Shown piece by piece: positions 1 to 64,000 of a stretch of 64,000 bases of DNA. The stretch spans positions 1 to 64,000 of the forward strand of contig NZ_KE136480.1 of the NCBI RefSeq assembly GCF_000407165.1, read 5' to 3'. This DNA comes from Enterococcus haemoperoxidus ATCC BAA-382 (GTDB lineage Bacteria; Bacillota; Bacilli; Lactobacillales; Enterococcaceae). The notes below the pieces were generated by a model. It was not told the origin of the DNA. It saw nothing but the letters and a program-made list of their open reading frames with translations, and made no database searches. The translations under genes were made by a program, and so were the position numbers. Each line of letters opens with the position of its first letter. The stretch's first letter is position 1.

Positions 1-664
<664 letters not shown>

Positions 665-851
665 TTACGATCTTACGATCGGTTTTGTTTGGTTCGTTTC
701 TCTAGCGATAGAGGCGTGACCAATAAAATAAGCTTCGAACTATTTTAATTAAAAAACTCATTCAACGCGGTGTTCTCGGTTTGTTTTGATTACTTTTTTA
801 CTTCAATATCCAGTTTTCAATGAACAATATTAGTAACCCATTGGTTACTAA
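665..851 (-). other. tRNA-Ala to 23S spacer
   Basis: This is the internal transcribed spacer of the rrn operon. On the minus strand it holds a boxA-like antitermination/processing sequence (CATTGAAAACTGGATATTG, around 806-824) of the kind seen in Bacillus and Enterococcus spacers. No gene is seen in it. Confidence 0.7.
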
Positions 852-924
852 TGGAGCCTAGCGGGATCGAACCGCTGACCTCCTGCGTGCAAAGCAGGCG
901 CTCTCCCAGCTGAGCTAAGGCCCC
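852..924 (-). tRNA. tRNA-Ala (anticodon TGC)
   Basis: A 73-nt tRNA sits between 16S and 23S. On the minus strand it starts GGGGCCTTAGCTCAGCTGGG and has the anticodon arm CCTGCTTTGCACGCAGG with anticodon TGC. The acceptor stem contains the G3:U70 pair that marks alanine tRNAs. The CCA tail is not encoded: the discriminator A is followed by TTA. A single tRNA-Ala in the 16S-23S spacer is common in enterococci. Confidence 0.97.
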
Positions 925-2567
<1,643 letters not shown>

Positions 2568-2735
2568 AAAGTTGAACACAATCCGAAGATTGTTAAGCTC
2601 ATTTGTTTGCTAGCATATTGCTTCGCTTCGTTAAAAATTGTTGTTTGTTTTTACCGTTGTAAAAACAACCTACACATTTGGTTCGTCTTACTTTGTTCAG
2701 TTTTCAAAGGTCTACCGTGTTACCTCGCAGCAACT
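2568..2735 (-). other. rrn leader with boxA-like element and 16S processing stem (5' arm)
   Basis: This is the transcribed leader between the proximal promoter and 16S. On the minus strand it contains CTTTGAAAACTGAACAAAG (2709 down to 2691), which resembles a boxA element. It is complementary to the region just after 16S (951-990), so the pair can fold into the stem cut to release pre-16S rRNA. Confidence 0.7.
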
Positions 2736-2740
2736 TTTAT

Positions 2741-2769
2741 ATCATATCAAATCTTCGATTCGATGTCAA
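2741..2769 (-). promoter_or_regulatory. rrn promoter, proximal
   Basis: On the minus strand there is a perfect -35 TTGACA (2769-2764), a 17-nt spacer and a -10 TATGAT (2746-2741). Transcription should start near 2734. This is the closest of four stacked promoters to 16S and is not part of the duplicated unit. Confidence 0.85.
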
Positions 2770-2839
2770 CACTTTTTTAAAAAAAGTTTCAAAGTTTTTT
2801 TCTGCTTGATGTTATCGAATATTTCGTGACAACTTCATT

Positions 2840-2868
2840 AGTTTATCAGGTTACTCGTTGTTTGTCAA
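2840..2868 (-). promoter_or_regulatory. rrn promoter, second (in duplicated unit)
   Basis: On the minus strand there is TTGACA (2868-2863), a 17-nt spacer and TAAACT (2845-2840). The flanking sequence is repeated about 119 bp further upstream. Confidence 0.85.
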
Positions 2869-2958
2869 TAACTTTCTCGCTGATTTTTCAAGTTTTTTCA
2901 AACTTGAATTGTTATTCTATTTTAGTTGGTTGCCACTCGTTTCTGCGACAACTTCACT

Positions 2959-2987
2959 AGTTTATCAGGTCATTCGTCGTTTGTCAA
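2959..2987 (-). promoter_or_regulatory. rrn promoter, third (in duplicated unit)
   Basis: On the minus strand there is TTGACA (2987-2982), a 17-nt spacer and TAAACT (2964-2959). The -35, spacer length, -10 and following bases nearly match the second promoter, so the two come from a local duplication. Confidence 0.85.
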
Positions 2988-3083
2988 CAACTTTCTCGCT
3001 GATTCCCAAAGTTTTTTTCAAACTTGGTTTGTTATGTTATGTGATCGTTTGGCGTGTTACATCAGTGCCTTGCGACAAGATAT

Positions 3084-3112
3084 AATATAACAAGTTTTTC
3101 TTTATTGGTCAA
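3084..3112 (-). promoter_or_regulatory. rrn promoter, distal candidate
   Basis: On the minus strand there is TTGACC (3112-3107), a 17-nt spacer and TATATT (3089-3084). It is upstream of and unrelated in spacer sequence to the duplicated pair. It could be the most distal rrn promoter. Confidence 0.6.
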
Positions 3113-3244
3113 CTCTTTTTTTGAAAAAAATAAAAAAGAGTTTTATTCTATTCTACTGCTTAGACTCAAGCTTTCGCCTTTACGTTTGAAACCAAACTTT
3201 TTATCATATTTTCTACTTAAATATCATTTAAGTACGATTGTTTT

Positions 3245-3709
3245 TTATATTTCGTATGAAAATAGTTCGAATTCATTCCCATTCCAATCATTTGAACTTC
3301 CAACATTAATAAATTCATTCTCTTGATAAAACTGCATTAACTTCTCATTACTAGCTAAACAATCTAGACGTAAATCTGATACTTCACCACTAAACTTTCG
3401 TTTTAATTCGTTCAGTAACTCTTTTCCATAAGATTTCCCTCTGTAAGCAGGACGGATAATCACACGATGAAGGTAGTACGCCTTTTGATCAAACCCAAAA
3501 TCTTTCCAAAGTAATTTATCCCATTCTGTTGGTGTTTTCCAAGCTGCTGCCATTCCGACTAATTGATTCATACTATTATAGAAGAAAAAGACTTCTCCTT
3601 TGGACACAGCTGTTGCCAATCCATGCTTGTCTTCTCCCTGTAAAACATCTGACCATTGATCACTGCCTTGCTCTTTCAACCATTCAGCACTTTCTTTCAA
3701 TAAAGACAT
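3245..3709 (-). CDS. GNAT-family N-acetyltransferase
   Basis: This 154-residue protein has the GNAT fold signature. Near residues 81-95 it reads HRVIIRPAYRGKSYG, where RGKSYG is the acetyl-CoA pyrophosphate-binding loop (R/Q-x-x-G-x-G/A type). A hydrophobic strand (EVFFFYNSMNQLVGMAAAW) precedes it. Such proteins move an acetyl group from acetyl-CoA to an amine, but the substrate cannot be told from sequence. The gene stands alone between the rrn promoters and a hairpin repeat at 3774-3859. The family is clear; the function is not. Confidence 0.8.
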   Translation of the reverse strand: MSLLKESAEWLKEQGSDQWSDVLQGEDKHGLATAVSKGEVFFFYNSMNQLVGMAAAWKTPTEWDKLLWKDFGFDQKAYYLHRVIIRPAYRGKSYGKELLNELKRKFSGEVSDLRLDCLASNEKLMQFYQENEFINVGSSNDWNGNEFELFSYEI

Positions 3710-3773
3710 GACTATTTGAGTCTCTGTAATTGTTGCTTGTTTTAATTTTATGGTATTTCCCTCCTATATAAAA

Positions 3774-3859
3774 AGAGACGAAACAAAACTAAACTTTAGC
3801 TTTGCTTCGCCCATCTAAATCTGAAATAAGAGATTTACAATACAATCTCTTATTTTTTA
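3774..3859. repeat. Interspersed hairpin repeat (short form)
   Basis: The element starts GAGACGAAACAAAACTAAA, continues through CTAAATCTGAA and ends in a strong hairpin (AATAAGAGATT ... AATCTCTTATT) followed by T-rich DNA. It resembles the start of the element at 7944-8115. It lies between two minus-strand genes and may end transcription of the upstream 123-aa gene. Confidence 0.55.
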
Positions 3860-3874
3860 TGTATCTGTTTAGTT

Positions 3875-4246
3875 TTAAAACATCGGTACTCCTTGTATAT
3901 CATACGAAGCTAACAAATTTTTTAATTCAGACGGCTTTTCCCATACATATCTATCATCGATCATTGGAATAACATGTTCTTCATTCATTTCAAATACGAA
4001 TAAAGGCATATTCTCAGCATCTGTATGAGCATTCGTTAACTCGACTAAATTAATTGAAGTAACATCTAGTTGAATTTCTTCTTTGAAAACTTGCAACATA
4101 CTCGCTAATCCCGTCATATCTTCCGAAACTTTTGTTGTAACAAAGGTCATTGACTCACCCACTGGATGAACAAGAAACTTTTTCGAACCATCATTTAGGT
4201 TCAGCATAATAGTACCAGCGACTTTTTTGTTAGACAAAACATCCAC
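3875..4246 (-). CDS. Conserved-looking hypothetical protein, 123 aa
   Basis: This is a soluble, acidic 123-residue protein with no signal peptide or membrane segment. I do not recognise the family. It has alternating strand-like and helical stretches and a C-terminal aromatic/proline tail (YDIQGVPMF). It lies 64 bp downstream of the S1-domain protein on the same strand, so the two could be co-transcribed. A hairpin repeat follows its stop. Codon use and length suggest a real gene, but no function is proposed. Confidence 0.6.
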   Translation of the reverse strand: MDVLSNKKVAGTIMLNLNDGSKKFLVHPVGESMTFVTTKVSEDMTGLASMLQVFKEEIQLDVTSINLVELTNAHTDAENMPLFVFEMNEEHVIPMIDDRYVWEKPSELKNLLASYDIQGVPMF

Positions 4247-4310
4247 CTCAATTAATTTTTGTTTTCAGAAACTAGGAAAATTGTACCATATTTTCTGAAA
4301 AAAAACAGAA

Positions 4311-4679
4311 TTATTTCTCAAGTAATTTATCCATTGCTTCATCAGTCCATATAGGAAGCTCTTTTTCTAAAGTCTCAAAGCCGATTTTCTTATTTTTATT
4401 CGTGAAGTATTTTTTGCGTCTATGATTCGGTTGTTGTATTTGAGGTTCTAACGTTCTTAAAGACAAGCTGATTTTTTTTGAATATTCATCGATATCAATC
4501 ACTTGAACTTCTACTTTTTGTCCAATGACCAATAAACTGTGAATGTTTTTAGTGTACCCCGCCTGTACTTCTGAAACGTGTATCAAACCTTGAACTGTAT
4601 CACTTAATGAAACAAATGCACCATAAGGCTGCAGACCTGTAATTGTTCCATTAAGAATCATCCCTATTTTGTATTCCAT
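4311..4679 (-). CDS. S1 RNA-binding domain protein (CvfD/YugI/GSP13-like)
   Basis: Residues 1 to about 76 form one S1 domain: a G-x-I-L-N-G-T-I-T-G-L start, GAFVSL, GLIHVSEV and a VEVQVIDID...KISLSLR end. The remaining tail, about 45 residues, is basic then acidic. Single-S1 proteins of this size in Firmicutes (YugI/GSP13, CvfD in streptococci) bind RNA and ribosomes and act in post-transcriptional control. The start ATG is preceded by AAAGAGGATAATAG. The family is confident; the exact orthology is inferred. Confidence 0.8.
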   Translation of the reverse strand: MEYKIGMILNGTITGLQPYGAFVSLSDTVQGLIHVSEVQAGYTKNIHSLLVIGQKVEVQVIDIDEYSKKISLSLRTLEPQIQQPNHRRKKYFTNKNKKIGFETLEKELPIWTDEAMDKLLEK

Positions 4680-4875
4680 TCTATTATCCTCTTTTCGTTA
4701 TCCAAACAAAATGATTATCTCATTTAAAATGATATCATGTTCCATTAAAAAGTGCATGAATTTATTTCTACTATTATATTATTGGTTCTTTTTGTTCATA
4801 TTTTATTCAAAGTCCATTATACTATAGTTAAGTCTTGTTTAACGAGAATTATTTACTATAGAAAGGAAGAATTGA

Positions 4876-6042
4876 ATGGTAGAATTTGATACAGTCTATA
4901 ACCGTTGCAATACAAATAGTTCCAAGTGGGACTCCGTTAAAGATACCTATGGAGAAGACGACTTATTACCGATGTGGATAGCCGACATGGATTTCAAAGC
5001 GAATCTGCCTGTGTTAGATGCACTAAAGAAAACAGCGGAACAAGGTATTCTGGGCTACTCTCCTGCTCCTGATTCATTATATGAAGCAATTCAGAGCTGG
5101 CAAAAACGACATCATGATTATTTAATCAGTAAAGAAGCGATTCTTTTTAATAGTGGCGTTGTGCCAAGTCTATCTTTAGCTATTCAAGCATACACTGAAC
5201 CTGGGGATGCTATTTTGATTCATGATCCTGTTTATCCTCCATTTGCAAAAGTTGTTGAGCAAAACAATCGTAAACTGGTTCGCAGTCAGTTATTAATAGA
5301 CCACGAGCACTTTGTTATGGATTTGGAAAAGATGGAAAAACAAATCATTGCTGAAAATGTCCGGCTGTTTATTCTTTGTAATCCTCATAATCCAGGTGGA
5401 CGTGTTTGGACAAAAAGTGAGCTTGAGGCTTTTGGTAAACTATGTGCAAAATATGACGTGCTTGTTATTAGCGATGAAATCCATCAAGATTTGATTTTTG
5501 CTCCTCATGTATTCACGACATTCACAAATGTTCACCCAACATTCAAAGAGTTCTCGATTACTTTGACCGCTGCAACTAAAACGTTTAATCTAGCTGGTAT
5601 TAAAAACTCTATGATTTTCATTGAAAATCCTGATTTACGGAAAAAATTTGTTGCTGCACAAGAACGAAATTTCCAGAACGAAATTAATGTCTTTGGTTAT
5701 GTAGGAACACAAGCTGCATATCAGCATGGTGATATTTGGTTAGAGGAGCTACTTGTTTACTTAAAAGAAAATATTGATACAGTTAGCGAGTTCTTAAAAA
5801 CTGAACTTTCTGAAGTTAAAATGATGCATCCTGAAGGAACTTATCTAATCTGGTTAGATTTTTCTGCTTTTAATCTGACCGATGCACAATTACAAAAACA
5901 ACTGATTCATAAAGGGAAAGTCGTTTTAAATCCCGGGATTTCTTTCGGGCCTAAGGGGACACAACATATGCGCTTAAATGTTGCTTGTCCAAAAGAAACA
6001 CTCTTAGAAGGTTTAAACAGAATAAAACAATCTTTTAAATAG
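4876..6042 (+). CDS. patB: PLP-dependent aminotransferase, MalY/PatB family (cystathionine beta-lyase type)
   Basis: This 388-residue protein is a fold-type I PLP enzyme. It has the substrate-loop start MWIADMDFK (33-41), CNPHNPGGRVW (168-178), SDEIHQDL (199-206) and the Schiff-base lysine in TAATKTFN (Lys235). The MalY/PatB subgroup cleaves C-S bonds in cystathionine or cysteine and gives pyruvate, ammonia and a thiol. GAAAGGAAG is the ribosome binding site. The gene is monocistronic: its own upstream region has an AT-rich promoter area and a strong terminator follows at 6048-6090. Whether it serves methionine synthesis or cysteine breakdown is not decided by the context. Confidence 0.85.
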   Translation: MVEFDTVYNRCNTNSSKWDSVKDTYGEDDLLPMWIADMDFKANLPVLDALKKTAEQGILGYSPAPDSLYEAIQSWQKRHHDYLISKEAILFNSGVVPSLSLAIQAYTEPGDAILIHDPVYPPFAKVVEQNNRKLVRSQLLIDHEHFVMDLEKMEKQIIAENVRLFILCNPHNPGGRVWTKSELEAFGKLCAKYDVLVISDEIHQDLIFAPHVFTTFTNVHPTFKEFSITLTAATKTFNLAGIKNSMIFIENPDLRKKFVAAQERNFQNEINVFGYVGTQAAYQHGDIWLEELLVYLKENIDTVSEFLKTELSEVKMMHPEGTYLIWLDFSAFNLTDAQLQKQLIHKGKVVLNPGISFGPKGTQHMRLNVACPKETLLEGLNRIKQSFK

Positions 6043-6047
6043 AATAA

Positions 6048-6090
6048 AAAGCCCCAAACAAAACGAAAAAACAGTTTTGTTTGGGGCTTT
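6048..6090. terminator. Bidirectional terminator between patB and the cyclophilin gene
   Basis: A perfect stem AAAGCCCCAAACAAAAC / GTTTTGTTTGGGGCTTT has A/T tracts on both sides. It serves the two convergent genes. Confidence 0.9.
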
Positions 6091-6109
6091 AATGTTGACT
6101 AAAGAGTAT

Positions 6110-6697
6110 TTATTCGCTGATTTCTACTTTGTCGATGACTACATCAAATGTCGGACGATCTTGAGAGTCTCTTTGCACTCCACCGATTTCATCCACAACA
6201 TCCATACCTTCCACTACATGACCAAAAACCGTATGACGGAAATCTAACCATGGTGTTCCGCCTTTTTTATAAGCTTCGATAACTTCTGTAGGGAAACCTG
6301 CACCTTCTAATTGCCCCATCATGTTTGCTGGAACATTTTGGTTATTGACGATGAAAAATTGGCTGCCATTAGTGTTTGGTCCAGCATTTGCCATTGATAA
6401 TGCACCACGCAAATTGAAAACATCTTTAGAAAATTCATCTTCAAATTTTTCGCCGTAAATACTTTCACCACCCATACCTGTTCCAGTAGGATCGCCACCT
6501 TGGATCATGAAGTCAGGGATAACACGGTGAAAAATCACACCATCGTAATAACCTTTTTTCGCTAGTTGAACAAAGTTTTCAACTGTTTTTGGAGCATGTT
6601 CTGGAAAAAGTTGAACAGTGATATCTCCGCGGTTGGTTTTTATCACGGCTTTAGGTCCTTTTTCATTTGCTAAATCTAATTGTGGAAATTCTGACAT
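6110..6697 (-). CDS. Peptidyl-prolyl cis-trans isomerase, cyclophilin type
   Basis: This 195-residue protein is a cytoplasmic cyclophilin with no signal peptide. The catalytic region reads [19 protein letters not shown] (with the active-site Arg in FHR), followed by [14 protein letters not shown] and a [17 protein letters not shown] block. It speeds proline isomerisation during folding. A 30-residue insert between the FFIV strand and the WLDF motif is seen in the lactic acid bacteria cyclophilin group. AACGAGGAGG is the ribosome binding site. It stands alone, converging on patB. Confidence 0.92.
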
Positions 6698-6922
6698 CGT
6701 TATTTCCTCCTCGTTAATTTTTACTTACTTATAATATCATAAACAACTTCACTTGAAAATTCCATTATCTTTGTTATTCTTTTAAGAGAATCTTTTTTTC
6801 ACAAACTGCTACTTGCTTTTTTCGGTTACAAGTGATATTTTGTGAAAAACGATATACTACATTTTTGCTTTCATTTTATATAGATGAAAACTTTTTTATT
6901 ATAGAAACTGGAGGAAATTTTG

Positions 6923-7936
6923 ATGTCTGACTCAAAAAATATATATGATTTAACGATTGTTGGCGCTGGTCCTGTCGGTCTTTTCGCCGCTTTTTATGCA
7001 GGAATTCGTAAAGCGAAAACTAAAATTATCGATAGCTTGCCTCAACTTGGCGGACAGCTCTCAACGCTTTACCCTGAAAAATATATTTATGATGTTCCTG
7101 GTTTTCCTGCAATCAAAGCGAGTGAACTAATCGAGAATTTAGAAAAACAAATTGCTCCTTTTGCACATGAAACTTGTTTAGAAGAAGAAGTGAGAAATTT
7201 GGTGCAAGAAGATGGTTACTTGCGGATTGAAACATCAAAAGGTGTTCACTACTCTAAAGCCGTTATCTTTGCCATTGGAAATGGTTCGTTCCAACCTAGA
7301 CGTTTAACGATTGATGGTGCAGCTGAACTTGAAGGAAACCATGTTCATTATTATGTTACTGATATGAATAAATTTTCTGGAAAGAAAGTTGCTATCGCTG
7401 GTGGTGGTGATTCTGCTATTGATTGGGCCTTAATGTTGGAACCTATCGCAGAAGAAGTTTCGATCATTCATCGTCGTCCTGAGTTTCGTGGACACGAACA
7501 CAGCGTGGACAACTTGAAAAATTCTGAGGTATCTATTTATACACCTTATGTTATTGACCAACTTTTAGTAGAAAATAATTCATTCAAAGGTATTCAATTG
7601 AAAGAAACAAAAGCGGATAATTTTGAAAAGCTTGATTTAGATTCTTTAATCATCAATTATGGATTTACTTCATCCTTAAGTCATTTAAAAGACTGGGGCT
7701 TGGATGTTAGCCGAAACGCAATCGAAGTCAACTCGGATATGTCAACCAATATCCCTGGTGTTTATGCAGTTGGTGATATTTGCAACTACGATGGCAAAGT
7801 CAAATTGATTGCAACTGGTTTTGGTGAGGCACCGACTGCTGTCAACAACGCTCTACATTTTGTTAAACCAGATACTCGAACTCAACCGATGCATAGTACT
7901 AGTTTATTTGAAGGAAAAGAAGCGAATATGCTTTAA
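6923..7936 (+). CDS. Ferredoxin--NADP reductase, thioredoxin-reductase-like (YumC type)
   Basis: This 337-residue flavoprotein has an FAD-binding GAGPVG motif near residue 14, GQLSTLYP, an NADPH-binding GGGDSAIDWAL and a C-terminal YAVGDI FAD motif. It lacks the CxxC of true thioredoxin reductases, which places it in the YumC/TrxB2 ferredoxin (flavodoxin) NADP reductase group. The start is the ATG at 6923, not the TTG one codon earlier, because GGAGG ends 8 bases before it. In Bacillus the homologous gene lies near yuzB and pgpA (yutG) homologues, as here. It supplies electrons to ferredoxin or flavodoxin, perhaps for NrdI. Confidence 0.88.
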   Translation: MSDSKNIYDLTIVGAGPVGLFAAFYAGIRKAKTKIIDSLPQLGGQLSTLYPEKYIYDVPGFPAIKASELIENLEKQIAPFAHETCLEEEVRNLVQEDGYLRIETSKGVHYSKAVIFAIGNGSFQPRRLTIDGAAELEGNHVHYYVTDMNKFSGKKVAIAGGGDSAIDWALMLEPIAEEVSIIHRRPEFRGHEHSVDNLKNSEVSIYTPYVIDQLLVENNSFKGIQLKETKADNFEKLDLDSLIINYGFTSSLSHLKDWGLDVSRNAIEVNSDMSTNIPGVYAVGDICNYDGKVKLIATGFGEAPTAVNNALHFVKPDTRTQPMHSTSLFEGKEANML

Positions 7937-7943
7937 TAAGAAA

Positions 7944-8115
7944 GAGCATGAGACAAAACTAAAAAACAGTTTTGTTTCGCGCTCTAAATCCGAATAAACG
8001 GCGAGAAAAGAGCAGATACTTCGGAAATAAGCTGAAATTCACAAAAATTCGAAAAGCAATTTTCGTGAATTCCCTCTTATTTCTCGGAGTTAAACGCTTT
8101 TGTCTCGGCCTATTT
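7944..8115. repeat. Interspersed hairpin repeat (long form, about 170 bp)
   Basis: The element starts GAGCATGAGACAAAACTAA and holds several nested stems. One is ACAAAAC...GTTTTGT at its left end. A second, very long stem pairs GAAATAAG with CTTATTTC and AATTCACAAAAATT with AATTTTCGTGAATT. It lies between the convergent reductase and YuzB-like genes and probably acts as a bidirectional terminator. Shorter relatives are at 3774-3859, 45440-45478 and 51687-51803. Confidence 0.7.
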
Positions 8116-8358
8116 TTATCCCATTTCTTCTTGCCAAAGTACAATCGCTTTTTTTATGTTAAGCACCAGTTCTTCTGGTGTTTCTCCAGTGATTCGTTCT
8201 CCTTCAAACAATACAAAGTAAGTTTGAGCGCAAAGAACACATTCATTCATACAAGAATAAGAGATTACATCGCCATTTTCTTCAATAAAAGGATCACTTA
8301 ACAACAGCTCTGCGCCCTTAGCCAAATTTTGTTCGCAACATTCTATTAGTGGATTCAT
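8116..8358 (-). CDS. DUF1450 family protein (YuzB-like)
   Basis: This 80-residue protein has conserved cysteines at both ends of the domain (ECCEQN near the N-terminus and a CMNECVLC cluster mid-protein). The pattern is typical of the DUF1450/YuzB family. The cysteines suggest metal or Fe-S binding but no activity is established. It lies beside the YumC-type reductase and PgpA, matching the yuzB-yumC-yutG neighbourhood in Bacillus. AAGGAGAAGATC precedes the ATG. Confidence 0.8.
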   Translation of the reverse strand: MNPLIECCEQNLAKGAELLLSDPFIEENGDVISYSCMNECVLCAQTYFVLFEGERITGETPEELVLNIKKAIVLWQEEMG

Positions 8359-8443
8359 TGATCTTCTCCTTGCATTTTTATCTGTAGATAGTATACCATT
8401 AATATATTCTAAGTTTAGAAATGAAGCATTGGAGGTTTTTATT

Positions 8444-8950
8444 TTGGTAATAAAAGGTGAAACATTGGAACAGAAAGCGCGACAATTATTAAAAGAGCGT
8501 GGTGTTGAGATGGAGGATTTGGTAGAATTGGTTTTATTCTTACAACAACCTTATATAGAAGATCTTGATGTGGCAACTTGTATTGAACATATTGATAGTG
8601 TTTTATCAAAGCGTGAAGTGCATAACACGATTATTACGGGTATTCAATTAGATATTTTAGCTGAGGAAAAAAAATTACTTCATCCTTTACAAGAGATTTT
8701 AGAAGAAGATGAAGGTCTTTACGGTATCGATGAAATTTTAGCGCTCTCAATCGTTAATGTCTATGGTTCGATTGGCTTTACAAATTACGGCTATATCGAT
8801 AAAGTAAAACCTGGTATTTTAGCTAAGTTGAATTCTCATGAAGGACCGCAAGTTCATACTTTTTTAGATGATATCGTGGGCGCAATTGCTGCAGCCGCTG
8901 CTAGTCGTTTAGCTCATTCTCAACCAGATAAAAGTATGATCACACAGTGA
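8444..8950 (+). CDS. pgpA: Phosphatidylglycerophosphatase A
   Basis: This 168-residue protein matches the PgpA/YutG family: a helical N-terminal part, the conserved GIQLDILAE and EGLYGIDEILALSIVN blocks, a mid-protein SIGFTNYGYIDK and the C-terminal FLDDIVGAIAAA with its Asp pair. It removes the phosphate from phosphatidylglycerophosphate to give phosphatidylglycerol. The start is TTG at 8444 with GGAGG 8 bases upstream. An upstream in-frame TTG at 8429 overlaps that ribosome binding site and is rejected. Divergent from the YuzB-like gene. Confidence 0.82.
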   Translation: MVIKGETLEQKARQLLKERGVEMEDLVELVLFLQQPYIEDLDVATCIEHIDSVLSKREVHNTIITGIQLDILAEEKKLLHPLQEILEEDEGLYGIDEILALSIVNVYGSIGFTNYGYIDKVKPGILAKLNSHEGPQVHTFLDDIVGAIAAAAASRLAHSQPDKSMITQ

Positions 8951-8974
8951 TTAGTTTTTTCAGATAAAAAATTG

Positions 8975-9036
8975 GAGTAGAACCTTACTATACCAATACT
9001 ATTGGTTACTTAAAGAAAGGTTACTACTCTTTTTTA
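8975..9036 (+). terminator. Terminator after pgpA
   Basis: A hairpin with arms GAGTAGAACCTT and AAGGTTACTACTC (one bulge) is followed by TTTTTT. Confidence 0.8.
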
Positions 9037-9056
9037 TGTTTTTAACGGCTTTTCAA

Positions 9057-9086
9057 TTGCATCAATAGTAATTCTTCTATTATAAT
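9057..9086 (+). promoter_or_regulatory. Orphan promoter, plus strand
   Basis: TTGCAT (9057-9062), an 18-nt spacer and TATAAT (9081-9086) form a good sigma-A promoter with no reading frame behind it. A 12-bp inverted repeat follows at 9129-9231 and a plus-strand terminator-like hairpin at 9513-9557. Confidence 0.5.
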
Positions 9087-9128
9087 AAGTTTAAAGTATA
9101 TGACATACTATATACTTATGATTAAAGC

Positions 9129-9231
9129 TACCACTATAGGTAAAAAGAGTTTCTTCTGATTTTAAATGAGCACATTTTTTTCAGTCGTTGATTTTCTTCC
9201 CCAATAGATAAATCAAATGCCTATAGTGGTA
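9129..9231. repeat. 12-bp perfect inverted repeat, arms 79 bp apart
   Basis: TACCACTATAGG (9129-9140) is repeated in inverted form as CCTATAGTGGTA (9220-9231). Between the arms is AT-rich DNA with no reading frame of note. It lies about 40 bp downstream of the plus-strand promoter at 9057 and would fold in that transcript. Confidence 0.6.
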
Positions 9232-9329
9232 AACTTTATTCAACACACCCCAAATCGTTAAATCATACATACCTCCAATATATATGCACGTTCAACACGG
9301 ATACTTGAAACAAGAGATAGAAGCAAAAA

Positions 9330-9582
9330 ATAAAAAAACGGTATCAGAATTCCTTCCAATACCGTTGTATCGTTCAATAAGTAAACCCTGGCATGTTCAT
9401 CATCTCATGTATTTTTAGGGGTAGATATTTTCCTAAAAATTGAGTACAATGAATCATGTCAGTGCTTTTGCATTGACGAGGGCAACTTGATTGGTCAGCG
9501 TATTGACTCATCAGGGCTTCGTAGTTTGGCGGCCACCAAACTGTGAAGTGCCTTTTTTATTTTATTCTTTTGCTTCTATCAT
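9330..9582 (-). ncRNA. Candidate structured small RNA of about 250 nt, unknown family
   Basis: A complete transcription unit without a protein gene. A consensus promoter lies at 9589-9618 and a Rho-independent terminator at 9325-9366 (stem AACGGTAT/ATACCGTT followed by TTTTTTT). In between, on the minus strand, several hairpins can form: CAGTTTGGTGGCCGCCAAACT; TGATGAGTC...TGACCAATCA; GTCAATGCAAAAGCACTGAC; TTTTTAGG...CCTAAAAA. A long-range pairing of AAGCCCTG with CAGGGTTT could close a multibranch domain and competes with the first hairpin. I could not match it to 6S, tmRNA, SRP or RNase P RNA, or to a known riboswitch. No protein gene follows directly, so a stand-alone RNA is more likely than a leader. 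Confidence 0.6.
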
Positions 9583-9588
9583 GTACTC

Positions 9589-9618
9589 ATTGTACAAGAT
9601 GAGTGAATGTTTCGTCAA
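9589..9618 (-). promoter_or_regulatory. Promoter of the candidate small RNA
   Basis: On the minus strand there is TTGACG (9618-9613), an 18-nt spacer and TACAAT (9594-9589). The predicted start is near 9582. Confidence 0.75.
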
Positions 9619-9768
9619 TGCTGATTCAGCTTTATTTTTTCCTTGAAAATCAATCTTTCTTTAAACAAATGCTAGTTACAAGGCTTTCCTTATTATTTTC
9701 TGTTTAGTAGAAATTCTTATTAACTGACTAATACTTCACTTAGAATCGTTAGGAAATAGTAATTACGA

Positions 9769-10641
9769 TTATTGATTTGTCGATACAGCCATCTTCAGTG
9801 CTTGTAATGCATCAAAGTGTTGAATAGTATAGACCGTTGTTCCTTTTTGCCACACGACTGAATTATTTTGGTAGCTATCACTTATGCTAGCTGTTAAAGA
9901 AATCTGTCCAACATTTTGAGGAGCGGGTAGCATCGCTGTTTCTAAGTAAGCAACAGCTTCTTTGGCTAACGGCTCAGCAACTTCCCCACCAATATTTGAT
10001 GCCCTAACAACCAGGCTCCAATTTCCTTCTTGCCATGATAAAAAACTAGAACCTGCGGCACCTTGTTGGTATCCTGTAATTCCATACCCTAAATTGATCT
10101 GACTTCCACCGTTATCAATGATTTGATTGACAGCACTGGCAGCAGCTTCATTTGAATCATAGGTTTTTTTCTCAAATGAAGCAATTGGTTGTAAGTCATT
10201 GACTGCAGGATCATTAACCTCAATCCCATGATCTTCAGCATAATACAAAATTCTAAAATTTCCTTGATCAACAGCACCTGTCGTTGCTGCAGTCAAATAG
10301 ACAGCGGTTTGACTTGTTAAGATTGCTTGTGGCAATTGATCATTTGAAAAATCATTTTTTAACTGATTTAAAACAGTGTCAGCTTGTTTTGCTGGTGTAT
10401 TTTTTTCTGATTTTACAGTAGATTGGCTTTCACTGGTTTTTGTTTCAGATGAAGACGATTTTGTTGAGCTTTGACTTGTACTAGATTTTGTAGTCGTTTT
10501 ACTTGTTGCTGTGGTGGTTTGACTTGTTTTTTCAGTACTTTTAGCTGTAGTAGAACTTTCAGTAGTCTTGCCTTTTCCGCCACAAGCGGCTAGCGATAAT
10601 CCTGCTAGTAATATAAATGAATAGATGAATCTCTTTTTCAT
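9769..10641 (-). CDS. Putative lipoprotein with Ser/Thr-rich linker
   Basis: The 290-residue protein has a type II signal peptide: MKKR, a hydrophobic core and the lipobox LAAC, giving a lipid-anchored Cys near residue 20. Residues about 22-85 are almost only Ser, Thr and Lys, a flexible linker across the cell wall. The C-terminal two thirds (about 90-290) look globular, with mixed strands and helices; I do not recognise the fold. It would sit on the outer face of the membrane. It is monocistronic, between the candidate small RNA and the tRNA-Lys island. GGAGGGG precedes the ATG. Substrate-binding or adhesion roles are possible but unsupported. Confidence 0.75.
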   Translation of the reverse strand: MKKRFIYSFILLAGLSLAACGGKGKTTESSTTAKSTEKTSQTTTATSKTTTKSSTSQSSTKSSSSETKTSESQSTVKSEKNTPAKQADTVLNQLKNDFSNDQLPQAILTSQTAVYLTAATTGAVDQGNFRILYYAEDHGIEVNDPAVNDLQPIASFEKKTYDSNEAAASAVNQIIDNGGSQINLGYGITGYQQGAAGSSFLSWQEGNWSLVVRASNIGGEVAEPLAKEAVAYLETAMLPAPQNVGQISLTASISDSYQNNSVVWQKGTTVYTIQHFDALQALKMAVSTNQ

Positions 10642-10737
10642 TTTTTCCCCTCCTAGATGTTTCTTTTCTTTAGTTTATCATTAAATAATGGAATACTCAC
10701 TTCATATGATTATTATGAAGAACAAATCAAAATAAAT

Positions 10738-10861
10738 AAAAAAAGAGAATGCATATTCCATCTTCTAAACGTCCTAAAACGCCGACAAAATACCATTCTC
10801 GTGGGTTTGGCACCCAATAGGTCGTAAGGGGCTCGAACCCATGACCCGCTGATTAAGAGTC
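10738..10861 (-). repeat. att-like direct repeat, left copy (partial tRNA-Lys duplicate)
   Basis: The copy differs from 13442-13565 at only a few bases (for example GACAAAAT against GACAGAAT). It contains the 3' half of tRNA-Lys from the anticodon arm on (GACTCTTAATCAGCGGGTC on the minus strand) and the hairpin terminator ending CATTCTCTTTTTTT. The identity stops exactly at AAGAGTC; the rest of the tRNA is missing, so this is not a functional tRNA. Confidence 0.85.
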
Positions 10862-10960
10862 GATTAAATCATATATTATCCTTGTAAACCTTATTAAATC
10901 AGTGTTCTTTTTATTGGTTTCATCATTATTATTAGTTTTTAACTCTGTTTTAGACAATAA

Positions 10961-11320
10961 TTAGTCATCGTTTTTGAAGTTTTTTAGTTCATTTGATAAC
11001 ACTCTTAAATACTCTTCCTCATCTTCTTCGTAAGTAATAATGTCAAAACTGATTTCAGCATCAATTTCACTTAAGAAATGAACCATTGGTGAATCTACAA
11101 CCATTGCAGGAAAATCTCCATCATAACAATCTATTGATAATACTACAGCGTACTTAATTTGTTCATCTTTAGCCTTTTTTTCAGAATACTAGTTTTAGGT
11201 TTAAATTTACTTAGTATCTCCTGATATGCTAAAGTAAAATCATACATTTCACAGAATGTTTTACTATAGCACCGACTATACCTTGGGCGATATTCTTCTG
11301 GCAGATTAGTTTTTTTTTAT
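10961..11320 (-). pseudogene. Frameshifted hypothetical gene in the tRNA-Lys island
   Basis: Two minus-strand frames join across an A7 run near 11178-11186. The upstream part reads NLPEEYRPRYSRCYSKTF and ends near KFKPKTSI. The downstream part reads KDEQIKYAVVLSIDCYDG and ends EYLRVLSNELKNFKNDD before a TAA. Neither part has a good start. I do not recognise the family. The shift in a homopolymer suggests decay typical of an old element, though a sequencing error is possible. Confidence 0.5.
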
Positions 11321-11397
11321 TACATCTAATCAATCATATAACCCCTTTATTATTCCCTATACCTAATTTTTCAGATAGTTAACATTGACAAAAAGAC

Positions 11398-11814
11398 CTA
11401 TTGAAGAGTAAGTTCTATTGGAACAGAAAGTCCTCCGTTCCCTTCAACATTTGAAGCAAACTGACATATGATTTTATTTTCTCCCTTAATATCAATGTAA
11501 CAGCTACTTTTATTACTGGTGAAGACAAAACTGTCCTCTTTTGACCGTACATCATATTTATACAATAGTGTATCGTTACTCTCTCCATTTTCAATAATTT
11601 CCAAAGTATTCATATCACTACTTTTGAAGACAATGGTTGTATCCTGATTACTATTTTTCCACTCTTTATCCAGTAAAAAACGGAAAATATACTCTCTACT
11701 TGATAATTTTTCTTCCACAGGATTTGATTGTTTAGAATACAAATAAACACCCACCACAATGAATAAAACAAATAAAGAGATAATTATTGGAAATTTCTTA
11801 GTGAGTGTTCCCAT
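11398..11814 (-). CDS. Small membrane-anchored protein paired with the C47-like protease
   Basis: This 138-residue protein has a short basic N-terminus and one membrane helix at about residues 9-27 (PIIISLFVLFIVVGVYLY). An extracellular domain of about 105 residues follows. It is predicted to be strand-rich (repeated short alternating hydrophobic runs, ends in LSVPIELTLQ) and has a Cys pair about 11 residues apart. Its start lies 31 bases inside the end of the upstream protease gene, so translation is coupled. In staphylococci, C47 proteases are followed by staphostatin inhibitors of similar domain size, but those are cytosolic. An inhibitor or chaperone role here is inference from position and size only. 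Confidence 0.65.
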   Translation of the reverse strand: MGTLTKKFPIIISLFVLFIVVGVYLYSKQSNPVEEKLSSREYIFRFLLDKEWKNSNQDTTIVFKSSDMNTLEIIENGESNDTLLYKYDVRSKEDSFVFTSNKSSCYIDIKGENKIICQFASNVEGNGGLSVPIELTLQ

Positions 11815-12962
11815 GTAAATTTCCCTCCTGGAAACGGTAATGTTGGTGATTTAACGCCGCCATCAATACAGTTTGTATGAGGATACCAAGGATTCCAAAT
11901 ATAATACACATTTAACCCTTTATCAGGATTTACCCATCCATGAAGAACCAATGCATGGTAAGCATATTTTGCATTCGTATCATATTCTACTTTGGCAAAT
12001 ACAAATACAGGATTTCCTTTGTTCAACTCGTTTCTATTCTCGGCTAAAGTTAAAGGACGATTAACATAATAGGGATTCATTCCTAATTTTGATTTTGAAT
12101 AATCCATAGCTTGCTGCATATTTATTCCACCGTTCATATAGAAACTTTGCCCTGTCGCTTTTGGGAAAAAATGTCTCATGACTGTTTCTGCTTTCAAATA
12201 AAATGAAGATCGCTTGGTATTAGCTATTGCACTTAGCGCATAGCCCATACACCACTCATTTTTCCCACCATTCACTTGTAATTGATTCTCATAAATTTTT
12301 AAATCTATCATAGAATAATTTGAGCCACTAGAATAGCCTCTCACCATTTTTTTAGGTTTAATATATTCATTTTCTTCACTCATATCAACTGTTTCGGTAT
12401 GTTCATTAGAGATAGCATCCACAACTTCTTCAACTGTGGTTTCATTTTGCAAATCACTTTGTATCGGTGCTTGATATAACAATACGTTTTCTTCATTTCC
12501 ATTTGTATAATAAATATCATATCCTTTATTAAACAATGTTATCGGCGTTTGAGAGCCTTTTTCTTGCACGGCTAATTCGTTTAATTCTTTAACAAGAGAA
12601 ACTCCTATCGTGTCTATATATTGTTCCTCATCTTTTTTTACCATGTAAGTATATACAATCTTTCCATCATAGTATATTGGATATACTGCTGTTCTCTCCT
12701 CAATTTTCTCATAAGTATTCAACATACTAATTCCCGAACCTAAAGTATAATCTTCTAGATCTGCTTGACCTTTTCCTTCCGGAAGTAACATTGAAACTAT
12801 CTTATTAGATACATTATTTTTTGCATACAACTCCATTTCAGAACTTATTTCACCACTTTCAACAGCTAAAACATTATCAGCTATTTCTTGTGCTTCAGCA
12901 GCAGAAAAACCAAATAAAGTAACCCAGCAAATCCCTAACAATGTAACCATCCATTTTTTCAT
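11784..12962 (-). CDS. Secreted cysteine protease, staphopain-like (C47/papain fold)
   Basis: The 392-residue preproprotein starts with a signal peptide (residues 1-24, cleavage likely after AEA). It has a propeptide of about 185 residues with a long low-complexity acidic end. The catalytic domain spans about 210-392. Cys238 is in NEWCMGYALSAI, His336 is in YHALVLHGW and Asn357 is in YIWNPWY. This Cys-His-Asn order and the NxWCxGY and IWNPW motifs match staphopain (C47) proteases. It is likely secreted as a zymogen and activated outside. The gene overlaps a small membrane protein and lies in the tRNA-Lys island. GAAAGAAGG precedes the ATG. Substrate unknown. Confidence 0.75.
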   Translation of the reverse strand: MKKWMVTLLGICWVTLFGFSAAEAQEIADNVLAVESGEISSEMELYAKNNVSNKIVSMLLPEGKGQADLEDYTLGSGISMLNTYEKIEERTAVYPIYYDGKIVYTYMVKKDEEQYIDTIGVSLVKELNELAVQEKGSQTPITLFNKGYDIYYTNGNEENVLLYQAPIQSDLQNETTVEEVVDAISNEHTETVDMSEENEYIKPKKMVRGYSSGSNYSMIDLKIYENQLQVNGGKNEWCMGYALSAIANTKRSSFYLKAETVMRHFFPKATGQSFYMNGGINMQQAMDYSKSKLGMNPYYVNRPLTLAENRNELNKGNPVFVFAKVEYDTNAKYAYHALVLHGWVNPDKGLNVYYIWNPWYPHTNCIDGGVKSPTLPFPGGKFTWEHSLRNFQ

Positions 12963-13179
12963 TTTAACGCCTTCTTTCTTTTTTATACTTAATATTCATA
13001 ACAAGTGTTAAAATTATGAATAGTATAGTTTCCATTAGTGAAAATGTTTCTTTGAAGGTGATTAGTTCCGATATTTTTCCCTACTAAACCATTAATCTAA
13101 AATAATAATTTACCAAATTTTTCTTTTTAAAAATTAAACATGTCAATATAATCATTATTATAAACAACGTGTTTTATCT

Positions 13180-13373
13180 AGTCAACATTTCATACGTATA
13201 CGATTACATGATTTTTGACACTCTCATGTTGCCTTACTTATACATAACAGAGGAGAACCCACAGCAATCAAGAACAGGCTAGGTCATGCCTCAATTACAA
13301 CAACAATTGATATATATGGACATTTATACCCAAACAAAAATCAATGAGCGATAAACTAGATGATTTACTTTAA
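13180..13373 (+). pseudogene. Tyrosine integrase, C-terminal remnant
   Basis: Read on the plus strand the frame gives IRIRLHDF-stop-HSHVALL, then IHNRGEPTAIKNRLGHAS and ITTTIDIYGHLYPNKNQ. This is the end of a phage/ICE-type tyrosine recombinase. The HxxR box is present at 13207, but the Arg codon is TGA (CGA to TGA by one base). LGH and the nucleophile Tyr in DIYGHLY follow. After a TGA at 13345 the true end MSDKLDDLL continues one frame over and stops at 13373. The N-terminal part is gone. It lies about 70 bp from the att copy next to tRNA-Lys. Confidence 0.85.
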
Positions 13374-13441
13374 AATAACAATAAATTTAAACTAACTTTT
13401 TTATAAGTAGTCATTTTTAGGCAATAACATTTTTAGAGCAC

Positions 13442-13594
<153 letters not shown>

Positions 13595-13645
13595 AAATAA
13601 TTAGTACTTAAATATTGTAGCACTTGAAGAGCCTTAATTCAAGAG

Positions 13646-13702
13646 GAAACGTCAGAGACAACGAAATAAATTGCGAGCGTTTTATCTCATTGTATCTGAC
13701 CT
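13646..13702 (-). terminator. Hairpin after the feo operon
   Basis: On the minus strand GTCAGATACAATGAGATAAA can pair with TTTATTTCGTTGTCTCTGAC with a few bulges. The run after it is only moderately T-rich, so it may be a weak terminator or an RNA 3' end protector. Confidence 0.5.
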
Positions 13703-13705
13703 TTT

Positions 13706-13837
13706 TTACTCTCCTTGTTCTTTCTTTACAGGGCATGTTGTATGACAATCGTCACAACTCTTGCCTTTTTTAAATCGAGAATAGACAACGTATCCAGCTC
13801 CACCAAAAATCAATACTGCTAAAATTAAAGTTGCCAT
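13706..13837 (-). CDS. FeoB-associated Cys-rich membrane protein
   Basis: A 43-residue protein: one N-terminal membrane helix (MATLILAVLIFGGAGYVVYS) and a short tail with the cysteine cluster KSCDDCHTTCPVKK. Such small proteins follow feoB in many Firmicutes and are proposed to help ferrous iron uptake through the Feo system. It starts 4 bases after the feoB stop. The order feoA-feoB-small protein supports the call. Confidence 0.85.
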   Translation of the reverse strand: MATLILAVLIFGGAGYVVYSRFKKGKSCDDCHTTCPVKKEQGE

Positions 13838-13841
13838 ATTC

Positions 13842-15995
13842 TTACCCTCTTTCTAAAGTTGCCATCGTGACAACTGTTTCTGCTTCTGTTTTTGGTTTTC
13901 TAACTAAATAATAACCCATAATAACAACTAGTAGAGCTGCAACAAACACGCCGACACCTACTTGGCCGTTTTCAAAGATAACGTGTCCAAATTGGTAAAT
14001 GATGAAACTTACTACATATGCTAACCCACATTGATAACCGATCGCTCCCCAGGTCCATTTCCAATCGCCCATTTCTCTGCGAATCGCACCAATTGCTGCA
14101 AAGCACGGAGCGCACAATAAATTAAAAACTAAAAATGAATAGGCTGCAACTGGTGTGAATGCACCTTGCAATGCAGACCAAACTTCTACACCATCTTCCG
14201 ATACTTCCCCTAAATGTCCAAACAAAATACCAAATGTGCCGATGACATTCTCTTTCGCAACCAAACCTGTAATCGTAGCAACTGCTCCTTGCCACGTTCC
14301 CCAGCCAAGTGGTGCAAATATTGGCGCAATCACTTTACCTAAGTTTGCTAGAATACTTTGGTCAGCACCTGCTTCTTGGAATGTAAATGAATAGGTAGAT
14401 GTAAACCAAATAACAATACTCATTACAAAAATAATCGTTCCTGCTTTCTTCACAAATGATTTACTCCGATCATACGCATGACGAAGAACACCTCGTAATT
14501 GAGGCATATGATATGCTGGTAATTCCATAATGAACGGTGCTGGATCACCTGAAAAGGAGCGTGTTTTTTTCAACGCGATACCTGATAATACAATAGCTGC
14601 AATCCCGATAAAATAAGCGGATGGTGAAACCCAACTACTTCTTGGAAAAAAAGCGCCAGCAATTAATGCAATAATCGGCAATTTTGCAGAACACGGCATA
14701 AAAGTTGTAACCATGATCGTCATCTTACGGTCTTTTTCGTTTTCAATTGTACGGCTAGCCATGACACCAGGGACACCGCAACCTGTTGCAATCAACATCG
14801 GAATAAAGGATTTACCCGACAATCCAAATTTTCTAAACAAACGGTCCATGACAAAAGCAATTCTTGACATATAACCACAATCTTCCAAGAATCCCAAACA
14901 CAAGAACAATACTGCTAACTGTGGTAAGAAACCTAACACGGCGCCAACACCCGCAGTAATCCCATCTAAAATTAAACTTTGCATCCAAGGCGCTACCTGC
15001 CAACTAACCAATAGACCTTCAACAGTATTCGGTACAAGATTTCCAAATAATTCATCATTGATCCAGTCTGTTCCCATAGTTCCGACTGTTTGAATCGCTA
15101 AATAATAAACAAACCACATGATCACAGCAAAAATTGGTAACGCCAACCAGCGATTCGTTACGATTCGATCGATTTTATCACTGGTACTGAAGGTGATTTC
15201 ATTTTTCTCAATTGAACAAAGAGCTGTTAAACGAGTAATAAATTCATATCGTTCATTAATAACGATCGCTTCACTATCATCACCAAATATTTGTTCTGTG
15301 ATTTTAATGATTTCTTCTATTTCGTTTTGCTGTAGAGTGCTCAAACTTAGTTCCGCATGGACTCTAGCATCTCTTTCAAACAGTTTGATACTGTACCAAC
15401 GAGCTTGTTTTTCCAATACACTATTCCCTAAAACATCCATGATTTCATTTAACGCTGCTTCTAAACGATTATCATAGGTTGGATAGTTACATTCTGATGG
15501 AAAGATTTCGGTTGCTTTAACTGCTTTTTTTACTAACTCATCAAGTCCACGATTTTTTAAGGTACTAACCCCTAGCACATCTATACCTAAACCATAAGAT
15601 AGCTTTTCAGTATTAATCTTTCTTCCCGTTTTATCCAAAATATCCATCATATTCAATCCAACAACAACCGGAATACCAGTCTCCATCAATTGAGTGGTCA
15701 AATACAAGTTTCGTTCTAAATTTGTGGCATCCACGATATTGACAATGACATCAGGGCCCCCGCTAAGCAAATAATCTCTGGCAACCACCTCTTCTGGAGT
15801 ATATGGTGAAAGAGAATAAATACCTGGTAAATCCTGAATCGTTATTTGTTTGTTTTTTTTCAGCTTCCCTTCTTTTCTCTCAACAGTAACCCCTGGCCAA
15901 TTTCCTACATATTGATTTGCACCTGTCAGTGCATTGAATGCTGTTGTCTTCCCACTATTTGGATTTCCCGTCAGAGCAATATGCTGTTCTTTCAT
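13842..15995 (-). CDS. feoB: Ferrous iron transporter FeoB
   Basis: This is a full-length 717-residue FeoB. The N-terminal G domain has GNPNSGKT (10-17), switch I GNWPGVTVE, DLPG (55-58) and the FeoB-type G4 NMMD (115-118). A GDI-like helical segment follows at about 180-275. Then come the membrane core with repeated Gate motifs (GCGVPG is clear) and a C-terminal run of helices. It imports Fe(II) across the cytoplasmic membrane. It starts 3 bases after feoA and is followed by the Cys-rich protein. GAAGGGTAAGA is the ribosome binding site. Control is by the Fur-like box upstream of feoA. Confidence 0.95.
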   Translation of the reverse strand: MKEQHIALTGNPNSGKTTAFNALTGANQYVGNWPGVTVERKEGKLKKNKQITIQDLPGIYSLSPYTPEEVVARDYLLSGGPDVIVNIVDATNLERNLYLTTQLMETGIPVVVGLNMMDILDKTGRKINTEKLSYGLGIDVLGVSTLKNRGLDELVKKAVKATEIFPSECNYPTYDNRLEAALNEIMDVLGNSVLEKQARWYSIKLFERDARVHAELSLSTLQQNEIEEIIKITEQIFGDDSEAIVINERYEFITRLTALCSIEKNEITFSTSDKIDRIVTNRWLALPIFAVIMWFVYYLAIQTVGTMGTDWINDELFGNLVPNTVEGLLVSWQVAPWMQSLILDGITAGVGAVLGFLPQLAVLFLCLGFLEDCGYMSRIAFVMDRLFRKFGLSGKSFIPMLIATGCGVPGVMASRTIENEKDRKMTIMVTTFMPCSAKLPIIALIAGAFFPRSSWVSPSAYFIGIAAIVLSGIALKKTRSFSGDPAPFIMELPAYHMPQLRGVLRHAYDRSKSFVKKAGTIIFVMSIVIWFTSTYSFTFQEAGADQSILANLGKVIAPIFAPLGWGTWQGAVATITGLVAKENVIGTFGILFGHLGEVSEDGVEVWSALQGAFTPVAAYSFLVFNLLCAPCFAAIGAIRREMGDWKWTWGAIGYQCGLAYVVSFIIYQFGHVIFENGQVGVGVFVAALLVVIMGYYLVRKPKTEAETVVTMATLERG

Positions 15996-15998
15996 TTC

Positions 15999-16466
15999 TT
16001 ACCCTTCTTTCTGTACCAAGACTAATTCTGCTTCATTTTTTCTTAACGTCAGTTCGTATCCACGAAGATTGATTTCGATTGGATCTCCTAAAGGAGCCAT
16101 TTTTCTGACGAGAAGATCCACACCTTTTGTTAGCCCCATATCCATCAAACGTCTTTTAACTGCACCTTGTCCATGAATCCCAATTACACGGGCTTTTTCG
16201 CCTACTGTTAATTGATCTAAAGATAACCAATTTTCCTCATCGATATTTTTTTCTACTATTGTAATCTGTTGTAACACCGATAGATTAATGGCAATTCGGC
16301 TATTGTGCAGCAAAACAATCCCATTCTCACTAGAATAATTCACTAGTACAACTTTCCCACCTGGGACAAGACCAAGATTATTCAAATGCTTCTTCGCAAA
16401 ACCTTCTGCCTGAATCTCTTCAATTGTATAAACCTTATTCAACTTTGCCTGTGCTAATGTCAACAT
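15999..16466 (-). CDS. feoA: FeoA protein with two fused FeoA (SH3-like) domains
   Basis: The 155 residues hold two FeoA units. The first is about 1-73 (AEGFAKKHLNNLGLVPGGKVVLV). The second is about 79-155 (VIGIHGQGAVKRRLMDMGLTKG, GDPIEINLRGYELTLRKNEA). Standard FeoA is about 75 residues, so this is a tandem fusion. The second copy keeps the canonical LRxxEA-type end; the first is more diverged. FeoA is thought to bind FeoB and regulate iron uptake. GGAGG is placed 7-8 bases before the ATG. First gene of the operon. Confidence 0.88.
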   Translation of the reverse strand: MLTLAQAKLNKVYTIEEIQAEGFAKKHLNNLGLVPGGKVVLVNYSSENGIVLLHNSRIAINLSVLQQITIVEKNIDEENWLSLDQLTVGEKARVIGIHGQGAVKRRLMDMGLTKGVDLLVRKMAPLGDPIEINLRGYELTLRKNEAELVLVQKEG

Positions 16467-16646
16467 TTGCTGGTCCTCCCTATTTTAAAAGCGTAGTAGG
16501 CTCATTTAGCCTTGACTGAAAAATAGGAAAATATGGTGGTGACGTTTTTAGTCACTAACAGATTTTATCTTTTCACCCAAAGGCTAACCTAAAAAGCTAA
16601 ATGTACTTATAAAGACTTGTGAAAAAGTTTCATTATTATCGTCATT

Positions 16647-16698
16647 GATATTGATAATCGTTCTCATTAAGTATACCTGTTTGTGATACTTAAATCAA
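16647..16698 (-). promoter_or_regulatory. feo promoter with Fur-like box
   Basis: On the minus strand there is TTGATT (16698-16693), a 17-nt spacer and TATACT (16675-16670). Just downstream, at 16647-16665, GATATTGATAATCGTTCTC matches the 19-bp Fur consensus at 16 positions and would cover the start of transcription. It leaves a 5' leader of about 190 nt before feoA. Confidence 0.7.
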
Positions 16699-16776
16699 TG
16701 TTCTTTCAACCTAGAGTAAGAAAATATTTATTGGATACATAGGTTAACTCTTCCTAGTGTGCCTCACTACGATTGA

Positions 16777-16792
16777 CCACTATATCTTGTGC
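16777..16792 (+). promoter_or_regulatory. NrdR-like box, distal
   Basis: CCACTATATCTTGTGC resembles the NrdR box consensus (aCaCwAtATaTwGtGt). A second one lies at 16938-16953. A weaker partial match (CCACAATAGTCGCTC) lies between them near 16853. Confidence 0.55.
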
Positions 16793-16937
16793 CCCAAGAA
16801 TTAAAATTTCCAATTCAAAATTTAATAAATTTCTTTTTTAAACACAAAAATAACCACAATAGTCGCTCAAATCTAGAGAATACGTGTTTTCATATTTCTT
16901 TCAAAAACACAAAACTTGGTATTCAGGTGAAAAACAA

Positions 16938-16988
16938 CCACAATATGTAGTGCCTAACTGTTGACTTTTTTCGTGAGAGATTTATACT
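16938..16988 (+). promoter_or_regulatory. nrdHIEF promoter with NrdR-like box
   Basis: The promoter is TTGACT (16961-16966), a 16-nt spacer and TATACT (16983-16988). CCACAATATGTAGTGC (16938-16953), an NrdR-like box, sits just upstream of the -35. Together with the distal box this fits repression by NrdR. Confidence 0.7.
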
Positions 16989-17020
16989 AGTGAAGTAAAC
17001 TAATTGAGGGGGAATTAAAA

Positions 17021-17245
17021 ATGAACGTAAAAATCTTTTCTAAAAATAATTGTATCCAATGTAAAATGGCAAAACGCTTTTTGAGCGAGAATAATATAGC
17101 ATTTGAAGAAGTAAATATTGATATCCAACCAGACGCAATCGACTGGTTAAAAGAACAAGGTTTCCAAAGTGTTCCGGTTATCACTTCTGATGCTACAACA
17201 GTTGTCGGATTCCGTCCTGATCAATTAAAACAATTGGCTAGCTAA
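17021..17245 (+). CDS. nrdH: Glutaredoxin-like protein NrdH
   Basis: This 74-residue thioredoxin-fold protein has the redox motif CIQC (Cys11 and Cys14), a VPVI cis-proline segment (residues about 52-55) and a C-terminal GFRPDQL helix. It is the electron donor of class Ib ribonucleotide reductase. It is the first gene of nrdHIEF; TGAGGGGGAAT is the ribosome binding site. Only one base separates it from nrdI. Confidence 0.93.
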   Translation: MNVKIFSKNNCIQCKMAKRFLSENNIAFEEVNIDIQPDAIDWLKEQGFQSVPVITSDATTVVGFRPDQLKQLAS

Positions 17246-17246
17246 A

Positions 17247-17624
17247 ATGAAAATTGTTTATTTTTCAGTCACCGGACAAACTAGACGCTTCATTAAAAAA
17301 TTGGATTTAGCAGCTTACGAAATTGAGCCTGCGAATCCTTTTTTTGAGATAAATGAGCCTTTTGTCCTAGTCGTTCCTACTTATGACCAAGAAATCACTG
17401 AAGTAGTGAACGATTTTCTTGATTTTAAAAGTAATCGAAAAAACCTGCAGGGCGTTGCTGGAGGCGGAAACCTCAATTTCGCAGAATTATATGTATATAC
17501 AGCCAAAGACATAGCACGTGATTACAACGTTCCAATGCTTTTTGCTTTTGAATTTAGCGGCACGAACGAAGACGTGGAATCCTTTAAGAAAGTAGTGAAT
17601 GAACTTGAGTCTAAAAGAAATTAA
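17247..17624 (+). CDS. nrdI: Flavodoxin-like NrdI
   Basis: This 125-residue flavodoxin begins with the FMN phosphate loop (YFSVTGQTRRFI). It continues through VVPTYDQEITEVVNDFL and GVAGGGNLNFAELY, all typical of NrdI. It generates the oxidant needed to assemble the Mn(III)2-tyrosyl radical in NrdF. It overlaps nrdE by 26 bases, pointing to coupled translation. Confidence 0.92.
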   Translation: MKIVYFSVTGQTRRFIKKLDLAAYEIEPANPFFEINEPFVLVVPTYDQEITEVVNDFLDFKSNRKNLQGVAGGGNLNFAELYVYTAKDIARDYNVPMLFAFEFSGTNEDVESFKKVVNELESKRN

Positions 17625-19764
17625 AGATGTTAGCTATTTTAAGCTGAATAATGAGATCAATCGTCCTGTTGATGGACAAATTCCTTTACATAAGGATAAA
17701 GAAGCATTGGAAGCTTTCTTCAAAGAAAATGTCCTTCCTAATACAAGAACCTTCAATACTATAGAAGAAAAAATTAATTACTTGATCGACAATGATTATT
17801 TAGAAACAGCATTTATTGAAAAATATTCTATGGCTTTTATTGAACAATTATACACATTTCTTGCTGAACAACATTTTGAATTTAAATCATTTATGGCAGC
17901 TTACAAGTTTTATTCACAATATGCGCTTAAAAACAATGAAGGAACTGAATACTTAGAAAGTTATGAAGACCGTGTGGCTTTTAATGCCTTGTATTTCGCT
18001 GACGGAAATGAAGAATTAGCTTTAATTCTAGCCGACGAAATGATCCACCAACGTTATCAACCTGCTACACCTTCTTTCTTGAATGCTGGACGTAAACGCC
18101 GTGGCGAGCTTGTTTCTTGTTTCTTGATTCAAGTAACAGATGATATGAACAGCATTGGTCGTTCAATCAACTCAGCTTTACAGTTATCACGTATCGGTGG
18201 CGGTGTGGGTATCACATTAGCAAACTTACGTGAGGCAGGTGCACCCATTAAAGGATACGAAGGAGCTGCCAGCGGCGTAGTTCCTGTCATGAAATTGTTC
18301 GAAGATAGCTTTAGCTATTCTAATCAATTAGGCCAACGTCAAGGTGCTGGAGTAGTGTATCTAAACGTCTTCCATCCAGATATCGAAATGTTCCTTTCAA
18401 CGAAGAAAGAAAATGCGGATGAAAAAGTTCGTGTGAAGACTTTATCTTTAGGCGTTGTGGTTCCTGATAAATTTTACGAATTAGCACGTAATAATGAAGA
18501 TATGTATCTATTTAGCCCATACAGTGTTGAACGTGAGTATGGTGTGCCATTCTCTTATGTTGATATTACAAAAGAATACGATAATCTTGTGGCTAACCCT
18601 AAGATTCGTAAACGTAAAATCAAAGCCCGTGATCTAGAAAATGAAATTTCTAAATTACAACAGGAATCCGGCTATCCATATATCATCAACATTGATACAG
18701 CGAACAGAAGCAATCCAGCTTATGGCAAAATCATCATGAGTAACTTATGTTCAGAAATCTTACAAGTTCAAACACCATCAGTTTTAAATGGCAAACAAGA
18801 ATATGAAACACTTGGTACAGATATCAGCTGTAACTTAGGTTCAACCAACATCGTCAATTTGATGGACAGTCCTGACTTTGGTAAATCAGTTCGTGCTATG
18901 ACACGTGCCTTAACATTTGTTACGGACGCGTCAGATATCGATGTGGTTCCTTCTATTCAAAACGGAAACAGATTAAGTCATACAATCGGACTTGGTGCGA
19001 TGGGCCTGCATACGTTCTTTGCTAAAAATCATATGGAATATGGTTCTAAAGATTCACTAGATTTCACCAATGTTTACTTTACTTTATTGAACTACTGGAC
19101 TTTAGTAGAAAGCAATAACATTGCTAAACAATACAATGAAACCTTCCATAATTTTGAAAAATCCGATTATGCTAATGGTTCCTATTTTGATAAATATATT
19201 GAAGGAGATTTCACTCCACAATCAGATAAAGTCAAAGAAATTTTTAAAGACATTTTTGTTCCAACTTCTGAAGACTGGGCAAACTTACGTGATGCAGTGA
19301 AAAAAGACGGTCTATATCACCAAAATCGGTTAGCTGTCGCTCCGAATGGTTCTATTTCTTATATCAATGATACAAGTGCTAGTATCCACCCAATCACTCG
19401 CATGATTGAAGAGCGCCAAGAAAAGAAAATCGGTAAAATTTATTACCCAGCTCCTCATTTAGCAAATGACACAATTCCTTATTACACATCTGCTTATGAT
19501 ATGGATATGCGTAAAGTGATCGATGTTTATGCAACAGCGCAACAACATGTGGATCAAGGTATGAGTTTAACATTGTTTATGCGTTCTGAAATTCCAGAAG
19601 GTTTATATGAATGGAAAGATTCACCAAAACAAACAACTCGTGATCTGAATATTTTACGCCACTATGCTTTCCATAAAGGTGTTAAATCAATTTATTATGT
19701 ACGAACATTTACTGATGATGCCGAAGAAATTGGAAGTAACCAATGTGAGAGTTGTGTCATCTAA
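17599..19764 (+). CDS. nrdE: Ribonucleotide reductase class Ib, large subunit NrdE
   Basis: This 721-residue catalytic subunit has ATPSFLNAG, the active-site region RGELVSCFLIQVTDDMNSI, the radical-site NLCSEI segment and the C-terminal redox tail NQCESCVI that NrdH reduces. It reduces ribonucleoside diphosphates. As in other NrdE proteins, the N-terminal ATP-cone is absent. The ATG at 17599 overlaps nrdI; an in-frame TTG at 17605 (giving MSLKEIKDVSY) matches the usual N-terminus of homologues and may be the real start. Confidence 0.95.
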   Translation: MNLSLKEIKDVSYFKLNNEINRPVDGQIPLHKDKEALEAFFKENVLPNTRTFNTIEEKINYLIDNDYLETAFIEKYSMAFIEQLYTFLAEQHFEFKSFMAAYKFYSQYALKNNEGTEYLESYEDRVAFNALYFADGNEELALILADEMIHQRYQPATPSFLNAGRKRRGELVSCFLIQVTDDMNSIGRSINSALQLSRIGGGVGITLANLREAGAPIKGYEGAASGVVPVMKLFEDSFSYSNQLGQRQGAGVVYLNVFHPDIEMFLSTKKENADEKVRVKTLSLGVVVPDKFYELARNNEDMYLFSPYSVEREYGVPFSYVDITKEYDNLVANPKIRKRKIKARDLENEISKLQQESGYPYIINIDTANRSNPAYGKIIMSNLCSEILQVQTPSVLNGKQEYETLGTDISCNLGSTNIVNLMDSPDFGKSVRAMTRALTFVTDASDIDVVPSIQNGNRLSHTIGLGAMGLHTFFAKNHMEYGSKDSLDFTNVYFTLLNYWTLVESNNIAKQYNETFHNFEKSDYANGSYFDKYIEGDFTPQSDKVKEIFKDIFVPTSEDWANLRDAVKKDGLYHQNRLAVAPNGSISYINDTSASIHPITRMIEERQEKKIGKIYYPAPHLANDTIPYYTSAYDMDMRKVIDVYATAQQHVDQGMSLTLFMRSEIPEGLYEWKDSPKQTTRDLNILRHYAFHKGVKSIYYVRTFTDDAEEIGSNQCESCVI

Positions 19765-19797
19765 AAATTGAAACCAACAAACTCGTAAAAAAACAAA

Positions 19798-19820
19798 CAA
19801 GGCGCCCTCTGGTCGCCTTG
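19798..19820 (+). promoter_or_regulatory. Hairpin between nrdE and nrdF
   Basis: CAAGGCG and CGCCTTG form a 7-bp GC-rich stem with a 9-nt loop in the 95-bp gap. No T tract follows, so it is more likely an RNA processing or stability element than a terminator. Confidence 0.55.
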
Positions 19821-19859
19821 TTCCATGATTTATTGTATTGGTAATGAGGAGGAAAATAC

Positions 19860-20822
19860 ATGGCAACGTATTATGAAGCAATTAACTGGAATGCTATCGA
19901 AGATGTAATCGATAAATCAACTTGGGAAAAGCTAACGGAACAATTTTGGTTAGATACTCGTATCCCTCTATCAAATGATCTAGATGACTGGAGAACTCTT
20001 TCAGACCTCGAAAAAACAACTGTAGGCTATGTCTTTGGCGGTTTGACACTATTAGATACTGTTCAGTCTGAAAGTGGGATGGAACAGTTAAGAAATGATG
20101 TCCGTACACCACATGAAGAAGCTGTTTTAAACAATATCCAGTTTATGGAATCTGTTCATGCAAAAAGCTATTCATCAATCTTTAGTACATTAAATACTAA
20201 AAAAGAAATCGATGATATCTTCGAATGGACAAATACCAATGTGTATTTGCAAACTAAAGCTGAGAAAATCAACGAGATTTATAAAAATGGTACACCGTTA
20301 GAAAAGAAAGTTGCTAGTGTGTTTTTAGAAACTTTCTTATTCTACTCTGGTTTTTATACGCCTTTGTACTACTTAGGAAATAACAAACTAGCAAATGTCG
20401 CTGAAATCATCAAATTAATCATTCGTGATGAATCTGTTCATGGTACTTATATTGGATACAAATTCCAATTAGGGTTTAACGAATTAACTGAAGCAGAACA
20501 AAATGATATGAAAGATTGGATGTATAATCTTCTTTACGAGTTATATGAAAATGAAGAACGTTATACAGAAGAACTATATGACGGATTAGGCTGGACTGAA
20601 GAAGTAAAAACATTCCTACGTTACAATGCCAATAAAGCATTGATGAACCTTGGTATGGATCCACTGTTTGCTGATACAGCGAATGATGTCAACCCAATCG
20701 TGATGAACGGTATTTCTACTGGTACAAGTAATCATGATTTCTTCTCACAAGTCGGTAATGGTTATTTATTAGGAACCGTTGAAGCTATGAAAGATGATGA
20801 TTATCTGATTGGTATGGAATAA
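19860..20822 (+). CDS. nrdF: Ribonucleotide reductase class Ib, small subunit NrdF
   Basis: This 320-residue protein is of the ferritin-like R2 family. It holds the metal-ligand helices (for example ESVHAKSYSSIF and IIRDESVHGTYIG), the radical Tyr region between them and a C-terminal tail that docks to NrdE (DDDYLIGME). It carries the dimanganese-tyrosyl radical cofactor. ATGAGGAGG precedes the ATG. Last gene of the operon, followed by a terminator. Confidence 0.95.
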   Translation: MATYYEAINWNAIEDVIDKSTWEKLTEQFWLDTRIPLSNDLDDWRTLSDLEKTTVGYVFGGLTLLDTVQSESGMEQLRNDVRTPHEEAVLNNIQFMESVHAKSYSSIFSTLNTKKEIDDIFEWTNTNVYLQTKAEKINEIYKNGTPLEKKVASVFLETFLFYSGFYTPLYYLGNNKLANVAEIIKLIIRDESVHGTYIGYKFQLGFNELTEAEQNDMKDWMYNLLYELYENEERYTEELYDGLGWTEEVKTFLRYNANKALMNLGMDPLFADTANDVNPIVMNGISTGTSNHDFFSQVGNGYLLGTVEAMKDDDYLIGME

Positions 20823-20835
20823 TTATTACTATAAA

Positions 20836-20888
20836 AAATAAGTATAAGATAAAACTCAAGTAGTTTTGATCTTAGGCTTATTTTTTTA
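20836..20888 (+). terminator. Terminator of the nrd operon
   Basis: Arms AAATAAG...GATAAAACT and AGTTTTGATC...CTTATTT enclose a short loop and are followed by TTTTTT. Confidence 0.85.
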
Positions 20889-20938
20889 TAGAACAAGTCA
20901 TTCCCTATACATTTAACAATCATTTCAAGAGGTGCCTT

Positions 20939-21763
20939 ATGACTATATTTTTATATAAATTATTGCTAGGATTTATTGTAGGAAGTCTAATCGCCACATT
21001 CTCCTATACTACAAATTTACTCACAAAGTCTGGGGCTTTTGCTGTGATTTTTATTGCTGGTGTCGTTTGTGGATTTGGCCCGTGGTTTACTTGGTTGTTA
21101 CTGATTTTATTTTTTGGTAGTTCTGGATGTGTACATCTAGCAAAAAAAGTGATGAAGATAGCTAAAATTGACTCTATTGCTGAAAAAGGTCATACTAGAG
21201 ATGCTTGGCAAGTGCTTGCTAACAGTCTTCCAGCAATTATTTCCTTAGTTCTTTTCTACTATACAGAAAATCAATTATTTATGATTGGTTATGTTAGTGC
21301 CATCGCGGGTGCGACAGCCGATACTTTAGGATCTGAGATAGGTATTTTAAGTACACAAGTACCACGTTCGATTATTACACTTAAACCAATTGAACCAGGT
21401 CTTTCTGGTGGTGTTTCTATCCTTGGAAGTGTTGCCTCAATCTTCGGAAGCCTATTAATTTCATTTGCATTTTGGCTATTTTTCGGGTGGAATCACTTTT
21501 CTCAACTCCCAACAAGCGTCATGATTATTCTGCCATGTATTTGTGGCATTGTTAATTCTATTGTGGATAGTTTATTAGGAGCAACCCTTCAAGCAAAATA
21601 TCGCTGTGTTATCTGTGAACAACTCACTGAACAAAAAAAACATCATTTACAACCAAGTAAGCTAGTTAACGGTATCTCATGGTTTTCTAATGATTGGGTG
21701 AATTTTTTTAGCGGTTCTTTGACGGTCTTATTAAGTTGGGTCATTATTTTTTATATGTACTAA
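20939..21763 (+). CDS. DUF92 family membrane protein (TIGR00297)
   Basis: This 274-residue protein has about seven membrane helices. It holds the family blocks TKSGAFAVIFIAGVVCGFG, EKGHTRDAWQVLAN, GATADTLGSEIGIL and PIEPGLSGGVSILGS. Plant relatives (VTE5/VTE6, farnesol/phytol kinases) give the family a link to polyprenol phosphorylation, but bacterial function is not established. AAGAGGTGCC precedes the ATG. It has its own terminator. Confidence 0.82.
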   Translation: MTIFLYKLLLGFIVGSLIATFSYTTNLLTKSGAFAVIFIAGVVCGFGPWFTWLLLILFFGSSGCVHLAKKVMKIAKIDSIAEKGHTRDAWQVLANSLPAIISLVLFYYTENQLFMIGYVSAIAGATADTLGSEIGILSTQVPRSIITLKPIEPGLSGGVSILGSVASIFGSLLISFAFWLFFGWNHFSQLPTSVMIILPCICGIVNSIVDSLLGATLQAKYRCVICEQLTEQKKHHLQPSKLVNGISWFSNDWVNFFSGSLTVLLSWVIIFYMY

Positions 21764-21771
21764 TAGTTACA

Positions 21772-21811
21772 AAAAAGGTATCCTCAAGAAATTCAAGGTT
21801 ACCTTCTTTTT
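21772..21811. terminator. Bidirectional terminator between DUF92 and MgtC genes
   Basis: The stem AAGGTATCCT / AGGTTACCTT (one bulge) has an A run on the left and CTTTTT on the right. Confidence 0.75.
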
Positions 21812-21832
21812 GTTATGCTCATAAAAAATAGT

Positions 21833-22546
21833 TTAAATGCTTACCAAACGAAGCTTCGTTATATTTTTATAGATTGATAAATCTTCTATAACTTCTGCAT
21901 ACGTCATTCCTTTAGGTAAATCAATCGTATAAATATTCGTGTAAATTTGTGTATCATCAACTAATACTACATTGAAGTTTACATCTTCGATTTCGATTTT
22001 ATGTTCTTCAAAATACTGATTGATAAATTCTTTTGTTTCCTGTTTGTGTATATAGCGGATTTCTAATTTTTTTGTAGTAGGTACATGAATCACTTTTCTC
22101 ACAACAGTCAATGCAACAAAAACACCAATGAAACTAGTGATTGCAATCGCATAATACCCCATACCAATTGCAATACCTAAGCCTGCCACAGCCCAAAGTG
22201 AAGCGGCTGTTGTTAAACCTGTTACAGATTGTTTAGTCACAATAATTGTTCCAGCACCTAAAAAACCGATTCCACTCACTACTTGAGCAATCAACCGTGC
22301 TTGGTCAGAACGGATCACACCAGTCAATTCAGGATGATTAACAGCATCTTGCAAAGTACTCGCAGCTATTTCAACTTGAATCAGTGCAATGATAGTAGCA
22401 CCCATACAAACCAAAATATGCGTCCTCATACCAGCAGGCCGGTTTTTATATTGCCGTTCGAATCCAATCACTCCGCCAATCAGCATAGCTAAACATAGTC
22501 GAATAATAATCTCAGGAACTGTTAAATTTATATCCATCCTATTCAT
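21833..22546 (-). CDS. MgtC/SapB family membrane protein
   Basis: This 237-residue protein has an N-terminal membrane domain of about five helices with the MgtC signature: ILRLCLAMLIGGVIGFERQ-type block at residues about 11-31, then RPAGMRTHILVCMGATII and GIGFLGAGTIIV. The soluble C-terminal domain (about 155-237) resembles an ACT-like fold. MgtC proteins support growth at low magnesium and membrane potential control. GGTAGGAGGAATG is the ribosome binding site. Single gene. Confidence 0.87.
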   Translation of the reverse strand: MNRMDINLTVPEIIIRLCLAMLIGGVIGFERQYKNRPAGMRTHILVCMGATIIALIQVEIAASTLQDAVNHPELTGVIRSDQARLIAQVVSGIGFLGAGTIIVTKQSVTGLTTAASLWAVAGLGIAIGMGYYAIAITSFIGVFVALTVVRKVIHVPTTKKLEIRYIHKQETKEFINQYFEEHKIEIEDVNFNVVLVDDTQIYTNIYTIDLPKGMTYAEVIEDLSIYKNITKLRLVSI

Positions 22547-22611
22547 TCCTCCTACCTATTCTATTTCATTATAGCACTAATTCAAATTGAGGGAGTGAGG
22601 ATCATTTCCAG

Positions 22612-22650
22612 AAAAAAAGCGTGACTGAAGAGGTTCCTTCAATCACAGCC
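22612..22650 (-). terminator. Terminator of nagB
   Basis: On the minus strand GCTGTGATTGAAG and TCTTCAGTCACGC pair across a 5-nt loop and TTTTTTT follows. Confidence 0.85.
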
Positions 22651-22658
22651 TTTCGTTC

Positions 22659-23360
22659 TTATAATTTACTTGCTGCCGCCTCATCGATGATGACAACAAC
22701 ATCTGAATGATTTTGTAAAGCACTTGCAGGTAAATCAACAGAAACAGGTCCATCGATCATTCCTTTGATCGCATCGGCTTTCGCTTCACCATAAGCCATT
22801 AAAATCATTTTTTTACCTTTCATGATTGAACCGATTCCCATTGAAACAGCTCTTGTTGGTACATCTTCTACTTTTTCAAAATTACGTTTATTCGCATTGA
22901 TTGTAGATTCTGTCAATTCAACGACATGCGTTAAACTATCTAACGGAGTTCCTGGTTCATTAAAACCAATATGTCCATTTTGACCAATACCTAGAATTTG
23001 AATATCGATCGGGTTACTATCGATAATGCTTTCGTAGTGCTTGCATTCAGTCGCTAAATCGTCCGCTTTTCCGTTTGGTACGTATGTGTTTTTAAATGGT
23101 TTTTTATTGAATAATTGATCATTCATGAAATAACGATAACTTTGATCATCGTCTCCACCTAAGCCAACATATTCATCTAAATTTACAGAAGTCATGTCTG
23201 TAAAATCTAAATCACTTGCAGTCATTTCTTTATACAATGTTTCAGGTGTACTTCCTGTCGCAAGCCCCAAAACTTTTGCACCCTTATCCATACCTTCTTT
23301 GATTAGTTCAAATGCTTTTTTTCCGCCTTCTTCTGCGTTTGCTACTTTGATAATTTTCAT
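22659..23360 (-). CDS. nagB: Glucosamine-6-phosphate deaminase NagB
   Basis: This 233-residue enzyme turns glucosamine 6-phosphate into fructose 6-phosphate and ammonia. Motifs: [12 protein letters not shown], the catalytic-loop region [23 protein letters not shown] and a C-terminal VDLPAS substrate loop. The start is the ATG at 23360 with AGGGAG 9 bases upstream; the 34 extra residues of the longest frame are promoter DNA. Monocistronic, with a GntR-type operator overlapping its promoter. It may link amino-sugar use to the wall and EPS genes nearby, but that is inference. Confidence 0.94.
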
Positions 23361-23386
23361 CGAAAATTGCTCCCTTATATCCAGAT

Positions 23387-23405
23387 TTGGTATAGTCCAA
23401 TTATA
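23387..23405 (-). promoter_or_regulatory. nagB -10 region with NagR/GntR-like operator
   Basis: On the minus strand TATAAT (23405-23400) is directly followed by TTGGACTATACCAA (23400-23387), an imperfect palindrome of the TTGG...CCAA kind bound by NagR/YvoA regulators. No good -35 is seen. Confidence 0.5.
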
Positions 23406-23447
23406 ACACCCTATAAAACAGATTTCTAGTCTAAAGTAGAGATAAAA

Positions 23448-23484
23448 TAAAAAAAACTTCAATCCTCTTTCGAGAATTGAAGTT
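23448..23484 (-). terminator. Terminator of the LCP gene
   Basis: On the minus strand AACTTCAAT and ATTGAAGTT pair and TTTTTTT follows. Confidence 0.88.
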
Positions 23485-23502
23485 TATCAATTAATATCCA
23501 TC

Positions 23503-24615
23503 CTAATATTGGCCCTCATCCGCTACATTTTGATCTGTATAGGAATTGGGATCAACATTCGTACCATCTTGACTATAATCATAATTAGTAGCTGCATCAG
23601 ACGCTCCATCATAAGAACCCGTCTCATTCCCACTAATCTGATTACTGTAATTACTGCTATCTTTTGCCTGCATGTCTTTATTTTCTGGTAACCCTAATTG
23701 AGACCGTAATTTTGTTTGCACTTCGTAGAGTTTAGTTGGATCTAAGATTTGGTAATAGATACCACCAATCATTGTACCTTCCCCCTCTAGCTGTAGAGAG
23801 TCAATATTTTTAAAGGCTGGCATATACTTCTTCTGAATATCTACCATATTATCCCAAGTTAAATCCGTTCTTACATTATCTTTTACTGCGTCCAAAATTT
23901 TTCTGTATTTTGAAATACCATCTAAACTGATGATCTTATTCACAATTTTTTCGACAACTTCTCGCTGTCTTCTTTGACGTCCTATATCGCCTTCTGGATC
24001 TTCTTCACGCATCCTTGCATATGCCAATCCAGTCTCACTATCAAGCTTGATATGACCCTTTGGAACTGTAATACCATCTAGTGTAAATTCAAAAGGATTA
24101 TCAACTTCAATGCCGCCTACAGCGTCAATTAAATCTTTTAAACCTTTCATATTAATCGATACATAGTTATCTATTGGGATATCCAATAAATTCTCTACTG
24201 TATCAATCGCCATCTTAGCTCCACCTTTAGCTCCACCAAAAGCATAAGCATGATTCAATTTATCTTCTGTACCATATCCAACAATCTCAGTTAGGATATC
24301 TCTATCTAAACTAATCATTGTAGATTTTTTTTCTTTAGGATTAATTGTAACTACCATTGTTGTATCAGAACGACCTTGCTCTGTCCGTCCCAAGTCACCA
24401 GTATCAATTCCCATCAGTAAAACTGAAAAAGGTTCTTGCGCATCAATATTTACAGCCGTATCTCTTCTTTTAGAAGTCCGGTCGATCGATTCATACACAC
24501 CTTTTACTGTACCAGTTGCATCTGAATACATTTTAATCCCATATGCACAGAAACCCGCAACGGAAACAAGAACTAATCCTAAAGCAGTTAATATTACTTT
24601 TTTCCATAACTTCAT
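23503..24615 (-). CDS. LytR-CpsA-Psr (LCP) family protein
   Basis: This 370-residue protein has a short cytoplasmic start, one membrane helix (residues about 5-27) and an extracellular LCP domain. Motifs: LLMGIDTGDLGRTEQGRSDT, the catalytic Arg/Asp strands MISLDRDILTEI and LAYARMREEDPEGDIGRQRR. The C-terminal 60 residues are Asn/Ser/Gln/Asp-rich and disordered. LCP enzymes transfer wall polymers from undecaprenyl-pyrophosphate to peptidoglycan. The start at 24615 is chosen because GAGGAAG lies 6 bases upstream. It follows the EPS locus on the same strand and could attach that polymer to the wall. Confidence 0.9.
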   Translation of the reverse strand: MKLWKKVILTALGLVLVSVAGFCAYGIKMYSDATGTVKGVYESIDRTSKRRDTAVNIDAQEPFSVLLMGIDTGDLGRTEQGRSDTTMVVTINPKEKKSTMISLDRDILTEIVGYGTEDKLNHAYAFGGAKGGAKMAIDTVENLLDIPIDNYVSINMKGLKDLIDAVGGIEVDNPFEFTLDGITVPKGHIKLDSETGLAYARMREEDPEGDIGRQRRQREVVEKIVNKIISLDGISKYRKILDAVKDNVRTDLTWDNMVDIQKKYMPAFKNIDSLQLEGEGTMIGGIYYQILDPTKLYEVQTKLRSQLGLPENKDMQAKDSSNYSNQISGNETGSYDGASDAATNYDYSQDGTNVDPNSYTDQNVADEGQY

Positions 24616-24753
24616 AAGACACTTCCTCATTTTTGCAAGAATAATTCATGAAACCTATTTTCTCACAATTTGAACCATGCCGCAACTTTTTTTGGGAATT
24701 GGCATGATATCTTAATGTATTTGTAAAATAATAACAGTTAAGGAAGAGAATTA

Positions 24754-25920
24754 TCAATCTCTCCTAAATATGTCTCGAGTATAAACTTTCTCTTCACAAT
24801 CACTCAAATCATCTTCGAATCGATTGGAAACAATTATATCAGACAATTTTTTAAATTCTTTAAGATCTCTGATAACATTTGAATGATAGAAAGAATCTTC
24901 TTTTAATGTGGGTTCAAATATAATTACATCTATTCCTTTTGCTTTTAATCGTTTCATTATTCCTTGAATTGAAGAATATCTAAAATTATCAGAGTTTGCT
25001 TTCATTGTCAGTCTATATATTCCTACAACTTTAGGATTTTTTGCTAAAATCTGATCAGCAATAAAATCTTTTCTTGTTGTGTTTGCTTCTACGATTGCTC
25101 CAATAATATTATTGGGGACTTGATCATAATTTGCTCTTAATTGTTTTGTATCTTTTGGAAGACAATAGCCTCCGTAACCAAATGAAGGATTATTATAATG
25201 CGTGCCGATTCTAGGATCTAGACCAACGCCTTCAATAATCTGTTTTGCATTTAAATTACGAACTTCAGCATAAGTGTCCAACTCATTAAAATAGGCAACT
25301 CTCAAAGCTAAATATGTGTTAGAAAATAACTTGATTGCCTCTGCTTCAGCAGAATTAGTTAATAGAATCTCACTATTTTTTTCGACTGTATTTTCTAAAA
25401 ACATATTTGCGATTTCTTGAGCTCGCTCTGAGCATTCACCTATTATGATTCTAGACGGATAGAGATTATCGTAGAGAGCTTTTCCTTCACGAAGGAATTC
25501 CGGTGAGAATATGATGTTGTTAGTATTGTATTTTTTCTTTAAAGATTCTGTATATCCTACAGGAACAGTTGATTTAATAATAAAACACGCATCAGGTCTG
25601 ATTTCTAAGCTTTTTTCTATGACAAACTCAACAGTTGTAGTATCGAAATAATTTTTCTTTTCATCATAGTCTGTTGGTGTCGCAATGATTAGAAAGTCCC
25701 CAAACTCAACTGCGTTTATGAAGTCTTTTGTAAATTTGAGATTCAAATCAGATCTTTCTAAAAAATGATGGATCTCTGCATCATCCAAAGGAGAGATTTG
25801 TTCATTAAGCATATTAATTTTTTCATCATCAATATCATACGCAATCACTTCTTCTCTTTGTGACAATAATAATGCATTTGCTAAACCAACATAACCAAGA
25901 CCAAAGATTGATATTTTCAT
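24754..25920 (-). CDS. ugd: UDP-glucose 6-dehydrogenase family
   Basis: This 388-residue nucleotide-sugar dehydrogenase has the NAD motif GLGYVG (7-12), [10 protein letters not shown] (139-148), [14 protein letters not shown] and the catalytic Cys253 in [10 protein letters not shown]. It oxidises a UDP-sugar, most likely UDP-glucose to UDP-glucuronate, and would feed a uronic acid into the EPS. It could instead be a UDP-ManNAc or related dehydrogenase. The ATG at 25920 has GGAGGAG 6 bases upstream. Last gene of the EPS locus. Confidence 0.87.
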
Positions 25921-25921
25921 T

Positions 25922-26986
25922 TTAACTCCTCCAATTGGAAACATTTATTATTTTTATAATATACTGTGTTATTAATATAATCGGGTAATAGAGTAACAGA
26001 GATACAATGATAGTTATTATAAAAACTATATACCAACTATGTACACCTTTTACTTCTAAAAAATTAATTATCAAATTATGTGTTAACATAAAATATAGAC
26101 TTTCTTTTCCAAAAAAAGCTAACATATTCAGCGGAAGGCCTTTCTTTTTTTCTAAAAATATTGATATGACAAAAATAAGCTGACATATTGCCACTGGAAC
26201 TATTATATTTATAATTAATGGTGATGCCACAGCATTTTTCAAATCAATATTCAAGTCTACTAATTTTAAATGAAAGAAAAACATGAATACTAGCAAAATA
26301 ACTATTGCTAATTTACTAATTATCACTCTCCGTTGCCAATTCTCTTTCATATATACACCTATGGAAAAGAAAACTATAGCTATAGGAATCACGTTAATGT
26401 CCATAGGTAAAGTTATATACTGAAAAACGAGCTGAAATGTAAAATAGCATGTAAACAAAAAAGCAATTTTAATAGCCTTTTTGTTTATTTTTTGGTAAAA
26501 ATAAAATATAATTTCAGTAAAAAAAAGCACTGGGATAAACCAAAAAGCACCTATAATTCCTGTAACTTTCGTACCACTATAAATAAGCTTGAGGAGTTCT
26601 TTACATATAAAAGATGCGTCAAATTCCCAAACTAATACTTGAAAAAGTAAAATACATAAAATTCCATATACATAGTATGGGATCCACAATGAAATAATTT
26701 TTTTGCGAAAAAAATCTGTAAATTTTTGTTCATATCCCCTTTTGTTCAAAAATCCACTTATTATAAAAAACAACGGAACATGGAACCAAAACAGATACTT
26801 CATTTGTGGAAATCCTGAATGACCTAAAATAATAGAAAGTATGCCCACTCCCTTAGCATAATCAATCCACTGAACCCTACTTGACAAGTTATCACCTTTT
26901 TCATTATTAATCTTATTATGAAAATAAACAGTCTTCTCATGTACATTTTTAATAACTAGTAAACAAGTATCATTCTTCACACTCAT
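25922..26986 (-). CDS. Acyltransferase 3 family membrane protein
   Basis: This 354-residue protein has about ten membrane helices. It starts with the family motif [20 protein letters not shown] (catalytic His at the end) and [15 protein letters not shown]. Such enzymes O-acetylate exported sugars. The first 36 residues before the motif are polar and unusual. A TTG codon before SSRVQW, with AAAGGTG upstream, may be the true start, since the ATG at 26986 has a poor ribosome binding site. Only 1 bp separates it from ugd. A possible -10 (TATAAT on the minus strand at 27025-27030) lies upstream. Confidence 0.82.
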
Positions 26987-27161
26987 TTCAATTATTATAG
27001 ATTTCCAAATTCAATCTTCAATCTATTATATTGAATTCTCTTGACTACTGGCTGAATTATAACAACCTCAGCCTCTAAAACAACATTTTTATACTTGCAA
27101 GACCCATTCCATATATAGAATAACTTCTTTACTAGTTTTAGCTAAAGAATCTATACTAAAA

Positions 27162-28574
27162 CTATTCAAAATTCCAAAGTTTCGAATTGTTTCTAATTTC
27201 AAGAATTTTACTGAACGTTGAAGCCTGCACTAATAATGTAGCCAAAAATAGAAGCAACGTGACGAGACTAGAATATTCATATGGGAATGTATTCATGCAA
27301 GCTGCGATAAAAAACAAGATTATACAAATAATTTGCTTAAAGAAACTAATCTTAAAGTTACATTTTCTAGAAAAATATGTTCTAGCAATACAGAAAATTA
27401 TATAAGAAAACGCCGTAGAGATTGCGGCTCCTACAGTACCAAACTTAGGAACCAAAAGATAATTCAAAATAATATTAGGAATAATCGATAGAATACTAAT
27501 CCAAATATTATAATAACTTCTACCTGAAAAAACGATTCCTAGAGTAGTAGTTTCACTCAATGTATATAATATAGGCGTCAAAGCCAACAATCCAGCTATA
27601 TATTGTGCTTCAGCATAGTCATTAGACAATATCAAAACAATATATTTTTTAAAAAACAAGACAAAAAAGAAACCTATAGTCATGATTAAAAGCAACATAT
27701 CACTTATAAAAGAAAAATGTTTGATATCTTTTTTTTCTTTATCCCACCTATACGCAGTTGGAACCCAAAAGCTAGTAAACGCACTTTGAATAATTTGTAA
27801 AATATTTGAAATCTTCAAGGCCGCCGTGTAAATACCTAATTCATAAAAAGTACTATATCCTCTTAAAAAGAATCTACTCGAAGTATTCAAAAGATTACTT
27901 AAAGATGCAGCGATTATTAAAGGTATACCAAAAATAAGCATCTTTTTCATTAAGTTACTATCAAATATATCTACATTTATTTTAAAAAGATGTCTATATT
28001 TTAAAATCAAAAATATATCTCCAAAAAATTGCCCAAATATCGTTGCATATACGATTGTTAAAAATGTTCTTTTTCCAACCAAAACTAGCACCAATGTAAA
28101 AACAAATATTACAATTTTTAAAAATATTGAAAAAATTGAGTATTCTACAGCTTTTTCGGCCATTCTAATTGACAATAAGATAAACCTCTCAATAACTGAA
28201 AAGATAATCATTATTCCAAATAGGATACTTATTTGCGTATAATTTGGATTAGAGAAAAATAAGATAGAAAATTGTTTTTTAAATAGAATAGTTATAGTAC
28301 ATAACAAAACAGCAGCTAATACAGGAATTAATAAAGCATTTTGAAAAATTTTAATTTTATTGTCATCTCTGTGATACTCTCTTGTGTATGATTGGTCTAT
28401 TCCCAAATAAATAATTGATAACAAAAAATATTGAATAACTGAAAACATGCTCGCTTTCCCGAATTCTGCCGGATTTATATAGTAAGTTGTAACAGGGATC
28501 GTTAAAAATGAAATCGCAGCTCCCAAAATGGGCCCTAAAGAAAATCCTATTAGTTTGGAAATAAATTTTTTCAT
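27162..28574 (-). CDS. Polysaccharide flippase, Wzx/MOP family
   Basis: This 470-residue protein has 12 to 14 predicted membrane helices with the MOP-superfamily pattern (ISKLIGFSLGPILGAAISFL at the start, INPAEFGKASMFS, and a later YELGIYTAALKISNIL). It would flip the undecaprenyl-linked repeat unit across the membrane. The start at 28574 has GGGAGG upstream and overlaps the end of the GT4 gene. Very AT-rich. Confidence 0.87.
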   Translation of the reverse strand: MKKFISKLIGFSLGPILGAAISFLTIPVTTYYINPAEFGKASMFSVIQYFLLSIIYLGIDQSYTREYHRDDNKIKIFQNALLIPVLAAVLLCTITILFKKQFSILFFSNPNYTQISILFGIMIIFSVIERFILLSIRMAEKAVEYSIFSIFLKIVIFVFTLVLVLVGKRTFLTIVYATIFGQFFGDIFLILKYRHLFKINVDIFDSNLMKKMLIFGIPLIIAASLSNLLNTSSRFFLRGYSTFYELGIYTAALKISNILQIIQSAFTSFWVPTAYRWDKEKKDIKHFSFISDMLLLIMTIGFFFVLFFKKYIVLILSNDYAEAQYIAGLLALTPILYTLSETTTLGIVFSGRSYYNIWISILSIIPNIILNYLLVPKFGTVGAAISTAFSYIIFCIARTYFSRKCNFKISFFKQIICIILFFIAACMNTFPYEYSSLVTLLLFLATLLVQASTFSKILEIRNNSKLWNFE

Positions 28575-28576
28575 AG

Positions 28577-29722
28577 TCAACCTCCCTTAAATAAATCTTG
28601 AATATGTGACTCCCATTTTCCTTTGATTATTTCTGGTGTAAAATCTTTTGACCGTTTTTTAGCTAGATGACTAAGGTCTTTATAAAAAACATCATCGCTT
28701 AAAAGCTTTTTGACTGCCTCAGACATTTTAAGAATATCAAAAGACTCTATTACGATACCAAACTCATCGTCACCTATAATTTCTCTAGGACCGGTTGTAT
28801 CGAATGAAATCACTGGTAATCCAAAGGTCATTGCTTCTACTATAGACAGACCAAATCCTTCCCATCTAGAAGTAGACAGAAAGATTTTTCCGTTTTTATA
28901 TAGCTCTGCTAATTCATTTTCATTCAATGCTCCTAATAAAATTATCCTATCATTCAAGTCATTCTTAACTATCATCTCTTTTATTATTTTTTCTTGTTTT
29001 TTGGTTCCTGAACCAGCAAATTTCACTATTACATCTCTTGGTAATAAGTTAACTAACTCAATTAAAAAATCAATTCCTTTAGATTTAACATCAAATCTTG
29101 ACACAAAAACAATATCATTTCTATTACTTGAGACACTATTTACTTTTGAATTCATCGTAACACTATTAGAAATGCTTACTGTATTATGGTTGTACCTAGC
29201 AAAAGCCCGTCTATCTGCTTCAGTTAGACAAACAACAGAGTCACTGCATATTAATCCTTCTAAATATTTATCTTTAATTTCACTATAATAGTTTTCCAAA
29301 TATACTTCAGCAGTGCTATGTTGCCAAGCAATTACTTTAATTTCTGGAATGTACTCCTTTATAGACTGACTAAATGTTGTTAGAAATCCACCACTTAAAA
29401 TTACTAAATCAATTTTTTGTTCTTTGAGATAATTTAGTAATCGTCCATGCCTTCTCTTAAATTCTACTACCGGATTGGCTTTTCCATTAGAAAAGATAGT
29501 TTTTCTAAGTACTTTTCTCTTCAATTTAGAAAATAGAGTTAACTCATCTTGGGTTTTATCTATTTTCATTTCTAGTTCATCGATATTAAAAAATGGCTCT
29601 TCTGGTCGAAATGAGTAAAATGATACTTTATTTTCTTTAAGAGAAAGTTGTTTACCTAGATTCAAAACAATTTTTTGTTGTCCACCAAGTTTAAAATCAG
29701 TATTAACTAAACAGATATTCAT
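28577..29722 (-). CDS. Glycosyltransferase family 4
   Basis: This 381-residue GT-B enzyme has an N-terminal acceptor domain (FKLGGQQKIVLNLGKQL) and the donor-site segment STSRWEGFGLSIVEAMTFGLPVIS with the E-x7-E pattern. It is soluble or membrane-associated and adds one sugar to the growing EPS repeat. Donor and linkage unknown. Its stop overlaps the flippase ribosome binding site. AAAGGAATTAGTAA precedes the ATG. Confidence 0.88.
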   Translation of the reverse strand: MNICLVNTDFKLGGQQKIVLNLGKQLSLKENKVSFYSFRPEEPFFNIDELEMKIDKTQDELTLFSKLKRKVLRKTIFSNGKANPVVEFKRRHGRLLNYLKEQKIDLVILSGGFLTTFSQSIKEYIPEIKVIAWQHSTAEVYLENYYSEIKDKYLEGLICSDSVVCLTEADRRAFARYNHNTVSISNSVTMNSKVNSVSSNRNDIVFVSRFDVKSKGIDFLIELVNLLPRDVIVKFAGSGTKKQEKIIKEMIVKNDLNDRIILLGALNENELAELYKNGKIFLSTSRWEGFGLSIVEAMTFGLPVISFDTTGPREIIGDDEFGIVIESFDILKMSEAVKKLLSDDVFYKDLSHLAKKRSKDFTPEIIKGKWESHIQDLFKGG

Positions 29723-29737
29723 TTACTAATTCCTTTC

Positions 29738-30895
29738 TCATCCGAGAAACTCTTCATTGTCTTTATTATTTAGCAAGATAACTCCAAAAAGTAACAAGAA
29801 ATTTGTACTCACGTTAAAAACACTTTGCTCCATCAAACCAAAAATCAAAAAAATTAATAGATATATATTCCAATATTTTAGGTAGTAATTATTTAAAGTT
29901 TTTGATATTCGATATAAGTACAAACTAAGTAAGCCTATAGAGAATGCACCATAATTTAATAAGTATTTCAAGTAGACATTGTCTAAAACCTTATATTGAA
30001 AGCCTACAACTTCTTGGACTGAATAATTTAGACTACTGTATTCAACTTGTTGTCCAAAAAAGGTAAGTCTATACTCATTTATGAATCTACTTCCTATAGA
30101 AATTCGATTAGACAACAGAATACTAAGTTTAATAATTAGGCTATTACCATGCAAATATAATATTGAAGAGACGTAAGAAACAACAAATAAAATTATAAAT
30201 ATGATTGGAATAAACCATCTTGAATTAATAAACAAAAAATTTCTATTCTTAAAAAAATATTGTAGTAGGGTTAAACATGACACTACTAATATAAGGAAAA
30301 ACGACGTTCTAGAGTTGGTCAGACCATAAAAGATAATACTAATAATATTGAAAACACCGATTTTAAATAATAACTTAGTCATTTTTTTTTCTGAAAAAGT
30401 AGATAGCATGAATAAACTCAGCAACATCATTCCAACAGTATTTGGATGCCAAAATCCTAATGAACTTCTAACAATTCCATCTCTTATTACAACCCTGTCA
30501 GGAATGACTGATAGGAAAAAAAGAGATAATATTAATATAAAACTTATGGCTTGTGTTACAAAAAATGTGTTTAGTATTTTTTTTAGTGACAAACATTTTA
30601 ATCCTGTAATGACAATCATTAAATCTAATAATGGAGAAACTCCAACAATAACTCTCGTTACAAATAACGGAATAACGATCGTAGCCAATACAACTATTTG
30701 TTTTACACTATATTTATTAAATAATAAGATAAATAGAAGTGACAGTATGATATAGCCACTTTTAATTATTTGAGCAAAATTAGCTAAACTATGAACTAAA
30801 TTTAATGTTGAATTTTGTATTAAAAAAATTGTCATTAAATATACTGAAAATGAGCTTATTATTAGTAGGTTTTTAAATTGTAATTTTTTATTCAT
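29738..30895 (-). CDS. O-antigen/EPS polymerase-like protein (Wzy)
   Basis: This 385-residue protein has ten or more membrane helices and a long loop between helices in the C-terminal half (about residues 250-310), the usual Wzy layout. A segment HPNTVGMMLL and the NSRTSFFLI motif fit the Wzy_C/O-antigen ligase-like family. It would polymerise EPS repeats outside the membrane. Called from topology, a weak motif and context, since Wzy sequences are very diverse. GGAGGTAG precedes the ATG. Confidence 0.72.
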   Translation of the reverse strand: MNKKLQFKNLLIISSFSVYLMTIFLIQNSTLNLVHSLANFAQIIKSGYIILSLLFILLFNKYSVKQIVVLATIVIPLFVTRVIVGVSPLLDLMIVITGLKCLSLKKILNTFFVTQAISFILILSLFFLSVIPDRVVIRDGIVRSSLGFWHPNTVGMMLLSLFMLSTFSEKKMTKLLFKIGVFNIISIIFYGLTNSRTSFFLILVVSCLTLLQYFFKNRNFLFINSRWFIPIIFIILFVVSYVSSILYLHGNSLIIKLSILLSNRISIGSRFINEYRLTFFGQQVEYSSLNYSVQEVVGFQYKVLDNVYLKYLLNYGAFSIGLLSLYLYRISKTLNNYYLKYWNIYLLIFLIFGLMEQSVFNVSTNFLLLFGVILLNNKDNEEFLG

Positions 30896-30909
30896 ACTAC
30901 CTCCAGTTC

Positions 30910-31361
30910 TTAACTTACTGTGTACTCTTTTGGAGTGATATAATCAACTTTCTCATGTCTTTCTTTTATTATTGCTGGATTTCCATAAGCAATGGAATTC
31001 GGTGGAATATCTTTTGAGATAACAGTATTAGCACCGATTACACAGTTTTCACCGATATTTATTGGACCACTACGACAGCTCCAGAATATATCACTGTATT
31101 TTTTCCGATAATAGGTGTACCAGTATTATTTAATTTACCATTCATATACCTTGTATTTGCACCAATAGTAACTCTGGGATGACTCACACAGCCTAAGCCG
31201 TTGTGTTTAAATTGTATATCATTTCCTATTTTAGTATTCTCATTCACATACGCTTCGAAAGCAAACAGATACCTCAAAATAAGGATAATTAAATGTGAAA
31301 AAATTTTTAATCTTTTACAACTTAAATAAATTGCAAATCTCAATAATTTTGTAGCTTTCAT
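30910..31361 (-). pseudogene. Serine-acetyltransferase-like hexapeptide protein, frameshifted
   Basis: The first frame (31361 down to 31059) codes 100 residues ending [10 protein letters not shown]. One base is missing near 31070, after which the other frame continues [35 protein letters not shown] and stops at 30910. Together this is a left-handed beta-helix acetyltransferase of the EpsH/CysE type, about 150 residues. A missing G in GTAGTGGGTCCA would explain it. Either the EPS lacks an acetyl group in this strain or the base is a sequencing error. Confidence 0.8.
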
Positions 31362-31371
31362 AAATTTCCTC

Positions 31372-32274
31372 TCAAACTTTCCCTATTGAGAATAAAAGAA
31401 TTTCTCTAAATCTTTTTATTATATCTATAATGGAAATTTTCCCTTGATATATTGAATTTTCAATATCAAGATAATAAGTCAGATATTCTTTTTTAAATGG
31501 ATGGACACTTCTAAACTTCCATGGTTTTGAAGACGTCGTAAAGTGTACTATTGCTGGTTTCTTTTTCAAATTTGCTAAACTTTCTTTCTCAATTCCGATG
31601 ACTGTTCTTCTTTTGGCAAAAAATAGAAATTGTACATTCCATTTTAAAGGTAACTCAAGCCAATCTCTTTTATACACCGCATTAAAAGCAGCCTGATCAT
31701 TTAGCATTGTTAAGTGATTAAATTCTTTGATAAATTTTTCTAATTTTTTCGTTGCCTCATTTTCTCTCATACTCTTTAAATTCATAACCATAATTCCACT
31801 GTTAAAAGTTTTTTCATCTTCACGAAGCCCCATAAACTTATTATCCTTGTTATATCCAGGATTCCAAACAGCTGCAATCTCTGGTTTTGAATTATCGTTT
31901 ATGAATTCATCCCATAATCCCCCAATATCTTCTTTCACTAACAAATCACTGTCTAAGAAAATACAAGTTTCCCATTCTAATAAAATTGACGGCAGATAAA
32001 TTTTTACATACGCAGCTCTAGAAATATGCCATTTTGGTTGAACATGACTTAGAATAGAATCGTCAAAATACAAAAATTCAATTGCACAATTTTGATATTC
32101 ATTTTCGAGTTCATCGCCTAACTTCTTCAAGTCATTTACAACTTTTTCTGTTAAAACACACTTTATATTAATTTTTCTATTGGTATTTGCTAACATACTT
32201 TTTATTGTTACTACTGCTGGAATAAAGTAATTTTTATCAGTAATCAGCGCAACATTAATATCATTTTTACTCAT
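31372..32274 (-). CDS. Glycosyltransferase family 8
   Basis: This 300-residue GT-A enzyme of the GT8 group has VALITDKNYFIPAVVTIKS at the start, the DxD metal site in CIFLDSDLLV, FNSGIMVMNL and DQAAFNAV. The C-terminal part has the HFTTSSKPWKF motif that binds donor. It usually transfers alpha-linked galactose or glucose. The start at 32274 begins 4 bases after the stop of the upstream gene; the frame continues 6 codons upstream but overlaps it. Confidence 0.88.
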   Translation of the reverse strand: MSKNDINVALITDKNYFIPAVVTIKSMLANTNRKINIKCVLTEKVVNDLKKLGDELENEYQNCAIEFLYFDDSILSHVQPKWHISRAAYVKIYLPSILLEWETCIFLDSDLLVKEDIGGLWDEFINDNSKPEIAAVWNPGYNKDNKFMGLREDEKTFNSGIMVMNLKSMRENEATKKLEKFIKEFNHLTMLNDQAAFNAVYKRDWLELPLKWNVQFLFFAKRRTVIGIEKESLANLKKKPAIVHFTTSSKPWKFRSVHPFKKEYLTYYLDIENSIYQGKISIIDIIKRFREILLFSIGKV

Positions 32275-32278
32275 AATT

Positions 32279-32767
32279 TTACACACTCTCACTATTAATC
32301 AAATTTAATAAGTTTGAAAAGAAAAAATCATTGTTAGATTTAAATTTACTAAACTTATGCTCGCTAATTCTAGCTAAGCATCTGGAAAAGCTTTCCTCAT
32401 CCGTTGCTTCAAAACAATAATTAAGTTCAACAAATAATTTAGTAATTTGAAATTGATGGTCATCAACATGCTCCCCATATTTAGACTCTCTTGGAATCAC
32501 GATAACTTTTTTATTTCTCTCCAATGCAGAAATTATCGATCCCGTACCTCCATGAGTAATTATTATATCAGCCTTATCATAAAGTTCATTTATAAATATT
32601 TTCTCATAAAATTTTTTTGTCTTAAAATTTTTAGGTTCATACGAACATGAACCAATTTGCCCAATTACTTCATTATCAGAAATTTTTCCATCCTCAATAA
32701 ATTTATCAACCATTTTAATAAGTCGATTAAATTGGAATTTTTGTGAACCAACAGTTACAAAAATCAT
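32279..32767 (-). CDS. Glycosyltransferase, Alg13-like subunit (PssE/Cps14G type)
   Basis: This 162-residue protein covers only the C-terminal donor-binding half of a GT-B enzyme: MIFVTVGSQKFQFNRLI, IITHGGTGSIISAL and VIVPRESKYGEHVDDHQ. The upstream gene gives the other half, so the two act together like Alg13 and Alg14. In pneumococcus 14 the pair adds a beta-1,4-galactose. CGGGAGGGGGAG-like DNA precedes the ATG. Confidence 0.88.
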   Translation of the reverse strand: MIFVTVGSQKFQFNRLIKMVDKFIEDGKISDNEVIGQIGSCSYEPKNFKTKKFYEKIFINELYDKADIIITHGGTGSIISALERNKKVIVIPRESKYGEHVDDHQFQITKLFVELNYCFEATDEESFSRCLARISEHKFSKFKSNNDFFFSNLLNLINSESV

Positions 32768-32782
32768 TTCCGCTCCTCCCCC

Positions 32783-33259
32783 TTAATATATGTTTCCTAA
32801 ACAAATTGCATTCGGATAAAATTTTTTTAATTCCTCCCACTGGATAATAAAAATATCACAAAATTTATACAGTAGCTTTCCAGTTAAAGTGGGTGAAGAA
32901 ACCTTTGCAAAAGATTCAATAAAAATTAGTTTTTTCCCAAAAATCTTACCTATCAGATATGTTGGTATAACTGATAATGCTCCTGTAGAAATAATAATGT
33001 CAGGTTTTTCTTTGAAAAATATTCTAATAGACAATATCGAATTCCACAAAAATTTTATTATAAAAAATAACTCTTTCCGATTTAGTTGTTTTAAAAAGTA
33101 AGTATCTGTTGACGAATAATTATACATAGTTTTTTCAGTAACTATATAAAGTTCAAACGTTTCACCTAATTTATTTAGCATTAGTAATTCATCATAATGC
33201 CCTCCAGAGGAAGCAATTAAGCATATTTTCTTGGTTTCATTATCTATATTTTTCATCAA
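32783..33259 (-). CDS. Glycosyltransferase, Alg14-like subunit (PssD/Cps14F type)
   Basis: The 158-residue protein is the acceptor-binding and membrane-anchor half of the split GT-B enzyme: KICLIASSGGHYDELLML, TGALSVIPTYLIG and FIESFAKVSSPTLTGK. It recruits the Alg13-like subunit to the membrane. It begins 3 bases after the sugar transferase stop. Confidence 0.88.
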   Translation of the reverse strand: MMKNIDNETKKICLIASSGGHYDELLMLNKLGETFELYIVTEKTMYNYSSTDTYFLKQLNRKELFFIIKFLWNSILSIRIFFKEKPDIIISTGALSVIPTYLIGKIFGKKLIFIESFAKVSSPTLTGKLLYKFCDIFIIQWEELKKFYPNAICLGNIY

Positions 33260-33262
33260 TTT

Positions 33263-33991
33263 TTAATATGCTCCTCTAGATAAAAACATTACTTTAATCG
33301 TCTGGGAAATAATCTTCAAATCATTCCACACCGACTGGGTTTCAATATATTCCAAATCAAATTCCACCATATCATCAAAATGAACGTCATTTCGCCCTCG
33401 AATCTGCCATAACCCTGTGCAGCCAGGTTTAACACACAGACGTAACATATCACGTTGACTGTACTCATCAACCTCTCTTTTTAATGGAGGTCTAGGCCCA
33501 ACTAATGACATCTCTCCTTTTAAAACATTAAAAAGTTGAGGGAGCTCATCAATACTAGTTTTACGAATCTTTTTCCCTATCTTTGTTACTCTAGGATCTT
33601 CCTTTATTTTGAACATAGCTCCTTCGATTTCATTAAATTCAAGTAGTTCCTCCAATTGCTCTTCTGCATCGGCACACATGGAACGAAATTTATACATAGT
33701 GAATAAATTCCCATTCTTTCCAACCCTTTTTTGAGAAAAAACGATTGGACCTTTTGAATCTTCTTGCTTTATCAAAAAAGCAACTATGACAAATACTGGA
33801 CTCAAGAGAATAAGCCCCAATAAACTACCTAAAATGTCTATTCCTCTTTTGAACACACGAAAATATAACGTTTTCCTCCCAAAGTTTTTGCCAAAATCTG
33901 GATCATCCACGTTATCCCCTATTTTTATATATAATTCTTTTTGCACTGTATTTCTACCTGTGTTTGCAAACTTTCCCTCCAAATTTAACAC
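33263..33991 (-). CDS. Undecaprenyl-phosphate sugar-1-phosphate transferase (EPS priming enzyme)
   Basis: This 242-residue protein matches the C-terminal catalytic domain of WcaJ/CpsE: one reentrant membrane helix (RGIDILGSLLGLILLSPVF), SQKRVGKNGNLFTMYKFRSM, RKTSIDELPQLFNVLKG, MSLVGPRPPL and GCTGLWQIRGR. It transfers sugar-1-phosphate (often glucose or galactose) to undecaprenyl phosphate, the first step of EPS synthesis. The usual four extra N-terminal helices are missing, as in the shorter EpsE type. Confidence 0.93.
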   Translation of the reverse strand: MLNLEGKFANTGRNTVQKELYIKIGDNVDDPDFGKNFGRKTLYFRVFKRGIDILGSLLGLILLSPVFVIVAFLIKQEDSKGPIVFSQKRVGKNGNLFTMYKFRSMCADAEEQLEELLEFNEIEGAMFKIKEDPRVTKIGKKIRKTSIDELPQLFNVLKGEMSLVGPRPPLKREVDEYSQRDMLRLCVKPGCTGLWQIRGRNDVHFDDMVEFDLEYIETQSVWNDLKIISQTIKVMFLSRGAY

Positions 33992-34109
33992 TCCTTTAAA
34001 AAAACAAATCCCATAACACCAACAACAAAGTTATGCACGTTTTATATAACAACAACTATTATGTAATCAATGCATACCAACAACTATATGTGTTACTTTT
34101 ATACCATTC
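33992..34109 (-). other. Short gap between phosphatase and priming transferase genes
   Basis: 118 bp with several AGTTGTTG repeats on the minus strand and a loose hairpin CATAAC...GTTATG (around 34012-34036). No terminator-like T tract, so the EPS operon probably reads through. Confidence 0.4.
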
Positions 34110-34874
34110 CTAAAACAAACCAAATTTTTTCTTTTTAATCTCCTTAAATTCTGGCCGTTGGATATCATCTCCATTCAAGATATCCTTAGCCATTTGCTGC
34201 ATTGCTTCAACATAGTCTGATCCCATATCTGCTGCAATAGCATCGTAAGCTTTTTTCATAAAAAAACCACGTTTGTCAATATTATGCGCATCAGATGCCA
34301 TCATGTACACCATACTATGCGCAACCATTTGTTTTGCTATTTTTTCAATTTTGCTCCCAAAAATACCAACATAACTAGGAGCTGTTAATTGAGTTAACAC
34401 ACCCATTTCTAAAAAAGGCAACAGACGATTAGGATCTTCAATAAACTTACTGTTTCTTTCCGGATGCACAATTATTGGAACGTGCCCTGCCTCCAATAAT
34501 TTGTAAAACATCTGTTTTGAATACGCGGGTATCTCATTTGTCGGAAATTCAATCAATAGATAGCGATTATTCAAATCCGCAAATAAAATATCATTCGTTT
34601 GAATTTGTTCTAACAATTCACCTCCAATACGTACTTCTTGCCCTTCAAATAACGTAAGCGGAACCTTTCGACGATCCAATTCTTCTTGCAATGCTGAGAC
34701 ACAAGAAATAACTTTACCAGCTGAATTATCATACTTACCATTATTATGGTGAGGCGTACATAAGATATGAGTAATTCCTTGTTTGACAGCCATTTCCGCC
34801 ATATCAATTGAATCATCGATCGATTGAGCTCCATCGTCTATTCCAGGTAGTATGTGACAATGTAAATCAATCAT
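34110..34874 (-). CDS. Tyrosine-protein phosphatase, PHP type (CpsB/Wzb/YwqE)
   Basis: This 254-residue enzyme has the PHP metal sites MIDLHCHILPGIDDGAQS, CTPHHNNGKY, GQEVRI, IIVHPERN and MASDAHN. It is a Mn-dependent phosphatase that resets the autophosphorylated BY-kinase and tunes polymer length. It is placed right after the kinase, 21 bp apart, as in cpsABCD-type clusters. Confidence 0.93.
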   Translation of the reverse strand: MIDLHCHILPGIDDGAQSIDDSIDMAEMAVKQGITHILCTPHHNNGKYDNSAGKVISCVSALQEELDRRKVPLTLFEGQEVRIGGELLEQIQTNDILFADLNNRYLLIEFPTNEIPAYSKQMFYKLLEAGHVPIIVHPERNSKFIEDPNRLLPFLEMGVLTQLTAPSYVGIFGSKIEKIAKQMVAHSMVYMMASDAHNIDKRGFFMKKAYDAIAADMGSDYVEAMQQMAKDILNGDDIQRPEFKEIKKKKFGLF

Positions 34875-34895
34875 TCGCTTGTTCCTTTCTATTTT

Positions 34896-35597
34896 CTATG
34901 AACCATAATAATAGCCCTGATCTGAAATGTTTTTAGATCCGTTATACACAACACCAAGGATATTTGCATCTACCATCTCTAGTAAATTTTTTGCCTTCAA
35001 AAGGGAATCTCTTTTTGAGACATTTTCACGAACAACTATGATCGTTCCATCTGATTTAGAAGAAACAATCTGCGCATCCGTTACAGCAACAACCGGTGGC
35101 ATATCAAAGATAATCAAATCATATTGCTGTTTCAATTCTTGCAATAGCTCACCCATCCTTCTAGAATCCAATAATTCAGATGGATTTGGCGGTTTAGGTC
35201 CGCTAGTCATCAAGAACAAATTGTCTACTCCAGATGATTGGACCACTTGATGTAATGCTATTTCTCGACTTCCCAACAACGTACTTAATCCACGGGTATT
35301 ATCCAAAGAAAAAGTCTTAGCAACAGTTGGCTTTCTCATATCTGCATCCACCAGTAATACACGTTTACCAGAATTAGCAAAAACAACAGCTAGATTAGCA
35401 GAAGTAGTAGATTTCCCTTCGCTTGGTCCAGAAGATGTAATAACCAATGTCTTTAAATCTCGATCTACCATAGCATACTGAATATTTGTTCGAATCGTTC
35501 GAAATTGTTCTGATATAGGTGAAGATTTATCCGCTAGAGTAATCAAACTGACTGCTCTTGTTTTTTGTTTCTTTTGATGTCTTATTTTATTTGCCAT
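34896..35597 (-). CDS. Bacterial tyrosine kinase (CpsD/EpsB type)
   Basis: This 233-residue P-loop BY-kinase has SEQFRTIRTNIQYAM, Walker A SSGPSEGKSTTSANLA, Walker A' LLVDADMRKPT, Walker B LIIFDMPP and a C-terminal tyrosine cluster GYYYGS that is autophosphorylated. It pairs with the Wzz-like membrane partner encoded upstream. AGGAGTAAG precedes the ATG. Confidence 0.94.
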   Translation of the reverse strand: MANKIRHQKKQKTRAVSLITLADKSSPISEQFRTIRTNIQYAMVDRDLKTLVITSSGPSEGKSTTSANLAVVFANSGKRVLLVDADMRKPTVAKTFSLDNTRGLSTLLGSREIALHQVVQSSGVDNLFLMTSGPKPPNPSELLDSRRMGELLQELKQQYDLIIFDMPPVVAVTDAQIVSSKSDGTIIVVRENVSKRDSLLKAKNLLEMVDANILGVVYNGSKNISDQGYYYGS

Positions 35598-35608
35598 TTC
35601 TTACTCCT

Positions 35609-36436
35609 TTAGACTCTTGGACGACTTCTACGCGCTGGCGTAGACTCATCTGAATTCGATTTTTCTTTTAACACAGGTCTTGGAATCTCTGTATTTAAAT
35701 TTCTTGATTCAGTAACAGACGAATTCGGTGGTGTTCTAACAACTTTTGCACTCAGCTCTTTTGCTGTCATATTAGGAACCACTCCTAAGATAGTAAAACC
35801 AAGATCTTCTTCCACAAAACGGTCATCTTTAATTGTTTTATCAAATAGTTCTAAAATAAAGGCTGCTGCGATTCCACACATTATACCCAAGGCTAAACCA
35901 ATTATTAAATTCAACTTATCATTTGGCGAAACTGGTTTGATATTAGCTGTAGCTGCTGATATGATCGTGATTTTGTCTACATTTAACATATCTTTTGCTT
36001 TCTCTTGGAAAACCGAAGCTGTCTGATTCGCAATATTTTGAGCGACAACTGGATCAGTCACTTTTGATACAATCGAAAACATTTGTGAATTTTGTGACTG
36101 ATTAACAGAAACACTTGCGCCTAATTCTTCAACGGACAAATCATTTTCATGTTTTTCCTTCATTCTTTGTTGCACTTCACTCATTACCGTGTCACTTTTG
36201 ATCAAATCTTTATACGTGTTGATCATTTGCAGATTACCATTGATATCGTTGACATTCGTTGTTTCATTTTGCGGTAATCGAACGATCAACTGTGCCTGAG
36301 AACTATACTTAGGGGTGATCACAAAGTAAGTCAAAACCCCTGCAATTCCTAGTCCTAAAAACATACTAACAATAATCAAACCTACACGTTTCTTTAATAC
36401 TCCAATTAACTCTTGTAAACTGATTGTCTCTTCCAT
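35609..36436 (-). CDS. Chain-length regulator (Wzz/CpsC type)
   Basis: The 275-residue protein has a membrane helix near each end of the Wzz domain (about 18-40 and 175-195), the ISLQELIGVLKKRVGLI start and the Pro-rich VSPNDKLNL segment before the second helix. A cytoplasmic tail (200-275), rich in Pro, Ser, Arg and Glu, is unusually long and probably contacts the kinase. The ATG at 36436 has GGAGGAAAAG upstream. First gene of the EPS operon. Confidence 0.9.
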   Translation of the reverse strand: MEETISLQELIGVLKKRVGLIIVSMFLGLGIAGVLTYFVITPKYSSQAQLIVRLPQNETTNVNDINGNLQMINTYKDLIKSDTVMSEVQQRMKEKHENDLSVEELGASVSVNQSQNSQMFSIVSKVTDPVVAQNIANQTASVFQEKAKDMLNVDKITIISAATANIKPVSPNDKLNLIIGLALGIMCGIAAAFILELFDKTIKDDRFVEEDLGFTILGVVPNMTAKELSAKVVRTPPNSSVTESRNLNTEIPRPVLKEKSNSDESTPARRSRPRV

Positions 36437-36449
36437 CTTTTCCTCCATT

Positions 36450-36528
36450 AACTACGTACAAATAATATAAACACTAGATAAACTAGGCGTAAAACTAATT
36501 ATAAAATAACAAGCATACGCTAACGATT
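36450..36528 (-). promoter_or_regulatory. EPS operon promoter region
   Basis: Minus-strand DNA here has TTTACG, an 18-nt spacer and TATATT, a moderate promoter candidate. It follows the terminator of the gene upstream, so the EPS operon must start here. Confidence 0.4.
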
Positions 36529-36570
36529 AAAAAATAAACGAATTTAGAGACAAGCTCTACTTATTTCGTT
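36529..36570 (-). terminator. Terminator upstream of the EPS operon
   Basis: On the minus strand AACGAAAT...TAGAG and CTCTA...ATTCGTT pair and TTTATTTTTT follows. It separates the 279-aa gene from the EPS operon. Confidence 0.8.
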
Positions 36571-36590
36571 AAGACTTTTTTGTCAGCACG

Positions 36591-37430
36591 TTATCCGCTC
36601 TCCGGAAGTAGTACTTCTTCTTCTATGACATTTGGTCCTACGTTAACCGGAATATTATCTAGAAGTTTTCCAATTATATCCAGCTTATCAGACAAGCGAT
36701 TTCTTAACGTCTCATTTTTAATGAGCTCAAGCTGATTGTAGTTAAGAATATAATTTTCAGAATTTGCATTACTTGTTAATTCTTCGCCTTCTCTCATCAG
36801 ATTGATCGATTTTTCCAATTCACTATATTGCGTAACTTGAGTATCTATTTCATCCAGTAATAGTGTAATTGCATCATGCCAAGCACCTGTATTTCCAGAT
36901 AGCTTCTCTCTTATGCGCGTTATTTTTTCAGCAGTTGCTTCTTCGCTAATGACAAGGGTCTCATCTTTAACTGACCAGTCAGTTGGCCCTTGGACAAGTA
37001 GCTTCGTTATCTCATTTTGTATAGTGTATTTCTTTCTCACGTTCTTGATACTATTAGTCAATTCTATTTTTCTTTGGCCTATTTCAGTATGACCTGTAGA
37101 GAACTCTTTACTGTTCAAGCCAAAATCTTCTGCCTCATACTTTACTGCAGCTATCTGTCCTTCAACTTCCTTGATTGAAGATTCTTTGATCGAATCGGTT
37201 AAAAACTCTTGTTCATCATTTCTATAGAATTGACGAACTTGTTTGTTCAGCTGTTTGATCTTTACAGCCTCATTCTCTACTGTTGCTTCAGCATATTCAA
37301 TTTTTCGTTGATGTTGCTGTTTAGCATTTATTCTGATTCCTAATAAACAAATACCTATTGAGCAACTAATCACAATCAAATAAATGATTATTTTTACTCT
37401 ATCTCGATTTACCAACCAACTTTTTATCAC
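36591..37430 (-). CDS. Membrane-anchored coiled-coil protein of unknown function
   Basis: The 279-residue protein has a short basic N-terminus, one membrane helix (about 13-33, IIIYLIVISCSIGICLLGIR) and an extracellular part that is almost all charged helix with heptad-like spacing (about 38-265), then a short VNVGPNVIEEEVLLPESG tail. I do not recognise the family. It lies between dapF and the EPS operon with its own terminator. Its topology resembles the extracytoplasmic part of wall or polysaccharide co-factors, but no function is assigned. Confidence 0.65.
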   Translation of the reverse strand: MIKSWLVNRDRVKIIIYLIVISCSIGICLLGIRINAKQQHQRKIEYAEATVENEAVKIKQLNKQVRQFYRNDEQEFLTDSIKESSIKEVEGQIAAVKYEAEDFGLNSKEFSTGHTEIGQRKIELTNSIKNVRKKYTIQNEITKLLVQGPTDWSVKDETLVISEEATAEKITRIREKLSGNTGAWHDAITLLLDEIDTQVTQYSELEKSINLMREGEELTSNANSENYILNYNQLELIKNETLRNRLSDKLDIIGKLLDNIPVNVGPNVIEEEVLLPESG

Positions 37431-37516
37431 TCTTACACTCCTTTAACATACCTACCTTTTTGTAACCAACCTCTTTTTATTTTTTCACAACAATTCTATT
37501 TTTAATCACTCACAAA

Positions 37517-38491
37517 TTATTTGATAGCATTCAAAAAAGCTACATAATCTGCTTGTTCAGTTGTTTCTTTAATAATTGATTTTTCAAAGTTGCCTTCAGT
37601 AAAATCCGTAAGGGAGCCTGCGATTAGATATGTAATAGTCGCATTCCCGATTAATTCCATCCAATACCCATCCGAATCATCTTCATGTACAACCGTTTTT
37701 ACCATACCGCCCATATTTCTAACAGTAATAGTCTCATTAAACTTACCACCACTCAACAATACATACATTAAGCTGCTGGCACACATTGCGGTTCCACAAG
37801 CATTGGTAAAACCAACGCCACGTTCGAATGTTCGCACAAATATTTTATTTTTTCCTATTATTTCTACAAAACTGACATTGACTCCATCTGTAAAAATTGG
37901 ATTCTCTCCATTTACATATGCGGCTATTCGCTCAAATTCATCTCCCATAAGTGTTTGATGATCCACAAATGTGATCAAATGGGGATTTGGAACAGCTACA
38001 ACCGAAAATTTCAAATCACTGGACAATTCTGGAATTACTTCGTCTATAATCGTATTATTTTTAGCTTGCATCGGAATCGCATCAGCTTCAAAACTAACAG
38101 GTGAGATCTCTACTTGATACGTAGCAACATGTTCCCCTAGGTTTGGTGCTTGTCGTACTTTAAGATCAGCAAACATTGTTTCTACTGTGAAGGATTCTTT
38201 CTCATATTTTTCTGCTAAATACCTAGCAACAGTACGCAAGCCATTACCGCACATACTCGCTTCACTTCCATCGCTATTGATAACTCGCATCTTAGCTATT
38301 GCTTCACCATTCAACACTTTCTCAACTAGCAAAAGACCATCAGCACCACCGAGTAAACCAGTCTTTCTATCACACAAACTAGTGCGCAAATCATCAATTT
38401 CCTTATCAGTAAAAGGGCGTTCTAATTCGGTCTCATCAATTAAAAAAAAATCATTTTCTGACCCATGAACTTTTTGCATAGTTATATTCAT
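37517..38491 (-). CDS. dapF: Diaminopimelate epimerase
   Basis: The 324-residue enzyme has the two active-site cysteines in ASMCGNGLRT and TNACGTAM and a two-fold repeat of the epimerase fold. It converts LL- to meso-diaminopimelate on the way to lysine. It is longer than the usual 275-residue DapF, with extra length in the middle and end. AAAGGAG precedes the ATG. Enterococci make a Lys-type peptidoglycan, so the role here would be lysine synthesis; other dap genes are not in the window. It might be a related proline racemase-like epimerase. Confidence 0.85.
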   Translation of the reverse strand: MNITMQKVHGSENDFFLIDETELERPFTDKEIDDLRTSLCDRKTGLLGGADGLLLVEKVLNGEAIAKMRVINSDGSEASMCGNGLRTVARYLAEKYEKESFTVETMFADLKVRQAPNLGEHVATYQVEISPVSFEADAIPMQAKNNTIIDEVIPELSSDLKFSVVAVPNPHLITFVDHQTLMGDEFERIAAYVNGENPIFTDGVNVSFVEIIGKNKIFVRTFERGVGFTNACGTAMCASSLMYVLLSGGKFNETITVRNMGGMVKTVVHEDDSDGYWMELIGNATITYLIAGSLTDFTEGNFEKSIIKETTEQADYVAFLNAIK

Positions 38492-38555
38492 TCTAAATCT
38501 CCTTTACTCTTTTGCCTTCCTTTTTTTATATTCCTAACTATTAGTATGCCACAAA

Positions 38556-38592
38556 TAAAAAGAGGAAAACAGTGTAATTTACTGTTTTCCTC
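38556..38592 (-). terminator. Terminator of sodA
   Basis: On the minus strand GAGGAAAACAGT and ACTGTTTTCCTC form a 12-bp perfect stem and CTTTTT follows. Confidence 0.9.
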
Positions 38593-38624
38593 AAAAAGTT
38601 TCTAATTTTTATAATTTTTTCTGC

Positions 38625-39233
38625 TTATTTAGCCGCTGCAAAGCGTTTATTAACTTCATCCCAGTTTACAAGATTCCAAAAAGCATCTATATAATCAGGA
38701 CGTACATTTTTGTAATTTAGGTAGTAAGCATGTTCCCAAACATCTAAACCTAAAACGGGTGTTTTACCATCCATCAAAGGAGAATCTTGGTTAGGTGTTG
38801 AAGTAATTTCTAATTTGCCGTTATTTAAGACCAACCATGCCCAACCTGAACCAAAACGTCCAGTTGCTGCTGCTTTAAATTCTTCTTTTAATTTATCAAA
38901 ACTGCCAAAAGTAGCATCAATAGCGTCTTTGATGTCACCTGTTGGTGCTCCACCTGCGTTAGGAGCCATAATTTCCCAAAAGAAAGAGTGATTTGCGTGT
39001 CCGCCACCATTATTACGTACTGCTGTACGAATATCTTCAGGAATACTATCCATGTCAGCAATCAAGTCTTCTACTGATTTTGTTCCTAGTTCAGGGTGTT
39101 TGTCGATTGCTGCATTTAAGTTCGTCACGTAAGTGTTGTGATGTTTGTCATGGTGTAGATGCATTGTTTCTACATCAATATAAGGTTCTAATGCATCATA
39201 AGCATAAGGTAAATCTGGTAAAGTGTAAGTCAT
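38625..39233 (-). CDS. sodA: Superoxide dismutase, Mn/Fe type
   Basis: This 202-residue SOD has the N-terminal helix with the first His ligand ([12 protein letters not shown]), the second His in [11 protein letters not shown] and the Asp/His ligands in [10 protein letters not shown]. It dismutates superoxide in the cytoplasm. The ATG at 39233 has GGAGGG upstream. Monocistronic. The [12 protein letters not shown] and FGSGWAWL residues fit the Mn form. Confidence 0.95.
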
Positions 39234-39400
39234 AAAAAATCCCTCCATTAATTAAGTATAGCGTTTCATACATTCTTAGCATAACAGATTTTATGGTAAC
39301 CTTCAAAGTAATTGCTTACAAAGTTCGGGCAAAACTTGTTTTTCCCTGCTAACTCCTTTAAAATGACGTGTGTACTCAATTTCAAGTCAGGAGAGAATAT

Positions 39401-40213
39401 ATGAACTCATTTACGCTTTTTAAACACTCACTATTTCAGTTTACTGATCTCCATCAGGCTAAAAAAATGTCTTTTTGGAAGGTCATTTTATACGTTATTT
39501 TCCTAAGCATCATTCTTGCTTTACCAATAACAAAACAAATATTTTCTATTATGCAAGATATCAAGAATGATGGTCAAAAAATTGCAGCAAAATTGCCAGA
39601 CTTTAAAATTATTGACGGAAAACTAGACACAGCAACTAACGTTGAAGGATTCATTTATCAAACAAACTCTATTATTTTCACTTTTGATCCCGAGGGAAAG
39701 CGATCACTTAGCGACGTTACGACCGATTTGGTTGGAAATGCTGTTGGTTTAGGTTTTTTACAAGATGAATTTGTGGTAGCTTTACCAAATTCGGGTGCCG
39801 CTGACTCGTTGCTAGGTGCTAATCAATTTGAAATCCCTTATTCTAAAGGTTCATTGGATGGTTTAAACAGTAAGGATCTAAAAGAATCATTAGATGAAGC
39901 TAGTGTTCCATTTTGGATCAAATTAGTCATTTTTGTGTTTACTTTATATCCCACATTCATTAATCTTATTATCAACTTACTTATGATTACGATTGGCGCA
40001 AATCTTTATAGTAAAATTCGTCTGTACAACTTGCGTTTTTTGGATTGTCTAAAGATCTCAACTTATTGCGCCACACTTCCAGTGATTTTTAGTAGTATAC
40101 TTCATTTTATCAATCGGTCATTTGATGATAGCTTTTTAATTGTCTTTGTTTCTCTATTGATTTTCTTCATTGCTATTCGTAAAGAAGAGAGAAAAGAACC
40201 GCCGTTAGCTTAA
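39401..40213 (+). CDS. DUF1189 family membrane protein
   Basis: This 270-residue protein has an N-terminal membrane helix (about 24-43), an extracellular domain of about 120 residues and three to four C-terminal helices. The start SFTLFKHSLFQFTDLHQAKK and the NLRFLDCLKISTYCATLP block match the DUF1189 family of Firmicutes. Function unknown. The ATG at 39401 has AGGAGAG upstream. Confidence 0.78.
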   Translation: MNSFTLFKHSLFQFTDLHQAKKMSFWKVILYVIFLSIILALPITKQIFSIMQDIKNDGQKIAAKLPDFKIIDGKLDTATNVEGFIYQTNSIIFTFDPEGKRSLSDVTTDLVGNAVGLGFLQDEFVVALPNSGAADSLLGANQFEIPYSKGSLDGLNSKDLKESLDEASVPFWIKLVIFVFTLYPTFINLIINLLMITIGANLYSKIRLYNLRFLDCLKISTYCATLPVIFSSILHFINRSFDDSFLIVFVSLLIFFIAIRKEERKEPPLA

Positions 40214-40353
40214 TCTTAAAAACTAATTGTTTCAATCAAAGCTTAAACTTTTCTTACATTCTCTGGTTTATACTTATGTGTTAAGATAAACATGTTCGCA
40301 TTAAGATGTCATCACCAAAATAAAATAATAGTGTAATAAGGAGAGAAATAATT

Positions 40354-41445
40354 ATGGGAAAATTGACCCATCGTAAAAATACACGTCAGGTTAGAATTGG
40401 AGATTTAACAATCGGCGGAAATGATGAGCTTTTTATCCAAAGCATGTGTACAACAAAAACGCATGATGTTGAAGGTACTGTAGCCCAAATAAAACGTTTA
40501 GAAGAAGCTGGATGCCAAATTGTCCGTGTAGCCGTTCCTGATGAAGCCGCAGCTGAAGCAATAGGTGCTATCAAAAGTCAGATTTCGATTCCCTTAGTCG
40601 CTGATATTCATTTTGACTATCGTTTGGCTTTAAAAGCGATCGAACAAGGTGTTGATAAAATCAGAATCAATCCTGGAAATATCGGACGTAAGGACCGTGT
40701 AGAAAAAGTTGTCACTGCTTGTAAAGAGAAAGGTATTCCTATTAGAATCGGCGTTAATGCTGGTTCATTAGAAAAAAAATTCTTGCAACAATATGGTTAT
40801 CCAACTGCTGAAGCGATGGTGGCTAGCGCTGTTGAGCATATTAAAATACTTGAAGATTTAGATTTTTACGATATTATTGTCTCATTAAAAGCCAGTGATG
40901 TTAATTTAGCTATCGAAGCATATACTTTAGCAGCTCAAACCTTTGATTATCCTTTACATTTAGGGATAACGGAAGCTGGAACTAAATTTTCAGGCGGAAT
41001 AAAATCTGCAGCTGGTCTTGGGGCATTGCTTTCCAAAGGCATTGGAAATACATGCCGTGTTTCATTATCTGCAGACCCAGTAGAAGAAATAAAAGTTGCT
41101 AAAGAAGTTTTAAAAGCCTTTGGTTTAGCAAGTAATGCTGCTACGTTGATTTCGTGCCCTACTTGTGGACGAATTGAAATCGACTTGATTCCGATTGCTA
41201 ATGAAATTGAAGAATACATCGAAAAAATCAAGGCTCCTATCAAAGTTGCCGTTTTAGGTTGTGCTGTTAATGGACCTGGCGAAGCACGTGAAGCAGATAT
41301 TGGCATTGCTGGTGGAAACGGCAAAGGGATGCTTTTCAAAAAGGGGAAAATCATTCGTACGGTTCCAGAAGAGATCATGGTCAATGAGTTAAAAAAAGAA
41401 GTCGATATTCTAGCAGCTGCATACGCTCGTGGAGAAAAAATATAG
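40354..41445 (+). CDS. ispG: 4-hydroxy-3-methylbut-2-enyl diphosphate synthase (IspG/GcpE)
   Basis: This is a full-length 363-residue IspG. It has a TIM-barrel start, the [13 protein letters not shown] and [11 protein letters not shown] blocks, and the 4Fe-4S ligands Cys268 and Cys271 in SCPTCGR and Cys303 in [11 protein letters not shown] with the ligand Glu310. All catalytic elements are intact. It makes HMBPP in the MEP isoprenoid pathway and needs electrons from flavodoxin or ferredoxin. Enterococci are known for the mevalonate pathway, so this gene is unexpected. ATAAGGAGAG precedes the ATG. Monocistronic, with a terminator after it. Confidence 0.95.
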
Positions 41446-41458
41446 TGTAATAACGTTC

Positions 41459-41499
41459 AAAAAAAGATTGAGACTTTTCAATAGTTCAATCTTTTTTTG
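41459..41499 (+). terminator. Terminator of ispG
   Basis: AAAAAAGATTGA and TTCAATCTTTTTTT pair across a 12-14 nt loop. Confidence 0.88.
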
Positions 41500-41545
41500 T
41501 TTGCGGTACTTTTTTGTTACAATGGATTAGCGAGGGGGAATCACC

Positions 41546-42508
41546 ATGGGACAACCACTAATCTATCTTTATGAGCAAATGAAAGAAGAACAAGTTGAAA
41601 CAATCAGACAAACTGCTCCTGATTATATTATTATTGATGCTAAAAGAGAATCACCGGAATTGATTGAGGATGATATTGAAATTATGTTAGGCTGGGATAA
41701 AGAATTAGGGCAACGCTTGTTAGATTCCGATACTAGCCGACTAGCATGGGTCCAATCTATTTCTGCAGGTGTGGACACATATGATTTAGAACGTTTCGCT
41801 GAAAAAGGAATTTTACTATCTAATGCTAGCGGGATTCATAGTATTTCAATTTCTGAACATGTTTTAGGTGTTTTATTAGCTGAATTTAGAGGTATTCGTA
41901 CCAGTATCATTAATCAAGCAAATAAACAATGGACAAGAGACAATGTTTCCTATCGACAACTTTCTATGCAAAAAATGCTAATTGTTGGCACGGGACACAT
42001 CGGACAACAGCTTGCAGTTTTTGCACAAGGCTTAGGTATTCAAACCTACGGAGTAAACACTTCTGGTCACGTAACAAATGGTTTTATCGAGTGTTATTCC
42101 CATAAAAACATGAGTCGTATTGTTAAAGAAATGGACATCGTTGTGAATATCCTTCCTCTGACTGACGATACTTATCAAATGTATAATGAACGAATGTTTC
42201 TTGCAATGAAACCGGGAACTGTTTTTATTAATGTCGGTCGAGGTCCTTCTATCAACACAAACGATTTGGTTCAAGCATTAAATACAGGGCAACTGAGTTT
42301 TGCTGCTTTGGATGTTTTTGAAGAGGAACCTTTGCCTGAAAATAGCCCATTATGGTCAATGGAGAACGTTTTGATTACGCCACATATTTCTGGTTTAACT
42401 CCTCAATTCAAGGAAAAATTGTTGAATATATTCATTCCGAACCTTAGACAATTCTTGAAAGATAAGTCTTTAGCTAAAAATGAAATAGCCTTACACCAAG
42501 GCTATTAA
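41546..42508 (+). CDS. D-isomer specific 2-hydroxyacid dehydrogenase
   Basis: This 320-residue NAD-dependent dehydrogenase has an N-terminal catalytic domain (WVQSISAGVDTYDL), the Rossmann motif GTGHIGQQL and the catalytic Arg in NVGRGPSI. Glu is in LDVFEEEPLP and His in TPHISG. It reduces a 2-keto acid to a D-2-hydroxy acid; substrate unknown. The short size and lack of an ACT domain argue against being phosphoglycerate dehydrogenase proper. GAGGGGG lies 8 bases before the ATG. Confidence 0.88.
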   Translation: MGQPLIYLYEQMKEEQVETIRQTAPDYIIIDAKRESPELIEDDIEIMLGWDKELGQRLLDSDTSRLAWVQSISAGVDTYDLERFAEKGILLSNASGIHSISISEHVLGVLLAEFRGIRTSIINQANKQWTRDNVSYRQLSMQKMLIVGTGHIGQQLAVFAQGLGIQTYGVNTSGHVTNGFIECYSHKNMSRIVKEMDIVVNILPLTDDTYQMYNERMFLAMKPGTVFINVGRGPSINTNDLVQALNTGQLSFAALDVFEEEPLPENSPLWSMENVLITPHISGLTPQFKEKLLNIFIPNLRQFLKDKSLAKNEIALHQGY

Positions 42509-42518
42509 TGAAATCTAT

Positions 42519-42562
42519 AAAAATGGTGGTTCGAAGCGCAAACCTTCGAGCCACCATTTTTA
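42519..42562. terminator. Bidirectional terminator between convergent genes
   Basis: AAAAATGGTGGTTCGAAG and CCTTCGAGCCACCATTTTT form a long stem with A and T tracts on the outer sides. Confidence 0.9.
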
Positions 42563-43498
42563 TTATTTTTGATCTTTTTCAGTTTCTTTAACAAGGTAAA
42601 TTGGCCGTTTTTTTGTTTCCAAAAAGATTTTCCCAATATATTTACCGATAATGCCTAGACAAAGCAACTGCAAACCGCCAACAAACAAAATAATACATAC
42701 CATAGACGGCCAACCACTTGTAGGGTCCCCTTTGATAATCGTTCTAAAGAAAATAACAAACATCGCAAGAACTGAACCCACACACGAAAAGGCCCCTACA
42801 TAAGAAGCTAAGTTTAATGGTGCTTCCGAAAAATTAACGATCCCATCAATTGAATAACTCAACAAACTCCAAAACGACCAAGAAGTAGAGCCAGCAACTC
42901 TTTCACGATTCTCGTAAGAAAGATACTCCGTATTAAAACCTACCCAACTGAAAATACCTTTTGAAAAACGGTTATACTCAGTCAGTTCTAAAATAGCATC
43001 CACCATCTGACGTGTCATCAGGCGAAAGTCTCTAGCACCATCGACCATTTCTGTCTCACCAATCTTATTGACTAGACGATAAAACATCTTAGCAAAAAAA
43101 CTACGAATAGGCGGTTCTCCCTCACGATCGCCTCGCCTTGTACCGATGCAATCGAGTTCTTTATTTCCCTCTAGCATTTGAATCATTTTAGGCAATAATT
43201 CCGGAGGATCTTGTAAGTCCACATCCATCACGGTCACTAGACTTCCTCTTGCTTCTTTAAGGCCTGCATATAGCCCAGCTTCTTTCCCAAAATTTCTGGA
43301 AAAAGAAATAAAACGTACTTTTTCAGGATGTTCTTTGTATAACTTTCTAAGCGTATTTAACGTTTGATCTTTAGATCCGTCATTAATAAATATATATTCT
43401 ATGTCATGTTGAATTTGTGAACTCACTTTCTCCACTTCTTCAAAAAACAACGGGATAGATTCCTCTTCATTGTAACAAGGAACGATAATTGATAGCAT
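42563..43498 (-). CDS. GtrB-like bactoprenol glycosyltransferase (GT2)
   Basis: The 311-residue protein has a GT-A domain (IIVPCYNEEESIPLFFEEV, NDGSKD, DVDLQDPPE) and two C-terminal membrane helices (about 235-257 and 270-292). It transfers a sugar from UDP or GDP to undecaprenyl phosphate for decoration of wall polymers (GtrB/YkoT type). It is outside the EPS operon. GGAGGAAAT precedes the ATG and a -10 TATAAT (43536-43531) lies upstream. Confidence 0.9.
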   Translation of the reverse strand: MLSIIVPCYNEEESIPLFFEEVEKVSSQIQHDIEYIFINDGSKDQTLNTLRKLYKEHPEKVRFISFSRNFGKEAGLYAGLKEARGSLVTVMDVDLQDPPELLPKMIQMLEGNKELDCIGTRRGDREGEPPIRSFFAKMFYRLVNKIGETEMVDGARDFRLMTRQMVDAILELTEYNRFSKGIFSWVGFNTEYLSYENRERVAGSTSWSFWSLLSYSIDGIVNFSEAPLNLASYVGAFSCVGSVLAMFVIFFRTIIKGDPTSGWPSMVCIILFVGGLQLLCLGIIGKYIGKIFLETKKRPIYLVKETEKDQK

Positions 43499-43918
43499 GA
43501 AATTTCCTCCAAAAAAAGTATTCTTTGTCGATTATAGCATATATCCTATAACAAACTAACAAAAAGATTATGACTCATCTTACTTTCTCATGTACAGACA
43601 GCAAATCAAAAAACGGAGTTGCTTCGAAAAACAAATTTACAAAATATAAATAACAGATATTTTTTAATTAAACCTAAACGAAACATGAAAAAACCTTGAT
43701 AAATAAAGACTTTAAAAACTCTAAAATTATATTAACGCAACTTTAAATAATCATTACATTTTTATTTTATGTTTAATTTCTAATTGAAATCTATTCGATA
43801 AATGGTTATTATAGATAGAGTAAATGATTTTATTATCTATAATATATTTACTTTTGTGAAATATATAACTTTTCAATTGATATAAAAATCATAATTATTT
43901 ATAAAAGGGAGACTAAAT
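43499..43918. other. AT-rich intergenic region (420 bp) between divergent genes
   Basis: No reading frame. It holds the -10 of the GtrB-like gene at 43531-43536 (minus) and, near the other end, the inverted repeat and promoter of the Mga-like gene. The DNA is strongly A/T-rich and has A and T runs, which can bend DNA. Confidence 0.5.
43808..43843 (+). promoter_or_regulatory. Inverted repeat overlapping the Mga-like gene promoter
   Basis: ATTATAGATA (43808-43817) and TATCTATAAT (43834-43843) form a perfect 10-bp inverted repeat with 16 bp between. TATAAT inside the right arm could be the -10 for the gene at 43919. A -35 is not clear. It looks like an operator. Confidence 0.5.
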
Positions 43919-45406
43919 ATGCTTGAAAACATTTTGCTTGACGATGTTGCCCAACGCAAACTCAGCGTTTTTAACCAATTATTAGGCAGCACAAACGGTA
44001 CATATAGCATTCATTATTTTGAGCAATTCACAGATTTTTCATACGCTCGATTAAACTCTTTATTTTCTGAAATACATGATGACCTCAAAGAAAAGCAAGG
44101 ACTTGAGTTACTGAATGACCAAGGAAAAGTACATATCGATGTATCAAAGCTACGTGACATTCCATATTCGCAATTTTTATTTCGAAAAAGTTTACCTTAT
44201 AAATTTTTACTTGCAACAATTTTAGAGAACAATTACACAATAGAAGATTTTTGTAGGGACCATTTCATTAGTCGAGCTTCTGTTATTAGAAGACTTCAAC
44301 CTCTAATTAATTATTTAAAGGATTTTGATATCCAATTAAACTGTTCCAAACTTCAGCTTACTGGAAAAGAAAATTTGATTCGCATTGTTTATTTAAACTT
44401 CTTTTGGATTGCATCTTATGGAGAAGATCTTTTTTTAGCGTTAGATGAAACAAAAAGAGGCTTTGATTTATTCGATGAAGCCGACCATCAATGGATGACC
44501 TATACAGAACCTAGAGAGTGGTATTTGCTGACGACAATCTCTCAATTACGGATTCAGAAGAAACATGTTATCATTGAACCGCCATTTAAACAATTGGCTT
44601 TTCCTACTGTAAATATATCCTTTATTAAAAAACTAAAAAAATTAAATTTGCCTCAAGAATTCATAGAACGAGAATCTACTTTTCTTTCTTTTATGATGTT
44701 TTATTGGAATATTTATTTTTATGCAGATGATCCAAGAATTGTCTATGTAAAAGAGTATATGAATAGTGAGCAACAGCCTTTAGGTGATTTAATTGAGCGA
44801 TTTGAAGAATTTTATCTACCATTGTTCTCAGAAAAAAAACTATCTAATGATGAGAGAGAGTTACTGAATACTAATATTTTTACGACATGCTTAAATCACT
44901 CTGTATTAGAAGACTCACTACCGCTTACTATCAACTTTATGGAGACTTGTATAAAAGAACAAAATCCTTTATATACCCCTCTTTCTGAAAAAGTTAGAGC
45001 TTTCTTGAAAGAGATTATTTTAAAACCTGAATTTATTTGGATAAAAAACTGTTTAGAAGACCTAGTCTACATTTGTTCATTTTTACTACTCCCTTTTTAT
45101 GAACGGAGCAATCCTAAATATCAATTGAATGTGGGCATTATCTTATCACCAAATGCTATTTTTCTGCAGTCTCTTTTCGATTTTTTAGAACAAATTTCAT
45201 TTCTCACTGTCTCGTTTGTTTCTTCAACTTCTGAGGAAGACTACGATTTTTACATAGCAACGTCAAAACTTTTAATACCTGATAGAATAATACATAATGG
45301 GAATTTCCAAGTCATCCCATTATCTCCTGCATTAGATTATCAAGTGGGGTTGATTGATACGTTACATAAACAATATACAGCAAAATCTTTTTCTTTAGCT
45401 GATTGA
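43919..45406 (+). CDS. Mga helix-turn-helix family transcriptional regulator
   Basis: The 495-residue protein has the Mga/AtxA layout. An N-terminal wHTH spans about 10-65 (LNSLFSEIHDDLKEK). A second HTH spans about 105-150 (NYTIEDFCRDHFISRASVIRRL). A PRD-like region lies in the middle and an EIIB-like domain is at the end (NVGIILSPNAIFLQS). Such regulators control surface and metabolic genes in streptococci and enterococci and may respond to PTS phosphorylation. AAAAGGGAGAC is the ribosome binding site. No obvious target is adjacent, and the GtrB-like gene is divergent. Confidence 0.85.
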   Translation: MLENILLDDVAQRKLSVFNQLLGSTNGTYSIHYFEQFTDFSYARLNSLFSEIHDDLKEKQGLELLNDQGKVHIDVSKLRDIPYSQFLFRKSLPYKFLLATILENNYTIEDFCRDHFISRASVIRRLQPLINYLKDFDIQLNCSKLQLTGKENLIRIVYLNFFWIASYGEDLFLALDETKRGFDLFDEADHQWMTYTEPREWYLLTTISQLRIQKKHVIIEPPFKQLAFPTVNISFIKKLKKLNLPQEFIERESTFLSFMMFYWNIYFYADDPRIVYVKEYMNSEQQPLGDLIERFEEFYLPLFSEKKLSNDERELLNTNIFTTCLNHSVLEDSLPLTINFMETCIKEQNPLYTPLSEKVRAFLKEIILKPEFIWIKNCLEDLVYICSFLLLPFYERSNPKYQLNVGIILSPNAIFLQSLFDFLEQISFLTVSFVSSTSEEDYDFYIATSKLLIPDRIIHNGNFQVIPLSPALDYQVGLIDTLHKQYTAKSFSLAD

Positions 45407-45439
45407 TTCACCTACTAAATGTATCCTCTTATTTAAGAA

Positions 45440-45478
45440 GTGAGACAAAACTATTTTTTAGTTTTGCCTCACTTCTTT
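45440..45478. terminator. Terminator made of the GAGACAAAAC hairpin
   Basis: AAGTGAGACAAAACTA and TAGTTTTGCCTCACTT pair and CTTTTT follows. It shares GAGACAAAAC with the repeats at 3774-3859 and 7944-8115. Confidence 0.85.
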
Positions 45479-45511
45479 TTACCTTGTAATCTAGTTGAAA
45501 AACTGATCAAG

Positions 45512-45823
45512 CTACTGTTGTAAGTCTTCTTTATTTTCAGCGAATTTATATTTTGGTTCGTCTGTTTCTTCATCATAATCTACAAATAAATCGTACCCTT
45601 TAAAAAACCAATCGTCCGTTTCTTCAATGAAATAAGTAATTCCATCAATCTCTTCTTTGACCAATGGCTGATCCGGTGCTTCAACAGACATTGCGATAGA
45701 AAAACCTTCATGGACATCTGTTTTGCCGTAAATTTTGCCATAAAAGCGAATACCACTATCAGAAGTAACCCCTATCTCATCTTTGAACCATTGTTGCGCG
45801 CGCGGCGTAATTGTTAATTTCAT
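45512..45823 (-). CDS. HesB/IscA-like protein without cysteines (YneR type)
   Basis: This 103-residue protein has the HesB fold pattern (MKLTITPRAQQWFKDEIG; SGIRFYGKIYG; GFSIAMSVEAPDQP) but lacks the three cysteines that bind Fe-S clusters in IscA/SufA. It is the YneR-type relative with no assigned activity. The ATG at 45823 has GGAGGAAACT upstream; the longer frame is rejected. Confidence 0.78.
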   Translation of the reverse strand: MKLTITPRAQQWFKDEIGVTSDSGIRFYGKIYGKTDVHEGFSIAMSVEAPDQPLVKEEIDGITYFIEETDDWFFKGYDLFVDYDEETDEPKYKFAENKEDLQQ

Positions 45824-45907
45824 TTTTAGTTTCCTCCTAACATAAAAGCATAGCACACTTGTCATTTTAGCATAGAGTCTAATTTTCAGAGAATAAAGTG
45901 CTTGAGT

Positions 45908-46573
45908 TTACTCGTTCATTTTTTCATCCAACAAATCGACATCATCTGTTTCACCAACAACTAACAAGTTGTCATTTTCTCTAACCATCTCTTCGGCTGC
46001 TGGAGATGCGATTACTTCAGATTTTGAACGGCGTATAGCAACAACCGTTAATCCAAAGCGTTGACGAAAATTTAGCTCCCCTAATGTTTTTCCATAAAAT
46101 TTTGGATTAGAGACACGAATTTCTGCTAAAGATACTTCACTAGATAGTTCAATGTAATCTAAAATATTTCTAGAGACTAATTTATGTGCAACCCTGATCC
46201 CCATATCTCGTTCTGGATGGACAACTAGGTCAGCACCAATCTTTTCTAAAACTCTTGCATGATATTCATTTACAGCTTTAGCTAAAACATTTGGCACACC
46301 CATTTCTTTAACCATCAAAGTGACCAAAATACTTGCTTGAATATCCTCACCGATAGCAACAACGACATGGTCAAAGTTACGAATACCTAATGAACGCAAA
46401 GTTGCCTCATCTTGTGCATTCGCTACAACTGCATGTGTTGCTATATTCATGTATTCATTCACTCGATCTTCGTTACTATCAATAGCTAAAACTTCTTGAC
46501 CAGATTCTATCAATGTCTGACAAATGCTTCCACCGAATCTCCCTAGACCGATAATTGCAAAATTTTGCTTCAT
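45908..46573 (-). CDS. ktrA: Potassium uptake regulatory protein, KtrA/TrkA family
   Basis: This 221-residue RCK protein has an N-terminal Rossmann domain (FAIIGLGRFGGSICQTLI; Asp in LAIDSNEDRV) and a C-terminal RCK_C domain (SLAEIRVSNPKFYGKTLGELN). It binds nucleotides, and often c-di-AMP in its C-terminal part, and gates a KtrB/D channel, which is not in the window. The start is set at the ATG after CTAGGAGAAGT. The longer frame runs back through the liaR terminator and is rejected. Confidence 0.9.
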   Translation of the reverse strand: MKQNFAIIGLGRFGGSICQTLIESGQEVLAIDSNEDRVNEYMNIATHAVVANAQDEATLRSLGIRNFDHVVVAIGEDIQASILVTLMVKEMGVPNVLAKAVNEYHARVLEKIGADLVVHPERDMGIRVAHKLVSRNILDYIELSSEVSLAEIRVSNPKFYGKTLGELNFRQRFGLTVVAIRRSKSEVIASPAAEEMVRENDNLLVVGETDDVDLLDEKMNE

Positions 46574-46681
46574 AGTTACTTCTCCTAGTATTAATTTTAA
46601 ATTAAGTATAACAAACGGACAGGCAATTGAACAGAAACAGTGATTGTATTTCACTGCAATTCTTATCTCTATCTTATCATT

Positions 46682-46726
46682 AAAAAAAAGTGAACAAGAC
46701 AAACTATGACAGTTCATCTTATTCAC
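46682..46726 (-). terminator. Terminator of liaFSR
   Basis: On the minus strand GTGAATAAGA...AACTGTC and ATAGTT...TCTTGTTCAC pair and TTTTTTTT follows. Confidence 0.85.
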
Positions 46727-46749
46727 AATAGAGCAAATTACAGCTCTTG

Positions 46750-47382
46750 TTATTTTGCCAATCCATGTTGAAACGCATAAATAGCTGCTTGTGTGCGGTC
46801 TTCGACATCTAATTTTGCTAAGATATTTGAGACATGTGTTTTAACCGTTTTAAGGGTGATAAATAGTTCATCTGCAATTTCCTGATTACTACGACCTTTG
46901 GCTATCAACATCAAAATTTCATGTTCGCGATTCGTTAAATCCTCATGTAGTACTGGTTCTTGTTTTTTCGTCAAACGTTCCATCATTTTAGTCGTTACTT
47001 CTGGTTCTAAGACACGTTCTCCTCTCGATATTGCTCGAATAGCATTCGCAATTTCATGAGCAGTCGACGTTTTCAATAGATAACCAGCAGCTCCAGCTTC
47101 AATTGCAGGATACACTTTTTCATCGTCAATAAAACTAGTAACAATTATGATTCGTGCTTGTGGCCAATCTTTTAAAATAGCCTTCGTTGACTCGATTCCA
47201 TCCATCACATCCATAACGAGGTCCATTAAAATCACATCAGGTCGTAATTCTAAAGCTTTTTCATAACCTATTTGACCGTTCTCTGCTTCTCCAACTACTT
47301 CTATATCTTCTTGAATAGATAGATAAGAGGATACACCTAATCGTACCATTTCATGGTCATCCACTAACATTACTTTGATCAC
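46750..47382 (-). CDS. liaR: Response regulator LiaR
   Basis: This 210-residue NarL/LuxR-type regulator has the receiver with phospho-acceptor Asp54 (ILMDLVMD) and a C-terminal HTH ([20 protein letters not shown]). It controls the cell-envelope stress response to antibiotics such as daptomycin. It overlaps liaS by 26 bases; order liaF-liaS-liaR. Confidence 0.93.
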
Positions 47383-48460
47383 TTGTTATTTCCTCCTTTA
47401 TCACAGGCACTTTGATCTCTACGCTTGTTCCTTGTCCTTTAAAGCTGATTATCTTAACAATACCGCCCATGCCCGCTACGCGTTCACGGATATTTTTTAA
47501 GCCATAACTACCGGCTTTATTATCATTTTCACTCATATCAAAACCAACACCGTCGTCCACCAAACGCAATAATACATTTTTATCTACTTGATGCAGATAA
47601 ACCTCTAGTTCTTGTGCTTTGGCATGCCGCAGCGTGTTGGAGAGTAGCTCTTGGACGATCCTAAAAAGATGATCTTCAATACTGTTATTTAAATGTACAT
47701 CTTCAACATCCCAAGTTAACTCGATTTTTATTTTTGTTTGCAGTTCTTTTAACAACTGCTCGATTCCTTTACGTAAACTTTTACCTTCCAAACTTACTGG
47801 ACGTAGATGCAGTAACAACGCACGCATCTCAGATTGAGATGCATTGATGATGTCTGTTACTGTCACCAATTGTTTGCGAAACATTTCTGGCGTCTCACTT
47901 CGTTGTGCTTGCTCATTTAATGCCGATAACATCATCATTGCAGCAAATAGTTGTTGGCTGACTGAATCATGAAGCTCTCTGGCAAGTCTATGACGTTCTT
48001 CTTCTAAAATCTCTTCTTTGGTTTCTCCGTCCATCAGTTGCGGACGACTATTCAATAATTGCAATTCTTTCGACATTTCTAATAATTTTGTTCTGATTTT
48101 TGAAATATCTTGGTCGACTTCTCCAATATACTGATCATTACTAGCATGTGCTACACTCTTAGCCAAGACTGGATTTTCGTAGCTACCTCTGGCTAATAAC
48201 CGTAGTTTTTCTTCAATTCTACCATATTGTGCTTTTTGTACAATAGATACGAGTAAAAACGTTGATAAGCCCACTAAAAGGGAAATCAACAGCATATGGA
48301 AAATCAAAGGAATATAAAATACTTTCCTTTGAAGTAATTCCAACATCCAATTTTTCTGTTTAATCGAATGAAAATATGAAAATAGTGTAAGTAAAACAAC
48401 AATAAACGTGCTGCAAGCAGCATATAAAGAAAGCATCTGTCGAGAAATCTTACCCATCAT
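47357..48460 (-). CDS. liaS: Sensor histidine kinase LiaS
   Basis: This 367-residue kinase has two N-terminal membrane helices (about 13-30 and 48-70), a short extracellular loop and a HAMP-like linker. The HisKA_3 box is [19 protein letters not shown], with the phosphorylated His in ELHDSV, and the HATPase domain ends in [16 protein letters not shown]. With LiaF as inhibitor it senses envelope stress and phosphorylates LiaR. It overlaps liaF by 4 bases (ATGA). Confidence 0.93.
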
Positions 48461-49188
48461 ACACGAATCACCTCGAGATCCCCGACTAATGTATTTGTAA
48501 TGATTTTTAAGCGGCGATTGTTTGTATCAAAGTCGTTGCTATAGACTTTTAATGATTCGTTTTTCAGATGATATTTCTCTTCTTCAAAATTGACATTTCC
48601 GTAAAAAGTCGAATGTTCTAGGGTTACGGCAACGCCTAGTGGAACTAGAATTCTTGTACGGCCAAAGCCTTTACGAATAATAATAATGCTATCATCTTTA
48701 GGCAATAACGTATTCCCTAAATCAACGATCGTGTCACCTGATAGAACATCTATATTGATGTCATCCCATTCATAAACATTACTACCAATCCGTTCATTAG
48801 CAAACCATGGACGTTTAAAACGACGTCCGCTTTTGGATTCAACATTCGTCGTCTCCACCATAATCATTTGTTTCTTCCTCCAAGGTGCGCGCTGAGTAAT
48901 ATCAACGCCTGCGATTTCTACACCTTTTAGGCCAATAAATAAAACGCCAAATACTAACATTAACCAAAATGCTGGACTATTCATTACCCCAATCAAAATC
49001 AGAATAACGCCTAGCACTAATTGAAAATTATTAAAATTGCTACGATGAACTTTTTTTAGTGCATAAACAGCACTCAAGATACCCAATACTAATACGACTG
49101 CTAAGCCTGGGTTATGTATAATTTGCCATAAGGCTAATATAAAAAGTAATGCTTCTACTACGATAAAAAAACGCCATGGGTTATTCAT
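48457..49188 (-). CDS. liaF: LiaF, inhibitor of the LiaSR system
   Basis: This 243-residue protein has four N-terminal membrane helices (about 5-85) and a C-terminal DUF2154/LiaF domain with the beta-helix-like repeats IDVLSGDTIVDLGNTLLPKD and VTLEHSTFYGNVNFEEEK. It keeps LiaS off without stress. GAAAGGGGGATT precedes the ATG, and a TATACT lies upstream. Confidence 0.92.
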   Translation of the reverse strand: MNNPWRFFIVVEALLFILALWQIIHNPGLAVVLVLGILSAVYALKKVHRSNFNNFQLVLGVILILIGVMNSPAFWLMLVFGVLFIGLKGVEIAGVDITQRAPWRKKQMIMVETTNVESKSGRRFKRPWFANERIGSNVYEWDDINIDVLSGDTIVDLGNTLLPKDDSIIIIRKGFGRTRILVPLGVAVTLEHSTFYGNVNFEEEKYHLKNESLKVYSNDFDTNNRRLKIITNTLVGDLEVIRV

Positions 49189-49198
49189 TATAATCCCC

Positions 49199-49386
49199 CT
49201 TTCTATGAAATTAGTATACCTTGATTCTCATATTAATGTTAGTTGCTAAAGCCCCATTTTACTATAGGACTTTAGCCCTAATTTTTTTGTTGCTAACATG
49301 AGTCAAGTCGCTATTAATCAGGTTTAAAGGGCAAGTCAAAGCTACTACTAGCTTTGGCCCGCCCTTTGTTCTTATTAACTGTTTTG
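49199..49386 (-). terminator. greA-liaF intergenic hairpins
   Basis: AAAGGGC...GCCCTTT (49328-49371), with an inner CCAAAGCT/AGCTTTG stem, follows greA. A second stem, GCTAAAGCCCC...GGACTTTAGC (49250-49276), is followed by TTTTTTT on the plus strand. Both may terminate or insulate liaFSR. Confidence 0.55.
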
Positions 49387-49860
49387 TTAACCAACTTTTG
49401 TGATTCTTACTTGCATGTCTCCACCAGGAGTTGCAATAGCAACTTGATCGTTTAATTTTTTACCGATCAATGCTTGTGCAATCGGTGAATCATTTGAAAT
49501 TTTACCTGAAAAAGGATCTGCTTCAGCACTACCTACAATAGTGTATTCTTCTTCATCACCATCTGGTAACTCAATAAATGTTACTGTTTTTCCAATTGAA
49601 ACTTCATCGGTATCAACGCCATTATTATCAATAATTTGTGCAAAACGAATCATATTTTCTAAAGTAGTGATTTTTCCTTCTACAAAAGCTTGTTCATCTT
49701 TGGCAGACTCATACTCTGAGTTCTCTGATAAATCACCAAAGCTTCTTGCGATTTTTATACGTTCAACGATTTCTTTTCGTTTAACTGTTTTTAATTCTTC
49801 AAGTTCTTGTTCCAATTTTTCTTTGCCTTCAAGTGTCATAGGAAATACTTTTTCTACCAT
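49387..49860 (-). CDS. greA: Transcription elongation factor GreA
   Basis: This 157-residue GreA has an N-terminal coiled coil ([39 protein letters not shown] with the catalytic acidic tip) and a C-terminal FKBP-like domain ([18 protein letters not shown]). It helps stalled RNA polymerase restart by transcript cleavage. AAGAAGGAG precedes the ATG. Downstream of mltG, as in other enterococci and lactobacilli. Confidence 0.95.
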
Positions 49861-50070
49861 GTTAATTTCTCCTTCTTAACTTACTACAATGTTTTTATTT
49901 TTATTTTCGTTGAAAAATTCCGCTTTCAATCCACAAAAGAGTACCACGCTTTAAGCAAATTGTAAATAATATTCACTTAATTTTTATAAATCTGCTAGAA
50001 TTTTTTTCTAATAGACGGCTCTTTCAGTATTTCTTTTATGCTTGACCACGCGAATTCTGAGTAAAGCGAA

Positions 50071-50100
50071 ACGAGCCGCCTAAATTATAGGTTGGCTCGT
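50071..50100 (-). terminator. Hairpin after mltG
   Basis: ACGAGCC...CCTA and TAGG...GGCTCGT pair with small internal loops. The T tract on the minus strand is weak (TTTCGCTTT). Confidence 0.5.
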
Positions 50101-50123
50101 AATAAGATACGCAAACTCAAAAG

Positions 50124-51551
50124 TTATTCACTATTTTCAGTTTCTGAATTATTTACATATTTATCCACAAATTCTTGATGTTGTTCATAGGTCTCAGCGA
50201 AATAAACATTTCCAGTGGAGATGTCTGCAACAAAATAAAGATAGTTATTTTGGATTGGATTTAAAACAGCATTAATTGATTGTTCACTAGGACTATCAAA
50301 AGGTCCGGGTCCATAACCAGTATTTTTATAAAGATTATACGGCGAATCCACTTCTAAATCTTTATACGTCACTAATTCTTTATGTTCGCCTAATGCGTAC
50401 AGAATAGAAATATCAGATTGTAATGGCATATTAGCCGCAATTCGATTAAAGAAAACTTGAGAAATCTTCTTGCGGTCTTCTTCCTTCACACCTTCTTTTT
50501 CAACCAAGGAAGCAAGTGTTAGTACTTGTTGGATCGTCATGCCTTTAGCGTGTACCATTGGAATAAACGGTTCAACCACACTATTGGTTTTTGCAATCAT
50601 TTGATCAACAAAATCTTCTAATTTTGCCTCTTTGTAATAATCATATGTTGCAGGGAATAAATACCCTTCAAAGCGGTAACGAACATTACTTGCTTCAGCC
50701 GCACTTCCTAACAACTCTGGGTATTTTTCCTTCATGGAGTCAAAGAATGCTTGATTCTTCATCAACTCAATAAATTGATCCTTCTTAAAATCGGTATTTT
50801 TTTCAATTGCATCTCCGATCTTATCAATATCGAAACCTTCTGGTATCGTTACTTTACCATCAGCTAATTGTGTTGGTTCTGCTGTTCCACCTTCTCTTAA
50901 AAGTGCTCCAATCTCATCTAGTGTCATATCAGGTGACATTTGATAGTAGCCGGCCTGAAAATCAGTCAGATTTTTAAACTTTGCATAATAATTGAAGACC
51001 ATTCCGCTTTTGATTACTTTGCTGTCTTCTAGAATATTCGCAATCTTTTTATTAGACGAGTCCTCTGGAATGTGGACTTGTACCAGTTTGGTATCCTTTT
51101 TATCTAAAGGCTGTAAACCTGCATTGACGTACTTATAAAAGGTAAAACTAAAAATTGCAATTACCAGTATCAAAACTGAGGCAACAATTAACACGATTCG
51201 ACTAACGATACGATCTTCTTTCTTTCTAGAGCGTTTATCAGGATCATCTTTTTTATAGCTTTCCATGTTAACAGCATCCAACTGCTCGCTCGGTTGCTTT
51301 GTACGATGGTCTGCACTGCGAGAGCCAACTGATTCCATCTCATCTAGCTTTGCTGTTTCATCTTCATTATTAGGCTGAGAACGGTATGTCCGATTATTTT
51401 CTGCTTCATTATGCTGTGATATGTTCTGAGCATTGTGTTCAGAAGAAGCTGACTCATCATTCTGAATTTCTTCTCCTCGCAAAGAACGCAACACCTGATC
51501 TTTGAATGAAGAATTGGAATGATCTTGATTATTTTGGTTATCTTCTGCCAA
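50124..51551 (-). CDS. mltG: Endolytic transglycosylase MltG
   Basis: The 475-residue protein has a long disordered cytoplasmic N-terminus (about 1-110, Asn/Glu/Ser-rich), one membrane helix (about 115-138), a LysM-like subdomain and the YceG catalytic domain. The catalytic Glu is in LASLVEKEGV; other motifs are RLPLQSD-like NMPLQSDISILYAL and SPYNLYKNTGYGPGPF. It cuts new glycan strands to set their length. AAGGAGG precedes the ATG; located upstream of greA. Confidence 0.93.
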   Translation of the reverse strand: MAEDNQNNQDHSNSSFKDQVLRSLRGEEIQNDESASSEHNAQNISQHNEAENNRTYRSQPNNEDETAKLDEMESVGSRSADHRTKQPSEQLDAVNMESYKKDDPDKRSRKKEDRIVSRIVLIVASVLILVIAIFSFTFYKYVNAGLQPLDKKDTKLVQVHIPEDSSNKKIANILEDSKVIKSGMVFNYYAKFKNLTDFQAGYYQMSPDMTLDEIGALLREGGTAEPTQLADGKVTIPEGFDIDKIGDAIEKNTDFKKDQFIELMKNQAFFDSMKEKYPELLGSAAEASNVRYRFEGYLFPATYDYYKEAKLEDFVDQMIAKTNSVVEPFIPMVHAKGMTIQQVLTLASLVEKEGVKEEDRKKISQVFFNRIAANMPLQSDISILYALGEHKELVTYKDLEVDSPYNLYKNTGYGPGPFDSPSEQSINAVLNPIQNNYLYFVADISTGNVYFAETYEQHQEFVDKYVNNSETENSE

Positions 51552-51686
51552 AACAAATCCTCCTTACTTTCTTATGTATCTTCTTTAACTTTAACCATTA
51601 TACATGAAAGCTTTTTAAATTTAAACTTTTTTAGAGAAACGTCACTAACTTGTAAGATTTGTTTTGTTTATCCGTTTAAAATAAAT

Positions 51687-51803
51687 GTGATTGGGTCATA
51701 ACTCTTCGAGTCATATCCCAATCACATGAAATCCGTATAAATGCGGGAAAAGCGCTGGCTACGCTACGCTTTTTAATGAAGCTTAACACTTATCCCAACC
51801 TCA
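51687..51803. repeat. Interspersed hairpin repeat near nox
   Basis: GTGATTGGG...CCCAATCAC forms a strong stem with an inner ACTC/GAGT. A second hairpin, AAAAGCG...CGCTTTTT, follows. The layout resembles the long element at 7944-8115. It ends transcription of nox on the minus strand. Confidence 0.6.
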
Positions 51804-51813
51804 TTTATTCAAA

Positions 51814-53151
51814 TTATTCAGCGCTAAGTGCCGCCATCGTAATATAATTATAGGGTTGATTAAAGTGTGGTAAGAAAAAGATGTCGAGTAATTTTAATTT
51901 GTCAATCGTCACTTTTTCTTCGATTGCTAATGAGAACATATGGATTCCCATGGAAATATCTTCATAAGAAGCCATCTGCGCTCCGACGATACGGCGGGAA
52001 TCTTCTTCATAAACAATTCTGATTTTTACTTTATTATTCTCTTTCATGAATCCAGGTTTTTGTAAGTCCTCAAATTCCGTATATTTTATTTTCAATCCTA
52101 ATTTTTCTGATTCTTGAACGGTAAGTCCTGTAGATACCATATGATAACCAAAAATTGAAATTCCGTTTGAACCTTGAACACCTATTGATTCCAAAGGTGT
52201 ACCGCCAACGTTATGCGCTGCGACAATTCCTGAGCGAACCGCGTTTGTTGCTAAAGCAATATACGTTGTTTGCTGTACGGCATTTGAGAAAATCGTTGCG
52301 CAATCTCCTACCGCGTAAACATCCGGATCGCCTGTTTGTTGGTGCAGATTAACAAGATAAGCACCATTATCAAATAACGTCAAATGCTCTTTGCCTAGGC
52401 TATTATTTGGTCTAAATCCAATTGCATTGATAACTAAGTCTACTGCATATTCACCTTTATCTGTCACGATAGATTCAACTTTTTCAGTGCCTTTGTATTC
52501 TTTCGCTAATTCATTGTAATGTAATTCAATCCCATTATCAGCTAAGACTTTATCCATATCATCAGTAAACCATTGATCATAATAATTTGGTAAACATCTT
52601 TGTTCTGCATCGAATAATAGAACATTCTTACCACGGCGTTTAGCAGCTTCCGCAATTTCAACACCGATATACCCTGCTCCAATTACCGCAACTGTCTCTA
52701 CTTCTTCTTTTGCCATAGCAGCATCTACTGTTTGACCATCTTGGAAAAGTTTTAAGAATTCAACATTTTTTAAGTCTCTTCCAGGAATATTTGGATTGAT
52801 CGGTGCTGATCCTGTAGCTAAAATCAACTTGTCATAACTTTCCGTGAATTCTTCGCCATTATGTTTTTTGCAATGAACGATTTTTTCTGCAAAATCGATA
52901 CTTTCCGCCGCTGTTTCCATATAAATTTTAGCCCCTTTTGCTTCAAAGGCTTCTTTGTTCGTATAAAATAAATTTTCGTAAGATTCTATTTGACGTCCTA
53001 CCCACAGCGCTGTCCCGCAACCTAAATAACTAAGGTTCGTATTTCGATCGATCATTACAACTTCTTGATCTGGATAAGTATCCAACAATGTGTTTGCTGC
53101 AGCGATTCCTGCATGATTAGCACCTACAATAACTGTTTTTGTTTTGCTCAT
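51814..53151 (-). CDS. nox: NADH oxidase, water-forming (Nox family)
   Basis: This 445-residue flavoenzyme has FAD motif IVGANHAGIAA, the redox Cys in LSYLGCGTALWVG (Cys-sulfenic acid type), the NADH motif VIGAGYIGVEIAEAA and DVYAVGDCATIF. It reduces oxygen to water with NADH and balances redox in lactic acid bacteria. CoA-disulfide reductase is a close alternative. The ATG at 53151 has AAGGAGAG upstream. Confidence 0.9.
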   Translation of the reverse strand: MSKTKTVIVGANHAGIAAANTLLDTYPDQEVVMIDRNTNLSYLGCGTALWVGRQIESYENLFYTNKEAFEAKGAKIYMETAAESIDFAEKIVHCKKHNGEEFTESYDKLILATGSAPINPNIPGRDLKNVEFLKLFQDGQTVDAAMAKEEVETVAVIGAGYIGVEIAEAAKRRGKNVLLFDAEQRCLPNYYDQWFTDDMDKVLADNGIELHYNELAKEYKGTEKVESIVTDKGEYAVDLVINAIGFRPNNSLGKEHLTLFDNGAYLVNLHQQTGDPDVYAVGDCATIFSNAVQQTTYIALATNAVRSGIVAAHNVGGTPLESIGVQGSNGISIFGYHMVSTGLTVQESEKLGLKIKYTEFEDLQKPGFMKENNKVKIRIVYEEDSRRIVGAQMASYEDISMGIHMFSLAIEEKVTIDKLKLLDIFFLPHFNQPYNYITMAALSAE

Positions 53152-53460
53152 AAGACTCTCCTTCATGTGATTTATTGAACTTAATTATAACGCAAGAAAG
53201 GGCTTTCTTTTATCAATTTATCAGTTTTCCATTAAAATATTTGAGAAACTCTCATTTTCTTCATTAAATCACCATAATTATTTTCTTTTTAAATGATAAA
53301 GGTTCATTCTATATAGAATCTTAGTTAAAATGAATGTACTGAGCAATGTGAAACATTTTATAAGTATGCATAGAAGAAATTGGATAGTGTAACGAAAGAG
53401 TATTATCCATTTGCTTCAATATTAAGCGTTGTAAACTATTATTATTTTGGAGGAATGATT

Positions 53461-53964
53461 ATGAAAAAAAATCAGAATTACTGGATTAAACACCTTAAAT
53501 TAGTGCCACATCCAGAGGGTGGTTATTTTAAGCAAGTATTAAAATCTGAACACTATTTGAACGTAACTTCCGAGAAAGTTCGTCCCTACTATACAAGTAT
53601 CTATTTTCTATTAACACAGGGGAATCCTTCTCATTTTCATCGTTTAGCTTCTGACGAAGTCTGGTATTACCATTCTGGTTCCGCTTTAAGTATTCATTTG
53701 TTACACCCAAATGGTCAGTATGAAAAGATTCAATTAGGAACAGATATAGTAAAAGGAGAGGTCTTACAGGCAGTTGTACCTAAAAATGTGATTTTTGGTT
53801 CAAGTGTTGAGGAGAACGGAGAGTTTTCTTTAGTAAGTTGTATGGTTTCTCCTGGATTTGATTATCAAGATTTTGAATTATTTACTAAGCAACAATTGCA
53901 TACACTCTATCCAGATCACCAGGATATTATTGATCAATTAGCTTACGATCAGCTACCGGAGTGA
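53461..53964 (+). CDS. Cupin domain protein, DUF985
   Basis: This 167-residue protein has the DUF985 start (LKLVPHPEGGYFKQVLKS), SIYFLLTQGNPSHFHRL with metal-binding His residues, DEVWYYHSGSAL and a late SCMVSPGFDYQDFEL. It folds as a single cupin barrel. Function unknown; relatives may be sugar epimerase-like. The ATG at 53461 has GGAGG 9 bases upstream; the 27-codon extension is rejected. Confidence 0.82.
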   Translation: MKKNQNYWIKHLKLVPHPEGGYFKQVLKSEHYLNVTSEKVRPYYTSIYFLLTQGNPSHFHRLASDEVWYYHSGSALSIHLLHPNGQYEKIQLGTDIVKGEVLQAVVPKNVIFGSSVEENGEFSLVSCMVSPGFDYQDFELFTKQQLHTLYPDHQDIIDQLAYDQLPE

Positions 53965-54013
53965 TTAATAGATTAAATGTGGTTTAAATATAGCTGCTCA
54001 AGACATGAAAAGA

Positions 54014-54056
54014 CCCCAAAAAATTGTATTTTTAACTTACAATTTTTTTGGGTATC
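54014..54056. terminator. Terminator between cupin and HAD genes
   Basis: CCCAAAAAATTGTA and TACAATTTTTTTGGG pair; the stem itself gives A and T tracts for both directions. Confidence 0.75.
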
Positions 54057-54061
54057 TCACA

Positions 54062-54715
54062 CTATTCTTTTAAAATTATTTCTTCTATCTCTTCAGGAGT
54101 GACAGCAATATAATCAGCTCCAGCACTTTCTAACTCTGCTCGATCACCGAATCCGTATAGAACTCCCATACAAGACAGGCCATTTTCTTTTGCACCGACT
54201 ATATCATGACTACGGTCACCAATCATCAGTGACTCGTTTAAATCGGTGATTTTGGCTGATTTCAGTGCATATCTTATAACATCCGCTTTTTTCGAACGAG
54301 CACCATCTAAACTAGCGCCATATATCCCAACAAAATAGCTCTCTAGATCAAAATGAGCCAAAATTTGTTTCGCATAAATTTCTGGTTTAGATGTTGCGAT
54401 ATAAAGGTTACAGCCAGCCTGTTTTAAGGCGGTCAGTACTTCTACGATCCCTTTATATACCTGGTTTTCATACATCCCTTTTGTTTGATAATATTCACGA
54501 TAATAGCTTACTGCAAGTTCAGTTGAATGGTCAGACAACTGAACTAATTTTTTAAAACTATCGTCTAAAGGTGGGCCAATAAATGAATAAAGCTCTGTTT
54601 GATTTAACTCTTCTAAATTCATTTTCTTTAGAGCATAACGTACAGAATTAATGATTCCTTCACCAGAATCTGTAATCGTTCCATCTAAGTCAAATAAAAT
54701 TGTTTTATATTGCAT
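54062..54715 (-). CDS. HAD-superfamily hydrolase (phosphoglycolate phosphatase-like)
   Basis: The 217-residue protein has HAD motif I (LFDLDGTITDSG), motif II (IATSKPEIYA), the Lys motif (SKKADVIRYAL) and motif III (MIGDRSHDIVGAKENGL), with a helical cap after motif I (C1 type). It is a phosphatase for a small metabolite; the Gph/PpaX subgroup is the nearest. It lies 18 bp downstream of the SPFH gene on the same strand, likely one operon. Confidence 0.85.
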   Translation of the reverse strand: MQYKTILFDLDGTITDSGEGIINSVRYALKKMNLEELNQTELYSFIGPPLDDSFKKLVQLSDHSTELAVSYYREYYQTKGMYENQVYKGIVEVLTALKQAGCNLYIATSKPEIYAKQILAHFDLESYFVGIYGASLDGARSKKADVIRYALKSAKITDLNESLMIGDRSHDIVGAKENGLSCMGVLYGFGDRAELESAGADYIAVTPEEIEEIILKE

Positions 54716-54733
54716 AAGAGACTCACTTTCATT

Positions 54734-55603
54734 CTATCTTTCGTGAACATCTCCAGTATTGATAACTGGTTGGGTTCCTTTATCTGTAATGATCGATACT
54801 AGAAGATTGTTGATCAACTGAACTTTGCGATCATCAGTAAAGTTGATTTCTTGTCCGTCTTCAATTTGTTCCAGAGCCATTTGTGTCATGGATACCGCAC
54901 CTTCAACAATGATTTGTCGTGCAGATAAGATTGCTTTGGCTTGTTGTCTTTGTAGCATAGCACTAGCGATTTCTGTCGCATATGCTAAATGGTTTAAGCG
55001 TGTTTCAATGACTTCAACTCCAGCAACAGCTAAACGTTCTTGTAATTCTTTTGCCATTTCTTCTGAAACTTCAGTTGTATTTCCACGTAAGGTCAAATCG
55101 TCATCATTGAACGTATCATAGGGATATTGTGTCGCAATGTGGCGAATGGCCGTTTCACTTTGGATTTCTATAAAATCTTGATAGCGATCCACATCGAACA
55201 AGGCTTTAGCTGTATCGACGACTTTAAATACAACAACTGCAGAAATTTCAACAGGATTTCCATCTGAATCATTTACTTTTAACAACGAGCTATTAAAGTT
55301 ACGCACTTTTAATGAAACGTTGATTTTTTGAGTTAAAGGTGTTGTCACAAACAAGCCATTCTCTTTGATTGTACCTAAGTATTGCCCAAAAAATAAGATG
55401 GCTTTTGCTTGATTTGGACTAACGATTGTTAATGAGCTTAAAAATAAAGCTGAAATTGTCCACAATACTAAACCAATCGTAATCATCCCAAACGTTTCAT
55501 TTGTAACACCAACATAAAAGCAATATCCTCCAATTACGATTAAGATAATCAATACAACCAACGCAATATACCCATTAACATGAAACGTTTTTTTCTCTTC
55601 CAA
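54734..55603 (-). CDS. SPFH/band 7 domain protein
   Basis: The 289-residue protein has two N-terminal membrane helices (about 9-30 and 36-57) and an SPFH domain (SPNQAKAILFFGQYLGTIKE; LKVRNFNSSLLKVNDSDGNP; MLQRQQAKAILSARQIIVEGA). It is a flotillin/prohibitin-like membrane organiser. Typical of the YqfA/SPFH family that supports membrane stress responses. TTGGAAGAGAAA-type start: the ribosome binding site GGGGGAAATC precedes the start. Confidence 0.88.
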   Translation of the reverse strand: MEEKKTFHVNGYIALVVLIILIVIGGYCFYVGVTNETFGMITIGLVLWTISALFLSSLTIVSPNQAKAILFFGQYLGTIKENGLFVTTPLTQKINVSLKVRNFNSSLLKVNDSDGNPVEISAVVVFKVVDTAKALFDVDRYQDFIEIQSETAIRHIATQYPYDTFNDDDLTLRGNTTEVSEEMAKELQERLAVAGVEVIETRLNHLAYATEIASAMLQRQQAKAILSARQIIVEGAVSMTQMALEQIEDGQEINFTDDRKVQLINNLLVSIITDKGTQPVINTGDVHER

Positions 55604-55770
55604 GATTTCCCCCTACTTTCTTTTTACTTTTAGTACCCCTATAGTACTCCTCTTTGTTCTTTCCATCAATAGTTAGGAAAAGAGAAAAGAGTTGCTTAAT
55701 TCTTAGTTTAGATGTAAACTTACTTTTAGTAAGTGAATAATATTATTAATCAATTTGGAGGTTTTATATT

Positions 55771-56745
55771 ATGGATACACAAATTCGCGGAATTCATCAT
55801 GTCACAGCAATGACATCAAGTGCAGAAAAAATCTATCGTTTTTTTACAGATACTTTAGGATTACGTTTGATCAAAAAGACAGTCAATCAAGATGATATCC
55901 AAACTTATCACCTATTTTTTGCTGACGATCTTGGATCTGCTGGTACTGATATGACCTTTTTCGATTTCCCTGGGATTCCTAAAGGAAGCAAAGGGACAAA
56001 TGCTATTTCTCGTACCTCTTTTCGTGTTAAAAACGATGCTTCTTTAGCTTATTGGGTTGATCGTTTTAACGAACATAAAATCAATCACGGAGAAATTAAA
56101 GAACGTTTTGGCAAAAAATATATCGAATTTGAAGATTTTGACAAACAGCAATATCAATTGATATCAGATGAAAAGAATCAAGGTGTAGCTAGTGGAACTC
56201 CCTGGAAAAAAACAGACGTTCCAGCAGAACATGCTTTGATTGGACTAGGTCCAGTCTTTGTCACTGTAGCAGATTTTGAACATATGCAACGAGTTTTAGT
56301 TGGAGTGTTAGGCTTTAAGCTAGTCGATGCTGAAGGAAGTTTCCACTTATTTGAAGTAGGTGAAGGTGGTAATGGTGCAAGTATTATTGTTGAACACCGA
56401 ACTGACCTTCCAGATGCACAAGAAGGTTTTGGAAATGTTCATCATTTAGCCCTTCGCATAGCAGATCAAGAATCGTTGCGTTTTTGGATTGATAAAATCA
56501 ATCAACTTCAATTCCCTAACTCTGGTTTTGTTGAACGTTTTTATTTCAAATCTGATTATTTCAGAGCTGCTCCTCATATTTTGTTTGAATTGGCCACTGA
56601 CGGACCTGGTTTCTTGGAAGATGAAACATATGAAGCTGCAGGAGAAAAATTGTCTTTACCACCATTTTTAGAAGGAAAAAGAAAAGAAATCGAAGAATTT
56701 GTTCGTCCTTTTGACACGTCAGATGCAAATAAAGCACGTTCATAA
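55771..56745 (+). CDS. Ring-cleaving dioxygenase / glyoxalase family (MhqA/MhqO-like)
   Basis: The 324-residue protein has two glyoxalase/bleomycin-resistance units: about 1-150 (IRGIHHVTAMTSSAEKIYRF) and 155-300 (FGNVHHLALRI), with His and Glu metal ligands. It resembles MhqA/MhqO-type extradiol dioxygenases that detoxify quinones. TTTGGAGG precedes the ATG. The flavin reductase gene starts 19 bp after its stop, and the pair suits quinone or aromatic stress. The substrate is inferred. Confidence 0.85.
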   Translation: MDTQIRGIHHVTAMTSSAEKIYRFFTDTLGLRLIKKTVNQDDIQTYHLFFADDLGSAGTDMTFFDFPGIPKGSKGTNAISRTSFRVKNDASLAYWVDRFNEHKINHGEIKERFGKKYIEFEDFDKQQYQLISDEKNQGVASGTPWKKTDVPAEHALIGLGPVFVTVADFEHMQRVLVGVLGFKLVDAEGSFHLFEVGEGGNGASIIVEHRTDLPDAQEGFGNVHHLALRIADQESLRFWIDKINQLQFPNSGFVERFYFKSDYFRAAPHILFELATDGPGFLEDETYEAAGEKLSLPPFLEGKRKEIEEFVRPFDTSDANKARS

Positions 56746-56764
56746 CAAAGAAATGGAGACACAT

Positions 56765-57385
56765 ATGCTGCATTATCCGACTAAATATCTATCGTCAAAA
56801 CAAGCCTATAAATTTCTATCTGGCAGTATCATCCCACGCCCTATTGCGTGGGTGACAACGCTGAATCAAGAACACGAAACTATAAATGCTGCACCGTTCA
56901 GCTTTTTTAATGCGGCGGCCTCTGAAATTCCATTAGTCACCTTATCGATACTCAGACGAAATGGAGAAATAAAAGATACTGCTCGAAACATTATAGAAAC
57001 AAATGAACTCGTGATCCATTTAGTCAATGACCAAGTCGTTGAATCGATGAATCAAACAGCGGCCTCTTTAAAATCAGACCAAAGTGAAATCATCCTCAAT
57101 AAAATTGAAACAACCGTTAGTAAATCTGTGACTGTTCCTGGAATTAAGGCTGCGCCTATTCGGATGGAAGGGCGACTACATCAATATGTTCCAGTAAAAA
57201 ATCATGAAGATCAGATCATTACAGATTTATTTATTGTTGAAATAACCGATTTTTATTTTGATGAAGCCATATTTGATCAGAAAAATGAATACATTTTACC
57301 TGAAACATTCAATCCGATTGCACGTTTAGCTGGTAATACGTATGCTCATATTCGTGACTTGTTTGATTTAAAAAGACCCGATTAA
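56765..57385 (+). CDS. Flavin reductase family protein (FMN-binding split barrel)
   Basis: This 206-residue protein has the flavin reductase-like pattern (LSSKQAYKFLSGSIIPRPIA, ETINAAPFSFFNAAASEIP, DTARNIIETNELVIHLV). It binds FMN and reduces it with NAD(P)H or acts on a partner. ATG at 56765 has GGAG 6 bases upstream, so the longer frame overlapping the dioxygenase is rejected. Co-transcribed with the dioxygenase. Confidence 0.85.
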   Translation: MLHYPTKYLSSKQAYKFLSGSIIPRPIAWVTTLNQEHETINAAPFSFFNAAASEIPLVTLSILRRNGEIKDTARNIIETNELVIHLVNDQVVESMNQTAASLKSDQSEIILNKIETTVSKSVTVPGIKAAPIRMEGRLHQYVPVKNHEDQIITDLFIVEITDFYFDEAIFDQKNEYILPETFNPIARLAGNTYAHIRDLFDLKRPD

Positions 57386-57399
57386 AAAAACGAGAGGGA

Positions 57400-57450
57400 T
57401 TTGTAGTGACCCCAAAAAGTTAGACTTTTTAGGGTCACTACAATTTTCCT
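57400..57450. terminator. Terminator after the dioxygenase/flavin reductase pair
   Basis: TTGTAGTGACCC and GGGTCACTACAA form a 12-bp stem, with an inner AAGT/ACTT, followed by TTTTCCTT. Confidence 0.85.
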
Positions 57451-57466
57451 TCTCGTTTTTTTGTCA

Positions 57467-57829
57467 TTATATTGTTCGTTCCGGCCGCAAGTCTACAATT
57501 GGTACATTTCCGTCCAAAATACCACTAGGACTTTTCAACTTAAATACTTGTAAACGAGGATCAACTTCTAACGTCATCTCTTCATCCAAATATCGTTTAG
57601 AGTAATCCTTGATGTAAATACCCCCAATATCTGAATCTACTGTCAAATTAAAATCAGATTTATCCTGGAGCTGATCCAGTAACAACAAGCGAAAGCTAGT
57701 ATCAAGAGAACAAACACCCATTTTAGAATACTTACCCACACCATCATCTAAATCCAAAATAATCACTGCTTTGCTTTCGATATAGGGAGTCAATTTTACT
57801 TGAGCTTCGTCGCTAATTTTCAAATACAT
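57467..57829 (-). CDS. Fe-S biosynthesis-type protein (YqkB-like, HesB fold)
   Basis: This 120-residue protein reads MYLKISDEAQVKLTPYIESK and GICSLDT-type (GVCSLDTSFRLLLL), GGIYIKDYSKRYLDE and a C-terminal IVDLRPERTI. It matches the YqkB branch of the IscA/HesB-like fold. Cluster-binding cysteines are mostly absent (one Cys). Function unknown. GAAAGAGGCGAAGAATT precedes the ATG. Confidence 0.75.
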   Translation of the reverse strand: MYLKISDEAQVKLTPYIESKAVIILDLDDGVGKYSKMGVCSLDTSFRLLLLDQLQDKSDFNLTVDSDIGGIYIKDYSKRYLDEEMTLEVDPRLQVFKLKSPSGILDGNVPIVDLRPERTI

Positions 57830-57924
57830 TAATTCTTCGCCTCTTTCTTACATAATAAATCAACATTCAGTTTATAAATGTTAACGTCCATAAGTAACAG
57901 TACCTACCTAGACTATGTTTTTGC

Positions 57925-58416
57925 CTAGTCTAAACGCGTATAATTTCCAGCAGCAAATTGTTTTGATAACGCCACATAATGCTGGGCATTTTCTTTGTTT
58001 TTCCGAATCTCTTCTCTCGTCAAAGGACGAATCACTTTAGCTGGTCGTCCAAAGGCTAAAACATTTGGCGGAATCTCAGTCCCTTCTGTAACTAAAGAAC
58101 CTGCACCTATCAAACTATTTTTCCCGATTGTTGCATGGTTCAAAACAGTTGAACTCATACCAATCAAAGCTCCATCTTCTACTGTACAACCATGTAGCAT
58201 ACAGTGATGACCAATCGTTACATTTTCGCCGATAATAACAGGTGCATCTTGATCGACATGGATCACTGTGCCATCTTGTACATTACTTCCTGTATTGACG
58301 GTGATTGAATTGTTATCGCCTCTAAGCACAGATTGAAACCAAATACTTGTATCTTTAGCCAACACCACATTACCATAAACATCTGCACTTGCTGCAATGA
58401 AATATTCTTTTGTCAT
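57925..58416 (-). CDS. Gamma-carbonic-anhydrase family protein (YrdA/PaaY type)
   Basis: This 163-residue protein is a left-handed beta-helix of hexapeptide repeats with His metal ligands in VIHVDQDAPVIIGEN and TIGHHCMLHGC. It ends with AFGRPAKVIRPLTREEI. Trimeric zinc protein; activity as carbonic anhydrase is uncertain. The ATG at 58416 has AGAGGTGAGA upstream, and the 56-residue longer frame is rejected. Confidence 0.88.
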   Translation of the reverse strand: MTKEYFIAASADVYGNVVLAKDTSIWFQSVLRGDNNSITVNTGSNVQDGTVIHVDQDAPVIIGENVTIGHHCMLHGCTVEDGALIGMSSTVLNHATIGKNSLIGAGSLVTEGTEIPPNVLAFGRPAKVIRPLTREEIRKNKENAQHYVALSKQFAAGNYTRLD

Positions 58417-58493
58417 ATTTCTCACCTCTTCTATTGCTTTTAGTATAACAAATTTGGCTAAATTACGTAGTGAATAGACTTCTTTATTCCTAT

Positions 58494-58532
58494 AAAAAAG
58501 GAAAGACAACCTCAATCGGTGTCTTTCCTTTT
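58494..58532 (-). terminator. Terminator of efrAB
   Basis: On the minus strand AAAAAGGAAAGACA and TGTCTTTCCTTTTT pair across an 11-nt loop and T's follow. Confidence 0.9.
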
Positions 58533-58534
58533 TA

Positions 58535-60301
58535 TTATTCGTAGTCGCCATCTTCAGCAAACTGGCTATTATATAGTTTTTCATAAAAACCGCCTTGTTC
58601 TAATAGCTCGTTATGCGTTCCTTTTTCAATGATTTCACCTTGGTTCATTACAAGGATCAAGTCTGCTTCACGAATTGTTGATAAACGGTGAGCGATCACA
58701 AAACTCGTGCGCCCTTCCATAACTCGTTCCATTGCTTTTTGAATCAACGCTTCTAAACGGGTGTCGACGGAACTTGTTGCTTCATCTAAAATCAAAATTC
58801 TAGGATCAGAAATCACGGCTCTGGCAATCGTCAATAATTGTTTTTGGCCAAGAGAAACGTTGTCTCCTTCTGAATTGATTTCCATCTCATAACCATCAGG
58901 CATGGTGCGGATAAAATGATCAACATTGGCAGTCTTCGCTGCATCAACTACTTCATAATCGGTCGCATCTAATTTACCAAAACGGATATTGTCCGCAATT
59001 GTTCCTTCGTATAGCCAAGCATCTTGCAAGACCATTCCAAAGACTGAACGTACATCACTTCGATCCATTTTTTTCGTATCGATCCCATCGATTTTGATTG
59101 CCCCATCTGTAACATCATAAAAACGCATCAATAAATTAATCAATGTTGTTTTTCCTGCTCCAGTTGGTCCAACAATTGCGACCGTTTGGCCTGCTTTTAC
59201 TTCAAAGTTCAAGTTTCTGATCAATGGTTTTGCAGGATCATAACTAAAGCTGACATTATCAAACTGAACAGACCCTTGAACATTTTCGGGTAACGGAATA
59301 TCATGTTCATTTAATTCTTCTTCTGGTTCATCTAAAATTTCAAACACACGAGTAGTCGCAGCTGAAGCACTTTGCAATGCCGCTGATAATTGTGTGATAT
59401 TTCCCATCGGCTGACTAATCTGCCAAATGTATTGAATAAATGCTTGCAATTGCCCAACCACGATAGCACCTGTAATCACATAGTAACTACCTAAAACTGC
59501 CATACCAATATACGTTCCATAAGCAGTCATTTGGACAAGTGGTAACATCAATCCTGAAATAAATGTTGCTTTAAAACCAAAGCTATTTAAGTTATGGTTG
59601 ACCTTTTTAAATCCTTGTAACGTTTCTGATTCACGGCCATATAGTTTTAAAACACTAAAACCAGTCATATTTTCTTGCACGTAACCATTTAGATTTCCAA
59701 GAGCATTTTGCATTCCTTGGAAGTATTTTTGTGAAATACCAACGATTGTTTTTGAAATAAATAATGATAAAGGAATCATGATGATCGAAATCAGAGCCAT
59801 CAGCCAATTGATATAAAACATCATCACAACAGCCATTACAATTCCTAAGATAGCTGAAACGATATTGATAAAACTTTGCTGCATCGCATTACTCACGGCA
59901 TCCACATCATTGGTCACGCGAGATAGAATGTTTCCTTGTTGATTTTTATCAAAATAAGAAACGGGTAGACGATTGATTTTTTCATCAATATCTCGACGTA
60001 AATCACGCATTGAATGTTGAACGACTGCTGCCATTAAATATCCTGATAAAAATTGTGCTGCACAGTACCCGATTCCAACAATCAAAATCCAAATCAGGCA
60101 TTGAATAATATAAGCGTAATTCAAGCCATCACCTGCTGCAACATTCTTACTGATCTCTGTGATCGGTAAACCTGAAACATATGGCATCGCCGCATTAAAA
60201 GCCACCGTTAAAACAGTAAAGATGATTACTAAGACAAAGGTTCCTTTATAAGGGTTGATATATCTGCCTAAACGTCTAATAGAAGAGAGTGCGTTTTTCA
60301 T
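58535..60301 (-). CDS. efrB: Multidrug ABC transporter subunit EfrB
   Basis: This 588-residue half-transporter has six membrane helices (about 15-320) and an NBD: Walker A GPTGAGKTTL, Q-loop VLQDAW, signature VSLGQKQL (diverged from LSGGQ), Walker B LILDEATSSVD with a catalytic Glu, and H-loop IAHRL. It pairs with EfrA as a heterodimeric drug exporter. The start overlaps efrA by 4 bases (ATGA). Confidence 0.92.
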   Translation of the reverse strand: MKNALSSIRRLGRYINPYKGTFVLVIIFTVLTVAFNAAMPYVSGLPITEISKNVAAGDGLNYAYIIQCLIWILIVGIGYCAAQFLSGYLMAAVVQHSMRDLRRDIDEKINRLPVSYFDKNQQGNILSRVTNDVDAVSNAMQQSFINIVSAILGIVMAVVMMFYINWLMALISIIMIPLSLFISKTIVGISQKYFQGMQNALGNLNGYVQENMTGFSVLKLYGRESETLQGFKKVNHNLNSFGFKATFISGLMLPLVQMTAYGTYIGMAVLGSYYVITGAIVVGQLQAFIQYIWQISQPMGNITQLSAALQSASAATTRVFEILDEPEEELNEHDIPLPENVQGSVQFDNVSFSYDPAKPLIRNLNFEVKAGQTVAIVGPTGAGKTTLINLLMRFYDVTDGAIKIDGIDTKKMDRSDVRSVFGMVLQDAWLYEGTIADNIRFGKLDATDYEVVDAAKTANVDHFIRTMPDGYEMEINSEGDNVSLGQKQLLTIARAVISDPRILILDEATSSVDTRLEALIQKAMERVMEGRTSFVIAHRLSTIREADLILVMNQGEIIEKGTHNELLEQGGFYEKLYNSQFAEDGDYE

Positions 60302-62028
60302 GCTAATTCCTCCTCTGACAGTTGAGAAGCGGCAATATCATAATAGATAGGGCAATTCTCAAGTAATTCACGATGGGTACCGATACCAACGACATCCCCT
60401 TCATTTAAAACCACGATTTTATCTGCATGCATGATCGTCCCTACACGTTGTGCTACGATCAGAACAGTTGATTCTGTTGTTTCCTTTTTCAAGCGAGCTC
60501 TTAAATTTGCATCGGTTTGATAATCCAATGCTGAGAAGCTATCATCAAATATATAAACTTCAGGACGTCGAATCACAGCTCTAGCAATCGCTAAACGTTG
60601 TTTTTGTCCGCCGGAAAAGTTTGTTCCCCCTTCTGAAAGAAGTTCATCATATCCATCAGGCTTTTGTGAAATAAACTCGGTTGCTTGCGCAATATCAGCA
60701 GCTAATTCCATTTCTTCGATCGTTGCATCTTCTTTACCATATCGCATATTCTCTGCGATCGTTCCTGTAAATAGCAACGCTTTTTGTGGGATATACCCGA
60801 TTTTATTACGCAGTGCACTTAATTTATAATCACGAACATCGATTCCATCAAGTAATACTTCACCTTCTGAAACATCATAAAAACGTGGTATCAGTTGGAT
60901 CAACGTAGATTTCCCACTCCCAGTACTACCGATAAATGCAACGGTTTCCCCAGGAGATGCTGTAAAGCTAACGTTACGAATCACTGGACTTTCTGAATGT
61001 CCAGGGTAAGCAAATGTAACATTTTTAAATTCTAAATAGCCTTTTGTCTTCGTTTCTGTGATACCTGCTTCATTTTCACGAATCACAGGTTCCATATCGA
61101 AGGCCTCTTGAATTCGGCGAGCAGAAACAGCTGCACGAGGATACATCATAAAGACACTAGCAAATAACATAAATGAGAATAGTGCATGGAAAATATATTC
61201 AATAAACGCAATCAAGTCACCAACAAGTAAGCTCCCTTGATCGATTTGAAGTGCACCATTCCAAATAATCAACACCATCACGATATTAAAAAGAAAGAAA
61301 AAGCCTGGTTGTGCTGCCGCCATCAAGCGGAAAAGGCTCTTAGAGCTTTTAGTATAGTCTTCATTGACTTTGCTAAAACGACTTTCTTCAAACTTTTCAT
61401 TTACAAAAGCGCGAATTACTCGCAAACCAGAAAGGTTTTCTCTCAAAATCCCGTTGATTCCATCTAAGTTTTTTTGCTGTTTATTGGATAATGGTTCAGA
61501 TACTTTAGCGATCAATACCACAGCTGCTAAAAGAAACGGTAGTGCCCCTAAAACAAACCAGCCTAAAGAAGGACTTGTTCGCATGACCATATATAAACTG
61601 ACAAAAAACATCATCGGTGTCATAAAGCCTATCCGTAAAATATTCCCCATAAACAACATGATTTGATAGGCATCATTTGTTGTTCTTGTAATCAGTGAAG
61701 ATACACCAATTGTTTCATATTCACGATGGGAGAAAGTCTGTACCTTTTCAAATAGATCATCTCGAATATCACGTACAATATTTGTTGTCATTCTTGCACC
61801 AAAGTACCCTAACATGATATTCATCGCTACGCCAATAACCGTGATTACAATCATCAACAGTCCTTGCTGTTTTACATAATCGTAATCATTGTTTTTGATC
61901 CCAACATCGATCATTCGTGCTAAAATCGTGGGTAAACCTAGTTCTATCAATATAAATCCAAAAACACAAATGAAATCTAAAAACAATAATTTCTTATATC
62001 TCATCGTGTAACGCCACATCAATTTCAA
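60298..62028 (-). CDS. efrA: Multidrug ABC transporter subunit EfrA
   Basis: This 576-residue half-transporter has six membrane helices and an NBD: Walker A GSTGSGKSTL, signature FSGGQKQRL (canonical) and Walker B VYIFDDSFSALD, where the catalytic Glu is Asp. The degenerate Walker B and the diverged EfrB signature belong to the same composite ATP site, the known asymmetry of EfrAB-type exporters. First gene of the operon, with GGAGATGATTG upstream. Confidence 0.93.
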   Translation of the reverse strand: MKLMWRYTMRYKKLLFLDFICVFGFILIELGLPTILARMIDVGIKNNDYDYVKQQGLLMIVITVIGVAMNIMLGYFGARMTTNIVRDIRDDLFEKVQTFSHREYETIGVSSLITRTTNDAYQIMLFMGNILRIGFMTPMMFFVSLYMVMRTSPSLGWFVLGALPFLLAAVVLIAKVSEPLSNKQQKNLDGINGILRENLSGLRVIRAFVNEKFEESRFSKVNEDYTKSSKSLFRLMAAAQPGFFFLFNIVMVLIIWNGALQIDQGSLLVGDLIAFIEYIFHALFSFMLFASVFMMYPRAAVSARRIQEAFDMEPVIRENEAGITETKTKGYLEFKNVTFAYPGHSESPVIRNVSFTASPGETVAFIGSTGSGKSTLIQLIPRFYDVSEGEVLLDGIDVRDYKLSALRNKIGYIPQKALLFTGTIAENMRYGKEDATIEEMELAADIAQATEFISQKPDGYDELLSEGGTNFSGGQKQRLAIARAVIRRPEVYIFDDSFSALDYQTDANLRARLKKETTESTVLIVAQRVGTIMHADKIVVLNEGDVVGIGTHRELLENCPIYYDIAASQLSEEELA

Positions 62029-62222
62029 TCAATCATCTCCTATTCCAATTTTTGACCCAGTACTTTCACTATAGCATAAAACCAATAGCTAGGTAAATTA
62101 TATTTGAATGAAAATCGAACACTTTTCAACTGAATAATAAACTGGACCATTTTTACTATGGTATAATGAAGATTACTTTAATTTTCGCACTAAAATAGAA
62201 TGAAAGTGATGGGATCAACGTA

Positions 62223-62612
62223 ATGAAAAAAATACTGTATATTTCTTTAGGCTGCCTCGCATTTGGCTTGGGTACGTTAGGGATTTTTCTGCCTATTTTA
62301 CCTACGACAATTTTTTATATTTTAACTGCATTTTTCTGGATGCGTAGCTCCGAATATCTGTATACAAAATTTATCGAATCAACCTATTATCAAAAATATA
62401 TTCAAGCGTCTATTCTAGAAAAGAAAATCACTCCTCTCGGTCGAGTAAAACTGTTTTCAACTTTATTTGTAATTTTTGCGATTCCATGTGTCATCGTCCG
62501 CAATCCAATTATGACAACTACTTTAGCTATCATCTTTTTGATACATTTAGTTGGTCTAAATTTATATTTCAATAGAAAGAAAGTCACGCCTTTAAAAGAA
62601 CCAAATGAATAA
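62223..62612 (+). CDS. DUF454 (YbaN) family membrane protein
   Basis: The 129-residue protein has four membrane helices. Near its start it has LGTLGIFLPILPTTIFYILT and FFWMRSSEYLYTKFIESTYY, the YbaN/DUF454 pattern. Function unknown. AATGAAAGTGATGGG is a weak ribosome binding region. Single gene divergent from efrA. Confidence 0.85.
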   Translation: MKKILYISLGCLAFGLGTLGIFLPILPTTIFYILTAFFWMRSSEYLYTKFIESTYYQKYIQASILEKKITPLGRVKLFSTLFVIFAIPCVIVRNPIMTTTLAIIFLIHLVGLNLYFNRKKVTPLKEPNE

Positions 62613-62664
62613 TAAGTTTTTCTTTAAAGTAACAAGTCTGTTTCTATACTTATTCGCTGTTTTG

Positions 62665-62904
62665 TGATAAAATACGATTAATTGTTGTACAACACAACAC
62701 AAGGGACGGTTGAAAGAAAGTACAGTTTCCATAAAACAAGTAAAGTGAAGCAAAGTCGAGGCTTCATTTCATCATCAACGAATGTTTTTGATGTCAATTG
62801 TTTTTAGGGTGGACAGCCACCTCATTTTGTTGTGTTCAAAAATTACAGTAAAAAATATAAAAATAAATAATTAACTGCTTTGGCAGATAAAGGAGAAAAC
62901 ACAT
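62665..62904 (+). promoter_or_regulatory. Promoter and structured leader of rpoY-rnjA
   Basis: An extended -10 (TGATAAAAT, 62665-62673) is the best promoter. A leader of about 225 nt follows. It holds GTTGTACAAC (palindrome, 62683-62692), AACACAACA (62691-62699) facing TGTTGTGTT (62828-62836), a GAAGC/GCTTC hairpin and GGTGGACAGCCACC (62809-62822). The leader may control RNase J expression. Confidence 0.45.
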
Positions 62905-63117
62905 ATGATATATAAAGTTTATTATCAAGAAACAAAAGTAAGAAACCCAAAAAGAGAAGATACAAAATCTATTTATGTTGAAGCAGAAAGTGATGTTATC
63001 GTGCGCCAACAAGTAGAAGAAAATACCCCATATAACATCGAATACATTCAAGCACTTGATGAAAATCACCTAGCTTATGAACAAGAGCACGCGGAATTCT
63101 CTTTAACGGAGTTTTAA
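62905..63117 (+). CDS. rpoY: RNA polymerase epsilon subunit RpoY (DUF1447)
   Basis: This 70-residue protein begins [20 protein letters not shown] and ends [18 protein letters not shown], the pattern of RpoY/YkzG, a small RNA polymerase subunit of Firmicutes. It lies directly before RNase J, as in Bacillus. AAAGGAGAAA precedes the ATG; the rnjA start comes one base after its stop. Confidence 0.92.
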
Positions 63118-63118
63118 T

Positions 63119-64000
63119 ATGAAAGTAAATATAAAAAACAATGAAACCGGCGTTTTTGCAATAGGCGGTTTGGGCGAGATCGGAAAAAACACTTATGGGG
63201 TTCAATTTCAAGATGAAATCATCATTATTGACGCTGGAATCAAGTTTCCAGAAGATGATTTACTTGGGATCGACTATGTTATTCCCGATTACAGCTATAT
63301 CGTCCAAAATCTGCATAAAGTTAAAGCGTTAGTTATCACTCATGGACATGAGGATCATATTGGTGGTGTCCCTTATTTATTGCGTCAAGCAAATATACCA
63401 ATTTACGCTGGTCCGCTAGCCTTAGCTTTGATCACCAATAAATTGGATGAACATGGTTTATTACGTGATGCTGAGATGCATGAAATCAATGAAGATACTG
63501 TGATTCGCTTCCGTAAAACAGCGATTAGCTTTTTTAGAACGACCCATAGTATCCCTGATGCTTTAGGTGTAGTCGTTAAAACACCCTCCGGTAATATTGT
63601 TGCAACAGGAGATTTCAAGTTTGACTTTACACCAGTTGGTGAACCTGCAAACTTGCACCGTATGGCAAAACTAGGTGAAGAAGGTGTCTTATGTCTGCTT
63701 TCTGATAGTACAAATGCGGAAATTCCAACTTTTACTAAATCAGAGAAAACGATTGGCTCTTCTATTTTAAAGATTTTTGAAAAGATTGAAGGAAGAATTA
63801 TCTTTGCTAGTTTTGCTTCAAATATTTTCCGTCTCCAACAAGCCGCAGATGCTGCCGTTGCAACGGGACGTAAGATTGCAGTATTTGGTCGTAGTATGGA
63901 AAATGCAATCGTTAACGGCGAACATTTAGGATATATCAATGTACCCAAAGGAACGTTTGTAGATGCGAGCGAGCTGAATCAACTTCCTGCTGGCGAAACA
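63119..64000 (+). CDS. rnjA: Ribonuclease J, N-terminal part (runs off the window)
   Basis: From ATG at 63119 the frame is open to the window end (294 codons). It has the metallo-beta-lactamase start [18 protein letters not shown], the zinc site [15 protein letters not shown], the [12 protein letters not shown] Asp and the [17 protein letters not shown] beta-CASP start. It is a 5'-3' exo- and endoribonuclease for mRNA decay. The C-terminal domain is outside the window. Confidence 0.95.

Follow-up and report, generated by a model that had tools for sequence, protein, structure and literature searches.

The closest described systems are the staphopain-staphostatin pairs of staphylococci, staphopain B/staphostatin B (sspB-sspC) and staphopain A/staphostatin A (scpA-scpB), in which a C47 zymogen with a propeptide is encoded next to a small barrel protein carrying G-x-W and a reactive-loop glycine; such pairs are sometimes plasmid-borne (pAVX). 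In excerpted accounts, staphostatins act in the cytoplasm, guarding against premature protease activation (PMC3462683), and the Gly98-Thr-Ser loop of staphostatin B occupies the active-site cleft as a poor substrate would (PMC7863939). Bacteroides C10 proteases (Bfp/Btp) likewise lie beside staphostatin-like proteins (Bfi/Bti) predicted to be exported or lipoproteins (excerpts of PMC2873492 and PMC3462683), and these are the nearest precedent we saw for exported staphostatin-like inhibitors. Judged by published descriptions alone, they share with the locus reported here a conserved glycine and a partial residence on mobile elements, and differ from it in protease family (C10), in their Gram-negative host and in inhibitors whose predicted place is the periplasm or the outer membrane. 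Bacillus subtilis YxeF, a lipoprotein, has a calycin barrel whose structure is close to that of staphostatin B, a fold that by description it has in common with the protein studied here; the excerpted text mentions no protease partner for it (PMC3367933). Staphostatin B matches have been reported in 1-3% of gut Bacillota, according to an excerpt of PMC12111023. Among the literature matches listed, with subscription papers mostly outside scope, we found no description of a membrane-anchored staphostatin in enterococci, and a literature search on peptidase C47 in Enterococcus returned no paper.

The window analysed here, meaning the whole stretch of 64,000 nucleotides from Enterococcus haemoperoxidus, lies on contig C2 of a 3.58-Mb genome (G000) and carries a pair that shares with the staphylococcal systems the C47 zymogen with propeptide and the adjacent small protein, a predicted barrel, with G-x-W and reactive-loop glycine. 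The pair comprises the following features.

11784-12962, minus strand: secreted C47 (staphopain-type) cysteine protease, a 392-aa pre-pro-enzyme with catalytic Gln227, Cys238, His336 and Asn357
12339-12875, minus strand: propeptide region, about residues 30-208, boundaries approximate, covered by prostaphopain B (1x9y)
11787-12338, minus strand: papain-like catalytic domain, about residues 209-392, from staphopain matches (8oig, 1cv8, 1y4h_A)
13157-13185, minus strand: promoter-like site TTGACT-17-TATAAT upstream of the protease, on weak evidence
11784-11814, minus strand: 31-base overlap of the protease and partner genes, from the reading frames
11398-11814, minus strand: membrane-anchored staphostatin-like partner, 138 aa, from profile search, profile-profile comparison and structure model
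11737-11793, minus strand: the partner's one membrane helix, N-terminal (residues 8-26), from model and hydrophobicity
11401-11703, minus strand: the partner's outer domain (residues 38-138), a calycin/lipocalin-like beta-barrel from model and fold comparison
11416-11433, minus strand: partner loop G128-L-S-V-P-I, which a HMMER family-profile alignment matches to the reactive loop of staphostatin B (P1 Gly98-T-S-R-P-I)

A preliminary description had read this locus as a staphopain-like protease overlapping a small membrane protein, and both reading frames (392 and 138 aa) and their overlap were confirmed. The protease scores 61.2 bits against Pfam Peptidase_C47 (curated cut-off 22.6), so the family assignment stands, and it matches solved staphopains with E values down to 5e-16 in a PDB search. 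Prostaphopain B (1x9y) covers residues 67-369 by sequence, through the propeptide, and residues 30-392 by fold, and 8oig, 1cv8 and 1y4h_A match over residues 209/213-391; a propeptide followed by a papain-like domain is the arrangement of prostaphopain. Gln227, Cys238, His336 and Asn357 occur in that order and are invariant in 15/15 aligned C47 proteins, which bears out the catalytic Cys-His-Asn order first proposed. The enzyme is a staphopain-type C47 protease with predicted proteolytic activity. The spacing between Gln227 and Cys238 is 11 residues as against 6 in staphopains, the five extra residues, which fall within 12249-12284, being present in the proteases of the window and of G006. Both start codons of the pair have a Shine-Dalgarno-like stretch 7-9 nt upstream, as read from the sequence. 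Promoter-like sites in the region numbered 18 with 15.5 expected by chance, near chance level, and a terminator scan of the region found none.

For the partner, the structure model shows eight strands and two helices, a hydrophobic N-terminal one at residues 8-26 and a short one at 39-47, in agreement with the one membrane helix and strand-rich domain described earlier. As a single sequence it gave no match in the PDB, and searches of Pfam and NCBIfam returned weak, unrelated-looking matches with no staphostatin model among them. A profile of the partner family, searched against the PDB, had staphostatin B as its first match (E 6e-4), and profile-profile comparison of the family with staphostatins gave Prob 95. 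Fold comparison identified a calycin-like barrel, with staphostatin B first by VIA but tied, and at rank 35 by Foldseek E-value. The reactive-loop glycine at P1, G128 in the window partner, is present in 10/12 partners in the alignments. At the profile level, and at that level only, membership of the partner in the staphostatin superfamily is firm, and a staphostatin-like inhibitor is the likely function of what was a 'hypothetical protein'. The earlier suggestion of a different kind of inhibitor is therefore not supported, since superfamily membership and the loop glycine are kept: the partner differs from staphostatins in location, not in kind.

The difference in location is marked. An N-terminal hydrophobic segment is found in 12/12 partners and in 0/6 of the staphostatins compared, with Kyte-Doolittle maxima over 17 residues of 2.06-3.69 in the former and at most 0.59 in the latter; for this comparison, the start codons of some partners were placed by us at a later ATG. 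By pattern, 6/12 partners have a lipobox, and one of the six staphostatins matches the lipobox letters by chance. The window partner has two lysines just ahead of its helix and no lipobox cysteine, so that an anchor with the N-terminus inside and the barrel outside is expected; the outward-facing orientation proposed previously thus remains the predicted one. Because a cytosolic location is not what its sequence predicts, we do not file the partner as a plain staphostatin. Besides the anchor, the enterococcal pairs differ from the staphylococcal ones in their variable gene order. By analogy, the anchored arrangement would work like staphopain-staphostatin, its new part being the location of the inhibitor, which suggests that these bacteria guard themselves from outside.

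An outside location and tight linkage would also suit a foldase or anchor, and the staphostatin structure 1qwx is titled 'Staphylococcal Inhibitor/Chaperone'. A partner acting as a surface chaperone or tether for folding, maturation or retention of the protease, rather than as its inhibitor, nevertheless seems improbable to us: the partner has staphostatin homology and the loop glycine, partners are still found in places where the protease is broken or missing (below), and the protease has its own propeptide. Propeptides are the usual folding aid. An activator or propeptide-like partner, also considered, found no support, the propeptide lying within the protease itself.

We then asked how widely the two genes occur together. 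C47 was found in 13/105 Enterococcaceae genomes at 15 places, 10 of the short type seen in the window and five of a long type (frames of 437-515 aa). Among 395 Lactobacillales genomes, drawn evenly, 11 match C47, all of them Enterococcaceae except for one weak match, below cut-off, that falls on a MurF-looking frame. Among 398 Bacilli genomes, C47 was found in the window's own genome and in five of one other genus, which we take from their staphopain-like genes to be Staphylococcus; these five hold six C47 genes, five of them with a small staphostatin-like frame directly downstream, and the sixth with no such frame on that strand.

A partner gene (123-147 aa) lies within about 40 nt of 9/10 short C47 genes in Enterococcaceae, in three gene orders, so that the pair does recur in other enterococci, where its co-occurrence had been proposed as a check. 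The tenth short locus (G018:C16) is broken, a C47 piece without a partner; the same contig carries, about 3.9 kb from this piece, a separate C47 fragment, an N-terminal one, with a partner ahead of it. At the five long loci, no partner was found (0/5 at E<=0.01, within about 1.5 kb on each side, less at contig ends). Of 12 aligned partner genes, seven lie downstream on the same strand, two upstream on the same strand and three convergently, with gaps to C47 of 51 nt or less. All 12 were recovered at E 4e-8 to 3e-15 among 1126 ORFs by models built leaving out each sequence cluster, the anchors being part of the models. Assuming two partner-family members per 3.5-Mb genome, the probability that a member of the family adjoins C47 by chance would be about 0.001 per locus. 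Judged from these sequence data, the linkage of partner and C47 is firm.

Several loci show further arrangements. At G048:C13 (L041:3850-6550), a C47 gene with no propeptide in its frame and an anchored partner accompany a split frame, of which one piece gave no match in Pfam; the split frame resembles a V8-like serine protease by our reading, in an arrangement as in sspABC. A thioredoxin-like frame and a small hydrophobic peptide lie beside this pair. G052 (L090) has a partner domain without an anchor among neighbours similar to those at G048:C13, and no C47 match. At G092:C2 (L042), C47 and partner follow frames that we read as resembling a conjugation module, on a 37-kb contig that also has a ParA-like frame by our reading.

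The long C47 proteins of enterococci and of Lactococcus plasmids share the C47 domain with the window protease but differ in their neighbours, with no staphostatin-like partner in the stretches searched. At the long loci L008-L011 and L015 (G003, G012, G020, G004, G011), a protein of 190-234 aa lies upstream (the L008 copy is cut), which we read as resembling a papain-like domain without the Cys motif; its L009 copy matches Peptidase_C39_2 at E 0.0039, below cut-off, and its L011 copy gave no family match. Two long loci have a 114-131 aa multi-helix protein further upstream. These loci may show the same protease family with another set of partners. In Lactococcus, 27 plasmid records match the E. 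faecium C47; plasmids L099, L100 and L101 encode four C47 proteins of 491-1020 aa, of which the one on L100 may be truncated by the start of the record. Directly after three of the four, a hydrophobic protein of 88-125 aa is encoded.

The partner family extends beyond the pairs. Its profile has matches (E<=0.01) in 41/105 genomes, of which 28 have no C47 match; many of these wider members are lipoproteins of 145-276 aa, and several share the loop G-[TVL]-[AS]-x-P. The loop glycine was therefore dropped as proof of inhibition, relatives without C47 carrying the same loop, and the motif alone proves little. So common a family might suggest that the partner belongs to a large set of lipocalin-like lipoproteins in enterococci, has some other task, such as ligand binding, and is a mere neighbour of C47; given adjacency at nine of ten short loci in three gene orders and at none of five long ones, and the low rate expected by chance, we consider this very improbable. 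A staphostatin profile ranks four distant lipoproteins and one orphan above all paired partners, although in profile-profile comparison with staphostatins the distant lipoproteins score lower (33.2 against 48.0). Five enterococcal lipoproteins of 232-252 aa (L073, L074, L076, L078, L079) seem to contain two domain copies each, every copy with a staphostatin-like end motif by our reading; searched in Pfam and NCBIfam, they matched no family over cut-off.

We built a 34-row tree from the partners, the staphostatins and the distant lipoproteins. In its deep part, a clade of partners, orphans and staphostatins (p 0.12) and a clade of staphostatins and distant lipoproteins (p 0.07) are each neither supported nor rejected. 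The exported lipoprotein family is a possible source of staphostatins. Partner and protease trees correlate at 0.76 over 10 pairs, falling to 0.37 (p 0.12) without two close relatives, and co-divergence was dropped as support on this account. Given the wider family without C47, the tree and the co-divergence results, we treat homology and linkage as firm and inhibition of the cognate C47 protease as a strong inference from sequence.

Genomic context indicates how the pair reached this site. The features around it are as follows.

13521-13595, minus strand: tRNA-Lys (anticodon ctt), the integration site, from near-empty sites in relatives
13442-13565, no strand: att-like 124-nt direct repeat, the proximal of its two copies, which overlaps the tRNA-Lys gene
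10738-10861, no strand: 124-nt direct repeat, distal copy holding part of tRNA-Lys, att-like
13219-13347, plus strand: remnant of a tyrosine integrase C-terminus between protease and tRNA (Phage_integrase E 0.003, below the Pfam cut-off)
10961-11316, minus strand: overlapping short open frames that may be a degraded gene, downstream of the pair

The two repeat copies are 98% identical and bracket the protease-partner pair; two of the short frames were searched, with no family match. Flank-to-flank distance was measurable in 15/22 genomes of the genus, the window's own included. Matched flanks lie about 2.8 kb apart in the window, whereas in six relatives the site is near-empty, with flank spacings of about 120 bp (G019), 142 bp (G006, G013), 155 bp (G021), 232 bp (G003) and 330 bp (G020), so the pair is an insertion. 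In eight further genomes (G009, G004, G014, G010, G018, G007, G001, G008) the spacing is 1.6 to 8.4 kb, and with spacings varying in this way across the 15 genomes the tRNA-Lys site looks like an integration hot spot. Repeats, integrase remnant and near-empty sites together substantiate the mobile-element scar first suspected here. G006 also has this pair, at a distance of about 109 kb from the tRNA-Lys site.

The spread of the pair is also wider than the preliminary description had supposed: that it recurs held true, and it does so in other Enterococcaceae genomes and on Enterococcus plasmids. A plasmid search with the window's own partner protein gave no match, and an E. faecium partner served as the query for the partner counts. 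At >=90% identity, this partner was found in 118 Enterococcus plasmid records, the match reaching 80% or more of the partner's length in 116; among 60 partner-bearing plasmid records listed, all are from E. faecium and 48 name a human source. C47 at >=95%, whole or in part, was found in 118 plasmid records, counted separately from the 118 for the partner. On E. faecium plasmids, the pair is present with a 28-base overlap. On the 5,849-bp plasmid pAA622-5, whose other genes are two of replication type and two small hypothetical ones, the annotation shows no evident cargo beyond the pair. Phage records searched with the E. faecium protease gave two Staphylococcus phage matches and no enterococcal one.

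In some places the partner outlives the protease. Some 5.2-kb E. faecium plasmids carry it beside a C47 gene reduced to residues 269-384 (six rows among the 60 listed of 177 plasmid matches), and in E. quebecensis, the only match in a genome contig scan with the window protease, it adjoins a C47 gene without the catalytic-Cys region (a case outside the 10-locus count). Three orphan partners (G000:C2:126934, G010 and G021) nest with paired ones on starred branches with bootstrap 97-100: those of G000 and G010 group with partners of G018 and G021, and the orphan of G021, its second partner, groups with the second partner of G018. The orphan of the window's genome (L087:5932-6324; C2:126934-127317) is an anchored staphostatin-like protein of another subtype, about 115 kb from the pair. 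Searches with the C47 of G018 (E<=1) found no match in G010, only the paired C47 in G021, over 1 Mb from the orphan, and in G000 the window's C47 (28% identical) plus a weak match on another contig (E 0.02). By the Nei-Gojobori method, dN/dS was 0.11 and 0.10 for two protease pairs and 0.28 and 0.50 for the corresponding partner pairs, so that partners changed faster than proteases in the two pairs compared, and pairwise values with orphans were 0.17-0.31; all these values are rough, with dS near 1 and near saturation, and pairwise rather than per lineage.

These observations bear on another reading of the pair, as an interbacterial toxin-immunity or plasmid-maintenance system in which the protease would hit neighbours without a cognate anchored inhibitor and the immunity protein would be kept even without the protease. 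Orphans with dN/dS below 0.35, together with the C47 search results in their genomes, are a hint of immunity, and the faster change of partners, their survival beside truncated proteases and the pair as sole evident plasmid cargo point the same way. The orphans may, however, target other proteases or be remnants, the dN/dS values carry the limits just given, and a partner outliving its protease is the pattern of an immunity gene and equally of an inhibitor harmless to keep. We saw no evidence of any C47 protease harming bacteria, and staphopain A is described, in an excerpt of PMC10318531, as cleaving host proteins. We accordingly regard this reading as somewhat unlikely. Its evolutionary extension, in which enterococcal C47 enzymes would be mobile antibacterial or plasmid-maintenance proteases with anchored immunity proteins and the cytosolic staphostatins a branch that lost the anchor, we regard as unlikely. 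If it were true, loss of a plasmid or island would strip a cell of its surface shield and expose it to the protease of its siblings, and non-carriers would keep orphan shields.

The reading we prefer, and consider probable, is that of a staphopain-type zymogen exported through Sec and encoded on the island together with a cognate inhibitor, a staphostatin homologue with an N-terminal membrane anchor whose barrel guards the cell surface from the outer face of the membrane. The protease would leave the cell as a proenzyme and, once activated at or near the membrane or wall, would be bound by the anchored barrel, with the Gly128-Leu-Ser loop mimicking a poor substrate in the active-site cleft, on the model of Gly98-Thr-Ser in staphostatin B. 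This would shield the exported and surface proteins of the producer against the protease that it makes itself and possibly against the one made by neighbours. The sequences show C47 identity, adjacency in three gene orders, profile homology to staphostatins, the anchor segment and the conserved glycine, and from them we infer the topology of the partner, inhibition, the binding mode and what is protected.

A protein with close copies on 118 Enterococcus plasmid records thus gains a likely function. More broadly, a Gram-positive branch that has the same protease as staphylococci and would hold its inhibitor on the outer face of the membrane offers a contrast between guarding inside and guarding outside, against self and against neighbours.
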